The translations under genes and the position numbers were made by a program. A stretch of 64,000 bases of DNA from NCBI RefSeq assembly GCF_000014005.1, contig NC_008009.1:2666001-2730000 (forward strand). Direction: 5' to 3'. The stretch is from Candidatus Koribacter versatilis Ellin345. GTDB taxonomy: Bacteria > Acidobacteriota > Terriglobia > Terriglobales > Acidobacteriaceae. Positions 1-64,000 of this stretch are shown piece after piece. A model generated the notes under the pieces. The model was not told the origin of the DNA. It worked only from the letters and a program-made list of their open reading frames with translations, and did no database searches. Numbering within the stretch: the first letter of the stretch is position 1; each line of letters starts with the position of its first letter.

Positions 1-1126
1 TCACCTCGTCTCTAATATCTGCTTCGAGCCGGGTGACTAGATCGTGCGCCTGCATCATGGTGAGGCGCTCGTCGAGCTCCACATGTTGTTCGACGTGGAG
101 CTTGCCGTCAATCTCCTGGATGGAAATGTCGTGCACGTACCAGTTGTTGCGGGTGGCGACACCGCGAATCCGGTCGAAGATGTTTTCTCCGCGCCCGGCG
201 CGAGGAATCGCGATCACGTCAACGTCGGCCTCGGGAAGCACCTGGCGCACGGCGGCGCGGGCCGCATCGGCGACCAGGCCGGAGCGTTGAAACGTAACTT
301 GCCGCGAAAGCCCGATGTTCAAGTCCACGAAGTAGTGGTTGCCAGCCTTGCGAATGCGTACGCGCTCGATTTCCAGCACGCCCTCAACCGCCGACACGTG
401 ATCGATGATCTTGGAGCGGACGCCAGCAGGAGCGGCATCGAGCAATGCGTCGACGGTCTGCCGCGCCAGTCGCCAGGAGACATAAACGACAATTCCCGCG
501 ACGCAAAGTGCAGCGAGGGGATCGGCCTTCATCAGCCATGTAGTGCCAGTGCGCTGCGCGTACGCCACTACCGCGAGGCCGAGGATTACGACGGAACTCG
601 ACCAGACGTCGGTGCTGAAGTGCAACGCGTCGGCCTCAAGCGCCTGGCTGTTGTACTTGTCAGCAATGCGCTTGAGTTTGCGCGACCGCCAGATATCTAC
701 GGCGATCGAGATGAACATCACCACAAACGCCCATATGCTCGGCTTGATCTCAATGTTTCCGTGGAAGAACAGCCGCTTTCCTGCCTCGTAAACGATCCAG
801 ACACATGTCAGCAGCAGTAGGCCCGTTTCGATGAAGGCCGAGAAGTTTTCCACCTTGCCGTGACCGAATTGATGATCGGCGTCGGCAGGTTTATCGCTCA
901 CCCGAATAGACATGAACGTGATGAAGGCGGCGATGAGATCGAGGCCGGAGTGGGCAGCTTCCGAAAGGATTCCCAAGCTGCCGGTGTACACGCCCACTAC
1001 CACTTTGAGGCCGGTAATGAAGATGGCGGCGAAGACGGAATTCAGCGCGACGGCGTGCTTATCGCGCCGCATTGCCTCGAGTTCGAGCTGCGTTGCATTG
1101 GGCACGAAGCTGCCGGCCTGGGCCAT
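1..1126 (-). CDS. Cation diffusion facilitator (CDF) metal exporter, 3' end off the window
   Basis: This is a proton-coupled inner-membrane exporter of divalent metal ions; the metal cannot be told from sequence. The reading frame is open from the ATG at 1126 to base 1, giving 375 codons and no stop, so the C-terminus lies outside. The N-terminal half (residues about 25-215) has six likely membrane segments and the CDF metal-site signatures: HSGLD (H59, D63) in the second segment, the H85/H89 pair in HQFGHG, and LHFSTD (H169, D173) in the fifth. After residue 215 come soluble ferredoxin-like (ZT-dimer) sequences, apparently two in a row, longer than a minimal CDF protein. It diverges from the foldase gene at 1220 across 93 bases. 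Confidence 0.93.
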   Translation of the reverse strand, partial: MAQAGSFVPNATQLELEAMRRDKHAVALNSVFAAIFITGLKVVVGVYTGSLGILSEAAHSGLDLIAAFITFMSIRVSDKPADADHQFGHGKVENFSAFIETGLLLLTCVWIVYEAGKRLFFHGNIEIKPSIWAFVVMFISIAVDIWRSRKLKRIADKYNSQALEADALHFSTDVWSSSVVILGLAVVAYAQRTGTTWLMKADPLAALCVAGIVVYVSWRLARQTVDALLDAAPAGVRSKIIDHVSAVEGVLEIERVRIRKAGNHYFVDLNIGLSRQVTFQRSGLVADAARAAVRQVLPEADVDVIAIPRAGRGENIFDRIRGVATRNNWYVHDISIQEIDGKLHVEQHVELDERLTMMQAHDLVTRLEADIRDEV

Positions 1127-1219
1127 ACTTCGATTATCGCCTGTGGGCAGCGGTGCGCCAATGAGGAAAGCGTGACCCTGTGCTACGATTTTTGCGAACG
1201 TTCCATCGGAGATCCTCAC

Positions 1220-2152
1220 GTGCCGCGCTTTCTGGTCTGCGCAATTCTCTTACTCGGTTCCCTGGAATCCATTGCGCAACAACGGGCCCAGGTAGAAAGC
1301 GCTCTCGATGGCGGCGTGGCGCCGGACGAATTCGTCATCCTGGTTACCGGGGCCTGTGAGACCAAGCCGGGTGATTTTGCGATACGAGACTGCGTCCGCG
1401 GGGTGACACGGGCGGAATTTGAGCAGATCATTTCCATTGCCGCGCCCAATGCCACTCCGCAGATACGCCAGAAGGTTGCCGAAGCGCTGGGCGAGATCAT
1501 CATCCTCTCGAACGAGGCCAAAAAGCGCGATCTGCCGAAAGATCCGGCGATCAAAGAGACGGTGAAGTTCAGCCAGCTGCAAGCGCTCCAGAACCTGCTC
1601 ATCTCGCAATCCATCAAGAAAGACGCCGACAACGTACCGCAAGCCGATGTCGAGGCGTATTACAACGCCCACATCGGCGACTACCAGAGCGGCGAGTTCC
1701 AGAAGATCATCGTGCCGGCGACTGTCTCCGACAATGTCGACGAGAGGACCAAGCTCGCCGCAGATTTGCAGAAGCGCTGTGTAGCTGGTGAAGATCCCGC
1801 AAAACTCCAGGCGGAGATTGATGACAAGGCAAAGCGTACGCCGACCAAGCTGGTGGAACTGAAGAACCAGCACCAGAACTTCTATCCCGTGGCGGAGCAT
1901 CCGATCTTCGACTTGAAGCCTGGCCAATGTTCTGCCGTCATTCCTGAGCAGCAGGACCTTGCGATTTACAAGGTGACGGCGATCAAGACCACGCCAATCG
2001 CGGACGTCAAAGATCAGATCGTGAAATCGCTGCAGACCTCGCGAATGAAGGACGAGATCGCGAAGATCAAAAGTCAGAACGTCGTCAGCCTGAACGGCAA
2101 GTACTTCACCGTTCCTGCAGCGCCCCAACAACCGGCCACACCAAAGAAATGA
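1220..2152 (+). CDS. Exported SurA/PrsA-like peptidyl-prolyl isomerase (foldase)
   Basis: Likely a periplasmic parvulin-type chaperone. The 310-residue product starts at a GTG at 1220, chosen because GGAGA lies 7 bases upstream and because the first 20 residues (VPRFLVCAILLLGSLESIAQ) form a signal peptide; the frame is open further upstream but there it is only the shadow of the CDF gene. A helix-rich segment after 'GVTRAEFEQII' (about residues 55-150) resembles SurA N-domains, which often read 'V(N/D)G..ITRAEFE'. The second half resembles a degenerate rotamase domain (PVAEHPIFDLKPGQCSAVI), with a Lys/Pro/Ala-rich tail. Its stop overlaps the next gene by ATGA, so the two are co-translated. 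Catalytic parvulin residues are not obvious; it may act only as a chaperone. Confidence 0.65.
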   Translation: MPRFLVCAILLLGSLESIAQQRAQVESALDGGVAPDEFVILVTGACETKPGDFAIRDCVRGVTRAEFEQIISIAAPNATPQIRQKVAEALGEIIILSNEAKKRDLPKDPAIKETVKFSQLQALQNLLISQSIKKDADNVPQADVEAYYNAHIGDYQSGEFQKIIVPATVSDNVDERTKLAADLQKRCVAGEDPAKLQAEIDDKAKRTPTKLVELKNQHQNFYPVAEHPIFDLKPGQCSAVIPEQQDLAIYKVTAIKTTPIADVKDQIVKSLQTSRMKDEIAKIKSQNVVSLNGKYFTVPAAPQQPATPKK

Positions 2153-3222
2153 GCACTCGACCGGCAGTGATCGTCACCGGAGTTGCAGGAAACCTCGGGC
2201 GACGCTTGCTGCTGCAGCTTGGCGACTTCGACGTGACCGGAGTGGATGTTCGCGCTCCGGAAGGCGCGTCTTTAGGCCGCTTCGAACAAATGGACCTGGG
2301 GACTGAATCCGCCTCCACTCAGCTCATTGATCTTCTCCGCGCGACCGGGGCCACTACGGTTGTGCATCTGGCGTTCATCGTGGATCCGCTACGCTCCGGG
2401 GTGCTCGACGAGCAGCACATGTGGCAAGTCAACGTGGCGGGCACGGCACGCGTGATGGAGGCCATCAGCGTGGTGAACCGCTACGGTGGCGCGGTGTCGA
2501 AGTTCATCTATCCCAGCAGCGTTGCCGTTTATGGGCCGGAGACTGACGACCTCGTTGACGAGAACAGTCCGCTGAAGGCGCGGAGCCTGCCGTATGCACT
2601 CCACAAGCAGGAATGTGAGGAGGTCGTGCGTTACCGCCAGGAGTGGATGACCGGCTGTCGCACGTACATGTTGCGGCCGCACATCTTCGCAGGCGCAACC
2701 GTCGAGAACTACATGATCGGCACGCTGCGCGGCACGTTCTTCGGCAACGGCAAACGCGCTGCCCGCATGAAGGACGAAGGCAAGCGGCTCCCAGCATTAT
2801 TGCCGTGGGGCAAGCAGTATCTCGAGAAGAAGATTCAATTCGCGCACGTGGACGACGTCGCGCGCCTCATCGCCCACCTGCTGCGAAGGCCTCCGGATAA
2901 CGATCCGCAATTGACGGTGTTGAATGTCGCCGGACGCGGAGAGCCGCTCACGATTCAACAGTGCACGCAGATTGCCGGCACGAAAATCCGTCGCGTCCCG
3001 AGCCAGCGCATTGCTCGCATCATTGCGCAGAAGATGTGGGATTGGGGCATCTCGGGCGCCCCGCCGGAGGCGCTGCCCTACATGATGGGCTCGTACACGA
3101 TGAACACCTCGCGCCTGAAGGCTTTCCTCGGCGCCGAGTACGAGAACGTGATCCAGTTCACCGTGGAAGGCGCGCTACGCGACAGCGTGCAGGCAAACGC
3201 CGAATCCGCATCCGCGAGCTAG
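2149..3222 (+). CDS. NAD-dependent epimerase/dehydratase (extended SDR)
   Basis: An extended short-chain dehydrogenase acting on a sugar nucleotide or similar substrate; the exact reaction is unknown. The 357-residue product carries the nucleotide-binding glycine motif TGVAGNLG at residues 10-17, the acidic residue for NAD ribose after 'VTGVDVRAP', the PSSVAVYG strand at 122-129 and the catalytic Y149-x3-K153 pair (YALHK). The ATG overlaps the stop of the foldase gene by four bases. It converges with ubiE, and the two stop codons abut with no spacer and no visible terminator hairpin. Confidence 0.88.
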   Translation: MSTRPAVIVTGVAGNLGRRLLLQLGDFDVTGVDVRAPEGASLGRFEQMDLGTESASTQLIDLLRATGATTVVHLAFIVDPLRSGVLDEQHMWQVNVAGTARVMEAISVVNRYGGAVSKFIYPSSVAVYGPETDDLVDENSPLKARSLPYALHKQECEEVVRYRQEWMTGCRTYMLRPHIFAGATVENYMIGTLRGTFFGNGKRAARMKDEGKRLPALLPWGKQYLEKKIQFAHVDDVARLIAHLLRRPPDNDPQLTVLNVAGRGEPLTIQQCTQIAGTKIRRVPSQRIARIIAQKMWDWGISGAPPEALPYMMGSYTMNTSRLKAFLGAEYENVIQFTVEGALRDSVQANAESASAS

Positions 3223-3975
3223 CTACTTCTTCCCTCGCCACAGACCGGCGATACCGAACGTATAACGCGTCCAACTCACCTCGCGGAAGCCCACAGCCTT
3301 CATGCGCTCCAGCATCTCTTCCGGCTCGGGAAAGCGTTCCACCGATGCCGGCAGATACGCGTACGGGCCTTTGACGCCCGAGATCATGGTGCCGATCTTC
3401 GGCAGAATATTCTTGAAGTAGAACCGATAGAGATGGCCGAAGGCGCCTTTCGGCTCGCTGAAGTCGAGAATCCCGATTTCACCATTGGGCCGCAGCACGC
3501 GGTAGATCTCGCGCAGTCCAGCGTTATAGTTCGCGAGATTGCGAAAACCGAACGCACTGGTGACGAGATCGAACGACTCATCTGCGAAGGGCATGTGCAG
3601 GGCGTCGGCCTCGACCCACTCGATCGGCTTCCCTGCTCCCTTCACGCGCGCACGCTCCAGCATCGCCGGCGAAAAATCCGCGCCGGTCATCTTCGGCTTC
3701 TGCGCGCTGGCGTGACGGTAAAGCGCAAACGTCATGTCGCCCGTACCGCAGCACAGGTCAAGCACGCTCGCCTGCGAACTCCGCAAAATGTGCTCGAAGA
3801 TGCGCGCGGTGCGGTTCCACCACATGCGGTCCACGTTCATGGAAAGCACGTGGTTAAGCAGATCGTATCGAGGTGCGATCGACGAAAACATGTCGCGCAC
3901 CTGCGCCGCGGCTTGCTGTTCGTCGTGCGCGCCCTCTGGGGCTGCGCCAATCACGGGTTGTTTGGCTTCGGTCAT
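3223..3975 (-). CDS. ubiE: Demethylmenaquinone / ubiquinone methyltransferase UbiE (MenG)
   Basis: C-methyltransferase of quinone synthesis, using SAM; in this lineage the expected substrate is demethylmenaquinone. The 250-residue length is typical. The UbiE signature VRDMFSSIAPRYDLLN is near residue 27, the SAM loop LDLCCGTGDM near 72, and the second family signature with FGFRNL and REIYRVLRPNG follows. The start ATG overlaps the aroB stop (ATGA), placing it second in an aroB-ubiE operon and linking chorismate supply to menaquinone completion. Quinone pool supply also matters for the formate dehydrogenase in this window. Confidence 0.95.
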   Translation of the reverse strand: MTEAKQPVIGAAPEGAHDEQQAAAQVRDMFSSIAPRYDLLNHVLSMNVDRMWWNRTARIFEHILRSSQASVLDLCCGTGDMTFALYRHASAQKPKMTGADFSPAMLERARVKGAGKPIEWVEADALHMPFADESFDLVTSAFGFRNLANYNAGLREIYRVLRPNGEIGILDFSEPKGAFGHLYRFYFKNILPKIGTMISGVKGPYAYLPASVERFPEPEEMLERMKAVGFREVSWTRYTFGIAGLWRGKK

Positions 3976-5072
3976 CCGACAAACGACAGGTACTTCAGTT
4001 CTTCGATGGCCTGCACCACGGCACGGTCGGTGACGTCGATAGCGACTTCGACCTTTCCGATCTCGCGCGGCAGGATGAAATGCGTGACTCCGTGCACCGT
4101 CTTCTTATCGCCCTTCACGCGATTGGCGGTTTTCTTCGCGTTCACTTCAATCTTCGGCAGCGGAGCGTACGCCAGGCACAAAGAAATGATGCGTTGTGCG
4201 GTCGCCGAATCAGTTCGTTGAAGGCCGGCGGCGATCATGGTGACCGCGATCATCCCCCACGCAACAGCCTCGCCGTGCAGGAAATACTTATAGGCCGTCT
4301 CCGCTTCGAGCGCGTGCCCGATGGTATGACCAAAATTCAAAATGCGGCGCTCACCACTCTCATGCTCGTCAGCGCCCACCACATCGGCCTTCACGCGAAC
4401 GCTCTCGGTGATCAGCCACTCGATCAACCCAGGGTCGCGCTCCACAATGCGCTGGCGGTCGCGTTCCATCCGGTCGAACAAATCCGGACGACGAATCACG
4501 CCACACTTCAACGACTCGTACAATCCCGAACGAAATTCGCGTTCCGGTAGCGTGCTGAAAACGCCGGGATCGGCCAGCACCAGCCAGGGCTGGTAGAACG
4601 TGCCAACGAGGTTCTTCCCCGCCTTCAAATTCACACCGGTCTTGCCGCCGATGGATGAATCCACCTGGGCCAGGAACGTCGTCGGCATCTGGATAACGGG
4701 AATGCCGCGCATGAAGACCGACGCGACAAAGCCTGCGACGTCTCCCACCACTCCGCCACCCAGCGCGCAAATGATGGATTGACGGTCAGCGCCCTTCGCC
4801 ATCATCTTCAACGCCAGGTCCTCTACCGACGCCATGTTCTTGGCGCGCTCGCCATCTTCCATCTCGAGGAAGATGACTTCGAAACCCTCGGCAGTGAGAG
4901 CGTCCGTAACGATTCCGGCCCAATGTTTCCGCACCGGCGCCGAGGTGATTACAAATGCACGCTTCGCTTTGGGCAGCACGACGCGGATGTGCTTGCCAGC
5001 GTCACGCAGGATCTCGTGGCCGATGAGCACGTCGTAGGTGCGGCTCGATGTTGTGACCGGAACGCGGTTCAA
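3972..5072 (-). CDS. aroB: 3-dehydroquinate synthase AroB
   Basis: Second step of the shikimate pathway: converts DAHP to 3-dehydroquinate with NAD and a divalent metal. Counting from the TTG at 5072 (366 residues), GGGVVGD lies at 105-111, the substrate and NAD region PTTFLAQVDSSIGGKTGVN at 130-148, and the metal ligands in GHTIGHALEAE and HGEAVAWGM. The start is uncertain: the frame is open to 5204, with an ATG at 5144, but homologues normally begin just before the 'YDVLIG' strand, which favours 5072; no candidate has a strong ribosome binding site. First gene of the aroB-ubiE operon and divergent from nadB. Confidence 0.93.
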   Translation of the reverse strand: MNRVPVTTSSRTYDVLIGHEILRDAGKHIRVVLPKAKRAFVITSAPVRKHWAGIVTDALTAEGFEVIFLEMEDGERAKNMASVEDLALKMMAKGADRQSIICALGGGVVGDVAGFVASVFMRGIPVIQMPTTFLAQVDSSIGGKTGVNLKAGKNLVGTFYQPWLVLADPGVFSTLPEREFRSGLYESLKCGVIRRPDLFDRMERDRQRIVERDPGLIEWLITESVRVKADVVGADEHESGERRILNFGHTIGHALEAETAYKYFLHGEAVAWGMIAVTMIAAGLQRTDSATAQRIISLCLAYAPLPKIEVNAKKTANRVKGDKKTVHGVTHFILPREIGKVEVAIDVTDRAVVQAIEELKYLSFVG

Positions 5073-5172
5073 TCTGGTTCTTTTCTTTCGCTGGAGTTGA
5101 GAATTGCGCCAAGACTCGCGACGGATCTCATACCCTTTTCGCATGGTAACATTTGCTTTACATCGTTCGCAG

Positions 5173-6741
5173 ATGAAGCAGATTCCCTCCCAGGCAGATT
5201 TCATCGTGATCGGCGCCGGCGTCGCCGGTTTACGCGCCTCGATCGAACTCGCCGCTCACGGCTCCGTCCTTTGTCTCGCCAAGCGCGAGGTCGCCGAATC
5301 CAACACCCAATATGCGCAAGGCGGCATTGCAGTAGCCCTCAGCGATGAAGACGAGATCGGCCTTCACCTGCAAGACACCATCAACGCAGGCGACGGCCTG
5401 GTCAACGCCGAAGCCGCACGCGTGCTGGTGGAAGAAGGTCCTCCGCGGATCGAAGAGTTGATCGAGTGGGGTACGCAGTTCGACCGCCATGGCACTAAGC
5501 TTTCTTTCACGCGTGAAGGCGCACACAGCCGTAACCGCGTGCTGCACGCTCACGGCGACTCCACCGGGCAGGAGATCGGCCGCGCGCTGTACGCCAAGGC
5601 CTCGACCATCCCGCAAATCCAGTTTCTCGAGTTTGAATTCACCACGGAGTTGATCGTCGAACACGGGCGCGTATGCGGAATCCGAGTGCTTGATGCCGAG
5701 AACCGCGCGCGTTCCATCCGCGCCTCTGGCGTAGTTCTCGCAACCGGTGGCCTCGGGCAGGTTTATAGCGACACCACGAATCCCACCGTCGCGACCGGTG
5801 ATGGCGTTGCGATGGCGTATCGCGCCGGCGCTGAAATCAGCGACATGGAGTTCGTGCAGTTCCATCCCACGGCGCTGTACATCAAAGGCGCGCCACGCTT
5901 CCTCCTTTCGGAAGCCCTACGCGGCGAGGGTGCATACCTGCGCAACATGGCGCTGCACCGCTTCATGCCGAAATATCACGAACTGGCAGAGCTTGCGCCG
6001 CGTGATGTCGTAGCCCGCGCCATCGCGCATGAAATCGAATTAGCTGGTTCAGCTGAGGCCGTCGTCTATCTCGATCTCACGCATCTTCCGGCCGATCGCA
6101 CGCGCAGCCGTTTCCCGCGGATTTACAAGACCTGCCTCGAGTACAACATCGACATCGCCACCGACCTGATTCCGATTCGTCCGGCGGCGCATTACGCAAT
6201 GGGCGGTGTAAAGACTGACCTCGATGGCCGCACCACTTTGCCGGGGCTTTATGCGGCAGGCGAGTGCGCGTGCACCGGGGTCCACGGCGCAAATCGCCTG
6301 GCAAGCAATTCCCTGCTTGAAGGTTTGGTTTACGGCGCGCGGGCCGCACGAACGCTGGCCATGGCGTTTGCAAAGCTGGAAACTGGCGCAGCGGAGACGT
6401 CCGTCCAGGTCAACGACACTCCCGGCGCTAACGAGCAAGCTGAGGCCGTGCTTCGCAAAGTACAGGCCGCGATGTGGCGCGATGTCGGCGTCGTTCGCGA
6501 GGGCCAGCGACTTCGCGCTGTAATCGCCGAATTGGAAGCGCTGCGCAGCGAAATTCCCGCGTTTGCTTCACGTCGGGCATGGGAAGCCGCGAACGTGCTC
6601 GATACCGGCTTGCTCATCGCCCGCTCAGCGCTGGCGCGCGAAGAGAGTCGTGGCGCGCACTACCGCACCGATTTCCCGGATCATCGCGATGAATTTCTGA
6701 AGCACTCCGTCGTGCGCGGCGACGCCATCGTCTTCGAGTAG
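5173..6741 (+). CDS. nadB: L-aspartate oxidase NadB
   Basis: FAD enzyme that oxidises L-aspartate to iminoaspartate, first step of NAD synthesis. The 522-residue protein has the FAD-binding GAGVAGL at residues 14-20, the SNTQYAQGGIAVAL stretch, the substrate-loop EGAHSRNRVLHAHGDSTG, the catalytic 'LRGEGAYLRN' Arg and the second FAD motif GLYAAGECACTGVHGANRLA. The ATG at 5173 is chosen because homologues begin close to the FAD strand; the frame stays open back to 5104 over the aroB leader. The partner nadA is not in this window. Its stop abuts the stop of the convergent zinc-ribbon gene. Confidence 0.96.
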   Translation: MKQIPSQADFIVIGAGVAGLRASIELAAHGSVLCLAKREVAESNTQYAQGGIAVALSDEDEIGLHLQDTINAGDGLVNAEAARVLVEEGPPRIEELIEWGTQFDRHGTKLSFTREGAHSRNRVLHAHGDSTGQEIGRALYAKASTIPQIQFLEFEFTTELIVEHGRVCGIRVLDAENRARSIRASGVVLATGGLGQVYSDTTNPTVATGDGVAMAYRAGAEISDMEFVQFHPTALYIKGAPRFLLSEALRGEGAYLRNMALHRFMPKYHELAELAPRDVVARAIAHEIELAGSAEAVVYLDLTHLPADRTRSRFPRIYKTCLEYNIDIATDLIPIRPAAHYAMGGVKTDLDGRTTLPGLYAAGECACTGVHGANRLASNSLLEGLVYGARAARTLAMAFAKLETGAAETSVQVNDTPGANEQAEAVLRKVQAAMWRDVGVVREGQRLRAVIAELEALRSEIPAFASRRAWEAANVLDTGLLIARSALAREESRGAHYRTDFPDHRDEFLKHSVVRGDAIVFE

Positions 6742-7392
6742 CTAGTCGCGGACCACGCCGTCATCTTCCCATTCGTGGCCGCAATCATCGCAAGTCCAGC
6801 AATATTTCGAAGTGCCCGTCTCTTTGTCGCCGGTTGAACTGGCGTCAACCTCTTCGAAAATTACGCCATCCGATTTGCACTTCGGGCAACGGATATCGGC
6901 ATCGGGAACCGGCTCGGTGCTCTCAGAACCGTAGCCGGGAATCGCAGCCTTCAGCAGTCGATAGGTTCGGTCGGCAGCAGCGCGCCAAACTCGCATCACC
7001 AATCCGCCTTCGAAACCAGACTGCAATTGCTTGGGATCGCGGACCTTCTCTTCGCCGAGGAAGCATTCGATCTGCGCTTCGTCCAATACATGCTTGATCC
7101 GCAGCAGTTGCTCCATGCTCTCGACCCACTCGACGATGATCAGTTCGTCGTCTTCCGGCACAAAGCCATCGTCGGATGGAGGCAGAGCTTCCAGTTCCTC
7201 GTCGCTCGGAGGCGCTGTGAGGTTCAACTCGATCGGCAGTTTGCGGCTTTTGATTTCATAACTCAGGCGTTCACAGGCCACATCGGTCAGGTTGTAGGCT
7301 TCCGCGGCGACACTCTCGAGTTCGTCGTCGTGCATTTCGCGATAGAGTTGCGAAAGACGATTGAATTCTCGTTGTACATCGGCAGGCTGCAT
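6742..7392 (-). CDS. Cytosolic zinc-ribbon protein with DUF2007-like middle
   Basis: Unknown function. The 216-residue product starts at ATG 7392; the same frame is open further upstream but only as a shadow of nuoB. The N-terminal third is helical and acidic (LSQLYREMHDDELESVAAEA). The middle, around 'VEWVESMEQLLRIKHVLDEA', resembles DUF2007 putative signal-transducing domains. The C-terminus is a four-cysteine zinc ribbon (CPKC near residue 173 and CWTCDDC near 203), followed by an acidic tail. Similar proteins are common as uncharacterised genes in Acidobacteriota. It lies downstream of nuoB but a terminator separates them. Confidence 0.75.
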   Translation of the reverse strand: MQPADVQREFNRLSQLYREMHDDELESVAAEAYNLTDVACERLSYEIKSRKLPIELNLTAPPSDEELEALPPSDDGFVPEDDELIIVEWVESMEQLLRIKHVLDEAQIECFLGEEKVRDPKQLQSGFEGGLVMRVWRAAADRTYRLLKAAIPGYGSESTEPVPDADIRCPKCKSDGVIFEEVDASSTGDKETGTSKYCWTCDDCGHEWEDDGVVRD

Positions 7393-7427
7393 GGTTCCGC
7401 ATGATACCCGAGACGTTTTCCCGCGGC

Positions 7428-7454
7428 AAAAACAAAACCCGCCACTCGGGCGGG
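7428..7454 (-). terminator. Intrinsic terminator of nuoB
   Basis: On the minus strand the sequence reads CCCGCCCGAGTGGCGGGTTTT: a 6-bp GC stem with a short loop and then a T-rich tract (TTTTGTTTTTG). It lies 22 bases beyond the nuoB stop. Confidence 0.85.
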
Positions 7455-7475
7455 TCTGAGCAAACTTCGAAAAAC

Positions 7476-8051
7476 TTACGGCGTAACTGGTTCCAAATTC
7501 AGTGCGCGCCGGAACGATCCACGCTCGGCTTGAATCTTTTCCTGCAGCAGCGTGATCGCGTAGATCAACTGCTCCGGACGCGGCGGGCATCCCGGCACAT
7601 AAATATCCACCGGAATGTACTGGTTCACGCCCTGCACCAGCGCGTAGTTGTTGAACACGCCGCCGGAGGTCGCGCAGGCGCCCATCGAAATCACCCACTT
7701 GGGCTCGGGCATCTGGAGGTAGAGGTGGCGAATGACCGGCGCCATCTTCTGCGAGACGCGGCCGGCGATGATCATCAAGTCGCTCTGTCGCGGCGACGGC
7801 CGAAAGACCTCGGCGCCAAAGCGCGCAATGTCAAAGCGGCTGGCGCCCATCGACATCATCTCGATAGCGCAGCAGGCCAGGCCGAAAGTCATTGGCCAGA
7901 TCGAATTCTTGCGGATCCAGTTCACCGCATTGTCGAGGGTCGTCAGAACGATGCCCTCTTCCGGCTGCTCGCCAAAGGTCGCGCGGCGGAGTTGCTCGAA
8001 GCTCTGATCCGAGCCAACCAGGTTATCGAAACGTTCGCTGGGGTTCGTCAT
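7476..8051 (-). CDS. nuoB: NADH-quinone oxidoreductase subunit B (NuoB)
   Basis: Peripheral-arm subunit of respiratory complex I that holds iron-sulfur cluster N2, the last carrier before quinone. The 191-residue protein starts at ATG 8051. The four cluster ligands are visible: tandem C60-C61 in [11 protein letters not shown]126 in GACATSGG and C155 in VPGCPPRPE. No other nuo gene is nearby, so this is an isolated nuoB, probably in addition to one in a full nuo operon, or part of a scattered complex I set. It is transcribed alone, with a terminator after it and an intergenic repeat upstream. Confidence 0.95.
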
Positions 8052-8139
8052 ACAGGTTCCATTATACCGATACCTATTGGATGAAGCGCGCGGGTCCGCG
8101 GGTGCATAGTTGCTCAACTTGGCCCCGGCCCTCGCCCCT

Positions 8140-8187
8140 GTCATCCTGAGCGAAGCGTGCGCAGCACGCGCCGTCGAAGGCCCCCTG
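8140..8187. repeat. Interspersed hairpin repeat of the 'CATCCTGAGCGAAGCG' type
   Basis: A short intergenic unit reading TCATCCTGAGCGAAGCG, then the hairpin GCGTGC-gca-GCACGC, then CGTCGAAGGCC. The hairpin arms are at 8155-8160 and 8164-8169. Sequences of this form are, from memory, widespread between genes in Acidobacteriota and other soil phyla; only one copy is seen in this window. Its role is unknown. Confidence 0.5.
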
Positions 8188-8204
8188 TCCCTCCCGTCAG
8201 CCGA

Positions 8205-9065
8205 TTACCGCGCCAACGCTTCCAGGTCAGCAAATTCCTGCTGCGTCAGAACCAAATCCTGGGCCTTGAGGTTCTCTTCCAGGTGCTCGATTGAGGAGGT
8301 GCCCGGGATCGGCAGCATCACCGGCGAGCGATGCAGCAGCCATGCCAGCGAAATCTGCGCGACGGTCGCATTGTGCTGCTTTGCCGCCTGATCCAGCTTG
8401 CCCCCAGCCTTTGCCAGTTTGCCCGCTGCGACTGGGAACCACGGAATAAATCCGAGATTGTGCTTCTCACAGTAGTCGAGCACGTCTTCGCTCTTACGAT
8501 TGGCCAGGTTGTACTCGTTCTGCACCGAGACGATTGGCATCACCTTGCGCGCCTGCTCGATTTCCTTGACGGAGACCTCACTCAGTCCGACGTGCCGAAT
8601 CTTTCCCTGCTCCTGCAGTTTCTTGATCGCGCTCAGCGAATCTTCGACGGGAAACTTCGGATCAATGCGATGGAGTTGCCAAAGGTCGAGCCGCTCGACT
8701 TTCAGGTTGCGCAAGCTCAGTTCAACCTGCTGCACGAGGTACTCCGGCTTTCCGAGTTCATGCCACTTGTTTGGCCCAGTGCGCAGGAAGCCCGCTTTGG
8801 TCGCGACGACGACACCCTTCTTGTAAGGCGCCAGCGCTTCGCCGATCAGACGTTCGCTGACTTGTGGGCCGTAGGAATCGGCGGTGTCTATAAAGTTCAC
8901 GCCGAGTTCGACGGCCTTACGTAGCACTTCTTTCGCTTTTTCTCGGTCGGGTGGCTCGCCCCAAATGCCGTTCCCCGTGATGCGCATGGCGCCAAAGCCA
9001 AGCCGGTTGATCTCTAAATCACCGCCGAGGCGGAAGGTCTTGCTCACTTGCGTCGCCGTTGCCAT
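8205..9065 (-). CDS. Aldo/keto reductase
   Basis: NADPH-dependent (beta/alpha)8-barrel oxidoreductase acting on aldehydes or ketones; substrate unknown. The 286-residue protein has the AKR catalytic tetrad: Asp in FIDTADSYG (about residue 60) with its Tyr four residues on, Lys in VVATKAG (about 90) and His in LWQLHRID (about 131). The NADPH-binding C-terminus has the IPGTSSIEHLEENL motif. It stands alone, divergent from the GNAT gene at 9166. Confidence 0.93.
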   Translation of the reverse strand: MATATQVSKTFRLGGDLEINRLGFGAMRITGNGIWGEPPDREKAKEVLRKAVELGVNFIDTADSYGPQVSERLIGEALAPYKKGVVVATKAGFLRTGPNKWHELGKPEYLVQQVELSLRNLKVERLDLWQLHRIDPKFPVEDSLSAIKKLQEQGKIRHVGLSEVSVKEIEQARKVMPIVSVQNEYNLANRKSEDVLDYCEKHNLGFIPWFPVAAGKLAKAGGKLDQAAKQHNATVAQISLAWLLHRSPVMLPIPGTSSIEHLEENLKAQDLVLTQQEFADLEALAR

Positions 9066-9165
9066 GAATCCTCGCTTTCGTCCTAATGGGATTCAATCGC
9101 GTCGGAAAACGATTCACGCCAACCGAAGTTTTCGAAGTTGAATCTTCGTCAGAGAAGGACTCATC

Positions 9166-9666
9166 TTGAGTCGAATGGCGCAGCCTTTCACGGTTGAGGA
9201 ATTTCGGCCCGAGTTCACGGAAGCAATCCTTTCGCTAATTGTCGGCATTCAGGCCGAAGAGTTCGGTGTTCGGATCACCGCGGCGGAGCAGCCGGATTTA
9301 GCGGCGATTCCGGCGTTCTACCAGCAAGGCAGCGGGAATTTCTGGGTGGCCACCCGCGAGACCCGCGTCATCGGCACGATCGCGCTGAAAGATATCGGCA
9401 ACCGGCAGGCCGTGTTACGGAAAATGTTCGTTGCTCCTGAAGCGCGCGGCAAGGAACACGGTGTTGCACTCGCCCTGCTCACCACGCTGCTCGATTGGGC
9501 GCGGCCCCGCGGTGTGAAGGAAATCTTCCTCGGCACCACCGACAAGTTCAAAGCCGCGCACCGCTTCTACGAGAAGAATGGCTTCGAGGCAGTCTCGCCT
9601 GACGCACTGCCTTCCGCGTTTCCGCGCATGGTGCAGGACACGAGGTACTACCGGCGCAAGCTCTAG
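9166..9666 (+). CDS. GNAT-family N-acetyltransferase
   Basis: Probable acetyl-CoA-dependent acetyltransferase of unknown substrate, 166 residues. The core shows the GNAT elements: strand 'FWVATRETRVIGTIALK' and the acetyl-CoA strand and pyrophosphate loop 'VLRKMFVAPEARGKEHGVAL', followed by 'AAHRFYEKNGFE'. The pyrophosphate loop is not the canonical Q/RxxGxG/A (ARGKEHG). TTG at 9166 is preferred because AGAAGGA sits 7 bases upstream; ATG at 9175 is the alternative. It converges with the SIMPL gene, six bases apart. Confidence 0.85.
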   Translation: MSRMAQPFTVEEFRPEFTEAILSLIVGIQAEEFGVRITAAEQPDLAAIPAFYQQGSGNFWVATRETRVIGTIALKDIGNRQAVLRKMFVAPEARGKEHGVALALLTTLLDWARPRGVKEIFLGTTDKFKAAHRFYEKNGFEAVSPDALPSAFPRMVQDTRYYRRKL

Positions 9667-9672
9667 CTCCAG

Positions 9673-10398
9673 CTATTGCAATTCAAAACTTACGGTCACG
9701 AACGCGCGAATCACGGACACACCCGCGACGGTGGTGCGCTCATCTCCACCACCTCCTCCACCTGACCGTTCCATTGTGGAGAAAGCGTAGGCATTCGCTT
9801 GCACTTGCATTGGGCCGTCATAGTTCATGCCCTCGTTGATGTCCCAGGGCTTCCCAATCGTCTGGTCGAGTTGGGCAGCCATCGCGGTGGCTTTCTCTTT
9901 GGCGACTTTGATGGCGTTGATTCGCGCCTCTTCCCGATATTTCGCTGGCTCTCCGACGCGAAATTCAACGCTTTGTATCCGGTTCACGCCAGCGCTCAGC
10001 AGCGCCGAAACGAGCGACTCGTATTTATCGAGGTTTTTGAGAGTCACGGTGACGGTCTGCGAGACATCGTACCCACTCGGCTGCGCGGCCCACTTTCTTT
10101 CCGGATACTCGAGATCCATTGATAGCCGACTGGTGGCGACATCTTTCTCATCTACGCCGGCGTTGCGCACCACACCAAGCACTCGCTTCATACGGTTATC
10201 GTGGTCCGCTTTCGCACCAGCCAGCTCCTTATCTCGCGACTCGACGCCGAACACCAGTACCGCCTGATCGGGAACTACCTTCACTTCTGCCGTGCCCGAA
10301 ACGGTGATCAGCCGCGGCCGGTCGTATTTCGTTTGTGCAGACGAGATGGACGACAGCGACAGAATAACCAGAGCCAATAGGCCTAAAGAGTTCTTCAC
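9673..10398 (-). CDS. Exported SIMPL (DUF541) domain protein
   Basis: Periplasmic protein of the SIMPL/DUF541 family, whose biochemical role is still poorly known. The 241-residue product starts at a GTG at 10398, chosen for the strong GGAGGAG eight bases upstream and because a clear signal peptide follows (NSLGLLALVILSLSSISSAQ). The mature part carries the family pattern: 'ITVSGTAEVKVVPDQAVLVFGVE' opening strand, a long helix with Lys-Ala repeats, 'YDVSQTVTVTLKNLDKYESLV', and 'AINAIKVAKEKA'. A glycine run (SGGGGGGDE) sits before the last strand. Confidence 0.87.
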   Translation of the reverse strand: MKNSLGLLALVILSLSSISSAQTKYDRPRLITVSGTAEVKVVPDQAVLVFGVESRDKELAGAKADHDNRMKRVLGVVRNAGVDEKDVATSRLSMDLEYPERKWAAQPSGYDVSQTVTVTLKNLDKYESLVSALLSAGVNRIQSVEFRVGEPAKYREEARINAIKVAKEKATAMAAQLDQTIGKPWDINEGMNYDGPMQVQANAYAFSTMERSGGGGGGDERTTVAGVSVIRAFVTVSFELQ

Positions 10399-10555
10399 GC
10401 TTACACTCCTCCGCTCGCAGTTGTAAGTAACTCGTTCCATCGGACGCCGAGTCTTCACTTATGTAAGCGGAGAATTGCGATGCGCGGGTCAAATCGGGCC
10501 GACAGGAAAAGGTGCTCGCCCGCAACTTCGCACGGACGAGCAACCCGTGATGCAG

Positions 10556-11290
10556 TTACTGCACCGTCACATACTCCGTCTTCTGGAACGTATGTCCGGC
10601 CTGGTCGTGGTGCTGGATGGTTACGCGGTGTTTACCGGGATTCATCAGGATCCAGCTATTCACTACGTTGGTGGCTCGAGCGTAGGTGGCATTCACGCCA
10701 TCCACGTAGACCGTGGTCGCGACCTGTTGGTTACCGGCCTGATCCGCGGAATCCGTCGCCACGCCGGAGATGTGCACCGGAGACCACGTCGGTTCGCCCG
10801 TAACAGGCGTGCAGATAGTCATCGTTAAATCCGTAGCGCTCGGCGTACACGGCGGCGCGTTAGTGACGTGCAGAGTCACCGTCTTCTGGAAATAGCCCTG
10901 CGCGTCCTTGGCTTGCAAGGTCAAGCGCAGGGTCTCGTTCGGTGAGCCGTCGAACAGGAAGATCGAGACATCGGGCGGGATACTCTCCGCCGATCCAACG
11001 AACGTTCCGTTCTGGTAGAGGGCGATCCCCTTCAGCCCGGCCGAATCGGCCACCTTGGCGCGCAACAGGAAGTGCCCGGTGAGGTCCACACCGTCCGGTG
11101 GCGTACAGATGTTGATGGTGCGATCGGTGGTGGGAGAAGGACAGGGTTCGTAAAACGGATAGGTATCCGAGGACGTAGGAACGATCCTGACGGTTGGGCT
11201 CTGCGGGACTGTGGCTGTATTGGTTTGAGCAAGGCCAGTGGCAACGAGCATCACGGCCGCAACCGCAGCGAGTGGAATGCGCAACTGCAT
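10556..11290 (-). CDS. Secreted Ig-like domain protein, two modules
   Basis: Unknown function, 244 residues, with a signal peptide (QLRIPLAAVAAVMLVATGLAQ). Two tandem modules each have a Cys-containing entry ('INICTPPDGVDL' and 'MTICTPVTGEP') followed by beta-strands with 'ALYQNG' or 'VYVDG', typical of bacterial Ig-like folds. The last 50 residues (VYVDG..., then GKHRV, then EYVTVQ at the very C-terminus) match the C-terminal module of the two VCBS proteins at 27.7-30.8 kb. Probably a surface or periplasmic protein. It stands alone between the SIMPL gene and the radical SAM gene. Confidence 0.75.
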   Translation of the reverse strand: MQLRIPLAAVAAVMLVATGLAQTNTATVPQSPTVRIVPTSSDTYPFYEPCPSPTTDRTINICTPPDGVDLTGHFLLRAKVADSAGLKGIALYQNGTFVGSAESIPPDVSIFLFDGSPNETLRLTLQAKDAQGYFQKTVTLHVTNAPPCTPSATDLTMTICTPVTGEPTWSPVHISGVATDSADQAGNQQVATTVYVDGVNATYARATNVVNSWILMNPGKHRVTIQHHDQAGHTFQKTEYVTVQ

Positions 11291-11461
11291 GAAAACCTCT
11301 TGGAATTTATTTGCTTGCTGTTCGTGCTGTACGTGGGACTGAGCTGCGCGTCAGCAGGTTGTCACCATGGGACAGTTTCCGTCTCGATCACTTTGTTAAG
11401 GGCGAATTCATGGGGACGAAATACTACGGCGTTTTTTCTGGCAAAATAGTAAGTGCATTTC

Positions 11462-12802
11462 ATGTCCACCTATCGCGCGATCCACGAGCACATCGAGCAG
11501 CATCCTTCCCTGCCCCCCGAAGCGGTGATCAAGGCCGACCTTCTGCGGCGTGGCATCTGCTTTACCGATGAGGCGCTCATCCCGCCTCCGGGCGCCGACC
11601 TCCCGCAGCACCAGCCAAAGTCGTATTTCATTTTCTCGTTCGACATGGTGAAGCAGAGCGAACTCGACGAGGCGCACAAATGGCGCGCTCCGGAAGAGAT
11701 CGCGCTAACCGGCGGTCCACTCGAACTGCGCCGGACGATTGTTTCCGTGCGGCTGAATCCCGAATCGCCGTATCGGATCGTGGTGCACGAAGGTCAGCGT
11801 TGGCTCGAGACCGAAGGACAGAAACTTGCGCAGGTCGCGCTGCCACCGTTTCCGCCGTATTACGCAGAGAAACTCACCGACGGCCGCGCCGTCGCCGAGA
11901 TCGCCCCCACGATCCAGTGGGGCTACCTGATCTATCTCACCGTCTTCCGCGTTTGCCAATACTTTGGCGAGAAGGAAGAGTGCCAGTTCTGCGATATCAA
12001 CCACAATTACCGCCAGCAGATCGCGGCCAAGCGACCGTACACCGGCGTGAAGAAGGTGGAAGACATCGTGGCGGCGATGGAGAAAATCGCCGCCGTCGAG
12101 AACCCGAGCAAGGCATACACCATCACGGGCGGGAGCGTTACGTCGCAAATCGGTGGCGAGAGCGAAGTCGAGTTCTATTCGAAGTACGTCGAGGCCATTG
12201 AAGCGCGTTTCCCGCGCCGCTGGATTGGCAAGGTCGTCACCCAGGCGTGGCCGGTGGAAGACGTCAAGCGCCTGAAGGCGTCCGGAGCGCAGATTTATCA
12301 CCCCAATTACGAAGTTTGGGACGCCAACCTTTTTGCCAAGCTGTGCCCGGGAAAAGAGCGCTACATCGGCCACGACACGTGGATCCGCCGCATTGTGGAA
12401 GCCGCCGAAGTCTTCGGCCCCGCTAAGGTGATTCCCAATTTTGTTGGCGGCATTGAGATGGCCGCCCCGTACGGCTTTACTGACGTCGAGGAAGCGGTGC
12501 GTTCCACCGGTGAAGGCCTGGACTTTTTCATGTCGAAGGGCATCACGCCACGTTTTACGACGTGGTGTCCGGAACCAACGACGCCGCTGGGAAAATTGAA
12601 CCCTGAGGGCGCGCCTCTGGAATATCACTTACGTTTGCTCGAGGTTTATCGCGACACGGTTGAAAAACACAATCTCGCTCCGCCGCCGGGATATGGCGAA
12701 GCCGGACCGGGACGTGCGGTGTTCTCGGTATCGCCGTTCATGGATGTGTTGGGGATGGGAGAAGAAGACCAGGTTCGTTCGTCGGAGGCGCTCTCGTCGT
12801 AA
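11462..12802 (+). CDS. Radical SAM protein with CX8CX2C cluster motif
   Basis: Probable radical S-adenosylmethionine enzyme of unknown reaction, 446 residues from ATG 11462 (a GTG at 11453 is in frame). The N-terminal 150 residues are a separate helical domain (IKADLLRRGICFTDEALI). The cluster cysteines are C165, C174 and C177 in 'VCQYFGEKEECQFCDIN', that is CX8CX2C rather than the usual CX3CX2C, preceded by the hydrophobic strand GYLIYLTVF. 'YTITGGSVTSQ' fits the SAM-contacting GGE-like strand, and the barrel continues through 'VVTQAWPVEDVKRLKASG', 'IPNFVGGIEM' and 'FTTWCPEP'. No adjacent partner on the same strand. A Cys-rich small ORF follows on the opposite strand. Confidence 0.8.
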   Translation: MSTYRAIHEHIEQHPSLPPEAVIKADLLRRGICFTDEALIPPPGADLPQHQPKSYFIFSFDMVKQSELDEAHKWRAPEEIALTGGPLELRRTIVSVRLNPESPYRIVVHEGQRWLETEGQKLAQVALPPFPPYYAEKLTDGRAVAEIAPTIQWGYLIYLTVFRVCQYFGEKEECQFCDINHNYRQQIAAKRPYTGVKKVEDIVAAMEKIAAVENPSKAYTITGGSVTSQIGGESEVEFYSKYVEAIEARFPRRWIGKVVTQAWPVEDVKRLKASGAQIYHPNYEVWDANLFAKLCPGKERYIGHDTWIRRIVEAAEVFGPAKVIPNFVGGIEMAAPYGFTDVEEAVRSTGEGLDFFMSKGITPRFTTWCPEPTTPLGKLNPEGAPLEYHLRLLEVYRDTVEKHNLAPPPGYGEAGPGRAVFSVSPFMDVLGMGEEDQVRSSEALSS

Positions 12803-12804
12803 GG

Positions 12805-12993
12805 TTAGCAACAGCGACGGTCGTCGTAATCCTCGGCAATCAAAAAATTCTGTTGTACTTGACACGGTTGCTCGCCGTGTTGTGAATCATTGAGTGCGTT
12901 GCAGCAATTGCCATAAGTAATACTTTGAAACACTGAAAGTCGAAACACGGCACTGGTAGCGACTTTCGCACGACCCAGCAAGTTGTCAATCAA
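12805..12993 (-). CDS. Possible small Cys-rich protein (62 codons), uncertain
   Basis: An open frame from TTG 12993, with internal GTG starts, convergent with the radical SAM gene and stopping two bases past its end. The C-terminal half has five cysteines in about 35 residues, in the order CC, C and terminal CC (GNCC...QPCQVQ...RRCC). No ribosome binding site is convincing and no family is recognised. Base composition is more AT-rich than the neighbours, as is the whole intergenic stretch. It may be non-coding; it is listed because Cys-rich peptides next to radical SAM enzymes can be modification substrates. Confidence 0.25.
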   Translation of the reverse strand: MIDNLLGRAKVATSAVFRLSVFQSITYGNCCNALNDSQHGEQPCQVQQNFLIAEDYDDRRCC

Positions 12994-13042
12994 TTTCCAT
13001 TCAACGCCGGAAGTAGTCCGAAATCGGAATTATTTCAGACCG

Positions 13043-13070
13043 TTGACAAAAAGAATCGGATAACTAGAAT
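13043..13070 (+). promoter_or_regulatory. Probable sigma-70 promoter of purC
   Basis: TTGACA at 13043-13048, 16 bases of spacer, then TAGAAT at 13065-13070. The -10 box overlaps the ATG at 13069, so if used it puts the transcript start near 13077 and the true purC start further downstream. Confidence 0.55.
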
Positions 13071-14025
13071 GACCGACGTTCTCGCTCATCGAAATAACTC
13101 ATCCAATACAAACGTGACTGACTCCGTGAAACAATCCGCCGTTTTACTTCACACCGACATTCCAGAACTGGAGCTCTACGCCAGCGGCAAAGTCCGCGAC
13201 ATTTACAAGGTCGACAGCGATCATCTTTTGTTCATCGCGTCCGACCGTATCTCGGCGTTCGACTACGTGCTCGCCTCCGGCATCCCGGAAAAGGGCCGCG
13301 TGCTCACGCAGATTTCCCTGTTCTGGTTCGACTTCCTCAAGAACATCGTGGACAACCACCTCGTCACCGCCGACGTGAACAAGTTCCCTGCCGAGCTCAA
13401 AGCGCACGAGGCGCAACTCCATGGACGCTCCATGCTGGTGCAGCATGCGCAGATGATCCAGGTCGAGTGCGTGGTGCGCGGCTACCTCTCCGGCTCCGGC
13501 TGGAAGGAATACAAAAAAGACGGCGCGGTGTGCGGCATCGAGTTGCCGAAGGGTCTCCAGGAAAGCGATAAGCTGCCGGAGCCGATCTTCACACCGGCGA
13601 CCAAAGCCCAGACCGGCCATGACGAGAACATTTCTTTCGACCGCATGGTGCAGGTCACCGGCGGCGACCTCAGCGAAAAGCTCCGCGAGGTCAGCATCAA
13701 GATTTACAAAGCGGCCGCCGATTATGCCCTCACGAAAGGCATCATCATTGCCGATACCAAGTTTGAGTTTGGCATGACTCCGAAGGGCCTGGTGCTCGCG
13801 GATGAAGTGCTGACGCCCGATTCGTCTCGCTTCTGGCCAGTCGACAAGTACAAGCCGGGTATGACGCAGGAATCGTTCGACAAGCAGTATGTGCGCGATT
13901 ACCTGGAAGATATCAAGTGGAACAAACAGCCTCCCGCTCCGGGGCTTCCCGAAGAGGTTCAGGCCAAGACGAGTGAAAAATACGTGGAGGCTTATCGTCG
14001 CCTGACCGGGCACGACCTGCCTTAA
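13069..14025 (+). CDS. purC: Phosphoribosylaminoimidazole-succinocarboxamide synthase PurC
   Basis: Purine synthesis: joins CAIR and aspartate with ATP to form SAICAR. The frame gives up to 318 residues, near the usual 300 or so for the longer PurC type. The family motifs are present: 'GKVRDIYKVDSDHLLFIASDRISAFD' near the N-terminus, 'ECVVRGYLSGSGWKEY', and 'IIIADTKFEFG' with 'LADEVLTPDSSRFW'. The N-terminal 15-20 residues before 'VKQSAVLLHTDIPEL' are Asn/Ser-rich and overlap a promoter-like sequence, so translation probably begins at GTG 13114 or 13126. CvpA and the Fis-type gene follow closely on the same strand and may be co-transcribed. Confidence 0.95.
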   Translation: MTDVLAHRNNSSNTNVTDSVKQSAVLLHTDIPELELYASGKVRDIYKVDSDHLLFIASDRISAFDYVLASGIPEKGRVLTQISLFWFDFLKNIVDNHLVTADVNKFPAELKAHEAQLHGRSMLVQHAQMIQVECVVRGYLSGSGWKEYKKDGAVCGIELPKGLQESDKLPEPIFTPATKAQTGHDENISFDRMVQVTGGDLSEKLREVSIKIYKAAADYALTKGIIIADTKFEFGMTPKGLVLADEVLTPDSSRFWPVDKYKPGMTQESFDKQYVRDYLEDIKWNKQPPAPGLPEEVQAKTSEKYVEAYRRLTGHDLP

Positions 14026-14035
14026 TAGGCGGGCG

Positions 14036-14590
14036 ATGAACGGCCTTGACTGGGTCTTACTCCTACTGATTTTGCTTTCTACGCTGCTTGCCGCAGCCCA
14101 GGGTTTCATTCTCGAAATCTTCGGCTTGGCGGGAGCGCTGGTCGGGTACGTTTTAGCGGCATGGGAATACCGGCGGCTAACGCCGCTGTTTGCGAATTAC
14201 GTCAGTTCGCCATGGGTGGCTGACATCGCAGCTTTTTTGACAATTTTTCTGTGCGTTGTGCTCCTGGCAGGAGCGCTGGCACGCATTGTGCGCTGGGCCG
14301 TCTCGGGCGTGGGATTGAAGTGGTTCGATCGCATCCTGGGCGGGGCCTTCGGCATGGTGCGTGGCCTGGCGGTAGCAGCGGTGATCGTGATGGCATTCGC
14401 GGCATTCGCGCCCACCAGCCCTGCCTTGAAGCAATCGGCATTTGCACCCTACTTTTTGGTGCTCAGCCGGACAGCTAGTTGGATTGCGCCTCCGGACCTT
14501 AGAAACAAGTTTCGTGAAGGCGTGTTGATATTGCGGCAGGCGGGAGAGAAGGCACCTCCAGTGCTCCCACCGCCGAAACCATCGAAGTGA
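14036..14590 (+). CDS. CvpA family membrane protein
   Basis: Inner-membrane protein of the CvpA (colicin V production) family, 184 residues. Four hydrophobic segments are visible (about residues 5-22, 25-45, 62-85 and 105-125), beginning with the family-typical 'MNGLDWVLLLLILLSTLLAAAQGF', with 'GLKWFDRILGGAFGMVRG' between segments three and four. The C-terminus is soluble and proline-rich. In other bacteria cvpA lies next to purF; here it lies 10 bases after purC, which keeps the purine link. The function is described mainly as envelope stress tolerance. Confidence 0.85.
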   Translation: MNGLDWVLLLLILLSTLLAAAQGFILEIFGLAGALVGYVLAAWEYRRLTPLFANYVSSPWVADIAAFLTIFLCVVLLAGALARIVRWAVSGVGLKWFDRILGGAFGMVRGLAVAAVIVMAFAAFAPTSPALKQSAFAPYFLVLSRTASWIAPPDLRNKFREGVLILRQAGEKAPPVLPPPKPSK

Positions 14591-14633
14591 TTGCAATGGG
14601 GCGAAGCCCCCAGGGGTTTGGAAGAGAGGCGCT

Positions 14634-14912
14634 GTGAAGGACCAGCTCGAAGCTTTAATTCTGCAAATGTATAAAAGCGGCATTCTGTACTCGGAAGCCG
14701 TCCGGGAATTCAAGAAACGATTTATCGTCACCGTTCTGCAAGAGAACAATGGGAACCAATGCAAGGCCGCGCGCCAGCTCGGCATGCACCGCAATACGCT
14801 CAGCCGTACGATCGCTGAGCTCAAGCTCGATGTGAAGGCCATCCGGCATGGCGGACGACGTCCCCCACGCAGCGTGACCCTCGCCGCACTGGAGAAGAAA
14901 GCCACGCGTTAG
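14634..14912 (+). CDS. Fis-type helix-turn-helix DNA-binding protein
   Basis: Small (92-residue) putative regulator. The GTG at 14634 has GAGAGG five bases upstream. Residues about 38-65 form the Fis/NtrC C-terminal HTH ('NGNQCKAARQLGMHRNTLSR'), preceded by helices as in Fis, and there is a basic tail (HGGRRPPRSV). Such 'stand-alone' Fis-like proteins occur in Acidobacteriota; targets are unknown. It is last in the purC-cvpA run and ends before a strong hairpin. Confidence 0.85.
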   Translation: MKDQLEALILQMYKSGILYSEAVREFKKRFIVTVLQENNGNQCKAARQLGMHRNTLSRTIAELKLDVKAIRHGGRRPPRSVTLAALEKKATR

Positions 14913-14942
14913 CAGTACCCTGCACTCATATTTGTGTTGCAT

Positions 14943-14979
14943 CCAAGGAGCAGCCGACGGGCTGCTCCTTGGTGCGTTT
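14943..14979 (+). terminator. Hairpin terminator after the Fis-type gene
   Basis: A perfect 13-bp stem, CCAAGGAGCAGCC (14943-14955) and its complement (14960-14972), with a GACG loop. The following tract TGCGTTT is only weakly U-rich, so it may also serve as an mRNA-stabilising end. Confidence 0.7.
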
Positions 14980-15024
14980 AACGACAGACTTCAGGAATCC
15001 CTTTCACGTCTAGCGTGTAAGTAG

Positions 15025-15085
15025 GCAAAAAGACGCGCTACGGAGGGGGAGACTGCGGGGAACGAAGTCTCCCCTCCGAACGCGT
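15025..15085 (-). terminator. Strong minus-strand terminator inside the hairpin array
   Basis: Read on the minus strand, ACGCG, CGGAGGGG and AGACT pair with AGTCT, CCCCTCCG and CGCGT (arms 15066-15085 and 15033-15054), and the stem is followed by CTTTTTGCC. No gene ends close upstream of it on that strand, so it would end a transcript starting in the non-coding region to its right. Confidence 0.6.
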
Positions 15086-15090
15086 GCCCG

Positions 15091-15133
15091 CGTTCCCCGC
15101 ACGCCTCACGGCGTTCTTCGCGGGACTTTTTTT
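15091..15133 (+). terminator. Plus-strand terminator inside the hairpin array
   Basis: CCCGC (15096-15100) pairs with GCGGG (15120-15124) around an inner ACGCC-TCAC-GGCGT stem, followed by ACTTTTTTTG. Its 5' arm can instead pair with the loop at 15055-15064, giving an attenuator-like choice. Confidence 0.6.
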
Positions 15134-15374
15134 GCGCACAACGATGCCCGCCCACCCCGGACGGGAGTGGGCTGCCTTGTGGGCCCGGTGCGCCCGATTT
15201 TCAAAGATCGCTTTTGCCGCCCCTTCGGGCGGTGACCTCGTTTGAGGCCCAGAGACACTTTCGGCTCAGTGGGCCCTGGGCTTGTCGCCCGGGCCTACTG
15301 AGCCTCATTTAGCACTCTAGCAATGGGTCTGAAAGAAAGTCTGTGACCGCCCTCACCTCTGTTTGTGATAACGA

Positions 15375-15538
15375 AAACCAAATCTTGAACACGAAGGGCC
15401 GAAGCACACGAAGGATAGATTGAATTCTTTTAGTTTGCGAATCGAATGCGGCAGAGCCTAGGAAGCGTTCCGAGCAGAAACAACCCCTCAAATTCCTTCG
15501 TGTTCCCTTCGTGTCCTTCGTGGTGAAAGATTTTGGTT
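15375..15538. repeat. 165-bp inverted-repeat (MITE-like) element
   Basis: Imperfect terminal inverted repeats of about 40 bases: the left arm begins AACCAAATCTTGAACACGAAG and runs to 15416; the right arm (15492-15538) ends CTTCGTGGTGAAAGATTTTGG. Both arms are built of repeated CACGAAGG units. The interior has no open frame of note. Related 'cacgaagg' sequences are common intergenic repeats in several soil phyla. No transposase is nearby. Confidence 0.6.
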
Positions 15539-15544
15539 CCGCAG

Positions 15545-15580
15545 AAAAGAAAAGAGCAGCCATTTCGGCTGCTCTTTTTG
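15545..15580 (-). terminator. Terminator of the exported TPR-like gene
   Basis: AAAGAGCAGCC (15551-15561) pairs over 11 bp with GGCTGCTCTTT (15567-15577) around ATTTC; T-rich tracts flank both sides, so it can work in both directions. It lies 16 bases past the stop at 15596. Confidence 0.85.
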
Positions 15581-15595
15581 CGAAACGACTGCTGG

Positions 15596-16897
15596 TTACT
15601 GCGCGGCGGGCTTCTTGTGGGCGCCTGCGGGCTTGTGGGCCGGTGCAGCGGCTACGCCGGGCAGTTCGCCGTCCTTCATGTTCATCATGAACGGATTCGG
15701 CGTGTAGGTGTCGGGAGCGGCCTGGAACTGCACGGTCGCGCCTTCCTTGGGCACCTTCGCTGCCGGAATCGGGGTTGCCATGGTGACGGTGATGTCAGCC
15801 TTGTGCGCGTCGTTGTCGTCGGTGCTGCCGGCGAGTTCGAGCTTGGTGCGCGAGGCGCTGATTACGAACGCGACGAGCTGGATCTGCTTGTCGTGGATCG
15901 TGTTCCACACCTTGTCAGCCGCATCCTGGTTGCCGGACGAAAGGACGAGCTGCCACTCGGCGAAGCTCATGTCCTTCACTTCCTTGCTCTTCACGAGGTC
16001 GGCAGCCTGCTCGGCGGGGCTCGGCGGCGGCGGCGCGGGGGCAACCGTGAAGCCTTGCGGCGGCGTCGGCGAGGCAGCGGCGGCGGTCAACAACTCCGGC
16101 CAGCCCTGCTCAGAACCGTGAAACTTGTTGTACTTTTTGCGGCCGTAGTCGCCGAGCTGTTTCTTCGCCTGGTCGTTCGGGGCGGTGGCGGCAGCGTGCG
16201 CAATGTACCAGAGACCCTTCGGGTTCACCGGGTTCGCCTCGAGATCGGCGAGCGCGAGCTGGTAGACATCGAGGAAGGAGGCGTTGGCGCCGGCGAGGTT
16301 CACGCCGTCTTCAAAGTCCTTCTGCGCGGTTGCGTAGTCCTTCGTGTTCAACGCGCCAAAGCCGGCAGCGCCGTCGAAGATGATCTGCGTTTCCTTCTTC
16401 AGCTTCTCGAAGTCAGCATCGCTGACTTCAGCGGGCTTCTGGATAACTTGTAGCGCCGTGAGGCCCTTCTGACCATACTGGGCAGCCTGGGCCGCGTTGT
16501 CCTTGTTTCCCGTCTGCAGCGCCATCATGCGGTAGGTGTATGCGAGCAGCGCGAGGGCGCGAACGTTGTTGGGCTCGACCTGGATGATCTGCTGGGCGGT
16601 CTGCAGCATGTTCTGCTGGTCGCCGGCCTGCTGGTAAGCGGCCATCAACAGTTCCATCGCGTCAGTCTTCATCACGCTATTGGGATAAGTCTGAAGGAAC
16701 GACTGCAGCGCGGTTGCCTTCGCCTTCGGGTCCGCTTGCTGCACCGCGTTTACATATGCGTTGTATTCCGCGGGGTCTTTGATTTCTTTCTTCTGTTGGG
16801 GCGCGGCAGCTTGGCCGGCGGCAAGGCTGGGTAGTGCAAGCGGCTGGATGGCGACGGTCGCCATCATTAGCAGCATCGTCACTAGCGGTTTCTTCAT
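15596..16897 (-). CDS. Exported tetratricopeptide-like protein
   Basis: Unknown function, 433 residues. ATG 16897 is chosen because AAGGAGC sits nine bases upstream and a signal peptide follows (MKKPLVTMLLMMATVAI, cleavage near 'SLAAGQ'). Residues about 40-270 are helical with TPR-like spacing (ALQSFLQTYPNSVMKTDAMELL; 'VEPNNVRALALLAYTYRMM'; 'KDYATAQKDFEDGV'). After a proline-rich linker (APAPPPPSPAE near 310) comes a beta-type domain with 'FAEWQLVLSSGNQDAADKVW' and a His/Lys/Pro tail. Likely periplasmic, perhaps an assembly scaffold. It is transcribed alone. Confidence 0.8.
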   Translation of the reverse strand: MKKPLVTMLLMMATVAIQPLALPSLAAGQAAAPQQKKEIKDPAEYNAYVNAVQQADPKAKATALQSFLQTYPNSVMKTDAMELLMAAYQQAGDQQNMLQTAQQIIQVEPNNVRALALLAYTYRMMALQTGNKDNAAQAAQYGQKGLTALQVIQKPAEVSDADFEKLKKETQIIFDGAAGFGALNTKDYATAQKDFEDGVNLAGANASFLDVYQLALADLEANPVNPKGLWYIAHAAATAPNDQAKKQLGDYGRKKYNKFHGSEQGWPELLTAAAASPTPPQGFTVAPAPPPPSPAEQAADLVKSKEVKDMSFAEWQLVLSSGNQDAADKVWNTIHDKQIQLVAFVISASRTKLELAGSTDDNDAHKADITVTMATPIPAAKVPKEGATVQFQAAPDTYTPNPFMMNMKDGELPGVAAAPAHKPAGAHKKPAAQ

Positions 16898-17252
16898 TTC
16901 GAATAGCTCCTTCAGACTCTCAGTACTCAGTACGGGATTTCGCCCCGGCGCGCTTGGCGCGATATCACTTTCGTGACGACTCATTCTACGCGAGGGGAAA
17001 AATTGCGACATTCTCCCGACCCGCCACATCTGGTTAAGGCATAAACCGGAAGTGTACGGCTCGTGAATGCTGGATTATAAAAATCCAAACGCTACAGTGC
17101 AAGTTACGTACCAGATTAGACATATCCACCCGGTTCCGAACCCGCAATTTTTAATGCCCCTAAGGTGCTTCACGTTGGTCTGATGCGCATCAGCGTCTCT
17201 CCTTTGCATCCAAGATTAAGGTTCCCCGGCTAAACTGTTCGAGGGGCCCGCC
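16898..17252. other. Divergent intergenic region with two palindromes
   Basis: No gene is seen in these 355 bases, which separate the leftward TPR-like gene from the rightward SDR. They hold an inverted repeat TGGATT-ATAAA-AATCCA (17071-17087) and the 14-bp perfect palindrome CTGATGCGCATCAG (17180-17193). The SDR ribosome binding site GAGGGG is at its right end. Confidence 0.5.
17180..17193. promoter_or_regulatory. Perfect 14-bp palindrome, possible operator
   Basis: CTGATGCGCATCAG lies 60 bases before the SDR start at 17253. Its symmetry and position suit a dimeric regulator, but no regulator is identified and only one copy is seen. Confidence 0.3.
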
Positions 17253-17987
17253 ATGGCAGATAGCCCGATCGAATACCTTCCGCTGCATAACCAGGTTTCC
17301 GTCGTAACTGGCTCCAGTCGCGGGATGGGCGCGGCCATTGCCCGCCGCCTTGCGATTATGGGAGCTGCTGTCGTGATCACGGCGCGTCACGCAGAAGGCC
17401 TCTCCGCCACCGCGCAATCCATCCGCGAGAACGGTGGGCAGTGTGAAGCCGTCCCCTGCGACGTTACGAATCTCGCCCAGGTTGAGGCCGTCGGGCGCGC
17501 CGTAGAAAAAAAGTTCGGGCGCATCGATATTTTGGTTAACAACGCGGGCATAGGGAGCATGGGACGCAAGCTGTGGGAGTTCCCTCCTGATGAATGGGAA
17601 CGCGTGATGAGCACAAACTTGCGCGGCCCTTACTACCTGATTCGCACGTTTGCTCCCATGATGATCCGCGCCAACAGCGGCCACATCATCAACATCTCTT
17701 CCCTCGCCGGCAAAAATCCTCTCCCGAATGGCGCTGCTTATTCGGCCTCGAAATGGGGACTGAACGGGCTTACGCTTTCCGTCGCCGAGGAGTTGCGCTC
17801 GCACAACGTTCGCGTCAGCCTCGTCTCTCCCGGTTCCACCGCCACCGACTTCGGCGATCACTCCGCCAAGAACGAAAGCAAGATGCTTTCGGCGGACGAT
17901 ATCGCGAACGTCGTAGCGATGCTGGTCACGCAATCGGCCAACTCGTTCGTCAGCGAAGTGAACATTCGTCCCACGCAAAAGCCGTAA
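17253..17987 (+). CDS. Short-chain dehydrogenase/reductase
   Basis: Classical SDR of 244 residues, NAD(P)-dependent, substrate unknown. The cofactor motif TGSSRGMG is at about residues 20-27, the 'NNAGIG' motif near 91, catalytic Ser in 'IINISSLAG' near 143, and Y-x3-K in 'AYSASKWG' near 156. The arginine in 'TARHAEGL' after strand two suggests NADPH preference. ATG 17253 has GAGGGG seven bases upstream. The short C-terminus ends 'EVNIRPTQKP'. DinB follows 50 bases later. Confidence 0.92.
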   Translation: MADSPIEYLPLHNQVSVVTGSSRGMGAAIARRLAIMGAAVVITARHAEGLSATAQSIRENGGQCEAVPCDVTNLAQVEAVGRAVEKKFGRIDILVNNAGIGSMGRKLWEFPPDEWERVMSTNLRGPYYLIRTFAPMMIRANSGHIINISSLAGKNPLPNGAAYSASKWGLNGLTLSVAEELRSHNVRVSLVSPGSTATDFGDHSAKNESKMLSADDIANVVAMLVTQSANSFVSEVNIRPTQKP

Positions 17988-18037
17988 ACCTCCGTGCTCT
18001 GCTAGCGTTGAACCCGAACACCGGAGAAAATGTTGCG

Positions 18038-18532
18038 ATGAGCGAGATACCACGTTTGCAGGACCTCTTGCACCGTATGTACGACGGCGACGCCTTTTAC
18101 GGCGACTCCATCGTCACGGTGCTTTCCGATATCGACACCGCGCAGGCCTTCTGGGTTCCCGACGGCGCTTCCCATAACATCTGGCAGATCCTTCGCCACA
18201 TGACGGTCTGGACCGACATCATTCGGCAGCGTCTCACCAGCCCGACGATCATTGAGGTCGAGAGCAATGAGCAGAACTTCCCAATGGCTCCCGCTGCGAG
18301 CGACGCCGGCTGGCAATCGGCACAAGCCGACTTCAAGAGCGCACTCGATGAGTTGATCGCAGCATCCGGAAGCTTCCCTGAAGCGAAGCTGGCAGCCGGC
18401 GTCCCAGAACGTGGATACACGTTCTACATGCTGCTCCATGGCGAGGCCCACCACGCGCTCTACCATCTTGGCCAGATCTCGTTGATCAAGGCGATGTACA
18501 AAGGTGTGTCGAATCGCGCCGAATCGGCATGA
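18038..18532 (+). CDS. DinB/YfiT-family putative metal-dependent protein
   Basis: Four-helix-bundle protein of the DinB/YfiT superfamily, 164 residues. The family's three metal-ligand histidines are visible: His in 'IWQILRHMTVW' near residue 54 and the pair in 'HGEAHHALYHLGQI' near 132-140. Members act as thiol-dependent transferases or have no known activity; no specific role can be assigned. The ATG at 18038 follows a GGAGA twelve bases upstream. It lies downstream of the SDR on the same strand. Confidence 0.82.
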   Translation: MSEIPRLQDLLHRMYDGDAFYGDSIVTVLSDIDTAQAFWVPDGASHNIWQILRHMTVWTDIIRQRLTSPTIIEVESNEQNFPMAPAASDAGWQSAQADFKSALDELIAASGSFPEAKLAAGVPERGYTFYMLLHGEAHHALYHLGQISLIKAMYKGVSNRAESA

Positions 18533-18558
18533 ATTGCCGGTAAGCGCAGCCCTTCTGT

Positions 18559-18587
18559 TTGTAATTCCCCACTACCGATGCTACGAT
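18559..18587 (+). promoter_or_regulatory. Candidate promoter of the YtxH gene
   Basis: TTGTAA at 18559-18564, a 17-base spacer, then TACGAT at 18582-18587 with TG one base upstream (extended -10). It lies 33 bases before the YtxH ATG. Confidence 0.4.
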
Positions 18588-18619
18588 TCGCTTTCCTAAA
18601 TTCACTCAGGAGGACAGTA

Positions 18620-18925
18620 ATGTCGGATTCAGACAGCAATGGTTTCCTATGGTTTTTGGCGGGCCTTGGCATTGGCGCCGCGGTGGGCATCCTCTACGCC
18701 CCGAAGAGTGGCCGCGAGACGCGTGAGCAGATTTTGCAGGCTGCCGAAGATGGCCGCGAAGCCGTGACCAACCGGGCACGCCAGTATCGCGATCAGGCCG
18801 GCCAATGGGTGGACAAGAGCAAGCAGTACGTGGATTCGCAGAAGGAACAGATCAAGTCAGCGTTCGAAGCGGGCAAGTCCGCCTATCGCGAAGCCACCGA
18901 AGCTGAAAAGCCGGCGAAGGGCTAA
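18620..18925 (+). CDS. YtxH-domain envelope protein
   Basis: Small membrane-anchored protein (101 residues) of the YtxH/gas-vesicle-GvpP-like type. It has one N-terminal membrane segment with glycine packing motifs (FLWFLAGLGIGAAVGILYAP), immediately followed by the YtxH signature 'YAPKSGRETREQI', then a long amphipathic, Lys/Gln/Glu-rich helix likely to be coiled coil. AGGAGG precedes the ATG by seven bases. The next gene starts 13 bases after its stop. Homologues are linked to general stress response, with no defined biochemical role. Confidence 0.85.
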   Translation: MSDSDSNGFLWFLAGLGIGAAVGILYAPKSGRETREQILQAAEDGREAVTNRARQYRDQAGQWVDKSKQYVDSQKEQIKSAFEAGKSAYREATEAEKPAKG

Positions 18926-18938
18926 ACAGGGCTAAGCA

Positions 18939-19463
18939 ATGAACGATACGCTTCTGATCATCTTCATCTCGGTCACTTCGGTCGCCGTGATCATCGAGGC
19001 CGGTGTGCTGGCGGCGATGTACGTGGCGATGAAGAAGACCGCGGACGAGGTTTCCAAGTTGTCGCACGAGGTCCGCTCCCGGGCACTTCCCGCCGTGGAG
19101 TCGGTGCAGTCGTTGATCGTGAACAACAGGGACCGCGTCGAGGAGATCATCGAGAACCTTGCAGCCGCCAGCACTACGGCGCGCTCGCAACTGGTTCGCA
19201 TTGACTCCACCCTTAACGACGTCCTTGATCGCACCCGGCTGCAGGTCATCCGCGCCGACGAGCTTGCTACCTCAACCATGGACAAAATCGAGGAAACGAC
19301 CGAGATCGTGCAGCACGGCATCATCACGCCGGTACGACGCATCAGCGGCGTGATCAGCGGTATCTCCACGGGACTGGGTATGTTTACCGCCAGCCGCAAG
19401 GCACGCAAGAACGGCGGGCAGCGAGCGGCGGACGGTGCGCGGTCGGAAGATATGTTTATTTAG
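18939..19463 (+). CDS. Membrane-anchored DUF948-like protein
   Basis: Unknown function, 174 residues. One N-terminal membrane segment (LIIFISVTSVAVIIEAGVL), then a long helical region with heptad-like hydrophobics ('VSKLSHEVRSRALPAVESVQ', 'VEEIIENLAAASTTARSQL'), as in DUF948/YoxC proteins, which often accompany YtxH. A second hydrophobic glycine-rich stretch ('RRISGVISGISTGLGMF') lies near the C-terminus. It forms a two-gene unit with the YtxH gene and ends at a terminator. Confidence 0.75.
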   Translation: MNDTLLIIFISVTSVAVIIEAGVLAAMYVAMKKTADEVSKLSHEVRSRALPAVESVQSLIVNNRDRVEEIIENLAAASTTARSQLVRIDSTLNDVLDRTRLQVIRADELATSTMDKIEETTEIVQHGIITPVRRISGVISGISTGLGMFTASRKARKNGGQRAADGARSEDMFI

Positions 19464-19484
19464 GAAGCAGGAGTTAACAGGAAC

Positions 19485-19510
19485 GAAGGCCGCCACAAGC
19501 GGCCTTTTTC
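19485..19510 (+). terminator. Intrinsic terminator of the YtxH/DUF948 unit
   Basis: GGCCGC-CACAA-GCGGCC stem (19488-19504) with flanking A and T pairs, followed by TTTTTC. Confidence 0.9.
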
Positions 19511-19595
19511 GTTTGTCGAAGTTTGCGATTGTTACCGAACGCGGACGAAGATCGTTAGTGGTAAGACGATCCTGCACTCACCGGCATCCGCGATT

Positions 19596-20330
19596 TCAGA
19601 TGGCCGAGAAGCCGCCGTCGACGGACAAGTCCACCCCATTCACGAAGCTCGAATCGTCCGAAGCAAGAAACAGCGCGGCCGTCGCAATTTCCTCAGGACG
19701 CCCCATTTTTCCCCGCGGGATCAGGGATTCGAACATCTGCTTCGCCTCCTCGGTGAGGACTTGGTCCTGCATTGGTGTGGCGATCGGCCCCGGGCTCAGC
19801 ACGTTTACCCGGATATTCCGGCCCTTAAGTTCGTTAAGCCAGGTGCGTGCAAATGAGCGCAATGCCGCCTTGCTCGCCGCATACACGCCGTAACCAGGAA
19901 ACCCTTTCACCGAAGCAACCGACCCGGTCATGAAGATCGATCCGCCATCGTTGAACAGCGGCAACGCCTTCTGAACTGCAAACAGCGTGCCGCGCGTATT
20001 CAGGCCGAAGGCCGCATCGAAGTGCTGCTCGGTAATCTCGCCCAGGGGCACGGACTCGCCCGTACCGGCGCTCGCGTACAGGATGTCGATCTTGCCCTTT
20101 TCTCGTTTGACTGTTTCGAACAGGCGGTCGAGGTCGTTGAGATTGGCCGCGTCACCGCGCACGCCGGTCACGTTCCGGCCAATCAGCTTGACGGCCTCAT
20201 CGAGCTGTTCCTGCCTCCGACCCGTGATGAAAACGTAGGCACCTTCTTCAACGAAGCGCTTGGCGCTCGCCAGCGCCATGCCGCTCGATCCTCCAGTGAT
20301 GACTGCAACCCTACCCTCAAGCTTTCCCAT
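19596..20330 (-). CDS. Short-chain dehydrogenase/reductase
   Basis: Classical SDR, 244 residues, substrate unknown. Cofactor loop TGGSSGMALA near residue 12 (usual TGxxxGIG, here with the final Gly replaced by Ala or Met), 'RRQEQLDEA' after strand two, 'YASAGTG' in place of NNAG, catalytic Ser in 'FMTGSVAS' near 137 and Y-x3-K in 'GVYAASKAA' near 150; C-terminal 'NGVDLSVDGGFSAI' as in quinone/polyol-type SDRs. ATG 20330 is preceded by GGGAGC. It diverges from an AraC regulator 119 bases away, which probably controls it. Confidence 0.92.
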   Translation of the reverse strand: MGKLEGRVAVITGGSSGMALASAKRFVEEGAYVFITGRRQEQLDEAVKLIGRNVTGVRGDAANLNDLDRLFETVKREKGKIDILYASAGTGESVPLGEITEQHFDAAFGLNTRGTLFAVQKALPLFNDGGSIFMTGSVASVKGFPGYGVYAASKAALRSFARTWLNELKGRNIRVNVLSPGPIATPMQDQVLTEEAKQMFESLIPRGKMGRPEEIATAALFLASDDSSFVNGVDLSVDGGFSAI

Positions 20331-20449
20331 GACTGCTCCCTTCGATAGATGTGTAGCATCCATACAGAAGAGTAGATTTCCTTGACGGTGGACGAGAACT
20401 GCTCGTAAGTCCTGATGTTTTGTCTATTCGTCCAAACTAAGAGGCGACG

Positions 20450-21409
20450 TTGGATCCGATAACTGACATCTTCAGAACGATGCACGTAACCGCTTTCGGT
20501 CAGCACAGGCTCGAAGCTACAGCTCCGTGGGGCTTGATACAGAAGCGGGCCGAAGAAAAAGTCACAGCTTCCGACAAAACCCACTCACCCACAGATTTGG
20601 CGCACTTCGCCATGCTGTCGCGCGGGAACTGCTGGCTGAGTGTGGAAGGGATTCCGAAGCCGATTCCCCTCACCGGTGGTGATTGCATTTTGCTGGCCCG
20701 GGGGACTTCGATCGTTATGCGCGACAGCCTGCGAACGCGTCCGAGGTTGAGTTTCCGCGAGATCGGGGCCAGGGCGAAAAGCAATGTCGCTCATTACGGA
20801 GGCGGTGGCGCACCGACGACAATCGTCTGCGGGTCCTTGAGTTTCGATCGCGCCAACCTGAAGCCGATCACTCAGTTATTGCCGAGATTCATTCTGATTA
20901 AAGCCGATGAGGCGCGAACGCTTGCACTTCACAAGACAATGCAGGCGCTGGCCTCAGAAATGGCAGAACAGGCGCCGGGATCGGAAGTCGTGGCGACTCG
21001 ACTGGCCGAGGTTCTGTTCATCCAGGCACTCCGGGCGCATATCGCGTCGGAATGGGAGTGGCGCAACCAAGGATGGCTACGTGCAATTTTCGATCCTCAA
21101 GTAGGCGCTGCCCTGAATGCCGTTCACGACAGTGTGAGTACGCCCTGGACCGTCGAATCCCTGGCCGCTGCGGCGACCATGTCGCGCTCCGCATTCGCAG
21201 TCCGTTTTAAAGAACTACTCGGACAAACACCCTTGGAATATGTAACCGAGTGGCGGATGCAGAAGGCGATGCAGTTACTACAGCAGCGCGACAAGAAGCT
21301 CATTGACGTTGCCCGGTCGGTCGGTTATGAATCCGACGCTGCGTTCAGTAAGGCGTTCAAGCGAGTTGTCGGGGCTAATCCTGGCGAATACCTCAAGCGC
21401 GGGGCTTGA
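20450..21409 (+). CDS. AraC-family transcriptional regulator with cupin-type N-domain
   Basis: Transcription activator, 319 residues. The N-terminal domain (about 1-200) resembles the cupin_6 sensor domain of AraC proteins that control SDR or oxidoreductase genes ('MLSRGNCWLSVEG...LTGGDCILLARG'). The C-terminal 100 residues hold two HTH motifs: 'WTVESLAAAATMSRSAFAVR' and 'LIDVARSVGYESDAAFSKAF', followed by 'VGANPGEYLK'. TTG 20450 has GAGG six bases upstream; ATG 20480 is the alternative start but has no binding site. The divergent SDR at 19596-20330 is the likely target. Confidence 0.9.
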   Translation: MDPITDIFRTMHVTAFGQHRLEATAPWGLIQKRAEEKVTASDKTHSPTDLAHFAMLSRGNCWLSVEGIPKPIPLTGGDCILLARGTSIVMRDSLRTRPRLSFREIGARAKSNVAHYGGGGAPTTIVCGSLSFDRANLKPITQLLPRFILIKADEARTLALHKTMQALASEMAEQAPGSEVVATRLAEVLFIQALRAHIASEWEWRNQGWLRAIFDPQVGAALNAVHDSVSTPWTVESLAAAATMSRSAFAVRFKELLGQTPLEYVTEWRMQKAMQLLQQRDKKLIDVARSVGYESDAAFSKAFKRVVGANPGEYLKRGA

Positions 21410-21888
21410 GAACAGGAACCCGCGGAGGATTCTACGCGCGAGGGTCGATGAGCGATAGCAGCCAGAACTACAACCTATTGTCATGCGCCGGAGTTCTTGC
21501 CACGTCTCGAAAAACGTGAGACATGGGCGCCCCTGGTCCCCCCACCCCCCTCCCCCTGTATTTTGTTTTCAGCAGCTTACGCTGTGGAAAACTCGTAAAA
21601 ATTTGAGCCCCAAGGGTTTAGAGGTATAAATTTGAAAACAAACAACTTATCTCCGGGAAACGGGACCTTGAGCCTAGAAGGTCGTCGAGCCCAGTTTGTG
21701 CCGGAGGGAGACAGGATAGGGATTTGGGTCGTGGAAAGATGTGACGGGGGATGCAGAGCGCGGTGATGGGGCGCACCGATCCCACGTTTGGTGGGGATTG
21801 ACAAAAGCGTTCAACCGCAGAGGACAAGGGGGCTAGGAGGGAGATCGAGGAAACCGGGGACGCTTTAGGCCTCCCCCTGATTCCCGTT
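21410..21888. other. Non-coding region with hairpin repeat and poly-C tract
   Basis: No convincing gene in 479 bases. It holds the first copy of a hairpin repeat (21501-21533), a C-rich tract (21534-21557), and a hairpin TTTTC...CAGC-TTAC-GCTG...GAAAA around 21565-21592. Short minus-strand open frames (21577-21977) lack ribosome binding sites and any family resemblance. Confidence 0.5.
21501..21533. repeat. Hairpin repeat, copy 1
   Basis: GTCTCG...TGAGAC stem followed by ATGGGCGCCC. It matches copy 2 at 22648-22681 at about 27 of 33 positions, with a compensating change in the stem (GTCTC/GAGAC here, GTCCC/GGGAC there). Confidence 0.6.
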
Positions 21889-22548
21889 TCAAGCAGCGAG
21901 TGTCGACTCCGCTGGGCGGGTACGTTGAATGATCCATTCGGCGATGAGAAGGTTCGGGATCCAGCACAACCAGGCAACGACGATGAAGGCGACGTGGAAC
22001 GACCAGTGGAAGCCGAACAGCATCAGGGGCAGATAGTTCCTGAGGCTTACGGCGGCCAGCGAGAGCGCGAAGTTCCGGATCATCCAGCGCCGATGCGCCC
22101 GGACGTCTCTGCTCCTGATGGTGAGGTAGGCTCGCAGTCCAGTGAAGAACCACAATACGGCCAGAACGCCGAAGCCCCAGTGCGTGGCGATCCCCTCTTT
22201 GGACACCAACGCCATTGCGAACCCGGCAATTGAACCGAGGGCGACCGACAAGAGATAGATCCGTCCTAACCAGCGATGCCAGTTGAGGGCGCGCGCGCGA
22301 AGCTTTGTCGAGAACTGCCAAGGGCCGATCAAGAGCGCGCCAATACCACCGGCGATGTGCAGGCGCAGAGGAAGGATGTAGTGAGCGAAGTGCGCGTCGC
22401 TGGGCCGGACGAGAAAATAGTAGGAGCCGTACAGCGCGATAGCGACGGACGACACCAGCATCGTCCACCAGAGGAGTTGCTGCAGCCACCTGCCGCTGCG
22501 TCCGGGAGACGTGGTGCCTTGAAAACGAAGTGTGTCCGGACGGCTCAT
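21889..22548 (-). CDS. DUF2306 integral membrane protein
   Basis: Membrane protein of the DUF2306 family, 219 residues, with six or so hydrophobic segments. Conserved histidines lie at segment borders: 'LHIAGGIGALLIGPWQF', 'NWHRWLGRIYLLSV', 'HWGFGVLAVLWFFTG' and 'AHRRWMIRNFALSL'. The arrangement recalls heme-binding cytochrome b561-like bundles, but the function is not established. The N-terminus is cytoplasmic and Arg/Gly-rich. The gene stands alone and is flanked on both sides by copies of one hairpin repeat, which hints at mobility or past duplication of the flanks. Confidence 0.83.
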   Translation of the reverse strand: MSRPDTLRFQGTTSPGRSGRWLQQLLWWTMLVSSVAIALYGSYYFLVRPSDAHFAHYILPLRLHIAGGIGALLIGPWQFSTKLRARALNWHRWLGRIYLLSVALGSIAGFAMALVSKEGIATHWGFGVLAVLWFFTGLRAYLTIRSRDVRAHRRWMIRNFALSLAAVSLRNYLPLMLFGFHWSFHVAFIVVAWLCWIPNLLIAEWIIQRTRPAESTLAA

Positions 22549-22880
22549 GAGGCGCTACGCGCAAGAGTATAGCTTGAGACTGCGTAGAGCTTCAGCACGC
22601 GTGAATAGGGGGGTGACGCGACAAGCGAGCCAGGTTGATCGTCTTCCCATGTCCCGAAAATCGCGGGACATGGGGGCACCCGACCTCGCTCTTCGTGTCC
22701 GCTCAAGCACACCGTGTCCGAACGGACGCGATTCAGGCGGACATGCTATCCGCCGATCAACGGCGTCGCGAGTGGCTGTCATCGTGCACAACCTCTCGAC
22801 GGGCACCCGGCACCCGGCATGCTGTGATCCTCTCGATACTTGTGGATAGAGGAAACGAGCTCGAACTCTTCTTCGACGAG
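22549..22880. other. Intergenic region with hairpin repeat and further small palindromes
   Basis: No gene seen. It contains repeat copy 2 (22648-22681), the palindrome GTCCG-AA-CGGAC near 22716-22727 and the hairpin GGCGGA...TCCGCC (22736-22754). A TATACT on the minus strand near 22566-22571 could be the -10 box of the DUF2306 gene; its -35 is weak. Confidence 0.45.
22648..22681. repeat. Hairpin repeat, copy 2
   Basis: CATGTCCCG-AAAAT-CGCGGGACATG stem followed by GGGGCACCC, same orientation as copy 1 about 1.15 kb away. Confidence 0.6.
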
Positions 22881-23666
22881 TTACGGTTTCTTTTGCTGGA
22901 ACAGCCACGCCCACACATCAGCTCGCGCATAGACTGCCGTCCAGGCATCGTGCTGGTCGGCGTGAAGCTCGATGTACTGTACGTTTGCGCCCACAGCTTT
23001 CAGAGCGCTGAACATCCGTCGTGACTCGTCCACCGGAACATTCGGATCACCGTCGTTATGGAAAATCCAAGTCGGTAATCCCGCGACTTTCTTCGCGACC
23101 GCAGCGTACGGATCTGGTGCTTCCGGGAAGACTGGCGGGTAATCCAGGCCGCTTTGTTTTCCTTTGAATTGTCCCGCGAAGCCGCTCACCACCAGCAACG
23201 CGGCGAAACGCTCCGCATGATGAGAGGCGATATACCAGGTTCCATTGCCACCCGCCGAGAGGCCGGTGAGATAGACGCGTGCAGGATCACCGTGGAACTC
23301 GGCGATTGCTTTGTCCACTGCGGCCAGTGCTGCCTCACCGCCCTTCTGCTGCCACCCGGGCGTATGGTCGGCGTGCGCCTGGGGGAAGATCACAATCGCC
23401 GGAAAGCGCTCGGGATGCAAACGGATCGCAGTGGCCACGCCCCCGGCAGTCTGCTTGATGCCGTCGTCGCCATACTCGCCTCCGCCATGAAGCGCAACAA
23501 GGATCGGCCATGCGGTGGCGCGGTTGAAGTCGCGGGGAACGTAAACCACATAGCGGAACTCGGTCCCTTCAACGGTGACGGACCGGTTCAGAAAACCCGT
23601 CTCAGATGTCTGCGCCCCGGAAAGTGGGGCAACGAGCATTAACAAAAAAGCGAACACCCGGTTCAT
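22881..23666 (-). CDS. Secreted alpha/beta-hydrolase, phospholipase/carboxylesterase-like
   Basis: Exported esterase, 261 residues, substrate unknown; resembles the putative-esterase/PHB-depolymerase-like group. Signal peptide MNRVFAFLLMLVAPLSGAQ. Oxyanion region 'ILVALHGGGEYGDDG', nucleophile S137 in GLSAGGNG, catalytic Asp in 'FHNDGDPNVPVDESR' and His in 'ELHADQHDAW'. Its ATG overlaps the stop of the upstream 91-codon gene (ATGA), so the two are co-translated, behind mnmA. Confidence 0.9.
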   Translation of the reverse strand: MNRVFAFLLMLVAPLSGAQTSETGFLNRSVTVEGTEFRYVVYVPRDFNRATAWPILVALHGGGEYGDDGIKQTAGGVATAIRLHPERFPAIVIFPQAHADHTPGWQQKGGEAALAAVDKAIAEFHGDPARVYLTGLSAGGNGTWYIASHHAERFAALLVVSGFAGQFKGKQSGLDYPPVFPEAPDPYAAVAKKVAGLPTWIFHNDGDPNVPVDESRRMFSALKAVGANVQYIELHADQHDAWTAVYARADVWAWLFQQKKP

Positions 23667-23938
23667 TCAGAGTCCCTCTCCGCCGTCAGATCGTGCGGGC
23701 TGGAAGTATCGAGCGTTGCTTGGCCTCTGACTTCGAGATCATGTTTTATCGAGAGCAATTCGTTTCCGCAGAATCCGTATTTGCCGCACACAACTTCATC
23801 AAGAAAACGGTCGCTTATCCCACGCTCAACGACTTTGTTGTTAAGGGAGATATTGAACGTACCGTCCGCGCTTTCGGTGACGGTGATCTTCGCGTCGTTG
23901 GATTTTCTGATAGAGCTGTCTTTGAAGGTTTTCGACAC
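23663..23938 (-). CDS. Small protein of unknown function between mnmA and the esterase
   Basis: No family recognised; 91 residues, hydrophilic, from GTG 23938 with GAGG six bases upstream. It begins 7 bases after the mnmA stop and overlaps the esterase start by four bases, which supports real translation. The sequence 'KITVTESADGTFNISLNNKV' suggests a beta-hairpin, followed by 'FLDEVVCGKYGFCGNELL' with two cysteines seven residues apart. No signal peptide. Confidence 0.6.
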   Translation of the reverse strand: MSKTFKDSSIRKSNDAKITVTESADGTFNISLNNKVVERGISDRFLDEVVCGKYGFCGNELLSIKHDLEVRGQATLDTSSPHDLTAERDSE

Positions 23939-23945
23939 CGGAGCC

Positions 23946-25058
23946 TCAGCAGATCCATCCCCCGCCCACGACCACATCGCCGTCGTACAACACCACGGCC
24001 TGCCCGGGCGTAACTGCGCGCTGCGGGTCGTCGAACGTGACCAGAACTTCGTCGTCGCCGGTCTTCTCAATTGTGGCCCAGGCGGGCTCGTGCTTGTGGC
24101 GGATTTTCGCGTGGACGCGCATGGGCTGCGCGAGATCGCTTACGGCGATCCAATTCATGCGCTTGGCGCGCAGGTTGCGCGTGAGGAGCTCGTCGTTGTT
24201 GCCGACGACTACCTGACGCTTGTCGCCACGCAGCTCGATCACGTAAAGCGGGCTGCCCGTCGCAACGCCGAGGCCCTTGCGCTGGCCGACCGTGAAGTTG
24301 TGGATGCCCGTGTGGTGGCCGACGACTTCCCCGCTGCTGGTGACTAGCTCGCCCGATGTATCGGGTAACGACTCACCCTGCTCCTCGAGATAGGCGTCGA
24401 GGAACTTCTTGTAGTCGCCGTTGGGGATGAAGCAGATCTCCTGCGAGTCAGGCTTCTCGAAGAGCTTGAGGCCGTGGTTCTTCGCGTCCTCGCGGACCTC
24501 GGGCTTGGTCTTGTGGCCGAGCGGAAACAGGGTGCGGCTGAGCTGCTCCTGGGTCAGGCCGAAGAGGAAGTAGGTCTGGTCCTTGGCGCGGTCGGCGGGG
24601 CGCTTCAGTTCCCAGCGTCCGGTCTGCGCGTTGAAATCGTTGCGTGCATAGTGGCCGGTGGCGATCTTCTCGGCGCCGATCTGCTGCGCGGTGCGCAGAA
24701 GCTGGTCGAACTTGAGATGGTTATTGCAGAGGCTGCACGGGATCGGGGTGCGGCCGGAGAGGTAGTCCTCCACGAACGGCTTCACCACGTCGCGCTCGAA
24801 GCGGTCTTCCTGATTCACCACGTAGTACGGGATGGCAAGGGTCTCGGCGACACGGCGGGCGTCGTAGACGTCGTCCAGCGAGCAGCAGCGGCCCACGCCG
24901 GGCTCTCCAAAGCCCTCGTGGTGGGCGAGGCGGCGCTGGTTCCAGAGCTGCATGGTCAAGCCGACCAGGTTGTAGCCCTCAGCGCGCAGCATGGCCGCGA
25001 CGGTGGAAGAGTCCACACCGCCCGACATGGCTACCGCGATTGTCTCGCTTTTGTTCAA
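23946..25058 (-). CDS. mnmA: tRNA-uridine 2-sulfurtransferase MnmA
   Basis: Adds sulfur to U34 of Lys, Glu and Gln tRNAs, using persulfide from a cysteine desulfurase and ATP. From TTG 25058 (370 residues) the PP-loop SGGVDSS is at 12-18, the catalytic cysteine in PCSLCN at C111 and the second in SQEICF at C209; 'TGHYAR' and 'HNFTVGQRKGLG' are also typical. The frame stays open to 25118, but those 20 codons are made of an interspersed repeat, so TTG 25058 is preferred despite a weak binding site. First gene of a three-gene unit. iscS, a possible sulfur donor, lies 6 kb away. Confidence 0.95.
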   Translation of the reverse strand: MNKSETIAVAMSGGVDSSTVAAMLRAEGYNLVGLTMQLWNQRRLAHHEGFGEPGVGRCCSLDDVYDARRVAETLAIPYYVVNQEDRFERDVVKPFVEDYLSGRTPIPCSLCNNHLKFDQLLRTAQQIGAEKIATGHYARNDFNAQTGRWELKRPADRAKDQTYFLFGLTQEQLSRTLFPLGHKTKPEVREDAKNHGLKLFEKPDSQEICFIPNGDYKKFLDAYLEEQGESLPDTSGELVTSSGEVVGHHTGIHNFTVGQRKGLGVATGSPLYVIELRGDKRQVVVGNNDELLTRNLRAKRMNWIAVSDLAQPMRVHAKIRHKHEPAWATIEKTGDDEVLVTFDDPQRAVTPGQAVVLYDGDVVVGGGWIC

Positions 25059-25062
25059 ATTC

Positions 25063-25086
25063 TTTTCACCACAGAGGGCACAGAGT
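25063..25086. repeat. Interspersed 'accacagagggcacagag' repeat unit
   Basis: TTCACCACAGAGGGCACAGA directly upstream of mnmA. On the minus strand it ends GTGGTGAAAAG, like the right arm of the element at 15492-15538 (GTGGTGAAAG), and has the same doubled 'CTCTGTG/CTTCGTG' layout. Confidence 0.5.
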
Positions 25087-25219
25087 GAGTTATTGATTGG
25101 AGTTCCCCGCCCTGGCACCTGATGCTTCTATTTTAAAGGGTTTTGAGCGCGCCTGCCCATTCTTCGGGTGTTACTGGCGTCTTCGGCGCGTTTCGTTCAC
25201 AATTACTCCCGCGTCCTAA

Positions 25220-25522
25220 ATGGAAACCGACTTCCAATCTCAGTACGGACATCTCGACGACGAACAACTGCTCGAGGTAGCTGGCGACCGAAGCCATCTA
25301 ACGCCCGAAGCTGCGGTCGCGGTCGATACCGAGGTCGCGAAACGCGGCCTCACGCCGGCCGACCTCTCGCAACATGAGCGTTTCGTGAGTTGGAGCAAGC
25401 GGCGTGAGCTACGAATTCTTCGGATGAAGGCCTACGGTCCGCGGGCGCGGCGAACTCGATTAATCGTTGCATTGCTTGTTGCGATCGTGATGACAGCGAT
25501 GATTGTCGTTTTTACGCGTTGA
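25220..25522 (+). CDS. Small tail-anchored membrane protein
   Basis: Unknown function, 100 residues. The N-terminal 60 residues are acidic and helical ('DDEQLLEVAGDRSHLTPEAAVAVDTEVAKRGL'), then a basic stretch (KRRELRILRMKAYGPRARRTR) and one C-terminal membrane segment (LIVALLVAIVMTAMIVVF), so the bulk is cytoplasmic. The sequence 'LLEVAGDRSHLTPEAA..L..E..KRGL' recurs in uncharacterised acidobacterial proteins. It is divergent from mnmA and convergent with the next gene. Confidence 0.7.
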   Translation: METDFQSQYGHLDDEQLLEVAGDRSHLTPEAAVAVDTEVAKRGLTPADLSQHERFVSWSKRRELRILRMKAYGPRARRTRLIVALLVAIVMTAMIVVFTR

Positions 25523-25563
25523 CGGAAACCGTCAATCGTCGCGTACCCTTTATCGCTAACCGT

Positions 25564-26232
25564 TCATTCACCCGCCGCAAACAGCTTCTTCCCTTCTAAA
25601 ATCCGCACTCGCTCGCTGGTCTCATCGAAGGCAAGAGTCACCAGTGCCCGGCCAACCGTTTCTGCTTTGATGGGCGCATAACGGCCGTGCTTCCCGACCA
25701 GCGAAAACACGAATTGCGCCGCCGGGAGCACCAGCCTTTCGCCCCATCGGTTGTCTCCCCGCTCGCCTTGAGGATCGATGAACGACGGTCGCAGAATGGT
25801 CAGGTTCGCAAAGCCGAGCTTGGCGAGATCGGCCTCCGTCTCGCCCTTAATGCGGAGGTAGAAGGTTCCTGAACTGGCATTCGCACCGATGGAACTCACC
25901 AGAAGAAACCGCTGAGCGCCCTTGGCGAGCGCGGCTTCGGCGAAGGTCAGCACGGCATCGTGGTCCACCCGACGGAACGCTTCCTGGGATCCGGCAGCCT
26001 TGATGGTGGTGCCAAGGCAACAGATCGCGACGTCAACCTGCTCCGGAATCTTAGCAACGAGATCGGATTGATCGTTCAGATCGGCAGTCTGTGAGAGCAG
26101 CTTGGGGTGTTGCATCGGCAGCGCACGGCGCCCGACGGCAATCACGCGATCGACGTTAGCAGACGCAAGCAGTTGATCGAGCGCGCGGCGCCCGACTACG
26201 CCCGAGGCGCCGGCGATTAGAACAGTTTGCAT
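25564..26232 (-). CDS. NAD(P)-binding atypical SDR, TIP30/NAD(P)H-binding type
   Basis: Rossmann-fold protein, 222 residues, resembling HTATIP2/YwnB-like atypical SDRs of unknown substrate. Motifs: GASGVVGRR at residues 8-16, 'VIAVGRRALP' with Arg-Arg suggesting NADP(H), 'VDVAICCLGTT' and 'FLLVSSIGANASS' followed by 'YLRIKGETEADL' (Y-x3-K equivalent with K in 'RIKGE') and 'LRPSFI'. The start ATG 26232 has no strong binding site. It is co-directional with the cytochrome gene upstream (39-base gap), so they may share a transcript. Confidence 0.85.
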   Translation of the reverse strand: MQTVLIAGASGVVGRRALDQLLASANVDRVIAVGRRALPMQHPKLLSQTADLNDQSDLVAKIPEQVDVAICCLGTTIKAAGSQEAFRRVDHDAVLTFAEAALAKGAQRFLLVSSIGANASSGTFYLRIKGETEADLAKLGFANLTILRPSFIDPQGERGDNRWGERLVLPAAQFVFSLVGKHGRYAPIKAETVGRALVTLAFDETSERVRILEGKKLFAAGE

Positions 26233-26271
26233 TTCTTAACCGCTAACACAATGCGGCGACTAGCTCAAACT

Positions 26272-27345
26272 TCATTTTGCCGTGAGCGTCTCCTCGTTCA
26301 TCTCGCCCAAACCGTGTTTGGTTTTGCACTTCTTGCAGTAGGTGGCGACTTCGGTGTTATCCACGTGATGGCAAACGGGCTTCAGCGACTGCAGGTACGC
26401 GAAAAGGGATTTGAGATCGTCGTCGGTGAGGTTGCGGAAGAACGACCACGGCATGATGTTGGAGAGCGGACGCGCCTTGAATCCGCCGTTGCGGATGACT
26501 TCGATAAACATCGCCTCGTTGTAGTAGCCAATGCCGGAGGGATCGGGCGTGAGGTTGGCAGCGTTCACGCTGATGACCTTCTCGCCACCTTCCCATGGGC
26601 CGGTGAGCGGGGCTCCGCCGGAGAATTGCATGCCGGGGATGGGGGCGCCTTTGTCGTCGTAGCCGTCGTGGCAGGCGCCGCAATGTCCGGCGGTCGCCAA
26701 GTACTTGCCGTAGGCCACGCGATCGGAGCGGTCCGGCTCAGCGACGGACGCTGGCATCGGAAACGGCTTGTAGGTTTTCTTCAGGTCTTCGGTGACGAAG
26801 GTCTTCGGCTGCTCGTGATGAACTGGCGGCAGCGAGCGGATGTAAACAATCGCCGCGGCGAGGTCTTCATCGGAAAGCTGGCGGAAGAACTCGTAGGGCA
26901 TGAGCGGGAAGAGCGTGCGGCCGTCATGGCCGATACCCTGCCGGAGAGCGCGAACAAAGTCTGCGTCTTTCCACGTGCCGGCGCCATACTCGGGATCGGA
27001 TGAGATGTTCGGCGCGACGATGCGGTTCGGCTCCGGCAATCCGAGTTCAGCGTTTGCGAAGATGTGTCCGCCGAGCTTTGCGCCGGGCATGGGTTCCGGC
27101 GGACGTTTGCCGAAATTAACCTCGGAGTGACAAGCCGGGCATTGCAGCAGTCCTTCGACGAGATACTGGCCGCGGGCGAGGCGTTCGGGGGTTCGCGGAA
27201 TGACGTCCATCTCGAGTACGGACGATGCGCTGCTTCCCGACGCTTGCGGCGCGGCGTGTGTTCCGATTGGATTGCTGAAGGTAAGACACACCAGCATGGC
27301 GGACGACATCCACAAAAGGTTGCTGCCTGAGAGACGAACTTTCAC
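26272..27345 (-). CDS. Exported diheme cytochrome c
   Basis: Periplasmic or membrane-anchored electron carrier, 357 residues. GTG 27345 is chosen for the CAGG nearby and the hydrophobic N-terminus (LLWMSSAMLVCLTFSNPIG) it exposes. Two class-I-type heme sites: CPACH (C69, C72, H73) and CGACH (C222, C225, H226), each followed by a methionine in 'LMPYEFF' and 'IMPWSFF' as likely distal ligands; the architecture resembles the cytochrome subunits of alcohol and sugar dehydrogenases. The C-terminus has an extra Cys-rich tail (YCKKCKTKHG) without a heme His. Heme attachment would need the Ccm system found at 62.6-64 kb. No dehydrogenase gene is adjacent. Confidence 0.88.
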   Translation of the reverse strand: MKVRLSGSNLLWMSSAMLVCLTFSNPIGTHAAPQASGSSASSVLEMDVIPRTPERLARGQYLVEGLLQCPACHSEVNFGKRPPEPMPGAKLGGHIFANAELGLPEPNRIVAPNISSDPEYGAGTWKDADFVRALRQGIGHDGRTLFPLMPYEFFRQLSDEDLAAAIVYIRSLPPVHHEQPKTFVTEDLKKTYKPFPMPASVAEPDRSDRVAYGKYLATAGHCGACHDGYDDKGAPIPGMQFSGGAPLTGPWEGGEKVISVNAANLTPDPSGIGYYNEAMFIEVIRNGGFKARPLSNIMPWSFFRNLTDDDLKSLFAYLQSLKPVCHHVDNTEVATYCKKCKTKHGLGEMNEETLTAK

Positions 27346-27674
27346 ATCTACCTGCTTGAACTTGAAAATTTTGGGGCCGAGGGTCAAATTTACGAAAAAC
27401 GCTGACCGCCGGGCGCGCGCAAAAGCGCGCAACCTGGCTACATATGGGCCTGCACCAGCGATCAAAATCGCTCTGGTGCGGAATTGGGGGGAATTGGCCG
27501 GAGCCAACTGCGCCGGATAGTAATTCGGCGCTACGAAGGGGTCAAGCAGAATCGCGAAACGTGCCGGGCGACAGTTGCAGACTTCTGCAACTGTAGTTGC
27601 GGCATCGCAACTATACGGGCCGACGCTTTGGGGGAAATGAGGAGGCACCCACCGAGATGCCTCCCATCTGAAAG
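27346..27674. other. Non-coding region rich in hairpins upstream of the cytochrome gene
   Basis: No gene in 329 bases. Hairpins: GCGCGCGCAAAAGCGCGC (27413-27430), CACCAG-CGAT-CAAA-ATCG-CTCTGGTG (about 27452-27478), TGCAG-actt-CTGCA near 27580 and GTAGTTGCG-GCAT-CGCAACTATAC (about 27595-27616). The VCBS terminator is at its right end. Confidence 0.5.
27630..27663 (-). terminator. Terminator of the first VCBS gene
   Basis: GGAGGCA (27640-27646) pairs with TGCCTCC (27657-27663); on the minus strand it is followed by TCATTTCCCCC, a weak U-tract. It lies 12 bases past the stop. Confidence 0.6.
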
Positions 27675-29093
27675 CTACTGCACGTTCACGTACTCCGCTG
27701 CGCTGGCGGTGCCCACGTACTTGTCGACTGCCACGACCACAAGCCGATGCCGGCCCGCGCTCAGCGTGATCTTCTTGTACAACTGGTTGCCGAGCTTCTG
27801 GTAGATCTTCTTGCCGTCTACCCAAATCTCGAGGCGCTGCACGCCGAGGGGAGAATCGCCGCCTGCCATCACGTAAAAGGACGGAGTGGCATTCGCATCG
27901 CCTTGAGGCTCACAGAACTTCGCGTTGAGCGATGCCGAACTCACGCCGGTGCAGGTTTTGTAGCCGCTGGTGGCAAGGCCTACGTCCCCTTCGCCGCCGG
28001 GGAAGAAGGAAGGGATACCGACGTCGGCGCGCGAGTCGTGATTGAGATCGCGGAGGACAATCTCAAACGCAGAGCCGCCGGTGATGGTTTGCTCGGCGCC
28101 GAAGGTGGTGTTTCCGTTACCGGGGCGATAGGAATACACGCCGCTGTCAACGCCGCCTGCGGTGGTGACATCCACGATGTCCTGGTTGAGATCGCCGTTA
28201 ACATCCGCGGTGGAAAGCACGCCGCCTTCGCGATCACCGATTTGGTAAGAGCTGATGTGGCTGAAGCTGCGGCCGCCCATATTCTTGTAGATGTGAGCCG
28301 TGGTGGTGCCGCAGGGTCCGCCCGTGGGATCGCAGTTGCCCGGATTGTAATTGCTGCTGACGGCGAGGTCGGGCAGGCCATCGTTATTGAAGTCGGCGGT
28401 GGCCACAGAAAACAGGCTGCCTCTGGTTGGCGCCGGTACTTGCAACGGCGCTGCGAAGGCTCCTGTTCCCTTGCCCCACCATACGAGGAACTTGTTCGAT
28501 TCGGCATTCGAGATATCGAGATTGCCATCACCATCGAAATCGGCAACCACGGCGTTGAAGGTGCCCCCCGCCATTGCGAGCATCTGCCCGGAATGGAAGG
28601 TGCCGTTGCCGTTGTTCAGCAGGATTTCGATCTGGTTGCCCTCGATGGCGGCGAGATCCACTTTGCCGTCTTTGTTGAAGTCTCCGGCGACGAACTGACT
28701 GGCTTGCGCCTTGGTGATGGGCGCGGTTCCCGTGCGGAAGGTACCGTCGCCGTTATTCAGGAGCAGTGTCGTACTGCCCGTTCCGGTGGAGGCGACCAGG
28801 ATGTCGGGCCAGCCGTCACCATTGGCGTCGAGGGCGAGGGCCCAGCCGAAATCGCCAGTGGGATAAGCGGTGTAATTGGAGAAATGACCGGTGTGGTCGT
28901 TGAAGTACACGTCCACCACATTCGGATTTGAGACGACGATCGCCATGTCGGGGTAGCCGTCGCGGTTGAAATCGGCAATCACCATGTGATTGGCCGGGCC
29001 TTGGGTTGGGTAATTGCTGAAACTGTAAGTGACCTGGGCGACGAGCGGCGCGGCCGTAACGACGAGCGCAGCAAGGATGTGAAGCAATCGCAT
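27675..29093 (-). CDS. Secreted FG-GAP/VCBS repeat protein, copy 1
   Basis: Extracellular beta-propeller-like protein, 472 residues, function unknown. Signal peptide MRLLHILAALVVTAAPLVAQ. Seven or so repeats carry the calcium-binding pattern D-x-N/D-x-D-G-x-x-D (DFNRDGYPDM, DANGDGWPDI, DFNKDGKVDL, DFDGDGNLDI, DFNNDGLPDL, DVNGDLNQDI, DLNHDSRADV). The last 100 residues are a Cys-containing Ig-like module ending AEYVNVQ. ATG 29093; the longer open frame to 29333 is an iscS remnant and is excluded. It is a tandem paralogue of the gene at 29436-30845, clearly homologous over its full length. Confidence 0.9.
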   Translation of the reverse strand: MRLLHILAALVVTAAPLVAQVTYSFSNYPTQGPANHMVIADFNRDGYPDMAIVVSNPNVVDVYFNDHTGHFSNYTAYPTGDFGWALALDANGDGWPDILVASTGTGSTTLLLNNGDGTFRTGTAPITKAQASQFVAGDFNKDGKVDLAAIEGNQIEILLNNGNGTFHSGQMLAMAGGTFNAVVADFDGDGNLDISNAESNKFLVWWGKGTGAFAAPLQVPAPTRGSLFSVATADFNNDGLPDLAVSSNYNPGNCDPTGGPCGTTTAHIYKNMGGRSFSHISSYQIGDREGGVLSTADVNGDLNQDIVDVTTAGGVDSGVYSYRPGNGNTTFGAEQTITGGSAFEIVLRDLNHDSRADVGIPSFFPGGEGDVGLATSGYKTCTGVSSASLNAKFCEPQGDANATPSFYVMAGGDSPLGVQRLEIWVDGKKIYQKLGNQLYKKITLSAGRHRLVVVAVDKYVGTASAAEYVNVQ

Positions 29094-29256
29094 GGCGATC
29101 TCCGCTGGGAACAGAGGGTGAGCTGCTGGTGTAGAGAGCAGTCGTGAACAGCTGGTTGCCGCGCCTACGTGAGAATTACAAAAGATATATTCGCGCTGCA
29201 ATGTAAAACGCGGATGACGCGTCGTGCGCAACTTCGCTCGGCATGGCAAGACGTAC

Positions 29257-29377
29257 TTACTTGCGGTAGAAGGGATTCCATTCGCGCAGCTTAGCCACGA
29301 GTTCCGGGACGTGTCCCAGGGCAAACTCCACATCGTGCGGCCGTGTTCTGCTCGCCGAGGCTAAAGCGGATGCTGGC
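29257..29377 (-). pseudogene. Remnant of the 3' end of iscS (frameshifted)
   Basis: About 40 codons homologous to the C-terminus of the intact iscS at 30966: 'SIRFSLGEQNT' (intact: SIRFSVGKQNT), then after a one-base insertion 'DVEFALGHVPELVAKLRE' (intact: DIQFALERVPEVVAKLRE) and a TAA after 'FYRK' (intact: VYRK). The nucleotide match stops at about 29377. It sits upstream of VCBS copy 1 exactly as intact iscS sits upstream of VCBS copy 2, so it marks a segmental duplication. The rest of 29094-29435 has no gene. Confidence 0.85.
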
Positions 29378-29380
29378 TAC

Positions 29381-29414
29381 AAGAGAGAAGAGGCGCCCCT
29401 GTTGTGAGCGCCTC
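29381..29414 (-). terminator. Terminator of the second VCBS gene
   Basis: GAGGCGC (29390-29396) pairs with GCGCCTC (29408-29414); on the minus strand the stem is followed by TTCTCTCTTG. It lies 22 bases past the stop at 29436. Confidence 0.6.
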
Positions 29415-29435
29415 CTACTGACGTGATCGGTAAAC

Positions 29436-30845
29436 CTACTGGACGTTCACGTATTCGACCGTGCTGCTGGTGCCGATGTACTTGTCGACGGCGACGACTG
29501 CAACGCGATGGCGCCCGGTCGTCATGGGGATGCGCTTGTTCATCTGATCCCCGAGTTTCTGGTAGACCTTCTTGCCGTCTACCCATACCTCCAGGCGCTG
29601 GACGCCTATCGGCGAGTTGCCGGCTGCGGTGATGAGAACGGGCGAACTGACAGTTGCGTTGTTGGCAGGCGCACAGACCTTGGCGTGGAGAGCCGCGGAG
29701 TTAGCCCCGGTGCAGTTCTTGTAACCACTGGTGGCGAGGTAGACGTTAACCTCGCTGCTGGGGAAATATTCCGGTACGACCACGTCAGTCCGCGAATCGA
29801 GATTAAGGTCGCGGAATTGGACGTCAATGGCTGAAGGCGAGTCAATCGACAGCTCATCCCCAAACGTTCCGTTGCCCTTCCCGGCACGATAACTGAGATC
29901 TCCGCTGTAGACTCCTGCGGCGTTGAAGAGGTTCACCAGGTCGGGATTCAAATCGCCATCAAGATCGACGGCGAAGAGCGTTCCATCGTGCGCGGGCCCC
30001 ATGGTGTACGAGGGCGGCACAAGGGCGAACTTTCTTGCGCCGAGGTTCTTGTAAATATGTGCAGTGGTCGTGCCGCAGATGGGGCCGTTATTGGGATCGC
30101 AATTAGAGTCACCGCCGTTGCTGCTGACCGCGAGATCGGGAAGTCCGTCGTTGTTGAAATCGGCGGCAGCGATGGAACTAAGGTTGTCGCTATTCGGTCG
30201 TGCAATCTGTAGCGGAGCGGCAAAGGTGCCATCGCCCTTACCCCACCAGACCAAGGTCTTAACGGCTTCCACATTGGCGATATCGAGGTTACCGTCGGAA
30301 TCGAAATCACCGACGACTGCGTTGGAAGAGCCGCCCGCCATTGCGAGCACTTGGCCAGAATGGAAAGTGCCGCTGCCGTTGTTGAGCAGGATTTCGATCT
30401 GGGTCCCTTCCACGGCGGCGAGATCCACTTTACCGTCTTTGTTGAAGTCGCCGGCGACGAAGGAAGATGCGGGCGCTTTGGTCGTGGGAGCGGTTCCTGG
30501 ACGGAAGGTGCCGTCGCCGTTATTCAGAAGCACGGTGCCCCCGCCACCCGCGATGACAAGGTCGGGCCAACCGTCGCCATTCACATCAACAGCGATGATG
30601 GGGCCACCGCTGGGTGAGTTATAGCTGGTGTAAGCGCCGAAGCCTCCACTGTGATCGTTGAAGAAGATGTCGATCGTGCCGGAGTTGACGATTGCCATGT
30701 CGGGATATCCGTCACGGTTGAAATCGGCCAGCGCGCTGTATCCCGGAGTGCCGCTGGAAGTGTAGAACGAGGCTTTGTAAGTGACCTGGGCGAAGACTGG
30801 CGACACCCAAAGTAGCAGGAGGACCAACAGGCGTGGTACGCGCAT
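29436..30845 (-). CDS. Secreted FG-GAP/VCBS repeat protein, copy 2
   Basis: Paralogue of copy 1: 469 residues, signal peptide MRVPRLLVLLLLWVSPVFAQ, the same seven D-x-N/D-x-D-G-x-x-D repeats (DFNRDGYPDM, DVNGDGWPDL, DFNKDGKVDL, DFDSDGNLDI, DFNNDGLPDL, DLDGDLNPDL, DLNLDSRTDV) and the same Ig-like C-terminus (VEVWVDGKKV-type strand, 'GRHRVAVVAVDKY', end VEYVNVQ). It lies 120 bases downstream of iscS on the same strand. Likely surface-exposed and calcium-stabilised; ligand unknown. Confidence 0.9.
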   Translation of the reverse strand: MRVPRLLVLLLLWVSPVFAQVTYKASFYTSSGTPGYSALADFNRDGYPDMAIVNSGTIDIFFNDHSGGFGAYTSYNSPSGGPIIAVDVNGDGWPDLVIAGGGGTVLLNNGDGTFRPGTAPTTKAPASSFVAGDFNKDGKVDLAAVEGTQIEILLNNGSGTFHSGQVLAMAGGSSNAVVGDFDSDGNLDIANVEAVKTLVWWGKGDGTFAAPLQIARPNSDNLSSIAAADFNNDGLPDLAVSSNGGDSNCDPNNGPICGTTTAHIYKNLGARKFALVPPSYTMGPAHDGTLFAVDLDGDLNPDLVNLFNAAGVYSGDLSYRAGKGNGTFGDELSIDSPSAIDVQFRDLNLDSRTDVVVPEYFPSSEVNVYLATSGYKNCTGANSAALHAKVCAPANNATVSSPVLITAAGNSPIGVQRLEVWVDGKKVYQKLGDQMNKRIPMTTGRHRVAVVAVDKYIGTSSTVEYVNVQ

Positions 30846-30965
30846 CGTGCATCTCCATTGTGGGGAACAAGGGAAGCTGCTGGATGGGAGCCTGATTCCA
30901 TGCTGCCGGTTGTCAGGGGTAAGGCAGATTTACAAATCTGAAAGAGCGAAATATCGGCGGACGAG

Positions 30966-32126
30966 CTATTTCCTGTAAACCGGGCTCAGCTCGCGCAATT
31001 TCGCGACCACTTCCGGCACCCGCTCCAGGGCGAACTGAATGTCAGCCTCGGTATTTTGCTTGCCTACGCTAAAGCGAATGCTTCCCCGCGCCTGCTCGGG
31101 AGTAAGGCCCATGGCGGTCAGTACGTGCGAAGGTTCGATTGCGCCCGATGAACACGCCGCGCCGGTGGAGACAGAAAGGCCCTTCAGATCGAGCGCGATC
31201 ACCATAGCTTCGCCTTCAATTCCATCGAAAGACACGTTCGTGGTGTTCGGCACTCGGGGGGCGCTGCCACTGTTCACCGTCAGTTGATCGAGTTGGCTGA
31301 CGACCGTTTGTTCGAGGCGGTCGCGAAGCGCTGCCATGCGAGTTGGACCGTCATTCTCAAACCACGCCATCGCAAGTTCCGCGGCTTTGCCAAGTCCGAC
31401 AATCCCCGGTAGGTTCTCCGTCCCCGCACGTCGCGAACGCTCATGACGGCCGCCGTAAAAGAGTGGATCGAGGATCGTACCCTTGCGCACGTAGAGCGCG
31501 CCTGTTCCTTGCGGTGCGTGGATCTTATGTCCGGCGAGGGTCAGCAGGTCGCAGCGGATCTCATTTACGTCGACGGGAATCTTGGCGATGGCCTGTACGG
31601 CGTCGGTGTGGAAATAGACGTCGGCTTCGGCGGCGATTTTCCCAATCTCTACGGCGTTCTGTACAACACCGGTTTCGTTATTCGCGAGCATGATGCTGAT
31701 CAGCCTGGTATTTGCGCGGAGCGCACGCTTTACCGCGTCAGGATCGACAATTCCCTGCCCGTCTACCGGAACGTCTGTGACTTCTACGCCGAGTTCTTTC
31801 AGGCGCTGCGCGGAGTTCAGCACCGCATGGTGCTCGATCGTGCTGATGATCAGGTGGTCGCCCGGCTTGCAGAGGCCGAAGAGCGCGAGGTTGTCGCCCT
31901 CGGTGCCGCCGCTGGTGAAAACGATCTCTGCCTCACGTGCACCGATAAGATCCGCGACGTGCTCGCGCGCGTGCTCCACCGCGGCCCGCGCTTGCTGGCC
32001 TTGCTGGTGGATGGACGACGCATTGCCGAATTGTCCGAGGAAATACGGCTGCATCGCCTCCAGCACTTCGGGGAGGAGCGGCGTGGTCGCGTTGTTGTCG
32101 AGGTAAACGCGCTGCATTGAGTTCAT
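30966..32126 (-). CDS. iscS: Cysteine desulfurase (IscS/NifS)
   Basis: PLP enzyme that takes sulfur from cysteine as persulfide for Fe-S clusters and tRNA thiolation. 386 residues. PLP lysine K201 in 'LAGHKIHAPQG', His-His in 'STIEHHAVL' near 99, 'YFHTDAVQA' and catalytic C325 in 'GAACSSG' on the group-I-type loop. No iscU, iscA or regulator neighbours are seen, so it may serve general sulfur transfer, including MnmA. Its 3' end has been duplicated (see 29257-29377). ATG 32126; ATG 32117 is three codons later. Confidence 0.95.
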   Translation of the reverse strand: MNSMQRVYLDNNATTPLLPEVLEAMQPYFLGQFGNASSIHQQGQQARAAVEHAREHVADLIGAREAEIVFTSGGTEGDNLALFGLCKPGDHLIISTIEHHAVLNSAQRLKELGVEVTDVPVDGQGIVDPDAVKRALRANTRLISIMLANNETGVVQNAVEIGKIAAEADVYFHTDAVQAIAKIPVDVNEIRCDLLTLAGHKIHAPQGTGALYVRKGTILDPLFYGGRHERSRRAGTENLPGIVGLGKAAELAMAWFENDGPTRMAALRDRLEQTVVSQLDQLTVNSGSAPRVPNTTNVSFDGIEGEAMVIALDLKGLSVSTGAACSSGAIEPSHVLTAMGLTPEQARGSIRFSVGKQNTEADIQFALERVPEVVAKLRELSPVYRK

Positions 32127-32182
32127 TCTAGCTGGTTGGATTGCAGCAGGAGGGCGCGGGACGCAGGAATCTCGAAACCGGA

Positions 32183-32284
32183 GTTAGGTTGTTAGGAGTT
32201 AGGTTCATAGGATTTAGCGGTCATCGCATCCACCGTCACGCCTCCGAACCCTGATCCACACAACCTAATTCCTAACAACCTAAC
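32183..32284. repeat. Near-perfect inverted repeat element, about 100 bp
   Basis: Arms of 23 bases (32183-32205 and 32262-32284) match at 22 of 23 positions as reverse complements; each arm repeats a 'GTTAGGTT' and 'GTTAGG' unit. The 56-base interior (CGGTCATCGCATCC...) has no open frame. It lies between iscS and gltA and is unrelated in sequence to the element at 15375-15538. Confidence 0.7.
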
Positions 32285-32302
32285 GCCTTATTAGGATTCG
32301 GC

Positions 32303-32334
32303 CAAAGCAAAAGGCCCGCCGTTCGGGCGGGCCT
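32303..32334 (-). terminator. Intrinsic terminator of gltA
   Basis: AGGCCCGCC (32312-32320) pairs over 9 bp with GGCGGGCCT (32326-32334); the minus strand continues TTTGCTTTGG. It lies 21 bases past the gltA stop. Confidence 0.88.
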
Positions 32335-32354
32335 CTCGTAAAACCATGGAATGT

Positions 32355-33497
32355 CTATGCGCGCTGGTCCATCTGCGTGTATGCCGTCGGATGCTTCGGA
32401 CCGACGTAATCTGCGCGCGGACGGATCAGGCGGTTGTCATCCAACTGCTCGATGACGTGCGCTGACCAGCCTGAAACGCGCGAGACTGCGAAGATTGGCG
32501 TGAACAGGTCCACATCAATGCCAAGCATGTGGTATGTAGAAGCCGAATAGAAATCAACGTTGGCGTTGAGCTTCTTTTCCGACTTGATGAACTCCTCGAT
32601 GGCGCGGGAGTTCTCGAACCACTTGATCTGGCCGCTGGAGTAACCGAGGTCACGCGACATCTGGCGCAAGTGCGTGGCGCGCGGGTCTTCGGTGGTGTAC
32701 ACGCGATGGCCGAAGCCGGGAACCTTTTTCTTCTGCGCCAGCATGCCCTTGATGTACTCGACCGGGTCGGCGCCAAGCTTGTCAATTTCGTCGAGGATGC
32801 GGAAAACAGCTTCGTTCGCGCCACCGTGCAGCGGACCCTTCAGCGCGCCAATTCCGGCGGTCACGGCCGAGTGCATGTCGCTGAGCGTCGCGGCCACTAC
32901 GCGGGCAGCAAACGTCGAGGCGTTTAGCTCGTGGTCAGCTTGCAGGATCAGCGCGATGTCGAGCGCCTTTTCCGCGCTCTTGCTCGGGACTTCGCCCGAG
33001 AGCATGAGCAGGAAGTTGGCGGCATGTGACAAAGTGCGGTCCGGTTCAACCAGCGGCTTGCCTTTGCGGATGCGGTCGTAAGCCGTGACGATCATCGCCA
33101 TTTGAGAGGTCAGGCGGATGGCCTTGCGCACGTTGGTGTCGTGATCGTTGTTCTTCTCTTCGGGGTCCCACAACGCCGTGGCCGAGACCACGGTGCGGAG
33201 CACGTCCATTGGCAGAGCGTGCTTGGGGGCCTGGCGCAGGATGCTGATCACCGAGGCGTCGAGCTTGCGCTCGCGGGCCATGTTCAGCTTCAGTTCCTGC
33301 AGCTCGGTGCGGTTGGGCAGCTTGCCGAACCAGAGGAGGTAGCAGACTTCCTCGAAGTTGGAATTGTCGGCCAGTTCGTGGATATCAATGCCGCGGTACG
33401 CCAGGATTCCAGCGTCTCCATCGATGTAGCAAATGCTGGATGGCCCGGCGATTACGTCTTCCAAACCCTTGGTATATGTAGGCGTCGTTGTGGACAT
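32355..33497 (-). CDS. gltA: Citrate synthase
   Basis: First step of the TCA cycle: acetyl-CoA plus oxaloacetate to citrate. 380 residues, the short dimeric (type I-like) form. Catalytic residues are visible: H224 in 'GPLHGGANEA', H264 in 'PGFGHRVY' and D315 in 'NANVDFYSAS'. 'SRVSGWSAHVIEQ' and 'RPRADYVG' give the substrate arginines at the C-terminus. It is monocistronic with its own terminator. A 2-methylcitrate synthase is an alternative for short enzymes, but no prp genes are near. Confidence 0.93.
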   Translation of the reverse strand: MSTTTPTYTKGLEDVIAGPSSICYIDGDAGILAYRGIDIHELADNSNFEEVCYLLWFGKLPNRTELQELKLNMARERKLDASVISILRQAPKHALPMDVLRTVVSATALWDPEEKNNDHDTNVRKAIRLTSQMAMIVTAYDRIRKGKPLVEPDRTLSHAANFLLMLSGEVPSKSAEKALDIALILQADHELNASTFAARVVAATLSDMHSAVTAGIGALKGPLHGGANEAVFRILDEIDKLGADPVEYIKGMLAQKKKVPGFGHRVYTTEDPRATHLRQMSRDLGYSSGQIKWFENSRAIEEFIKSEKKLNANVDFYSASTYHMLGIDVDLFTPIFAVSRVSGWSAHVIEQLDDNRLIRPRADYVGPKHPTAYTQMDQRA

Positions 33498-33777
33498 AAA
33501 TTCTCTTCTCGAACCACTCGAAATGAAGGACCTTCAGAAACTCTGTTCCCTATTAGGATGCGGTACCAATGCGGGAACGCAACCGACTTTTATACCCTAT
33601 TTGCCCTTGCCGTTTCCAACCGGCATCGCGTAAGTGACAAATCTGTACGCCGTTTCCCGATTTTGGCCGCCATCTCACGCCGCATTTGTGGCCCCGCCTG
33701 CGGCTGCGTTATAAACATAAGTTCTATTACCTAGGGCCTCTCGCGCTGTGAGGTCCATCACATACCGAGGTACTTTC

Positions 33778-35883
33778 GTGTATCTGTGCCGGGTCCCCTG
33801 CAAGCTCCTCTCCCTCCTCGTTATTGCCTTCTGCACTTTTACGACTTTCGCACAAGCCGATGAAGGCATGTGGCTTTTCACCAACCCGCCTACGGCGGCG
33901 ATCCAGAAGAAATATGGCTTCGCCATCACCCAGGAATGGCTGGACCACCTCCGGCTGTCTTCATCGCGCGCGCCGGGCGGGTCGAGTGAGTTCGTTTCGC
34001 CCGACGGACTGCTGATGACGAACCATCACGTGGCGCAGAGCTGCATCCACGACCTTTCGAGCGGCGGCAAGGACTACATGAAGGACGGCTTCTACGCTGC
34101 GACGCGCGAGCAGGAACCGAAATGCCCGGGTATCGAGTTTCTTGTGCTGACGGATATCAAAGACGTCTCGGAACAGATCCACTCGGCCGTGAAGGCGCGC
34201 ATGGCCTCCGCGGAATCCGGCAAAGCCACGCGGCAGGCGATGTCGGCCGCCGAGAAAGCCTGCTCTACCGAGGGCTTCAAGTGCGACGTCGTGACGCTCT
34301 ACGCGGGCGCGATGTATCACCTTTACAAGTACAAGAAGTACACCGACGTCCGGCTGGTGTTCGCGCCTGAGTTCCAAATGGCGTTCTTCGGCGGCGATCC
34401 TGACAACTTCACCTTCCCTCGCTACGACCTCGACATTACGTTCTTCCGCATGTACGAGAACGGTAAACCGGCGCATACCGAAAACTATCTGAAGTTTGCC
34501 AAGAAGGGCGTGAAGGAGGGCGACCTACTCTTCGTGAGCGGGCACCCCGGTCGTACCAGCCGCCTGCTGTCCATCGCCGAACTTGAGTACCTGCGCGACG
34601 TGCAGTATCCGTGGCAGATCAAGAACCTGACCCGTCGCGTCAACCTGCTGCTTGCGTTTTCGAAGGAAGGAGCTGAGCAGGCGCGCGAAGCCGAGCACGA
34701 TCTGTTCAGCTTCCAGAATTCGCAGAAGGCCCTCACCGGCTACAACACGTTCTTCGCGAACAAAGAAGGCTGGGCGAAGAAGCAGGCTGACGAAAAACAG
34801 TTCCGCGATTACGTAAAAGCCCACGCCGAACGCGAGAAAGAATTTGGCGATCCGTGGACTGAGGTGAATCAAGCCGAGGGCACGCAGCGCGGGATGTTCT
34901 TCGATTACCAGTACGTCGAAATGCTCGCCGGGCTGCGCGGTTCGCTGGCTGCCGACGCGCGATTCATCGTCCGTGCAGCTCAGCAGCGGACCTTGCCGAA
35001 TGACCAGCGCCTTCGTGGCTATACCGACTCTGCCCTGGCGACGCGCGAGCAAGAGCTGTTCTCCGACGCGCCCGCGTACAAAGACCTGAACAAAGCAATG
35101 CTGGCGGACAGCCTCGCCGATATGCAGGAACAGGAACCGAAGAATCCGTCGTTGCTGAAAGTGCTTGCCGGGAAATCCCCGAAAGACCGCGCGGCAGAAT
35201 TGATTGACGGCAGCAAGCTCGACGACGCGGCCTACCGCAAGAAACTGTACGACGGCGGATTGAAGGCGGTGGAAGAAAGTACCGATCCGCTGGTCGTGAT
35301 GATGCGCAGCATCGAACCGCAGGCGCTCGCGCTTCGCCAGAAGTTCGACGACGAAGTGGATCCGAAGCTCCGCGATGGCGGGGCGAAAATCGCGAAAGTT
35401 CGCTTTGCGATCTTTGGCCAGACCCAGCCACCCGACGCCACCTTTACTCTGCGGCTGAGTTACGGGCCGGCGAAGGGCTACGAAGAAAACGGGAAACATA
35501 TTCCGTGGAGCACCACCATGGACGGCGCGTACAAGCACGCCGCCGATCACGGAAACAAATCGCCCTACGAATTACCGAAGAGCTGGATGGACGCCAAGGG
35601 CAAGTTCGACGGCAACACGCCCTTCGACGTCGTTACGACCGCGGACATTATCGGCGGAAATTCTGGCAGCCCGGTGGTCAACACCAACGGAGAACTAGTC
35701 GGCATCATCTTCGACGGCAATATCGAGTCGCTGCCGCTGAACTTTATGTACGACGATCTGCAGGCCCGCGCAGTGCACGTGGATTCACGCGCGATCCTCG
35801 AGTCGCTGCAGAAGATCTACCACGCCGATGCGCTGTACGAAGAAATCACGGGCGCTTCGGGTATCAGCGCGGCCAAACAGTAA
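33778..35883 (+). CDS. S46-family dipeptidyl-peptidase (DPP7/DPP11 type)
   Basis: Secreted serine peptidase releasing dipeptides from oligopeptides. 701 residues from GTG 33778, preferred over GTG 33748 because GAGG lies eight bases upstream and the signal peptide (CKLLSLLVIAFCTFTTFAQA) then starts the protein. Catalytic triad: His in 'LLMTNHHVAQSCI' (83-84), Asp in 'RYDLDITFFRMYENGK' and Ser in 'IIGGNSGSPVVN' near the C-terminus, with the helical cap between. Typical S46 length. DPP7 versus DPP11 specificity cannot be set without alignment at the S1 residue before the serine. The alpha/beta-hydrolase follows 97 bases later. Confidence 0.94.
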   Translation: MYLCRVPCKLLSLLVIAFCTFTTFAQADEGMWLFTNPPTAAIQKKYGFAITQEWLDHLRLSSSRAPGGSSEFVSPDGLLMTNHHVAQSCIHDLSSGGKDYMKDGFYAATREQEPKCPGIEFLVLTDIKDVSEQIHSAVKARMASAESGKATRQAMSAAEKACSTEGFKCDVVTLYAGAMYHLYKYKKYTDVRLVFAPEFQMAFFGGDPDNFTFPRYDLDITFFRMYENGKPAHTENYLKFAKKGVKEGDLLFVSGHPGRTSRLLSIAELEYLRDVQYPWQIKNLTRRVNLLLAFSKEGAEQAREAEHDLFSFQNSQKALTGYNTFFANKEGWAKKQADEKQFRDYVKAHAEREKEFGDPWTEVNQAEGTQRGMFFDYQYVEMLAGLRGSLAADARFIVRAAQQRTLPNDQRLRGYTDSALATREQELFSDAPAYKDLNKAMLADSLADMQEQEPKNPSLLKVLAGKSPKDRAAELIDGSKLDDAAYRKKLYDGGLKAVEESTDPLVVMMRSIEPQALALRQKFDDEVDPKLRDGGAKIAKVRFAIFGQTQPPDATFTLRLSYGPAKGYEENGKHIPWSTTMDGAYKHAADHGNKSPYELPKSWMDAKGKFDGNTPFDVVTTADIIGGNSGSPVVNTNGELVGIIFDGNIESLPLNFMYDDLQARAVHVDSRAILESLQKIYHADALYEEITGASGISAAKQ

Positions 35884-35980
35884 TCGTAGTGGGTGCCCCA
35901 TCCTATTCGGATAGCGGATAGGGTGGGGACTTTGAAGTACTATCTGTTGCGAATCCATTTCTCGTACCGGGGTTCTCCCG

Positions 35981-37048
35981 ATGCTTCGTCGTCTCTTGTT
36001 TTTTCTGGCGCTAGTCTCTGTCTCTACCCTGCTCGCGCAATCCAAGCCAGCCACCCAGGAAGGCGACTTCGTCCTTCACGACTTCACCTTCCGCTCCGGC
36101 GAAAAGCTTCCCGAAGTTCGCATGCACTACACCACGCTTGGCAAGCCAGCGAAAGATGCGAGCGGCCGCGTGACCAACGCCGTGCTCATCTTGCACGGGA
36201 CTGGCGGCTCCGGCGCACAATTTCTGCGTGCGCAATTTGCAGACGTCCTCTACGGGCCCGGGAGGTTGCTCGATGCCACCAAGTACTTCATCGTCCTACC
36301 CGACAACATCGGCCACGGCAAATCCAGCAAGCCCAGCGATGGTCTCCACGCTCGGTTTCCGCAATACGACTACGACGATATGGTGCTGGCGCAGCACGAA
36401 CTGCTGGAAAAGGGCCTCGGTGTGAATCACCTTCGCTTGATCCTTGGCACCTCGATGGGCTGCATGCACTCGTGGGTCTGGGGAGAGACGTATCCCGATT
36501 TCATGGACGCGATGATGCCGCTCGCGTGCCTGCCGGTGCCGATCGCGGGACGCAATCGAATCTGGCGAAAGATGATCATCGATGGCATCAAGAACGATCC
36601 GGAGTGGAAGAACGGCGACTACACCACGCAGCCACACGCGGGTATCGAGATTGGCACCGACTTCCTCATCATCGCCGGCAGCGCGCCGATACCGATGCAG
36701 AAAGGTGAACCAACCCGCGATGCCGCCGACAAATATCTTGACGACACGTTCAAGCGGCAATCCGCCGGACTTGATGCCAATGACCTGCTCTATGCTGTCA
36801 GCGCTTCGCGCAATTACGATCCGTCGGCCAAACTCGATGCCATCAAAGTCCCCGTGATGTTTGTAAATTCCGCCGACGACTTCATCAATCCGCCGGAACT
36901 CGGCATTGCCGAGCAGGAGATCAAGAAAGTGAAGCGCGGCAAGTTCGTTCTCATTCCCGCCTCCGACCAAACGCACGGACACGGCACACATACGTGGGCT
37001 GTCATCTGGCAGAAATATTTGAAGGACTTGCTGGAAGAATCGAAGTAG
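35981..37048 (+). CDS. Exported alpha/beta-hydrolase, MetX (homoserine acetyltransferase)-like
   Basis: 355 residues with a signal peptide (LLFFLALVSVSTLLAQ), so it is not a cytosolic methionine enzyme despite its MetX-type fold: N-terminal 'VRMHYTTLGKP', 'AVLILHGTGGS', 'YFIVLPDNIGHGKSSKPSDG', nucleophile S158 in 'LGTSMGCMHS', acid in 'VNSADDFINPP' and His in 'SDQTHGHGTHTW'. Probably a periplasmic esterase or peptidase-like hydrolase; the substrate is unknown. It may be co-transcribed with the S46 peptidase. Confidence 0.87.
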   Translation: MLRRLLFFLALVSVSTLLAQSKPATQEGDFVLHDFTFRSGEKLPEVRMHYTTLGKPAKDASGRVTNAVLILHGTGGSGAQFLRAQFADVLYGPGRLLDATKYFIVLPDNIGHGKSSKPSDGLHARFPQYDYDDMVLAQHELLEKGLGVNHLRLILGTSMGCMHSWVWGETYPDFMDAMMPLACLPVPIAGRNRIWRKMIIDGIKNDPEWKNGDYTTQPHAGIEIGTDFLIIAGSAPIPMQKGEPTRDAADKYLDDTFKRQSAGLDANDLLYAVSASRNYDPSAKLDAIKVPVMFVNSADDFINPPELGIAEQEIKKVKRGKFVLIPASDQTHGHGTHTWAVIWQKYLKDLLEESK

Positions 37049-37182
37049 TTTGGCAGATCTCCGATGAACTACCGAGAACACTACGAGTAAAGTACCGTTG
37101 TTTGTTCTACGGTAATTTTCGGCTGTAACATTCACAATCGCGTAATCAGTGTGCAGCTACTCTCGCCGCGAGGTGAATCGAG

Positions 37183-38652
37183 TTGCGATACATTGTTGCG
37201 CTGCGCCTGTTTCTTTTTGTTGGGATATTTACTTGCTTCTCACATGCTCAGGCCGGTGACGATTTCACAATCGCCGCGCTGCCCGATACGCAGTTCTACT
37301 CCAAGTCCTATCCGCAGATCTTCGCAGCGGAAACGGAGTGGATCCTGAACAACTCGGTTCCGCAGAACATCAAGTTCGTCGTTGGCCTGGGCGATATTGT
37401 GGACGGCGGCGGCGAGGTTTCGCAGTGGCAGAACGCCGATTCGGCCTACAACATCCTCGATCGCAAGATTCCCTTCCTGCCCACCATCGGTAATCACGAT
37501 TATGATCGCAATAATCCGGCGGGCCGGACCGGATCTACGGTTAACTACAACAACTTCTTTGGACCAGCCCGTTTCAGCGATCGCGCCTGGTACAAGGGCA
37601 GCTATCCTGCAGGCAGCAACGAGAACTTCTATGCCGCTTTCACTATCGGGTCGCATAACTATCTTGTCGTAGTGCTCGAAGTGTTCCCACGCGATTCCTC
37701 GTTACAGTGGGCGGCATCCATCATCCAATCCCATCCGACCTATGACGTCATCGTGGTCACACACGCCTACACGTTCTACAACAACACGCGTATGGACCAC
37801 TGCGATGAAAACAGCGCCGGCACGTTTGGCGTGAGCCAGGACAACGACGGTGAGCAAATCTGGGAGAAACTGGTCAGCAAGTACTCCAATATCGTGATGG
37901 TGCTGAGCGGCCACGTGGTGGAAGGCGATGGCACCGGCCGGCGCAGCGATTTCGGAGTGAACGGCAACCTGGTGAATCAAATCCTCGCCGACTACCAGTC
38001 CTATCCCAATGGCGGCAACGGCTACATTAGGCTGATCACGGTTAGCCCGTCGAAGAACACGGTATCGGTGAAGACCTATTCGCCCTATCTCAACAGATAC
38101 ATGACCGACGACCACAACCAGTTCACGGTGGCATACAAGAACAACGGTTCCCTGCGAGGCGGCAACGGCGCGATCAGCGGTGTCGTCAAGAACGTTGCCG
38201 ACTGCTCGCGGGTGTCAAATGCAGCCATCGTGAGCACTGCCGGGAATGCCACTACCGATAGCTCAGGCTCATTTTCGATCGACACAACGGGGCCGAAGAC
38301 CTATCAATTGGGTGAAAACCTCACCGGATATGGTATGGCCTATGGGGGCACCGGTGCGACGGTCGTCCCCGGGCAGCCCTCGCCGATAAAAGTTTTCGTC
38401 TCGACCGAGGGCATGCTGCGCGGCCAGGTCACGCTCAACGGGGCGCCGGTTGCTAACGCCACCGTGTTCATCTCCGGTGGCTCGCTGCGCACGTGGACAA
38501 CCGTAACGACCGCCGGCGACGGCAGTTATAACGCCGGGTGGCTTCCCTTCGGTAGTTATACGATTACCGCAACCACGCCGTCGGGTATGCAACTTCACAG
38601 CTCAGCGACGGTGCAGGTCGGCATCAGCAACACCAGCAACATAGGAAACTGA
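37183..38652 (+). CDS. Secreted metallophosphoesterase with C-terminal CarboxypepD-reg-like domains
   Basis: 489 residues from a TTG at 37183 (GAGG ten bases upstream); signal peptide 'LRLFLFVGIFTCFSHAQA'. The N-terminal 320 residues are a calcineurin-type phosphoesterase: 'IAALPDTQFY', 'VGLGDIVDGG', 'PTIGNHDYD', 'VVTHAYTFYNN' and 'VLSGHVVEGDG' provide the two-metal ligands. The usual D-x-H is D-T-Q here. Two carboxypeptidase-regulatory-like beta-sandwiches follow ('GAISGVVKNVADCSRVSNAAI' and 'GMLRGQVTLNGAPVANATVF'), probably for surface attachment. Substrate unknown. Confidence 0.88.
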   Translation: MRYIVALRLFLFVGIFTCFSHAQAGDDFTIAALPDTQFYSKSYPQIFAAETEWILNNSVPQNIKFVVGLGDIVDGGGEVSQWQNADSAYNILDRKIPFLPTIGNHDYDRNNPAGRTGSTVNYNNFFGPARFSDRAWYKGSYPAGSNENFYAAFTIGSHNYLVVVLEVFPRDSSLQWAASIIQSHPTYDVIVVTHAYTFYNNTRMDHCDENSAGTFGVSQDNDGEQIWEKLVSKYSNIVMVLSGHVVEGDGTGRRSDFGVNGNLVNQILADYQSYPNGGNGYIRLITVSPSKNTVSVKTYSPYLNRYMTDDHNQFTVAYKNNGSLRGGNGAISGVVKNVADCSRVSNAAIVSTAGNATTDSSGSFSIDTTGPKTYQLGENLTGYGMAYGGTGATVVPGQPSPIKVFVSTEGMLRGQVTLNGAPVANATVFISGGSLRTWTTVTTAGDGSYNAGWLPFGSYTITATTPSGMQLHSSATVQVGISNTSNIGN

Positions 38653-38699
38653 TCCTGCAGCGCGTGTATTCTTGTTGGCGCGATGCGGGAGAGGTGGCC

Positions 38700-39077
38700 A
38701 TGAAAATTGTTCCGGTCATCAAGTGCAGTGACTTGCAACGGTCGCTGCACTTTTACACCGTGATACTCGACTTCGAACGCAAATGGCCCGGTTTCGAAGC
38801 GCGCGAGATGGAGAACGGAGTTATCGACCTGGTTCGCCAAGGTGCGGAACTCCAGCTTTCGCGGCATGCCGGCGATGGCGTGTTTGGATCGGTGAACCGA
38901 GTCTGGGTGAATGACGTGGATGAGCGCTACACGACGTTCCGAGCCCGCGGACTTGACACCACGCGCCGTCCTGAGTCTCCACTGCACACTGCGCCCGTGG
39001 ACCAGACCTGGGGATTGCGGGAGTTCGCCGTCACCGATCCCGACGGAAATAATCTCTGTTTCTGCGCTCCGCGCTAA
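38700..39077 (+). CDS. VOC-family (glyoxalase/bleomycin-resistance-like) protein
   Basis: 125 residues, cytosolic, one vicinal-oxygen-chelate domain. 'IVPVIKCSDLQRSLHFYTVILDF' is the typical first beta-alpha-beta unit, and 'LREFAVTDPDGNNLCFC' is the second-half signature seen in bleomycin-binding-type proteins. GAGAGG precedes the ATG. The substrate is unknown. Its last four bases overlap the 3' end of a second VOC gene on the opposite strand. Confidence 0.85.
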   Translation: MKIVPVIKCSDLQRSLHFYTVILDFERKWPGFEAREMENGVIDLVRQGAELQLSRHAGDGVFGSVNRVWVNDVDERYTTFRARGLDTTRRPESPLHTAPVDQTWGLREFAVTDPDGNNLCFCAPR

Positions 39078-39484
39078 TCATTCTCGCCATCCGGACTTGA
39101 AAGCACCACGACGTAACCGTCAGGATCGCGCAGCCATATTTCTCGATGGCGCGGCGCTGGGTTAAATTCGGGCCATTTGAGGACGGTGGCACCGAGAGCG
39201 CGTGCTCGGTCCACGGCGGCGTCGAAGTCACTGACCTGAAACCAGAGCACGAGACCGTGTCCGACCGGGGCGGCATCTGCATTGGTCAGGCTGGGGTGAT
39301 CATGCTCGTCCCACGCGTGGAGTTGGAGAACCAGTTGCCCCGACGAGAACACGCGATCGTAGAAGTCACGATGGCTGTGCTCGGGCATGGAGTCCGCCGC
39401 CAGGAGCGTTGAATACCATCGGCTGCTTACCCTCACATTGCGCACGGCGATCAACGGCTGGGCCTCCACACGCGGCGTCTGCAT
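39074..39484 (-). CDS. VOC-family protein, second copy type
   Basis: 136 residues from ATG 39484 with GGAGG nine bases upstream. 'PLIAVRNVRVSSRWYSTLLAAD' and 'REIWLRDPDGYVVVLSSPDG' are the two VOC half-signatures; His residues 'SHRDFYDRV' and 'LQLHAWDEHDHP' could bind metal. It is not a close copy of the convergent VOC gene, with which it overlaps by four bases at the stops. It lies 26 bases after the rhodanese gene and is probably co-transcribed with it. Confidence 0.85.
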   Translation of the reverse strand: MQTPRVEAQPLIAVRNVRVSSRWYSTLLAADSMPEHSHRDFYDRVFSSGQLVLQLHAWDEHDHPSLTNADAAPVGHGLVLWFQVSDFDAAVDRARALGATVLKWPEFNPAPRHREIWLRDPDGYVVVLSSPDGEND

Positions 39485-39510
39485 CGCTGCTTGCCTCCGC
39501 TGGTCTACAT

Positions 39511-39840
39511 TCAATACAGCGGAACTTTGGGATCGATAAAACGCGACCAGCGATCGATTCCGCCGGCCATGGACTGCGCCTTCTCGTAGCCTTGTTGGCG
39601 AAGCCACGCCGCAACGCTGAGCGAGCGCACGCCGTGATGGCAGACCACGATGACGTGGTCGTCGGGATCGAGTTCCTGGATGCGCGCTGGAATGTCGCCC
39701 ATTGGGATGAACAGCGTGTCTTCGATCTTCGCGGTGTCGCGCTCCCATGGCTCGCGGACGTCCACCAGCACCACGCCTTCAGTGCCAAGCAGAGGCTTCA
39801 CCTCTTCCGGTTGGATTTCGTATTCCAGGCTCTTGCTCAT
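39511..39840 (-). CDS. Single-domain rhodanese-like sulfurtransferase
   Basis: 109 residues, cytosolic. One rhodanese domain with 'VVLVDVREPWERDTAKI' and the active-site loop C67-HHGVRS (C-x5-S), as in GlpE/YgaP-type thiosulfate:acceptor sulfurtransferases; 'GGIDRWSRFIDPKVP' closes the domain. It leads a two-gene unit with the VOC gene. The physiological sulfur acceptor is unknown. Confidence 0.92.
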   Translation of the reverse strand: MSKSLEYEIQPEEVKPLLGTEGVVLVDVREPWERDTAKIEDTLFIPMGDIPARIQELDPDDHVIVVCHHGVRSLSVAAWLRQQGYEKAQSMAGGIDRWSRFIDPKVPLY

Positions 39841-39906
39841 GCGTTTTCCTTGCGCAGAAGCATACTCGGTTTTGCGTCACTCTGACGAATGTGGATAATG
39901 GCGGTC

Positions 39907-40884
39907 ATGCATCGTACCCTGTTCACCCTCATCCTCCTGGCATTTTCCATTTCCGCTTTCGCTGCGGACCCTGCGTACAAGTACTGGCGGATCGGCAGTC
40001 AGAGTGACGTCACCACCAAAACCACCGCTGGCTACGCCCTGATGGGTGGCGGCTCCGACCAGGACCCGGCCTTCAAATTCCTTTGCGACAAATCGGGCGG
40101 CGGCGACTTCGTCATCCTTACTGCCAGCGGCGACAACGATTACAACGACTACATCCAGAAGATGTGCAAGCAGAACTCGGTCGCGACGATTAAGATCCCC
40201 AACGCCGAAGCGGCCAACGATCCATTCGTGGCCGAAACGATCCGCAAGGCCGAAGCTCTCTTCATCTCCGGCGGCGACCAGTCAAACTACGTCAAGTACT
40301 GGAAGCCGAGCCCGATGCGGGCGGCGATCCAGGACCTGATTGATCGCGGGGTTCCTGTCGGCGGCACCAGCGCCGGCTTGGCGATCCTGGGTGAATTCAG
40401 CTTCGCGGCGCTCAACGACACGGCCTATTCCGAAAAGACCTTGAAAAACCCGTACGACAACACGGTGACGATCGACCGCGACTTCCTGAAGATCAACCAC
40501 CTGGAGAACACCATTACCGATACGCACTTCAAGAAGCGCGACCGGCTCGGGCGCACCCTGGTCTTTCTGGCGCGCATTCTGCAAGACGGACAGGCCAAGG
40601 ACATCCGCTCGATTGCGCTCGATGAGAAGAGCGCCGCGCTGATGGAACCAGACGGTACGATGACTGTCGTCGGGAAAGGCACGGGCGCGTACTTCTATCA
40701 CCCTACGACCAAACCGGAGATATGCAAGGAAGGCGCGCCACTGACATTCACGGGAATTGATGTGTATCACGTGCCGAACGACGGGACCTTCAACGTTGTG
40801 TCGTGGACGGGCAAAGGCGGAAGTGCATACACGTTGAACGTGAAGGACGGGGTGATTTCGTCGAGTTCGGGATCGAACTACTAG
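39907..40884 (+). CDS. Exported cyanophycinase-like S51 peptidase
   Basis: 325 residues from ATG 39907, which begins at a signal peptide (MHRTLFTLILLAFSISAFAA); in-frame ATGs at 39889 and 39898 add six or three residues. Flavodoxin-like S51 fold: 'YALMGGGSDQDPA', 'DFVILTASGDNDYN', 'ALFISGGDQSNYV' and nucleophile S155 in 'VGGTSAGLAIL'. Similar secreted proteins hydrolyse cyanophycin or isoaspartyl dipeptides; the substrate here is not determined. It ends before a bidirectional terminator shared with the Ig-like gene. Confidence 0.88.
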   Translation: MHRTLFTLILLAFSISAFAADPAYKYWRIGSQSDVTTKTTAGYALMGGGSDQDPAFKFLCDKSGGGDFVILTASGDNDYNDYIQKMCKQNSVATIKIPNAEAANDPFVAETIRKAEALFISGGDQSNYVKYWKPSPMRAAIQDLIDRGVPVGGTSAGLAILGEFSFAALNDTAYSEKTLKNPYDNTVTIDRDFLKINHLENTITDTHFKKRDRLGRTLVFLARILQDGQAKDIRSIALDEKSAALMEPDGTMTVVGKGTGAYFYHPTTKPEICKEGAPLTFTGIDVYHVPNDGTFNVVSWTGKGGSAYTLNVKDGVISSSSGSNY

Positions 40885-40895
40885 CGCATCAGAGT

Positions 40896-40935
40896 AAATG
40901 AGAAGGGCGTCTCGCGAGAGACGCCCTTTTTGCTG
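40896..40935. terminator. Bidirectional terminator
   Basis: AAGGGCGTCTC (40903-40913) pairs over 11 bp with GAGACGCCCTT (40918-40928), GCGA loop, followed by TTTG on the plus strand; it separates two convergent genes. Confidence 0.88.
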
Positions 40936-40945
40936 CTGCACAAGT

Positions 40946-41551
40946 TTAAATGATCGTGATCGTGCATGTGCCGGTGAGCGTGCCCAACGTGGCAGTAATG
41001 GTCACCGTTCCCGCAGTCGCCGTGCTCAGAACGGTCACGTATCCGGTACTGCTGACAGTCGCCATGGTGGTGTCACTCGATGACCAGCCCACAGTGTTAG
41101 TGATGTCGTTGCTCGCCTGGTCTTTTGCGGTGAGCTGTTGGAATCCACCCTGGATCACGTTGGCCGAAGAAGGCGTTACGTTGACCTGCGTCGCATTGCT
41201 CACTACAAGGTTCACGGTTGATGAAGTGCTATCGGACTTTGCGGTAATGACCGCGGTTCCAAGGGCGACGCCACTTGCAACACCGGTCCCCGCAACGATC
41301 GTCGCGATGGAAGCATTCGACGAACTCCACGTCACCTTGGTCGTTACGTCTCCGGTCGTATTGTTGCCGAAGGTGCCTTGCGCGGTGAAATTGGTGGTCG
41401 CACCAGGGGCTACGAGGCCGGCCGTTGGGCTGATCGTGATGGCAGTGATGGAACTGGACGAGGGAAAGAAGTCCGAGCAACTGGTGGAAAGCGCGACGAC
41501 GAGCATAACGGATACGAGTGCGGCGAGACCGGGATTAGCCTTTGACCTCAT
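40946..41551 (-). CDS. Exported Big_2 (bacterial Ig-like) protein, possible lipoprotein
   Basis: 201 residues. Hydrophobic N-terminus (GLAALVSVMLVVALSTSC) with a Cys at the end that could be lipidated, though the lipobox (S-T-S-C) is not canonical. Two Big_2-type domains follow: 'ITISPTAGLVAPGATTNFTA...WSSSNASIATIV...GTAVITA' and 'VNVTPSSANVIQGGFQQLTA...WSSSDTTMATVSSTGYVTV'. Such domains mediate adhesion or surface display. It has no partner gene; it converges with the cyanophycinase-like gene. Confidence 0.85.
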   Translation of the reverse strand: MRSKANPGLAALVSVMLVVALSTSCSDFFPSSSSITAITISPTAGLVAPGATTNFTAQGTFGNNTTGDVTTKVTWSSSNASIATIVAGTGVASGVALGTAVITAKSDSTSSTVNLVVSNATQVNVTPSSANVIQGGFQQLTAKDQASNDITNTVGWSSSDTTMATVSSTGYVTVLSTATAGTVTITATLGTLTGTCTITII

Positions 41552-41666
41552 GCGGGGAGTAAGGGTCCTCTCTCAAGTATGGCCGCTTCGAAACGGCGGC
41601 TGGATATGCCTTCATTTTAGACGCAGAAGCGCCGCGAAGGTGAAACTTGTCCCCGTATGACGTCGT

Positions 41667-42602
41667 TCAGAACTTCTTACTCACAAGGAACGAGAAACCT
41701 TCGAACTGATAGATGTAGTTCGGTCCATTCGCGGTGGGCTGCCGCTTCCCTGCCCGAACATCGCGAAAGGCGGCCAGCACGCGCGGTAGCACGTTGGGGT
41801 CGCCGACCGGCACGTTATGCGCGGGCAAAAGGAGCTTGAGCGATGGCGCGAGCTCAGCCATGCGTTGGATCGAATGCTCGTAAGCGTCGTAATCCGTCTC
41901 AGGGCGATAAATGTAGATCGGGCCCTGATAGTACGAGTCGCCTGTGAATAGCAGGCCGTTGGCGCGATCGAGGAGGGCGAGGGCGTCCGGGGTGTGCCCG
42001 GGTGTAGCAATGACCTCAATCGTGCGCTCGCCGAGATCGAACTTCGAGCCGTCGTGGATCCACTGCGTAATCTTCCACGGCTTCGTGGCATAAGTCTTCG
42101 CGTTGAAGCCGCTCGGGAGTTCGCCGCAGATGTTCCCCGCCTCGAGTTCGGCTTGCGCGTCGGCGGTTGAGCCTTTGGCGCTGTTTCGGGTGAAGGCGGT
42201 GTCCATACCGGCGATGTCGGAGAACTCCCAGTTGTCGCCGACGTGGTCGTTGTGGGTGTGCGAGTTCACGACCGTGATTGGCAGGATCGTAATCTTCTCA
42301 ACAACCCTCTTGATATTGCCGATGCCAAGTCCGGTGTCGAACAGCAGGGCGTGAGTGTTGCCGAGGATGAGATACGAGATCGCTTCTTCCGCCTGATGCG
42401 GCTCGTAGATCGCATAGGTCTTCGGCGCAACTTCGTAGACCTCGAACCAGGGATCAGCCGAGGGGACACGCTTGAGCTTGGCGTACTCGGGGCGCGGCTG
42501 GTTCTTGCACCAGTCGGGGACGGCGGTGGGGACACCTTGGCCTTGCTGGGCTAAGGAAATCGAAGTGAGGACGAAGAGGAGAACCAACGAGCGGAAATAC
42601 AT
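41667..42602 (-). CDS. Exported metallo-beta-lactamase-fold hydrolase
   Basis: 311 residues with signal peptide (MYFRSLVLLFVLTSISLAQ). Binuclear metal site: H115-T-H117-N-D119-H120, His in 'VIATPGHTPDALAL', Asp in 'LFTGDSYYQG' and His in 'LLLPAHNVPVG'. The loop 'HVGDNWEFSDI' follows the motif. Could be a subclass-B3-like or lactonase-type enzyme; the distance from known beta-lactamases cannot be judged here, so no resistance role is claimed. Confidence 0.88.
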   Translation of the reverse strand: MYFRSLVLLFVLTSISLAQQGQGVPTAVPDWCKNQPRPEYAKLKRVPSADPWFEVYEVAPKTYAIYEPHQAEEAISYLILGNTHALLFDTGLGIGNIKRVVEKITILPITVVNSHTHNDHVGDNWEFSDIAGMDTAFTRNSAKGSTADAQAELEAGNICGELPSGFNAKTYATKPWKITQWIHDGSKFDLGERTIEVIATPGHTPDALALLDRANGLLFTGDSYYQGPIYIYRPETDYDAYEHSIQRMAELAPSLKLLLPAHNVPVGDPNVLPRVLAAFRDVRAGKRQPTANGPNYIYQFEGFSFLVSKKF

Positions 42603-42689
42603 ATCGGTTGAGTGTATACGCGGCGATAGGGATGGTTCGACTCCGAATCCGCAGGTTTATGCGGATTCTCCGCTCACCATGACAAAGGG

Positions 42690-43667
42690 CTATTCCGTTA
42701 AGTGCGACTGTTCTTCCTGCGACCGCAGCACGCGCTCCACCGAATACGGTGTGCGTTCTGTCGGGTCGTAGTAGTGGCGTACCTGTAACTCGCCGAGCAA
42801 ACCGAGAGCGACCAACTGCACGCCGGCAACGATCAGCACCGCAGCAAAAAGCATGAGTGGGCCGTGTGCTGCCATGACATCGCTGTGATGGATGAGCTTG
42901 TCGATCATCATCCACAGCGCAATGCCGAGACCGGCGGTAACACCAGTCATCCCGACCGTCCCGAAGAAGTGCAGCGGGCGCGACAGATACTTGAGCAGGA
43001 ATCGAATCGTCAGCAGATCGAAGAAAACGCGGAAGGTGCGCGAGATGCCGTAGTGCGAGACGCCGCGCTCACGGTTCACATTCTTGATCGGAATTTCGCA
43101 GATGGTTGCGCCGTGCCACGACGCCAGTGCCGGGATGAAGCGGTGCATCTCGCCGTAGAGCGGCACCAGGTGCAGCAGGTCGCGGCGATACGCTTTGAAC
43201 GTGGTACCGAAGTCGTGGATGTTGACGCCGCTGAGCTTGGCCATGAGCCAGTTGGCGCACCGCGACGGGAAGCGGCGCAGCACGAAATTATCAATGCGCA
43301 CTTTGCGCCAGCCGCTGACGATATCGAAGCCCTCGTTCACCTTTTCCACGAACAATGGGATGTCGTTGGGATCGTGCTGGAGGTCGCCGTCCATGGCAAT
43401 TACGTAATCGCCCTGCGCGTTGTGGAAGCCGGCAGCAAGCGCCGATGTCTGGCCGAAGTTGCGACGCAGTTTAACGACCACCACGCGGCTGTCGACCGCG
43501 GCGATCTGCTGAAGAAGTTTGAAGGTGCAGTCGCGACTGCCGTCGTCGACGAACACCAGTTCGAACGTGTCGCCGACAGTCTCCATCACGACCTTGAGGC
43601 GGTCGTAGAGCTCGGTTACGTTCTCTTCTTCATTGTGGAAAGGTACAACGATCGAATACTTGGGCAC
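42690..43667 (-). CDS. GT2 glycosyltransferase, GtrB/ArnC-DPM1 type
   Basis: Transfers a sugar from a nucleotide donor to a polyprenyl phosphate at the inner membrane. 325 residues. The N-terminal GT-A domain has 'YSIVVPFHNEEENV', 'VFVDDGSRDCT' (DD), 'ALAAGFHNAQGDYVIAMDGDLQHDP' (DxD) and 'RNFGQ'. Two C-terminal membrane helices lie near 235-258 and 270-298 ('LHFFGTVGMTGVTAGLGIAL' and 'GPLMLFAAVLIVAGVQLVAL'), as in GtrB and ArnC. It is monocistronic; the acceptor pathway is unknown. Confidence 0.93.
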   Translation of the reverse strand: MPKYSIVVPFHNEEENVTELYDRLKVVMETVGDTFELVFVDDGSRDCTFKLLQQIAAVDSRVVVVKLRRNFGQTSALAAGFHNAQGDYVIAMDGDLQHDPNDIPLFVEKVNEGFDIVSGWRKVRIDNFVLRRFPSRCANWLMAKLSGVNIHDFGTTFKAYRRDLLHLVPLYGEMHRFIPALASWHGATICEIPIKNVNRERGVSHYGISRTFRVFFDLLTIRFLLKYLSRPLHFFGTVGMTGVTAGLGIALWMMIDKLIHHSDVMAAHGPLMLFAAVLIVAGVQLVALGLLGELQVRHYYDPTERTPYSVERVLRSQEEQSHLTE

Positions 43668-43797
43668 CTTGGCATTATACCGTCAGTTCGGGGTCAAATT
43701 GCACGGAAGAACGGCCATGTAACCCAAGTGTAAAGGGACGTAACGCGGGGTTCCCGGGAGTAACTTGACCCGCGCCACGCCCTCATCGTGCCGCGAT

Positions 43798-44493
43798 CTA
43801 CTTGCGCCTGGCGTTGTGCTTGTCTTTGTAGACCTTTTTGCTCATGTTGTTGGCTTCGTGGTTGAGCTGCTTCTGGTCCTGTTTGGTCAGGTGTCCGCCG
43901 TCGGCCTTCATGTCCTGCTTCTCGTTATGCTGCAGGCGCTGCTCGCCCTTTTCGAGATGCGCGGTCTCTTTCGGCGTCAGTTGGCCGCTCTTCACGCCTT
44001 GCGCGATGCGGTCCTGCTGGTTCTCTTCGCGTCCGTTGACCTGGTTCACGCGCGGATGGCCGGGATCTACCTTGCCCGGACCGCCGCCAGAGCCGCCTGA
44101 AGTTTGGGTGCGAGCGTTGTGTTTGTCGTCGTAGATGCGATTGCTGAGGTGGTTCTCTTCGCGATTGAGCTGGTTCTGGTCCTGCTTGGTGAGATGGCCA
44201 TTGTCCGCGGCCATGTCCTTCTTCTCGTTGTTCACCAGGCGCTGCTCGCCGTTCTCGATGTTCTTGGTTTCGCCGGCGCTGAGCTGTCCGCTCTGGATGC
44301 CGTTGGCGACGCGGTCCTGCTGGTTCTCCTCGCGCTGGTTAACTTCGTTCACGCGCGGATGACCGGGATCGACCTTGCCCGGGCCTGCACCGGATGTGTC
44401 GGAGTTGGTTGTGGTTTGAGCAACGGCGCCGCCGACCATGATCAGTGTGCTGGTTGCGAGGATGAGCAGTGAGTGGGTGAGTGTGCCTTTCAT
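43798..44493 (-). CDS. Exported protein made of two tandem 95-residue repeats
   Basis: 231 residues from ATG 44493, signal peptide (LTHSLLILATSTLIMVGGAVA). The mature protein is a duplication: 'GPGKVDPGHPRVN' opens each half (about residues 38 and 138), followed by 'REENQQDR', 'SGQL', 'GEQRL', 'HLTKQDQ', and each half ends 'DKHNAR'. The halves are roughly three-quarters identical by eye, hydrophilic and rich in Gln, Asn, Lys and Asp. Related 'SGQLT...E....H..' sequences occur in many proteobacterial exported proteins of unknown function. Confidence 0.8.
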   Translation of the reverse strand: MKGTLTHSLLILATSTLIMVGGAVAQTTTNSDTSGAGPGKVDPGHPRVNEVNQREENQQDRVANGIQSGQLSAGETKNIENGEQRLVNNEKKDMAADNGHLTKQDQNQLNREENHLSNRIYDDKHNARTQTSGGSGGGPGKVDPGHPRVNQVNGREENQQDRIAQGVKSGQLTPKETAHLEKGEQRLQHNEKQDMKADGGHLTKQDQKQLNHEANNMSKKVYKDKHNARRK

Positions 44494-44549
44494 GCTGCGT
44501 AGAAACCAGCATTTCAGGGCAAAGTTTCGTGCAGGTACAAACATTTCTT

Positions 44550-45722
44550 CTAGCACGAAAGAGCGGCGAGACACTCGAAGGTGCGGGTGAGCCCTTCGCG
44601 AAATGTCGCTTCCGGCGTGATCAAGCTGATGATGAGATAGCCATCGCTGCGGAAGTCGTAGAAATGCCCGGGCTGTACGAGCACGTCGTACTTCTCGATC
44701 AGCTCGATGGCGAGGTCTTCATCGCTGCGCAACGCGGGCACGCGCAAGATCGCATACCAGCCGCCTTCCACGTCGAGTCGCGTGACGATCTTCTGCTGCG
44801 CGAGTTGGCGATCGAGTTCAGCGAGATTCACAACGATACGTTGGTTCAGTTGTCGTTGGACGGAGTGGCGCTCCTCGAGCATGACGGGAATCGCGTGCTG
44901 GATCGGCGCGTTCATCGAGAGATAGGTGTCGGCGATGACGTCGAGGCGCGCGAGGGCTTCGTTCTTCAAGGCATCGGGGCCGCTCACGGCAATCCATGCG
45001 ACTTTCATCTGTGGAAGACCAGAGATTTTCGAGAGGCCGCTCATGGTGAGCGTGAGGCATTTGTCGTTTGCGGTAAAACTGCTCGCGGAGCGATCGCCAA
45101 TCCGATAGTCGAGAAAAACTTCATCCGCCACAATCGCCACCTTGCGCTCGCGGCAGAGTTCGCTGAGTTGCGCCATCTCGTGCGTCTTCACAAACGAGCC
45201 AGTGGGATTGTTGGGATGGACGACGATCACTGCCCGCGAGCGATCGGTCAATCGCTGCTGAAGAGAGTGGAAGTCCATTTGCCAACCGTGGTCGTACACC
45301 AATTCATAAGGAAGGAGCCGGACGTCTTGAATCTCGGCGAGAAAGTCGAAGAGCGGATAACTCGGCGTGGGAACCAGCACTTCATCGCCGGGCTCGCAGA
45401 GCAGGCGGAAGCAGAAGCTGTAAGCCTCGCTGGTACTCGTGGTGAGAACCAGTTGCTCTGGCGCAATTTCAACGCCGATCTTTTGGTAGTAACCCGCGAC
45501 GGCTTGCCGCGCGCTCATCAGACCCTTGGAGATCGGCTCGTACGCCATAGAGGCCGGATTGCGTAGCGCATCGAGGATCCGGTTGGAATCGTATTGCAGG
45601 CCGATGTTTGTTGGGTTTGACGCGGCCAGATCCAGCAGTTCCCTGCCGTGTTTCTTGTGCTCTTCGATCGCTTGCGTGTAGCGATTGGTGGCGAGGTTCC
45701 AGTTGGTGCGGCGCGAGAACAT
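44550..45722 (-). CDS. Class I/II pyridoxal-phosphate aminotransferase
   Basis: 390 residues, fold-type I aminotransferase of undetermined amino acid specificity (aspartate/alanine-like branch). 'LDLAASNPTNIGL' near the N-terminus, N172 in 'HPNNPTGSF', D200 in 'AIVADEVFLDY', PLP lysine K232 in 'SGLSKISGLPQMK' and a C-terminal Arg in 'ITPEATFREGL' region. ATG 45722 is chosen because the longer frame from GTG 45758 contains a TATAAT promoter-like box and homologues start at 'FSRRTNWNL'. It is divergent from the methyltransferase gene. Confidence 0.92.
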   Translation of the reverse strand: MFSRRTNWNLATNRYTQAIEEHKKHGRELLDLAASNPTNIGLQYDSNRILDALRNPASMAYEPISKGLMSARQAVAGYYQKIGVEIAPEQLVLTTSTSEAYSFCFRLLCEPGDEVLVPTPSYPLFDFLAEIQDVRLLPYELVYDHGWQMDFHSLQQRLTDRSRAVIVVHPNNPTGSFVKTHEMAQLSELCRERKVAIVADEVFLDYRIGDRSASSFTANDKCLTLTMSGLSKISGLPQMKVAWIAVSGPDALKNEALARLDVIADTYLSMNAPIQHAIPVMLEERHSVQRQLNQRIVVNLAELDRQLAQQKIVTRLDVEGGWYAILRVPALRSDEDLAIELIEKYDVLVQPGHFYDFRSDGYLIISLITPEATFREGLTRTFECLAALSC

Positions 45723-45734
45723 GAGCGAAGCGCG

Positions 45735-45740
45735 ATTATA
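45735..45740 (-). promoter_or_regulatory. TATAAT -10 box of the aminotransferase gene
   Basis: A perfect TATAAT on the minus strand, 12 bases before ATG 45722, implying a very short or no leader. No good -35 is seen. Confidence 0.4.
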
Positions 45741-45836
45741 ACGTTCCAGCTCGTACACGTGACTTAGGTACTCTGTCGCGCGCTGCCTGCGCGTGAAACG
45801 ATAGTACGTCCCGTAATCCCGAGTCCCGGTCTCCCC

Positions 45837-46526
45837 ATGCGCCAGTCTGACGAAGTCCTACGCAATCTGCTCCCTAATCCCACCGACAGTGGGACGGTGC
45901 TGGACTGCGCCGCGGGAATGGGCACGCAGGCCATCGGCCTCGCCAAGCTGGGCTTCACCGTAGAAGGTTGCGACGGCTCTGAGGCTTCTATTAACCAGGC
46001 CCGGCGCGACGCTGACCGGATGAAGCTTCCAATCGTCTTCCGTACCGACGATGTGCGCCGTTTAGAGAACGCGCCGGAGAATTACTACGGTGTGGCGATG
46101 GCCATGGATAACGTGCTGCCGCACCTTGGCAGCTTGATCGACATCCGCATGGCAGTGGTGGCGATGTTCAGCCGCTTGCGACCCGGCGGCGTGATGATTA
46201 CGGGTATCCGCGATTACGACCCGATCCTCGCCGAGCGACCTACGGTTATGGCGCCACGTTTCTCGGGCAATGGCACCGGGCGCCGCATCTTCCATGAAGT
46301 TTGGGACTGGCAGGACGATCGCCGTTACGTGTGCCACATCTACATCACCAACGAGATCCAGCACCACTGGGAAGTGCGCCACTTCACCGGCGAATATTGC
46401 GCCATCCTCAAGTGCGAGCTCGCCGACCTCTTCCGCGAGGCCGGCTGTGAGCACGTCGAAATTCTGCTGCCTGAGCAGACCGGCTACCACCATCCGTTGA
46501 TTCGCGGTCTAAAGCCCTCCGCCTGA
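45837..46526 (+). CDS. Class I SAM-dependent methyltransferase
   Basis: 229 residues. SAM-binding motif I 'TVLDCAAGMGTQAIGLAKLG' near residue 20, acidic end of strand two in 'VEGCDGSEASINQA', 'AMAMDNVLPHL' as motif II and 'RLRPGGVMITGIRDYD' as motif III. The pattern resembles glycine/sarcosine-type N-methyltransferases but lacks the 30-40 N-terminal residues those usually have; no upstream start exists in frame. The substrate is unknown. It lies 83 bases before the formate dehydrogenase operon on the same strand. Confidence 0.85.
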   Translation: MRQSDEVLRNLLPNPTDSGTVLDCAAGMGTQAIGLAKLGFTVEGCDGSEASINQARRDADRMKLPIVFRTDDVRRLENAPENYYGVAMAMDNVLPHLGSLIDIRMAVVAMFSRLRPGGVMITGIRDYDPILAERPTVMAPRFSGNGTGRRIFHEVWDWQDDRRYVCHIYITNEIQHHWEVRHFTGEYCAILKCELADLFREAGCEHVEILLPEQTGYHHPLIRGLKPSA

Positions 46527-46609
46527 TTCCCTTCTTCTCGCAAGCCCTTCTGTAGAATGGGCAACCACGTTGCGCTTCGGTTCCTCTTAACCTATTGAGG
46601 GGTGAAGTC

Positions 46610-49600
46610 TTGCTTAGGGATCTGCTCTCGCGCTGGCCGGTGGTACGACAGATTCAAAACAGAGATTGGAAGGCAACGGGCGAAACCGCGATGAGCGGAC
46701 AAACCCGCGACTTGCGGGCTCGTAACGTTGGCGCCGAAGTCACGCGCTCGATCTGCCCGTATTGCGGCGTTGGCTGTGGTCAACTCGTCTTCCACAAAGA
46801 CAACGAGCTGATCAACATTGAGGGCGATCCCGATTCGCCGATCTCGCGCGGACGGCTCTGTCCAAAAGGCGCTGCAACGTACCAGCTACACACCGTGGAT
46901 TCGCGCCTACTCAAAGTAAGGTATCGCCGACCCTACGGCGCCGACTGGGAAGACCTTGATCTCGAAACCGCAATGGACATGGTTGCCGATCGCCTGTGGG
47001 AATCGCGCGAGCGGTCGTTCGTCGAGAAGCAGGACGGCGAATGGGTGATGCAGACGAAAGCCATCGGGCATCTCGGCGGCGCAACGCTGGATAACGAAGA
47101 GAACTACCTGATCAAAAAACTCTTCGCCGGAGGTCTGGGCATGGTTTGCGTGAGCAACCAGGCCCGTATATGACACAGCAGCACGGTGCCCGGTCTGGGC
47201 ACCTCTTTTGGACGCGGCGGCGCCACCACCGCGCAGCAAGACCTCGCGAATGCGGACGCCATATTGATCATGGGATCGAACATGGCGGAGAACCATCCTG
47301 TTGGCTTCCAGTGGGTGATTGAAGCCCGCGAGCGCGGAGGCAAGATCATCCACGTTGATCCGCGCTTCACCCGCACCTCTGCGATGGCAGACGTGTGGGT
47401 GCCGTTCCGCGCCGGCAGCGACATCCTCTTTCTCGGCGGACTGATTAACTACGCCATCACCCACGACAAGATCTTCCGCGACTATGTGGTGCATTACACA
47501 AATGCTCCGGTGATCCTGCGCGACGACCTCAAGGACACCGAAGAAAACGACGGTGTCTGGTCGGGCTGGGACGAGCAAGCCAAGAAATACAACCCGGAAA
47601 CCTGGGCCTACGCGGGTTCTCCTAAGAAAGATGCTGGCGGGGCCGCACCGGGACATCAGGAAGCAAGCGGCGGTCACGGCAAAGACCGCGGCGGCGAAGC
47701 AAGTACGACCTCGCAGTATCACGCCGATTACACTCTCGAGCATCCGCGCTGCGTGTATCAAGTAATGAAGCGCCATTTCGCGCGCTACACGCCGGAGTTT
47801 GTCGAAGAACACTGCGGGGTTCCGCGCGATCAGTTCCTTAAAGTTGCGGAGACATTCTGCAATGCGTCGGGTCCCGACAAGACGGCCGCCATCTGCTATG
47901 CCGTCGGATTCACCCAGCACTCCAAGGGCGTGCAGATCATCCGCACCGCGGCGATCCTGCAACTGCTACTTGGGAACATCGGTCGTCCTGGCGGCGGAAT
48001 CCTCGCGTTGCGAGGGCATGCTTCCATCCAAGGCTCAACCGATATCCCCACACTTTACGACATTCTTCCCGGCTACCTGCCGATGCCGTTCTTCGAGAAG
48101 GACGCTAACGATTTCGCCAGCTACAACAAGAAGCACCGCAGTGAAACCGGCGTCTGGAGCAACTTCCCGAAGTTCAGCACTAGCCTGCTCAAAGCCTGGT
48201 ACGGCGAACACGCCACGAACGAGAACGACTACTGCTTCGATTTGTTGCCGCGCGTAACGGGCGACCACTCGCACTTCGGCTACTGGCTCGATATGCAGGA
48301 CGGCAAGATGGAAGGGCTCTTCATCATGGGCCAGAACCCCGCGGTCGGCGCATCGAATGGTCAGGTTGAGCGCACGGCGATGTCGAAGCTGAAGTGGCTC
48401 GTCGTTCGCGACATGAGTGAGATCGAGAGCGCGACGTGGTGGAAGCGCGGGCCGGAAATCGCTAGCGGCAAGTTGAAGACCGAAGAAATCGGTACCGAGA
48501 TTTTCCTCTTCCCTGCCGCCGGGACCGCGGAAAAAGCCGGATGTTTCACCAACACCCAACGCCTCGTCCAATACCGCGAGCAAGCCATCGAGCCTGCCGG
48601 TGATATCCGGAGCGAGCTCTGGTTCATGTATCACCTCGGACGCCGCCTTAAAGCAAAGGCCGAGGGTAAACCAGGCAAAAAGTACGAGGCTCTCAACAAA
48701 CTCACCTGGGACTACTACACTCACGGCGCGCAAGCCGAACCCAGCGCCGACCAAGTGCTACAGGAAATCAATGGGCGCCATATAGATACTGGCAAGTTCG
48801 TTGCGCGGTACCAGGAGTTAAAGGACGACGGTTCGACCGCCAGCGGATGCTGGATCTATGCCGGCGTTCATCCGGACGAGCGCACGAACCAGGCGAATGC
48901 TCGCGCCGCGACCAACTACCTCGGCCATGGCTGGGGCTTCGCGTGGCCGAGCGATATCCGCATTCTGTACAACCGCGCCTCGGCGCGACCCGACGGTAAA
49001 CCGTGGAGCGAGCGCAAGAAACTCGTCTGGTGGGACGACGAAAAGCAGGAGTGGACGGGCATTGATCAGCCCGACTTCGACAAGAAGAAACGGCCCGACT
49101 ACAAGCCAGGTCCTGGAGTTAAAGGAATAGATGGAATTCCAGGCGATAAACCATTCATGCTACATCCAGATGGCATGGGCTGGATTTGGGTGCCAAGCGG
49201 TCTGAAAGACGGTCCGCTTCCCACCCACTATGAGCCGCTGGAGTCGCAATTCCGTAACCCGCTGTATCCCGGAAAGCACGATTCCAATCCGCCGGCGGAC
49301 AAGAAGATCCGCCCCGACAATCCTTACTCCAAATTTGGCGACGATCGCTATCCTTTCGCGCTCACGACGTACCGCCTGACCGAGCACCACACTGCGGGTG
49401 GCATGTCCCGTACGCTGTCGTACCTTGCCGAACTGCAGCCTGAGTTGTTCTGCGAAGTGTCGCCCGAACTCGCGGCGGAACGCGGCCTGCGTCACGGTGA
49501 TTTCGCGACGATCACCACGCCGCGTGCTACCGTCGAGGCCCGCGTGCTCGTGACGCGACGTATGCGGCCGCTGTGGGTGGAAGGCCGCACCATTCACCAG

Positions 49601-49798
49601 ATCGGTCTTCCCTATCACTGGGGCTACGAAGGCCTCGTGAAAGGCGACGTGACCAACGATCTGCTGGCGATCAGCGAAGAGCCGAACGTGCGCATCATGG
49701 AAACCAAAGCTTTAATCTGCGACATCGAACCCGGACGACGACCGCGCGGTGAAGCGGCGCCGGAATATGTTCGGGAGAAAGCCGAGCAGCCCGCATGA
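46610..49798 (+). CDS. fdnG: Selenocysteine-containing formate dehydrogenase, catalytic (alpha) subunit
   Basis: Oxidises formate to CO2 at a molybdenum or tungsten bis-MGD centre. The frame is interrupted at 47171-47173 by TGA, read here as selenocysteine (residue 188, 'VSNQARI-Sec-HSSTVPGLG'), matching the family's 'NQAR(V/I)-Sec-H' motif; the frame then continues to 49798, total 1062 residues. A [4Fe-4S] site is formed by C49, C52, C56 and C84 (CPYCGVGC...LCPKG). Cofactor motifs include 'FGRGGATTAQQD', 'MGSNMAENHPVG' and 'GLPYHWGYEG'. TTG 46610 is chosen for GAGGGGTGA seven bases upstream. No clear Tat signal is visible. A Gly/His/Lys-rich insert lies near residues 343-365. The symbol is by closest type. 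Confidence 0.94.
47171..47203 (+). promoter_or_regulatory. Bacterial SECIS element with recoded UGA
   Basis: The UGA (47171-47173) is followed by the hairpin GGTGCCC-GGTCT-GGGCACC (47185-47203), a perfect 7-bp stem with the GGUCU apical loop that SelB recognises in E. coli fdhF. The loop GG falls at bases 22-23 counted from the U of UGA, the spacing I recall for fdhF. Confidence 0.92.
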
Positions 49799-50577
49799 GC
49801 CAAGTCACTGCGTTTCTCACCGACTCCACGTTGTGTATCGGCTGCAAGGCCTGCGAAGTCGCCTGCAAAGAATGGAACCAGGTTGAGGCCGACGGCTACG
49901 ACTGGAGCGGCTTCTCCTACGACAACACTGGCCACCTTGGCCATTCCACCTGGCGGCACGTGTCGTTTGTCGAACACGCGCCAGAGCCGGGCGTCGGCGG
50001 CAACGATGCCGATCTCGCCTCGTGGGGCTTCGAATCCGACGTCTGCAAGCACTGCGAGAATGCCGGCTGCCTGGAGGCGTGCCCGACCGGTGCGCTCACG
50101 CGTACCGAATTCGGCGGCGTTTATCTTCAATCCGACGTCTGCAATGGCTGCTCGTACTGTGTGGTCTCCTGCCCATTCGGCGTAGTGCAGAAGAACGTGA
50201 AAGACGGCCGCGCGTTCAAGTGCACATTCTGTTACGACCGCCAGAAAGAAGGTCTGCAGCCCGCGTGCGCGAAAACCTGCCCAACCGAGTCGATCAAGTT
50301 CGGGCCGATCGAAGAGATGGAATTGATCGCGCAGGAACGCATTAAGGAATTGAACTCGCGCGGCATGGACGACGTGCATTATTACAACCCCACTCACACC
50401 AGCGTGGGCGGAACTCATGCGGCATTCATCGTGCGCGGCGATCCGAAGCAATATAATTTGCCGCCGAATCCCGAGGTGCCTACGCAATATTTGAAAGACG
50501 GATGGACAGGCGCCGCTATCGGCGCAGGCATTCTGCTCGCGGGTTCCATCTTTGCGTTCCTGGGGACAAAGCGATGA
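49795..50577 (+). CDS. fdnH: Formate dehydrogenase iron-sulfur (beta) subunit
   Basis: Electron-transfer subunit, 260 residues, overlapping the alpha gene by ATGA. Four [4Fe-4S] clusters are predicted from CIGCKACEVAC (residue 14 on), CKHCENAGCLEACP, CNGCSYCVVSCPFG and CTFCYDRQ...PACAKTCP. A single C-terminal membrane helix (WTGAAIGAGILLAGSIFAFLG) anchors it, as in FdnH/FdoH. It passes electrons from the alpha subunit to the NrfD-like membrane subunit encoded next, with which it also overlaps by ATGA. Confidence 0.95.
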   Translation: MSQVTAFLTDSTLCIGCKACEVACKEWNQVEADGYDWSGFSYDNTGHLGHSTWRHVSFVEHAPEPGVGGNDADLASWGFESDVCKHCENAGCLEACPTGALTRTEFGGVYLQSDVCNGCSYCVVSCPFGVVQKNVKDGRAFKCTFCYDRQKEGLQPACAKTCPTESIKFGPIEEMELIAQERIKELNSRGMDDVHYYNPTHTSVGGTHAAFIVRGDPKQYNLPPNPEVPTQYLKDGWTGAAIGAGILLAGSIFAFLGTKR

Positions 50578-51695
50578 CCGACCACAAGCCGCTCGTCAGC
50601 ATCGACAGCATTAACCGTCGCGAGCGCCGTCTCGAAGAAATTCGCGCCGAAGCCGAACGGCACCGGCAGGTCCAAGGATTCGGCGTACGGCCCGAGGGCG
50701 CGCCGTTCCCCATCGCGTCGCCCGAGGCCGGCTACTACGGCATCCCACTGCTCAAGGAACCGCAGTGGACGTGGGAGATCCCGTTGTATTTCTTCGTCGG
50801 CGGGATCGCGGGAGCCTCAGCCATCATCGGAGCCGCAGCGCACTGGAGCGGCAAAGACCTGCGCATTTCGCGTGACTGCCGATATCTCGCAGCGGGTGGA
50901 GCGATGCTCTCGAGCGCATTGCTCATCTCGGATCTCGGTCGTCCGGAGCGCTTCCTCAATATGCTGCGAGTGTTCAAGCCGCAGAGCCCGATGTCCGTGG
51001 GCGCGTGGGTGCTGGCTGCGTTTGGTTCGTTCGCTGGAGCTTCGGCCTTTGCACAGTGGCTCGCCGACTTCACCGAGATCCGCGGCATTCAGGTCGTCGG
51101 AGATGCTGCCGAGGGATTTGCCTGCCTCTTCGGCCTACCGCTTGCCACCTATACGGGAGTGCTGCTCGGAGCCACCGCGATTCCAGTGTGGAACGAGCAT
51201 GTCACCACGCTGCCAATCCACTTTGGTATGAGCGGGCTGAACTCCGCTGTCGGAGCGTTGGAACTGCTCGGTCATGATCGCAGCCCCGCGCTCCAAGCTT
51301 TAGGACTACTCGCTGCGACCGTCGAATCTGCGGAAGGCATTCGTTTGGAGACCAATACCGATCGTGTGGCCGAGCCGGTGAAACACGGTTCCAGCGGTTG
51401 GATCATCCGCGCAGGCGGCATGCTCTCCGGACCGATCCCGCTGGGACTGCGCCTCGCCTCGTTGTTCGTCAGCCGCGAAAAACGCCGCCGCATGAGACGT
51501 ATGGCCGCAGCGTCAAGCCTCGCCGGTTCGCTGATCACACGCTACGCATGGGTGCATGCGGGACATATTTCCGCACGCGATTGGCGGTTGCCTCTGGAAA
51601 TTGACGCGCCCTTGGAGCAACCACAATTGTCGCGAAGCGATGTGCCGCAATCCAAGACCGTCGCACAGCCTCCGAAGAAAGCGGCCGGAGATTAG
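50574..51695 (+). CDS. nrfD: NrfD/PsrC-type membrane subunit of formate dehydrogenase
   Basis: Quinone-interacting membrane anchor, 373 residues, with about eight hydrophobic segments starting at 'WEIPLYFFVGGIAGASAIIGA'. 'LLISDLGRPERFLNMLRVFKPQSPMSVGAW' is the NrfD signature. It has an N-terminal cytoplasmic stretch of about 65 residues and a soluble C-terminal tail. It replaces the heme-b gamma subunit FdnI of enterobacteria, so the complex lacks cytochrome b and probably reduces menaquinone through the NrfD site. Last gene of the operon; its stop abuts the amidase stop. Confidence 0.9.
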   Translation: MTDHKPLVSIDSINRRERRLEEIRAEAERHRQVQGFGVRPEGAPFPIASPEAGYYGIPLLKEPQWTWEIPLYFFVGGIAGASAIIGAAAHWSGKDLRISRDCRYLAAGGAMLSSALLISDLGRPERFLNMLRVFKPQSPMSVGAWVLAAFGSFAGASAFAQWLADFTEIRGIQVVGDAAEGFACLFGLPLATYTGVLLGATAIPVWNEHVTTLPIHFGMSGLNSAVGALELLGHDRSPALQALGLLAATVESAEGIRLETNTDRVAEPVKHGSSGWIIRAGGMLSGPIPLGLRLASLFVSREKRRRMRRMAAASSLAGSLITRYAWVHAGHISARDWRLPLEIDAPLEQPQLSRSDVPQSKTVAQPPKKAAGD

Positions 51696-53306
51696 CTAGC
51701 TGTAGCTCACCGTCGTGAGATACTGCGGCGCTTTCCGATGCTTCGTTGCTTGCTCGTAGGCGTACGCGGCTTTGATCAGCGTCGGCTCGCTCCATGCCGT
51801 CCCGATGAATGAAACTCCAGCAGGCAGGCCGAAAACGTAACCCATCGGCAAAGTGATGTGCGGGTAGCCGGCCACCGCGGCCAGGCTTGAATTGCTGAAG
51901 CCGAATGCATCGCCATTGACCCAATCGGTCGGCCACGCTGGAGTGCCGGTGATGCCGATCAGGGCGTCGAGCTTGTTCTTCTGCAGCAGCGCGTCGATCC
52001 CTTCAGTGCGCGTGAGGCGTCGGCACTCGACGAGCGCCTTGCGATACTCCTCGGTCTCCAGCCCGCCACGTGCCTGAGCTTTCACCATTTCTTCTTGCGC
52101 AAAGTACGGCATTTCCTCCGCGAAGTGCGCGTCGTTGAAGGCGATCACGTCGGCTAAGGAGTGCACTTTCGCCTGCGGACCAAGCGCGCCGAGATACTTG
52201 TTGAGGTCGGCTTTGAATTCGTACGACAGCACGAGATTTTCGAAGTTGTCCCACTTGCCCCAACTCTCTAACTCGAGGGCTTCAACGACTTCGGCGCCGG
52301 CAGTTTTCAAGGCCGTCACCGCATCGCGGAAGAGTTTGTCTACCGGCGGCGCGATATTCGTGAACTTCGCGACCACACCCAAGCGCATGCCGCGCAGGCC
52401 GTTCGCATCGAGAAACTTGGTGTAGTCAGGAGCGATATGTCCTTCGGACGCTTTGGTCGCTTCATCCTCTGGATCTGCACCGGCCATTAACGTGAGCAAT
52501 GCCGCGGCGTCTCCAACGCAGCGTGCCATGGGGCCGGCAGTGTCTTGCGTATGCGAGATAGGGATGATGCGAGACCGGCTGACCAGGCCGACCGTGGGCT
52601 TGATGCCAACCAGTCCATTCGAGCACGAGGGCGAGACGACCGAGCCATCTGTCTCGGTGCCGATCGCGACCGCACAGAGACTTGCGCTTACAGCCGCGCC
52701 AGAACCGGAACTCGACCCCGAGGGATTGCGATCGAGCGCGTACGGACAGTGCGTCTGGCCGCCACGGCCGCTCCATCCGCTGGTTGAATGCGACGAGCGA
52801 AGGTTCGCCCATTCGCTGAGGTTCGTCTTCCCCAGCAACACGGCGCCGGCGCGACGAAGCTGTGCCGCCACAAAAGCATCCTTGTTGCCGGGGGCACCTG
52901 CGCCGACCATCGCGAGCGATCCGGCCGTGGTCTGCATCTTGTCGGCGGTGGCGATGTTGTCTTTGATCAGCACCGGGATGCCATGCAGAGCGGAGTGCAC
53001 CTTCCCTCCTTTGCGGTCGGCGTCGGCGTGTGCCGCGATTTGCTCGGCGTCGGGATTGATCTCGATGACGGAATTCAGCTTCGGCCCGCTGCTGTCGAGC
53101 GCGTGAACGCGCTCCAGGTAAGACTGCGTGAGTGAGACCGACGTCCACTTGCCTGACCGCAAACCCTCCTGCAACTCGGCGACGGTGATCTCTTCCAACT
53201 CGCGCCCCGGCGCATTTCCTTGAGATGGGCCGAATGCTGATGTCGCCATGGTGGCTGCGGCAGCTACGCCCGCGCCCATTTTCAGAAAGTCTCTACGATT
53301 GCTCAT
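51696..53306 (-). CDS. Exported amidase (amidase signature family)
   Basis: 536 residues from ATG 53306; N-terminal 'SNRRDFLKMGAGVAAAATM' is a probable Tat signal. Amidase-signature Ser-Ser-Lys triad: K115 in 'PVLIKDNIAT', the cis-Ser in 'NPSGSSSGSGAA' near 198-200 and nucleophile S222 in 'TETDGSVVSPS'. The C-terminus includes 'ALIGITGTPAWPTDW'. Likely a periplasmic hydrolase of amides or peptide amides, as in peptide amidase (Pam)-like proteins; the substrate is not known. It is monocistronic and convergent with the formate dehydrogenase operon. Confidence 0.93.
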   Translation of the reverse strand: MSNRRDFLKMGAGVAAAATMATSAFGPSQGNAPGRELEEITVAELQEGLRSGKWTSVSLTQSYLERVHALDSSGPKLNSVIEINPDAEQIAAHADADRKGGKVHSALHGIPVLIKDNIATADKMQTTAGSLAMVGAGAPGNKDAFVAAQLRRAGAVLLGKTNLSEWANLRSSHSTSGWSGRGGQTHCPYALDRNPSGSSSGSGAAVSASLCAVAIGTETDGSVVSPSCSNGLVGIKPTVGLVSRSRIIPISHTQDTAGPMARCVGDAAALLTLMAGADPEDEATKASEGHIAPDYTKFLDANGLRGMRLGVVAKFTNIAPPVDKLFRDAVTALKTAGAEVVEALELESWGKWDNFENLVLSYEFKADLNKYLGALGPQAKVHSLADVIAFNDAHFAEEMPYFAQEEMVKAQARGGLETEEYRKALVECRRLTRTEGIDALLQKNKLDALIGITGTPAWPTDWVNGDAFGFSNSSLAAVAGYPHITLPMGYVFGLPAGVSFIGTAWSEPTLIKAAYAYEQATKHRKAPQYLTTVSYS

Positions 53307-53397
53307 GCGGTCCCCTTCGAAGACTGCGGAATTGTACACGCCGGTTGCAAGCGCGCCGGATTGACTTCATTCTCCTTTCCACCTACTCTGCCTCCCA

Positions 53398-54708
53398 ATG
53401 AATGGGATCGCGCGCTACTTCCAGTTTGAGCAACGCAACGCCACTCTCGGCCGCGAAGTCATTGCCGGCCTGACGACCTTCACCACCATGAGTTACATCG
53501 TGGTCGTGAATCCTGCGATCCTTTCGGCGGCGGGCATTCCTGCCGGGCCATCATTTGTCGCCACAGTTCTCGCTGCGGTCTTTGGCTGCTTCCTCATGGG
53601 TCTCTACGCCAATCGTCCGTTCGCGATTGCGCCTTACATGGGCGAGAACGCCTTCATTGCCTTCACCGTTTGCAAAATGCTCGGATACAAGTGGGAAACC
53701 GCGCTGGCCGCGATCTTTATCGCCGGCGTGGCGTTTATTCTTCTCACGGTGTTCAAGCTGCGGCAGTGGATCGTGGAAGGCGTTCCGACTTCCCTGCGCT
53801 ACAGCTTTGCGGTTGGGATCGGATTCTTCCTGACGTTTATTGGGCTCAACCAGACAGGGCTTGTTGTTCTTGGCGTGGATGGAGCACCGGTAAAAGCCGG
53901 ACATCTGACGTCCCACCTTGTACTGCTCGCGATCTTCGGCTTCGTACTAATTTCTATCCTTGTCATTCGAAAATTTCCCGGCGCGATCCTCGTCGGAATC
54001 CTGGTGACGGCGGTGGTCGCGTTTGCGACAAAAATCGTTGCACCCCCACAGCACATCGTGTCGCTTCCGCCAAGCGTAATGCCAATAGTGTGGAAGCTCG
54101 ATTTCCGCGGGGCTCTGAGCTGGGGAGCGTTTCCGATCGTGCTTACGATCTTCATCATGGCCTTCGTGGACACCATGGGCACCCTCATTGGTCTTTCCGC
54201 GCGCGCCGGCTTCCTCGACAAAGACGGCAACCTGCCGCAGATCGAGCGACCAATGCTTGTGGATGCGCTTACCACGTGTTTCTCCCCTGCAATTGGCACC
54301 ACGACCTCAGGCGCCTTCGTTGAATCCGCGACGGGCATAGAGGCGGGCGGGCGCACCGGCTTTACGGTCCTCGTCACCGGCGCATGTTTCCTGCTGACGT
54401 TGTTCTTCGCGCCATTCGTGGGTGCCATTCCACCGCAAGCTTACGGGCCCGCTCTCATCATCGTCGGCCTATTCATGCTCTCGCCCATCACGCACATCGA
54501 CTTCAACGACTTCACGGAGTCCATCCCGGCATTTGCCACGGTGATGTTGATGTCGTTCACGTTCAACATTGCCATCGGAATTTCCGCCGGCTTCGTTCTC
54601 TATCCCATCTGCAAACTTGTGTCGGGACGCATTCGCGAACTGAAGCCAGGACTGTGGGTGTTGTCGGCACTCTCGCTCCTGTTCTTTGTTTTCTACCCGT
54701 ATTCGTGA
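53398..54708 (+). CDS. NCS2/AzgA-type purine permease
   Basis: Proton-linked uptake of hypoxanthine, guanine or adenine across the inner membrane. 436 residues, about 12-14 membrane segments. AzgA-like features: N-terminal 'ARYFQFEQRNATLGREVIAGLTTFTTMSYIVVVNP', 'FAIAPYMGENAFIAFTVC' in TM3, 'FVDTMGTLIGLSARAG' in TM8 and 'CFSPAIGTTTSGAFVESATGIEAGGRTG' in the TM9-10 region. It lies 91 bases from the divergent amidase gene; their link is unclear. Confidence 0.93.
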   Translation: MNGIARYFQFEQRNATLGREVIAGLTTFTTMSYIVVVNPAILSAAGIPAGPSFVATVLAAVFGCFLMGLYANRPFAIAPYMGENAFIAFTVCKMLGYKWETALAAIFIAGVAFILLTVFKLRQWIVEGVPTSLRYSFAVGIGFFLTFIGLNQTGLVVLGVDGAPVKAGHLTSHLVLLAIFGFVLISILVIRKFPGAILVGILVTAVVAFATKIVAPPQHIVSLPPSVMPIVWKLDFRGALSWGAFPIVLTIFIMAFVDTMGTLIGLSARAGFLDKDGNLPQIERPMLVDALTTCFSPAIGTTTSGAFVESATGIEAGGRTGFTVLVTGACFLLTLFFAPFVGAIPPQAYGPALIIVGLFMLSPITHIDFNDFTESIPAFATVMLMSFTFNIAIGISAGFVLYPICKLVSGRIRELKPGLWVLSALSLLFFVFYPYS

Positions 54709-54837
54709 GCGACACACCGCTGCTTTTCCCTTTGCGGAACGTGTACCCCCTTTGTTGCATCTGTCTGCCACAGACCTTCTCGCTCAACGAGCTTTAGAAT
54801 CGCGGCGTCCCATAGCTCACAGCTTTGAGGAGGATTC

Positions 54838-56454
54838 TTGCGATTCCGGGCCCTGGTTCTCTGTGGTCTTCTGTTGAGTGGAGTTGTACTAGCGCAAAGC
54901 GCGCCATCATCCAGCACGATCTCAGTTCCCCACGTTATCCGCTATTCCGGCACCGTACCGTTAACCGTGCCGGCCGGCCAAACAGAAGTGGCAGTACGAT
55001 TCCGCTTGTACGCTGCCGCCAAGGGAGGCACCGCGCTCTGGCAGGAGGTGCAAACGGTCACCGTTCAAGACCGGAAATTCACCGCGCTCATAGGGGCGGC
55101 GTCTACTGAGGGCGTGCCGCTCTACTGGTTTTCCAGCACGCAGGCGCGGTGGTTGGAAGTCCAGCTCGAGAACGAGCTATCGAACTCGCGCATTCAACTC
55201 GCGAGTGTGCCTTATGCACTGAAAGCTGCCGACGCCGACCTCTTCGGAGGACGAAGGATTTCAGACTTTGTATTGCGTACGAACGCAAACACCGACGCCG
55301 CAGCGAAGACCAACGTTACTTACGCCACTCTCGGCGCAAACAGTTTCGTCGGAGACCAGGGCGTCAACGGCAGTGTGAATGTAAGCGGCTATGTCAACAC
55401 CGCCCTGGCGACGGTGGCTTCACCCCTGGTCGTGAATCAACTCCTTTGGGTGAACAGCACCGCAACCACTGGCGGAGTGATTTCCGTGAAAGCCGAGAAC
55501 GCGAGTTCGAGCGGGACCGGAATCATGGGCATCGTTACCTCAGCTACAGGCAACACCGTCGGTGTGATCGGGCGCAGTGACAGCGTCGTCGGCAATGGTG
55601 TGTACGGTGTCACGACCGCGGCCAGCGGCTCGGCAGAGGCGATCTCCGGGACCGCGCGCGCTCTCCAGGGACACGGAGTCGGCGGATACGCGGTCAACAC
55701 TTCGGGAACCAACGTCGGAGTGTTCGGAAAATCTTACAGTTCGCAAGGGACAGGCGTTTGGGGTGAGGTCAGCCCGCCCGCAAATGGCTACACCACGTAT
55801 GGTGTGGTCGGGAAAACTCACGGCTATCCCGGCATTGCACTCTACGGAGTGGCGGATGCCGCTTCCGGGAACAATATCGGCGTCATGGGAAGCGTGACCA
55901 GTAGCGCGGGAACGGGTGGCGTATTCGTTAACGCTGCCAGCGGAAACGTGCTCATCGGAGTCGCCGGCAGCAAAAACGTGTTTCGTGTGGATGGAACCGG
56001 CAAGGTCTTTGCGAATGGCGGCGTACAAAACAGCGGCGCTGACTTCGCAGAATCCATCGCGGTCCGCGGCAACCGCGCGGCGTACGAACCGGGCGATGTT
56101 CTGGTCATCGACGAGGATACTAACCGTGAAGTAACGCTATCTTCCGAGCCCTACTCCACGCTCATAGCGGGCGTGTATTCCACAAAGCCTGGCACGCTCT
56201 CGAGCCCTCATGGGATCGATTCCCCCGCCCTCGAAGCCGAGGTCCCGATGGCTGTGATTGGCATCGTTCCCTGCAAAGTGACCACCGAAAACGGGCCGAT
56301 TCATCGCGGCGACCTCCTGGTTACCTCTTCCCTCCGGGGATACGCCATGAAGGGCACCGATCGGCAACGACTTACAGGAGCGATTGTCGGGAAAGCCCTG
56401 CAGGACTTGCCTGAGGGCACGGGAGTGATCGAGATCCTGGTGACGCTGCAATAA
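54838..56454 (+). CDS. Large exported beta-repeat protein of acidobacterial type
   Basis: 538 residues from TTG 54838, with GAGGAGG seven bases upstream; signal peptide 'FRALVLCGLLLSGVVLAQ'. Domain 1 (about 25-140) is 'HVIRYSGTVPL...EVAVRFRLYAA..GGTALWQE', 'RWLEVQLE', 'SVPYALKAADA'. The middle (150-400) is a run of Gly/Ser/Val-rich strands with 'GVIGRSDSVVGNGVYGV', 'GVGGYAVNTSGTNVGVFGKS', 'GVVGKTHGYPGIALYG', resembling trimeric beta-helix or tail-fibre sequences. The C-terminal 130 residues start 'GADFAESIAVRG' and resemble peptidase G2/intramolecular-chaperone-type ends. Function unknown; probably surface-located. Confidence 0.78.
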   Translation: MRFRALVLCGLLLSGVVLAQSAPSSSTISVPHVIRYSGTVPLTVPAGQTEVAVRFRLYAAAKGGTALWQEVQTVTVQDRKFTALIGAASTEGVPLYWFSSTQARWLEVQLENELSNSRIQLASVPYALKAADADLFGGRRISDFVLRTNANTDAAAKTNVTYATLGANSFVGDQGVNGSVNVSGYVNTALATVASPLVVNQLLWVNSTATTGGVISVKAENASSSGTGIMGIVTSATGNTVGVIGRSDSVVGNGVYGVTTAASGSAEAISGTARALQGHGVGGYAVNTSGTNVGVFGKSYSSQGTGVWGEVSPPANGYTTYGVVGKTHGYPGIALYGVADAASGNNIGVMGSVTSSAGTGGVFVNAASGNVLIGVAGSKNVFRVDGTGKVFANGGVQNSGADFAESIAVRGNRAAYEPGDVLVIDEDTNREVTLSSEPYSTLIAGVYSTKPGTLSSPHGIDSPALEAEVPMAVIGIVPCKVTTENGPIHRGDLLVTSSLRGYAMKGTDRQRLTGAIVGKALQDLPEGTGVIEILVTLQ

Positions 56455-56458
56455 AGCA

Positions 56459-56482
56459 GAAAGCCCGGCTTGCGCCGGGCTC
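56459..56482. terminator. Bidirectional terminator between convergent genes
   Basis: AGCCCGGC (56462-56469) pairs with GCCGGGCT (56474-56481). The minus strand continues TTCTGCTTTA, so it suits the leftward gene at 56524; on the plus strand the U-tract is poor. Confidence 0.7.
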
Positions 56483-56523
56483 ACTCTGATCAGCCTCCGT
56501 TGAATTCCTTGGTTGCCCTTGAC

Positions 56524-57177
56524 TTAGTTACGCGCCAGTTGCCATCCGCTCGTAGCGTTATAGTCGTCGGGAACCGGTGCGCTATGGAAGAGGTCGGCAC
56601 CGTCTTTTGCCAGTTCGGCGCGCTCCCAAACGTTCAGGCCGCCAACATAACCGCCGGCGAGGTCGAACACATCGCCCATCGGCGTCGGACGCCACATCCA
56701 GGTGTAGTGGATGGTCGCAGCGCTCGGGCTAATCACGTTAACTCCCGTCACTGCAACGATTTCACGGGTTCCGAGCGGGACCGAGTATTCCTCGGTGCCG
56801 TCGGTGTTCTTGGTATGGGTGGTGCCGGGAACGTGGTCAAGCATCTTCTTGCCGTCTTCCGTCAGCGTCACCTGGATGCCGTTGTCCTTCTTTTCTTCGG
56901 TGATGATCTGGGCAACTTCCAAGAGCTTGTAACGGGGCGACGTCGCCTTATCCGAGGTAGACGTCACCAAACCGGTGCGGAAATGGACTGTAGCGGGGCC
57001 CCTTGCTGCCAGCATGGTGCTAACGGCCTTCTTGGCCTCAGTCTGGCTCATGCCCTTGTGGGCTTCATGCATCACGTAGACTGCGGTGCCGACGATCGTC
57101 AGGCAAACCGCCGCAATCAAAAGCATCGGCCCTACGCTGGAGGACCGCTCTTCCATCCTGATCTCTTCTTCGAACAT
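56524..57177 (-). CDS. Membrane-anchored protein of unknown function, paralogue A
   Basis: 217 residues from ATG 57177 with AGGGG nine bases upstream. It opens with 'MFEEEIRMEERSSSVGPML' followed by one membrane helix (LLIAAVCLTIVGTAVYVM); the remaining 170 residues are outside. The soluble part has 'ARGPATVHFRTGLVTS', 'PRYKLLEVAQII', 'VTLTEDGKKMLDHV', 'VPLGTREIVAVTGVNVISPSAATIHYTWMW' and 'FDLAGGYVGG'. It is clearly related along its length to the next gene (57460-58128), about 45-50% identical by eye. No known domain recognised. Confidence 0.75.
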   Translation of the reverse strand: MFEEEIRMEERSSSVGPMLLIAAVCLTIVGTAVYVMHEAHKGMSQTEAKKAVSTMLAARGPATVHFRTGLVTSTSDKATSPRYKLLEVAQIITEEKKDNGIQVTLTEDGKKMLDHVPGTTHTKNTDGTEEYSVPLGTREIVAVTGVNVISPSAATIHYTWMWRPTPMGDVFDLAGGYVGGLNVWERAELAKDGADLFHSAPVPDDYNATSGWQLARN

Positions 57178-57402
57178 TGTGCATCCCCTCGCAATGTGCC
57201 GCGCCAAGTACAACCCCTGCCCTGGGCGGTTCTATAGGTTTGAGCGGTTGTGGTGGGTATTCGGGTCCGGGAAACCCGCTCATTGGTGACACATAATCAC
57301 CGAAGGTGGGATTGAGCGCTATATAACGGTGGTCACAACACGTAAGTTACGAATGTTACGAAGGATTGGCTATGGACTTGCTCAGAGCTATGTCGGAAGA
57401 CG

Positions 57403-57434
57403 ACAAAAGGCCCGTGCTTTCGAGCACAGGCCTT
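57403..57434 (-). terminator. Terminator of paralogue B
   Basis: AAGGCC-c-GTGCT-ttcg-AGCAC-a-GGCCTT (57407-57434); on the minus strand it continues TTGTCG after the TTTT overlap of the stem. It separates the two paralogues, so each has its own transcript end. Confidence 0.75.
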
Positions 57435-57459
57435 CTCGAGAGAAGAGCGAAAGGAGGGG

Positions 57460-58128
57460 TTATTCTTCGGCGATGCTCCAGCCCTTTGGGCCTCGCGAAA
57501 ACGTGAACGACTCGGGCTTCGGATCGGCATGATAGAAGTCGACGCCGTAGTCCTTGATCAGCGTCTGTCGGTCCCAAATGCCGAATGCCGAAACCAGTGA
57601 ACTCGAGGCATCGAACACCTGGCCCAACTTATTGGGCTCCCATTTCCACGTGTAAGCCACCGTCGCACGTGATGGCGTTGGGCTGTCAACTTTGGTGATC
57701 GCCACCAGCTTGCGCGTGGCGAGCGGAACGACGATCGCTTCCCCACCTTCGGCGCGCTTGGTGCGACTAATCCCCTGGATACCACTCAAAACCTGCTCGC
57801 CGGCAGGTGTCAAGGTGACCACGAGACCGATGTCCTTCTTTGCGGTCTTGATCAGTCCTGCTTTTTCGAGCAACTTGTAGTGCGGGTCGAACGGCTTCTC
57901 TTCGACGTTCTGCACGATGTAGCCGGTCCGGAAATGCATAGTCGCCGGACCTTTGCCCTTCAGGATGGTCGTAATGATCTGCGAAGCCAGCGGCTCCGTC
58001 ATGGATTGCTTGGTTTCATGAATGACGTAGAAGACGCCTGCGCCGATGCAGGCCACCAGCAGGGCAATAAATAATACCGGCCCAAATGAGCTGGATTTCT
58101 TTTCCATTTCAATCTCGGCTTCAAACAT
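57460..58128 (-). CDS. Membrane-anchored protein of unknown function, paralogue B
   Basis: 222 residues, ATG 58128 with GGAGGCG upstream. Same layout as paralogue A: 'MFEAEIEMEKKSSSFGPVLF', a membrane helix (LFIALLVACIGAGVFYVI), then 'GKGPATMHFRTGYIVQ', 'DPHYKLLEKAGLI', 'VTLTPAGEQVLSGI', 'VPLATRKLVAITKVDSPTPSRATVAYTWKW' and 'FDASSSLVSAFG'. The 'YKLLEKAGLI...VTLTPAGEQVL' stretch looks like a winged-helix-type fold moved outside the membrane. Function unknown. Confidence 0.78.
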   Translation of the reverse strand: MFEAEIEMEKKSSSFGPVLFIALLVACIGAGVFYVIHETKQSMTEPLASQIITTILKGKGPATMHFRTGYIVQNVEEKPFDPHYKLLEKAGLIKTAKKDIGLVVTLTPAGEQVLSGIQGISRTKRAEGGEAIVVPLATRKLVAITKVDSPTPSRATVAYTWKWEPNKLGQVFDASSSLVSAFGIWDRQTLIKDYGVDFYHADPKPESFTFSRGPKGWSIAEE

Positions 58129-58382
58129 CGCTCGCCTCCGCGATCGTTAACAGCGATGGACCGCGCCATGTGGCGCGCGGCTCATTCTGCGTGGATGATA
58201 GGCGCGGGAATTACATGGCGCTGTGTCCTACGTCACAATCGCGTGGCAACAGGCATCACAATCGTCAACCGTGTTTTAGCGGAAGGTCTGCTGAATCAGC
58301 AGTTTCGGACTATCACAAAAGCGGGAGGGTTTGTGACGTTGGTGGGATTCTGTGCGGCGCGAGCGGCGACTACTCTGTCCGC

Positions 58383-58577
58383 ATGTTGAATCTGGTTCCT
58401 CTCTCGGAATTGACGGGCATACACATGGTGACACCGATATGCGCCACTTGCCCGATCTGCCACAACGAATTTCCCAACGAGAGCATGAAGGCGGAACACT
58501 TGGATCACAAGCATCCAAACTGGGCGACCACGATGATGTTCGCGTTCCTACGTCAGGTACCGCGCGAGAACGGCTAG
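58383..58577 (+). CDS. Small C2H2-like zinc-finger protein
   Basis: 64 residues from ATG 58383 (or 50 residues from ATG 58425). The C-terminal part 'CPICHNEFPNESMKAEHLDHKH' spacing (C-x2-C, Phe, then H-x2-H-x-H) resembles a C2H2 zinc finger, with an extra Cys two residues before the first (CATCPIC). Neither start has a strong binding site, and the protein converges stop to stop with the TPR gene. Small acidobacterial proteins of this sort exist; a DNA-, RNA- or protein-binding role is inference. Confidence 0.5.
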   Translation: MLNLVPLSELTGIHMVTPICATCPICHNEFPNESMKAEHLDHKHPNWATTMMFAFLRQVPRENG

Positions 58578-59579
58578 CTAGCCAGCCGCCTGAAGCTTGG
58601 CCATCTTCTTCTTCGCCGCCTCCGACCGCGGACCATTCGGCTCTTCACTCAAAAACAATTGGTACTCCGAGATTGCATCTTTCGTGCGGCCTTTCATCTC
58701 GTAGGCCTGGGCAAGGACGAGATGCGCCGTCGCGTAAGACTTGTGTTCGAGGGCGTGGACACGGCCGGCGCTGGCAATCGCTTCGTCTATCTTGTTTTGC
58801 TTTAACTGCGCGATGGAAAGTAGAGTCAGCGATCCGGCATTATTCGGCTCAATCCCGAGCGATTTGACGAGCAGTTCTTCCGCGCCAGGCCAATTCCCCT
58901 CGGCCTCAAAAACTCGCGCAAGATTGCGTTGCGCGTCGGCGTTGTGGTCGTTCAGTCCCAGGGCCTTCTGGTATGCAGCCTTGGCGCCGGCGGCGTCACC
59001 GCCATTTTGACGCGCCATGCCTAAGTTGTCCCAGGCTGCGTCGAAATTCGGATACTTATCAATCGCGCTCTGAAAATGCTCTTGGGCTTTCTTCCAGTCG
59101 CTGGCGTGCATGCTTGAGACGCCGGCATCGAATTCCTTGCTCGCATCTTTAGGGACAGTGAACCCGCTTGCGGGTGCCACCCCGCCAGCGGTGGGTTTCC
59201 CTTCGACCTTTTGCCCTTTGAGTGCAACCCGAATGACTTCGTTGTGGTTCCTGTCTGCTCGGACGATCGGAAACTGTTCGGAATCTGTGGTCTCGATCCC
59301 CGGGCCAGAAACCTCGATCTGATATGTTCCCGCCCGGGTAATAGTCATCGCAGCGGAGCCCGATGAGTCGGTCTGGGTGGTAGACACAGTCGCCCCTTCG
59401 GACATAAGTCGAACATGAAGGCTCTGCGAGACCGCGCGGTCATCCGCCATCAACACTCGAATCTGAAGGTTGACACTTAAGTTCCCGAGGTTAGATACCT
59501 CTTCTCCATTCTGCTGGCCCATAGCAGCTATTCGGCCGCAACAAAGCAAAGCGAAGCCAAACCAACGCGGCAATTTCAT
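58578..59579 (-). CDS. Exported TPR protein with N-terminal carboxypeptidase-regulatory-like domain
   Basis: 333 residues from ATG 59579, signal peptide (MKLPRWFGFALLCCGRIAAM). Residues about 30-125 form a beta-sandwich ('VNLQIRVLMADDRAVSQSLHVRL', 'SGSAAMTITRAGTYQIEVSGPGI'). After a linker, TPR repeats fill 150-310: 'AQEHFQSAIDKYPNFDAAWDNLGMA', 'AKAAYQKALGLNDHNADAQRNLA', 'AEELLVKSLGIEPNNAGSLTLLS', 'ATAHLVLAQAYEMKGRTKDAISEYQ'. A typical acidobacterial architecture; partner unknown. The start region is one arm of an inverted repeat. Confidence 0.87.
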   Translation of the reverse strand: MKLPRWFGFALLCCGRIAAMGQQNGEEVSNLGNLSVNLQIRVLMADDRAVSQSLHVRLMSEGATVSTTQTDSSGSAAMTITRAGTYQIEVSGPGIETTDSEQFPIVRADRNHNEVIRVALKGQKVEGKPTAGGVAPASGFTVPKDASKEFDAGVSSMHASDWKKAQEHFQSAIDKYPNFDAAWDNLGMARQNGGDAAGAKAAYQKALGLNDHNADAQRNLARVFEAEGNWPGAEELLVKSLGIEPNNAGSLTLLSIAQLKQNKIDEAIASAGRVHALEHKSYATAHLVLAQAYEMKGRTKDAISEYQLFLSEEPNGPRSEAAKKKMAKLQAAG

Positions 59580-59642
59580 GACACACCCCCAAACCCGCCA
59601 CAATTCGGCCACATTCTACTGCGGGAGGTGTCATGAAATTGC
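59570..59642. repeat. Inverted repeat covering the TPR gene start
   Basis: GCAATTTCATGACAC (59570-59584) and GTGTCATGAAATTGC (59628-59642) are perfect 15-base reverse complements, 43 bases apart, with looser pairing inside. The left arm contains the TPR gene's ATG on the minus strand; the right arm holds an equivalent ATG on the plus strand with GGGAGG before it, opening only a 15-codon frame. Confidence 0.7.
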
Positions 59643-59648
59643 AAAATC

Positions 59649-61832
59649 TCAGTCCCCAACGGCGGTTTGCTGCAGCGTGACGTCGAGGCTCATCTCATCC
59701 ACCGTCTTCTTCAAGTCGGCTTGTGCCAATTCGCGGCGCGCCCGCAGATCGTCCGTCTCCTTGTTTAAGCGATCCAAAGAATCTTCCTGTGCATTGAGTT
59801 GCCGCGTGTAGCGTTGAAGCAGTTCCTTCTCTTCCGCGCTTCCCTTCAAAGCCTTCATGTTCTCGCGCAAACGCGCCTGGTCGTCAGAGATGGACTTCCG
59901 CTGCTCTTCGCGGCTTTGGATCTCGTGGCTGATCTGCGCTACCGCTTTTTGCTTATTGATGACCGTGCGCAACGCCGTCTCTACTTCGGGCGTAATGGAC
60001 TTCGAGCGTATCCACAGGTCGACATCGTCTGTGCTCACGCTGGTCAGGACGAAGCTGTTCGAAATCGGATAAGCCTCATCCACCTTCAGCTTGGTCGTTT
60101 GCTTCGGATCGACGTGGACTTTGAAGCGACGATGCGTCACGGTCGTCTCGTCGGGCTTGGTTTCGCTCACCAGCTTCCAGCTTGGCTGGATGGCGTGCTC
60201 GATCACCACGTTACGGGCGTCGGTATTGGCGTTGCGAATCACGTAGGTTCGGTGACTGCGGATCTCGCGTTTCTGCCACATCGTTCCGTCTTTGATCACG
60301 ATCCGCGCGACCTGCTCTTCGCTGCTCTCGTTCTTCGGTTCGACGGTCACACCCTGGTCCACCGCATAGGAAAGCAGGCGACGCTCGCCCGGCTTGATCG
60401 GGTCCATGATGCCTTCGCCAGCGAACGTATCGTCCTCAAGCACGTTGAAGGTACCGGCATCGAGCGTGTCGGTGCTGGTGTTCTTGAGCCACACGGCGCG
60501 CAATGGCCGCGCTTCATTCTGGTTCCAGAGCGTGACCTTTTCGGCTTCGACAACCTGCTGGATGATCGGCACCAGCGCTGATTGGTTCTTCTTGATCGTC
60601 ACTTTCTCGCGCAGCTTGTACTCGAAGAGATCACCGATGTCGTTGCCATAGGCGACAGCGGCTTGCGTGGCCATAAGGGAGGAAGTGGCCATCCGTGGGA
60701 CTGCGGGTGGAGCAGCGACAATTTTGTGAGCAACGCCGCCGCCTACTCCCGCACCGGCGTCATATGCATTAGCTCCATCCATCGCAGAGTACCCTTCAAG
60801 CTTGTCGCGGTTCCTTGCCAACGCAACCGCGGAACCTGTGCCAACGTCCACGACTTCGGCTGATTCCGTGTTCACCACAATCCCGTTTAACGCTGCTTCA
60901 TGCGTCTGCGGCTGCAACATCGCCGTCTCTGGAAGCCCTACAACTGGCCGCCTTGCGTACGTCGGCTTCGACAACTCCTGCACAAACGACTGCGGTGCTC
61001 CCGCGACGAGGGAGAGCTCGATGTCCTTCCAGTCTTCGCCCACGGTGTTGTCTACAATCGCCCAGCCCTGGATGAACGGTTTAGTTCCGTTCTTCGGCAG
61101 GACGAGTCGATAAGTGCTCTTCCAAACCGGTACTTCGCTGATGTAGCTCACCTGCAACTGCCGCGAGCCGTCACCCGCCGTGTTAATCACCATCCGCCGC
61201 AGGTCCTGTTCGCGTCCCGACGCCAGAACCGACAGATACCGGGTCACGTCCTCGCGCATGTCACTCTCAAGGATCTTCACGCCCAATGTCGGTGTCATCT
61301 CAAACTGCCGAAGTTCTCCGCCGTCGGTAATGATCGAGAGATAATCCACATGCGAGGTGGCCTCGTCGTCTCCCTTGCGCTTGATTTCGCGCGACTCCAC
61401 ACTCAGCACTCGTCCGATGTATGTCGCCGCACCGCTTCGCACTTCGACCCGAGCGCCTTTCAACGCCGCCAAGAACTGCGCTCCGGTAATGTCCTGTCCG
61501 AGGCCCATTCGCAGCGAGCCAAGCTGACGATCGAGCGGCTCAACCGACGTATAGTTCACTCCTGCAATTCTTCCCTTGCCGAGGTCAATCACCGTCAGCG
61601 ACTTCAAGACGTCGTTAAGTTGCGAAGTGGTGAAGTCGATACTCACACTCTGCGAGCCACTCACCGAGCCAACATGCTCGAAGTACCCGACGCCATTCTT
61701 GAACAGCACAACTCTGCGCACTGGAAGCCGTGTGGCTTCCGAGCTGCGTTCAGCTGCGACTGGAGCGGGTTTAAGCGTGTTTTGAGCGAAAGAGGAACTA
61801 ACGAGGAGAAGCCATACGGCAAGTTTGCGCAT
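59649..61832 (-). CDS. Exported DUF4139 domain protein
   Basis: 727 residues, signal peptide MRKLAVWLLLVSSSFAQ. Belongs to the large DUF4139 (mucoidy-inhibitor-like) group: N-terminal strand 'LPVRRVVLFKNGVGYFEHVG', 'LKSLTVIDLGKGRIAGVNY', central 'LQVSYISEVPVWKSTYRLVL' and 'GWAIVDNTVGEDWKDIELSLVAGAP', then a Gly/Ala-rich linker (about 370-410) and a second beta domain ('RSHRTYVIRNANTDARNVVIEH'). The C-terminal 110 residues are coiled coil ('EIQSREEQRKSISDDQARLRENM'). Function unknown; likely periplasmic. Confidence 0.85.
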   Translation of the reverse strand: MRKLAVWLLLVSSSFAQNTLKPAPVAAERSSEATRLPVRRVVLFKNGVGYFEHVGSVSGSQSVSIDFTTSQLNDVLKSLTVIDLGKGRIAGVNYTSVEPLDRQLGSLRMGLGQDITGAQFLAALKGARVEVRSGAATYIGRVLSVESREIKRKGDDEATSHVDYLSIITDGGELRQFEMTPTLGVKILESDMREDVTRYLSVLASGREQDLRRMVINTAGDGSRQLQVSYISEVPVWKSTYRLVLPKNGTKPFIQGWAIVDNTVGEDWKDIELSLVAGAPQSFVQELSKPTYARRPVVGLPETAMLQPQTHEAALNGIVVNTESAEVVDVGTGSAVALARNRDKLEGYSAMDGANAYDAGAGVGGGVAHKIVAAPPAVPRMATSSLMATQAAVAYGNDIGDLFEYKLREKVTIKKNQSALVPIIQQVVEAEKVTLWNQNEARPLRAVWLKNTSTDTLDAGTFNVLEDDTFAGEGIMDPIKPGERRLLSYAVDQGVTVEPKNESSEEQVARIVIKDGTMWQKREIRSHRTYVIRNANTDARNVVIEHAIQPSWKLVSETKPDETTVTHRRFKVHVDPKQTTKLKVDEAYPISNSFVLTSVSTDDVDLWIRSKSITPEVETALRTVINKQKAVAQISHEIQSREEQRKSISDDQARLRENMKALKGSAEEKELLQRYTRQLNAQEDSLDRLNKETDDLRARRELAQADLKKTVDEMSLDVTLQQTAVGD

Positions 61833-61952
61833 TCCAGCCTCCGAGTGTCTTAGACACTGGAACGCCAGAAACGTCCGGAGTTGCGGGAATTATTTGCAGG
61901 CGCTTTTCCCGCGTTGCGACAACGCAACTACGCCAACACTCCGCTTAAATAT

Positions 61953-62492
61953 TTAGGAGATCTGTTCCGCAGCGACTCGACGCCGACTGCTGCGAGCCAT
62001 GCCCCAGAAGATCAGAGCGAAGATTGCGAAGATCGCGCCGAAACCGGAAATCAGCAGAGGGGCAAAAAAGAACCGCCGGTTGAACCCGGCATTCACGCGC
62101 ACATCAGAGAGATTGGAAGGGTTATAGCGGATCTTGTGGTGGCTCCCGACCGGAAACTTGTTGGTCTCGTAGCGGACCTTCGCCACCATTGGGCTGCGAT
62201 GCGATACGACTTCCGCGAAGTGCGGCTGCCCATTCACCGTGAATAAAAGCTGGACGTCGGAATCGTAATAGCGCAATCCACTATCTGGAACATCGGCTTT
62301 CGCTGGAACCACCTGCGAGCGCACCACCTGTGCCTCCACTTCGGGCCAGCTATACAGGATATGAATCTGTTTCCAGTAAAACGGCAGCGAAAACAAGACG
62401 AAGCCAATGCATACGATCAGGTTGGCGATCGCGATTACCGGCAATACGCCAGTGGATGGAGCGTTATTCGATTGGGCCGGAGTCGTGCTCAC
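61953..62492 (-). CDS. DUF3592 membrane protein
   Basis: 179 residues from GTG 62492, which overlaps the ccmD stop (GTGA). Two membrane helices (about 17-38 and 145-166) bracket a periplasmic beta-domain of the DUF3592 type ('WPEVEAQVVRSQVV', 'YYDSDVQLLFTVNG', 'KFPVGSHHKIRYNPSNLSDVRV'). Its translational coupling to ccmD suggests a link to the cytochrome c maturation unit, but DUF3592 proteins have no known role there. Confidence 0.82.
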   Translation of the reverse strand: MSTTPAQSNNAPSTGVLPVIAIANLIVCIGFVLFSLPFYWKQIHILYSWPEVEAQVVRSQVVPAKADVPDSGLRYYDSDVQLLFTVNGQPHFAEVVSHRSPMVAKVRYETNKFPVGSHHKIRYNPSNLSDVRVNAGFNRRFFFAPLLISGFGAIFAIFALIFWGMARSSRRRVAAEQIS

Positions 62493-62614
62493 TTCTTGAG
62501 GTCTCTGAGTTCCTTCCTCAGTTTCACGTATCGCGCTACGAGGTCGGCGGAGTACCCGCCGAGAATCACCCAGACTACGATATAGGCCGCGTGCATGAAG
62601 GCAACAGAGTTCAC
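62489..62614 (-). CDS. ccmD: CcmD-like small membrane protein
   Basis: 41 residues, GTG 62614. One membrane helix with the CcmD layout: 'MHAAYIVVWVILGGYSADL' then a basic cytoplasmic tail (ARYVKLRKELRDLKK). CcmD holds the heme-CcmE-CcmC complex and releases it from CcmAB. GGAGGG, which lies inside the end of ccmC, is six bases upstream; the start overlaps the ccmC stop and its own stop overlaps the DUF3592 start (GTGA on both sides). Assignment rests on position, size and topology since the family is poorly conserved. Confidence 0.8.
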   Translation of the reverse strand: MNSVAFMHAAYIVVWVILGGYSADLVARYVKLRKELRDLKK

Positions 62615-63303
62615 GCGTTCCCTCCCATGCTCAACGCACGCTGCTTGTGGGCTTCGTCCACCTGCTGGTCAATGCGCTGGACGATATAACGCGCCCATAC
62701 GATCACCAGGCCGAGAATAGTAAATGCCAAGAGGTTCCAAAGGAAGGCGTGAAGCATGTGAACTTCCAGTCCCGAATTCTCGCCGCCCGCGATCACTGGT
62801 TGCGGATGCTGGGTGCGGAAGATGCGAATCGAAACATAGACGATCGGGACATCCACGAATCCGAAAATCGCCAGCGCTGCGCCGAGGACTGCACCTTGTC
62901 CGCCAGTAGCGAACTTGCGCAGGATCAAGTAGCTGCAGTAGATCAGCCACAGGACGAATGTGCTCGTCAGGCGAGGATCCCATGTCCACCAGATGCCCCA
63001 CACCGGACGCGCCCACAGCGGCCCGGTGATCAGCACGATGGTGCAGAACACGACACCCACTTCCGCGGAGGCGAGCGCGAACGCGTCGGCCGGTGAATCC
63101 TTGCGGATCAAATACCAGATGCTGGCGCAGAAGTTAAAGAAGAAGCAGAGCCCCGCCACCCAGGCGCAGGGGACGTGGTAGTAAAACACGCGCTGCACAT
63201 CGCCCTGCAAGGCGTCGGTTGGCGCGACGTAGAGCCCTTGCCAGGTGCTGAACCCTAAAAGTGCAACGGCGGCCGCAGCCGCAACAAAAAAGGCCGTTTT
63301 CAT
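62611..63303 (-). CDS. ccmC: Heme exporter protein CcmC
   Basis: Cytochrome c maturation: presents heme to CcmE in the periplasm. 230 residues, six membrane segments, with the tryptophan-rich WWTWDP at 105-110 in the second periplasmic loop and the flanking histidines (H43 in 'FYYHVPCAW' and the one in 'VHMLHAFLWN') that hold heme. The start overlaps the ccmB stop by four bases (ATGA), and the stop overlaps ccmD. Confidence 0.96.
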   Translation of the reverse strand: MKTAFFVAAAAAVALLGFSTWQGLYVAPTDALQGDVQRVFYYHVPCAWVAGLCFFFNFCASIWYLIRKDSPADAFALASAEVGVVFCTIVLITGPLWARPVWGIWWTWDPRLTSTFVLWLIYCSYLILRKFATGGQGAVLGAALAIFGFVDVPIVYVSIRIFRTQHPQPVIAGGENSGLEVHMLHAFLWNLLAFTILGLVIVWARYIVQRIDQQVDEAHKQRALSMGGNA

Positions 63304-63980
63304 TCTGCGTTTATGACTGTCTCAAACAGGAACAAACAAACTGTTGTGAACACCACATCATATACCGTCAGCACTTTCAGCCAGACGATCGGGGAGTTGT
63401 CTCCGGTGAGCACCGCCGAAGTCGCGCTTACCATGCCGAGCAGCGCCGGTAGCGACACCGGAAACAAAATCAACGGCAGCAGCGTCTCGCGGATCCTCGT
63501 ACGAATCGACATCGCCGCAAAGAACGTGCCATTCACCACCAGCGCCCACGTTCCCAGCACTGCGATCACCGGCAGAAGCTTCCAGTTCCCCAGAGCGCGC
63601 AGGTTGTAGAAGATCGTGAAAAGCGGCGCCATCAGGCACTCGAGCAGCGTCACGAAAATCATGTTCCCCAGCGCCTTCGCCAGAAACAGCGAATTCGGCG
63701 GCGCTGGCGAAACGCGAAACGCATCCAGCGCCTGGCTCTTCAGCTCACGCGCCCAAGTTTGATTTAGCGCGACCACCGCTGCGAACAGGAACGACGTCCA
63801 GATCAATCCGCCGGCGATCTCGCGCGAAGTCTCGGCCGTGGGATCGAACGAGAAGCTGAAGATCACGACGACCAGCAGCGAAAAGAACAGCATGGAATTG
63901 ATCGCGTCTTTGGAGCGCCACTCCATGCGCAAGTCTTTGCGAATCGAGGATGCCAGCACCGAGCTAAACGAAGGAGTCAT
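63300..63980 (-). CDS. ccmB: Heme exporter ABC-transporter permease CcmB
   Basis: Membrane subunit of the CcmAB ABC transporter, which with ATP hydrolysis releases holo-CcmE from CcmCD. 226 residues, six membrane helices. 'SSIRKDLRMEWRSKDAINSMLFFSLLVVVIFSFSF' is the family's N-terminus and 'LPLILFPVSLPALLG' the conserved segment with Pro in a helix. AAGGAG lies eight bases before ATG 63980; the ATG overlaps the upstream stop. Confidence 0.95.
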   Translation of the reverse strand: MTPSFSSVLASSIRKDLRMEWRSKDAINSMLFFSLLVVVIFSFSFDPTAETSREIAGGLIWTSFLFAAVVALNQTWARELKSQALDAFRVSPAPPNSLFLAKALGNMIFVTLLECLMAPLFTIFYNLRALGNWKLLPVIAVLGTWALVVNGTFFAAMSIRTRIRETLLPLILFPVSLPALLGMVSATSAVLTGDNSPIVWLKVLTVYDVVFTTVCLFLFETVINAE

Positions 63981-64000
63981 GCCTTGTACTCCTTCCGACG
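63977..64000 (-). CDS. ccmA: 3' end of the upstream gene, probably ccmA
   Basis: Seven codons (ending R-R-K-E-Y-K-A) and a TGA that overlaps the ccmB start by ATGA. Position before ccmB makes the ATPase subunit ccmA the expected gene; the visible sequence is too short to prove it. Confidence 0.5.
   Translation of the reverse strand, partial: RRKEYKA

Follow-up and report, generated by a model that had tools for sequence, protein, structure and literature searches.

BoxA is a tag that keeps RNA polymerase going on ribosomal RNA, and antitermination through boxA has been described for rRNA, phage nut sites and CRISPR arrays; Stringer et al. are said to have studied the boxA of CRISPR loci. In rrn leaders, boxB precedes boxA. 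In class II promoters of the CRP/FNR family, the activator site is centred at about -41.5. RNA regulation in Acidobacteriota is, to our knowledge, little studied.

The excerpted text of PMC10931766 names the three boxes of rrn leaders and reports that single-stranded boxA is bound by NusB-S10. BoxA is described as often lying upstream of long noncoding RNAs and is spelled GTTCTTTAAAA in L. pneumophila Lens (PMC7862264, excerpt). On rRNA, the main role of the Nus factors is given as maturation rather than antitermination (PMC4807359, excerpt), so that a boxA at the locus described here could serve RNA folding or maturation. Among noncoding RNA motifs, Acido-1 (RF01686) and Acido-Lenti-1 (RF01687) are tabulated for Acidobacteria (PMC2864571, excerpt). 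The listings and abstract openings returned by our literature searches contained no description of a family of boxA-led units.

The locus lies in a window of 64,000 nucleotides (the whole stretch of DNA analysed) from the genome of Candidatus Koribacter versatilis Ellin345, which consists of one contig of 5,650,368 bp. A chain of hairpins is flanked by two convergent ORFs, one on the plus strand (14634-14912, by eye a Fis-like helix-turn-helix protein) and one on the minus strand (15596-17029). The first-pass annotation had already described such a chain, with no gene directly downstream, and both points hold: the folding exceeds that of shuffled sequences on the plus strand (z -7.6) and on the minus strand (z -9.9), with 0 of 100 shuffles equal in each case, and the region sits between the convergent ORFs. 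The limits given there, 14943-15304, are only partly right. The hairpin at 14943-14972, immediately 3' of the Fis-like ORF, is most likely the terminator of that ORF and lies outside the element; homology to a second copy begins only at about 15029, and the conserved unit extends to about 15370, including promoter-like sites. This second copy is found at genome positions 3949918-3950211 (90% identity, query 110-401) and a third at 4258013-4258151 (92% identity, query 261-401 only).

On the minus strand, the order of the parts matches a transcription unit, namely a palindrome, a -10-like hexamer, a first hairpin (H1), a boxA-like sequence, further hairpins and a terminator. We consider that the element is probably a gene for a noncoding RNA of about 280 nt, read from the minus strand and running from about 15308 to 15027 of the window between the two convergent genes. 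The computation supports a family, conserved promoter-like and boxA-like sequences, covariation in H1 and a minus-strand terminator kept in the second copy. The parts are as follows, where R2 is a model of the 5' module built from 21 sister loci.

15364-15368, minus strand: distal CRP/FNR-like half site (TGTGA in plus letters, TCACA in minus letters), from the sequence and the R2 match
15342-15357, minus strand: proximal CRP/FNR-like palindrome, TGTGA-CCGCCC-TCACC in plus letters, from the sequence and the family alignment
15314-15319, minus strand: -10-like hexamer TAGAGT inside TGCTAGAGT, from alignment to the family
15263-15304, minus strand: 5' hairpin H1 (GGCTCAGT...ACTGAGCC), from covariation across seven distinct sequences
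15236-15247, minus strand: small hairpin CCTC-GTTT-GAGG (plus letters), from folding; near-identical across the three close copies and thus of little independent evidence
15217-15232, minus strand: small hairpin CCGCCC-CTTC-GGGCGG (plus letters), from folding; identical across the three close copies, with the same consequence
15197-15209, minus strand: boxA-like GATCTTTGAAAAT, one of the 40 boxA spellings of the genome
15134-15195, minus strand: long hairpin of the RNA body, from folding; stem altered in the second copy
15082-15104, minus strand: hairpin GCGTGC..GCACGC, with a loop complementary to the terminator loop, over 11 nt in this element and over 9 in the second copy
15027-15085, minus strand: predicted intrinsic terminator of the minus-strand RNA, from folding, with T5 at 15031-15027; kept in the second copy

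In the genome, whose rrn leader and 16S are masked, the boxA pattern GNTCTTTGANAAY has 40 matches and the reversed control 3. GATCTTTGAAAAT at 15209-15197 is among these spellings and differs from the published GTTCTTTAAAA by a G and at the second base. The tmRNA gene carries the spelling GCTCTTTGACAAC about 30 nt before its 5' end (L111, G000:C1:2598425-2598437). By our own reading, a promoter-like module precedes boxA at 26 of the 40 sites. At two boxA sites (L102 and L109), the sequence upstream is of another kind (CTGTCAAGACCCC...), and the body that precedes a convergent gene is very short.

For the alignment of the promoter-like module (A4), 21 of the 40 boxA sites were used; those left out are this element with its two copies, the tmRNA leader and 15 further sites. 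Paired CRP/FNR-like sites are the rule across these 21 loci. Little or no variation is seen at GTGA and CAC of the first site, at TCAC of the second (the proximal site of this element) and at the A, T and G of a TAnnnTG-like hexamer, and the consensus spacing places the centres of the second and first sites at about -41.5 and -63.5. In this element, the proximal palindrome is likewise centred at about -41.5 relative to a start that is predicted, from the position of these motifs, at about 15305-15308. The distal half site lies 22 bp further upstream, centre to centre, and its other half is poor. A scan for plain consensus sigma-70 promoters gave zero promoter-like sites on either strand.

The unit resembles class II promoters of the CRP/FNR family in its palindrome GTGA-N6-TCAC, centred near -41.5 and accompanied by another site 22 bp upstream of it. 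It differs from them in that only one half of its distal site is conserved; the regulator is putative. Like rrn and CRISPR boxA leaders, the element has boxA near the 5' end of a presumed untranslated RNA, with a hairpin before it. Unlike these, it is a short dispersed unit with a CRP/FNR-like promoter and no rRNA or crRNA, and Nus binding is putative. Acido-1 and Acido-Lenti-1 are also noncoding RNA motifs of Acidobacteria, but the element has no gathering-score match to them (window and 15 family loci), nor one at E<=5 in 14600-15700. No Rfam covariance model reached its gathering score in the window, in agreement with the first-pass annotation, which could not match the region to RNase P, tmRNA, SRP or 6S RNA; the highest score on the element (14600-15700) was that of RyfD, at 22.5 bits against 42 needed. 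A known Rfam RNA was rejected on the same grounds, with zero gathering-score matches in the window or in 15 family loci.

Transcription, the activator, Nus binding and the role of the RNA are what we infer from this arrangement. A CRP/FNR-family activator at about -41.5, helped by the weaker upstream site, would start transcription near 15308, and the nascent RNA would fold H1 and then expose boxA. BoxA would recruit NusB-S10 to RNA polymerase, as on rrn leaders, and an untranslated RNA would be made without Rho-dependent termination up to the strong intrinsic terminator at 15085-15027. In many of the sister units, different bodies follow this same 5' module. The RNA itself would most likely be a trans-acting or protein-binding sRNA. 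Small RNAs as opposed to a leader, one of the options of the first-pass annotation, agree with the minus-strand reading; the plus-strand terminator is unsupported.

Covariation in relatives, which the first-pass annotation had named as a check, was found for H1 and for H1 only. The alignment comprised nine places matched by a model of the close copies (R1), as seven distinct rows from two species. In it, 88% of cells are paired (reached by 0 of 500 shuffles) and the covariation score is reached in 1 of 500 shuffles. Four pairs show double changes, a number reached by 50 of 500 shuffles, and controls in which the pairing was slid scored far lower. Two wobble pairs (three cells) favour the minus reading and one other position favours the plus reading; one A-C mismatch on the minus reading is a G-U on the plus strand. 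H1 alone therefore does not decide the strand. R1 was built on a plus-strand reading of the copies, which was dropped since boxA and the promoter motifs lie on the other strand; it matched 3 of the 9 places in opposite orientation, because H1 is palindromic.

Beyond H1, several stem positions of the second copy are changed in a compensating way. Its minus-strand terminator keeps the stem and the T-run, with two double compensating changes by eye. The distance from activator site to -10 hexamer is shortened by 14 nt in the second copy, which would put the promoter of that copy out of register. This element and its two copies are without the 3' domain of the sister units and have bodies of their own, which end in an intrinsic terminator in two of the three.

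R2 gave at least 59 matches in its own genome at E<=0.01, 38 of them outside the 21 training loci, and at least 68 at E<=1; the scan scored 150 of 1341 first-look candidates, so that these counts are lower bounds. In the second species of the genus, it gave at least 18 matches (best E 6e-18), with 18 candidates scored per relative genome. Over the window alone, the best match was this element (15280-15383, minus strand, E 0.00057). In the genome-wide scan, the element reached only E 0.051, because its hairpin differs from the small one of the family. The covariation of this small hairpin is only weak, since 43 of 500 shuffles reach its score. The element is multi-copy, intergenic and palindromic like REP or MITE-like repeats, but unlike them it carries promoter-like sites, boxA and a terminator. 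In the first-pass annotation, a match to an ordinary multi-copy repeat was to count against the proposal; a multi-copy family was indeed found, though not an ordinary repeat.

Neighbours and motifs were counted at the best 42 of the 68 R2 matches, of which 21 are training loci, with a simple ORF caller of our own. None of the 42 was overlapped by more than 40 bases by a called ORF. At 26 loci the next ORF is encoded on the opposite strand, at the other 16 on the same one, and at least 26 units are therefore not leaders of the next gene; the excess over one half is not significant (p about 0.08, own estimate). A G-rich box of the GGGGGAGGGGG type is present in 35 of the 42 loci (0.5 loci in mononucleotide shuffles), and an AT-rich motif precedes it in 29 (0.7 loci in mononucleotide shuffles). 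The 35 loci with the box (e.g., L101, L130 and L173) have two to three direct repeats of the AACTCCTTTG..GAAnATTTTGC type, and also GGGGGAGGGGGTACC. An alignment of these 35 showed no consensus RNA structure in the 3' repeat domain. CUCCUUU in the repeats resembles the 16S 3' tail. The window itself holds a second unit of the family at 21540-21781 (minus strand) with CRP-like sites, direct repeats and a G-rich box. The R2 match within it (21693-21781) is the second best in the window, and boxA is not recognisable there.

In 200 genomes of the family, R2 had matches at E<=0.01 in 11, the second species included. Several of these are weak, and some weak matches (e.g., L143, L145, L150 and L154) are by eye not full units. 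R1 had matches in only 2 genomes among 200 relatives. Among 61 genomes searched, an excess of boxA spellings over the control is seen in several genera of the family, though not in every genome; it is highest in one genome of another genus (G030), with 144 spellings against 6 for the control. Its loci (L198-L225), by eye, combine a GATATC-type palindromic operator, a hairpin, boxA and sometimes a G-rich box. The hairpin before boxA covaries there in an alignment of 7 of 10 loci, the three left out being two with no obvious hairpin (L207 and L213) and one with a hairpin of another shape (L210). Three loci of a further genome (G019; L205, L211 and L217) have, by eye, a hairpin, boxA, repeats and a G-rich box, and the module was not apparent at the boxA matches inspected by eye in genome G002. 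The exact hairpin-plus-boxA pattern was found in four stretches of GTDB genomes, a search from which records of or near our own genome may be absent. Two are in one Acidobacteriaceae MAG and two in Clostridia, the latter at about chance level (own estimate about 2).

We tentatively suggest, as a possible reading, that these loci form a previously undescribed class of dispersed boxA-led noncoding units in this Acidobacteriota family, about 60 in this genome and perhaps more than 100 in G030. The operators at their promoters may differ by lineage, and most of the units in this genome may end in conserved direct repeats and a G-rich box. Together they may act as a genome-wide RNA network in which Rho-resistant polymerase sets out from gene ends, often heading for the 3' end of the neighbouring gene. 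Dozens of small units sharing a promoter type and boxA would extend boxA antitermination to a whole RNA regulon, and the units would be predicted to respond to one activator and to depend on NusB.

The main rival, which we regard as rather unlikely, is a dispersed mobile or decaying element, in which the 5' module comes from cassettes around DUF5763-like zinc-finger genes and the gene-less copies are solo remnants rather than RNA genes. The assignment to DUF5763 was obtained for a protein of the second species (E 1.5e-4), at 21.6 bits against a cut-off of 26.3. All seven genes in our genome similar to it have an R2 match upstream on the same strand, with E values of 2.5e-5 to 0.005 for five of them but of 0.57 and 0.71 for the remaining two. 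This speaks for such cassettes. So do the 3' ends with a G-rich box and common direct repeats but no consensus RNA structure, and the 14-nt promoter deletion of the second copy. Positions also seem to turn over: of nine R2 loci of the second species (from at least 18 matches, compared together with four R1 loci), one shares a flanking gene with the best 42 of our own genome. However, flanks of about 1500 bases per side were compared as DNA, so that shared positions are underestimated. Moreover, the promoter-like motifs, boxA and H1 have been retained although the spacers between them diverge, which is unexpected of decaying copies, and a compensated terminator is kept in two of the three copies.

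The reading as a minus-strand RNA gene also has to be weighed against a plus-strand or two-strand terminator module for convergent transcript ends, switching between a pseudoknot and two terminators. The first-pass annotation had described two opposed terminators whose elements can pair. Both hairpins are present between the convergent ORFs, and 15055-15064 is the exact reverse complement of 15091-15100, as stated there; the full match is in fact 11 nt. Complementary 10-mers at such a distance occur at a mean of 0.11 per dinucleotide shuffle, and the observed count is reached by 11 of 500. The minus-strand terminator (15033-15085, followed by T5) stands, but the plus-strand T-run CTTTTTTTG has become CTTAAAAATG (TTAAAAA) in the second copy, and with the plus-strand terminator itself unsupported, so is a symmetrical switch. 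A consensus terminator scan listed only 15578-15550 and missed both terminators, which may fall outside its rules for loop and tail. Each neighbour has its own terminator-like hairpin at a shorter distance (14943-14972 and 15578-15550), and the strand indicated by the promoter-like sites and by boxA is the minus strand. We therefore find this module very improbable. On the minus strand, the complementary stretches lie in the loops of the terminator hairpin and of the hairpin next to it, and their complementarity could tune termination or pair two RNAs; its 9 nt in the second copy are weak evidence because these copies are closely related paralogs.

A short leaderless peptide gene is hardly credible: the ATG at the predicted start opens 35 codons (15308-15201), and an ATG stands directly before the hairpin in 9 of the 21 aligned sister loci, several with ATG-TGG-GGC-ATT-CCC, in which a WGIP-like codon run follows the ATG, but it is missing there in 12 of the 21, boxA is by eye met in different frames, the frame contains an indel in the third copy, and the corresponding hairpin in G030 covaries as RNA.

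Just beyond the element, the stretch at 15391-15540 of the window contains an inverted repeat of the CACGAAGG type that is present again beside the second copy and resembles another dispersed repeat.
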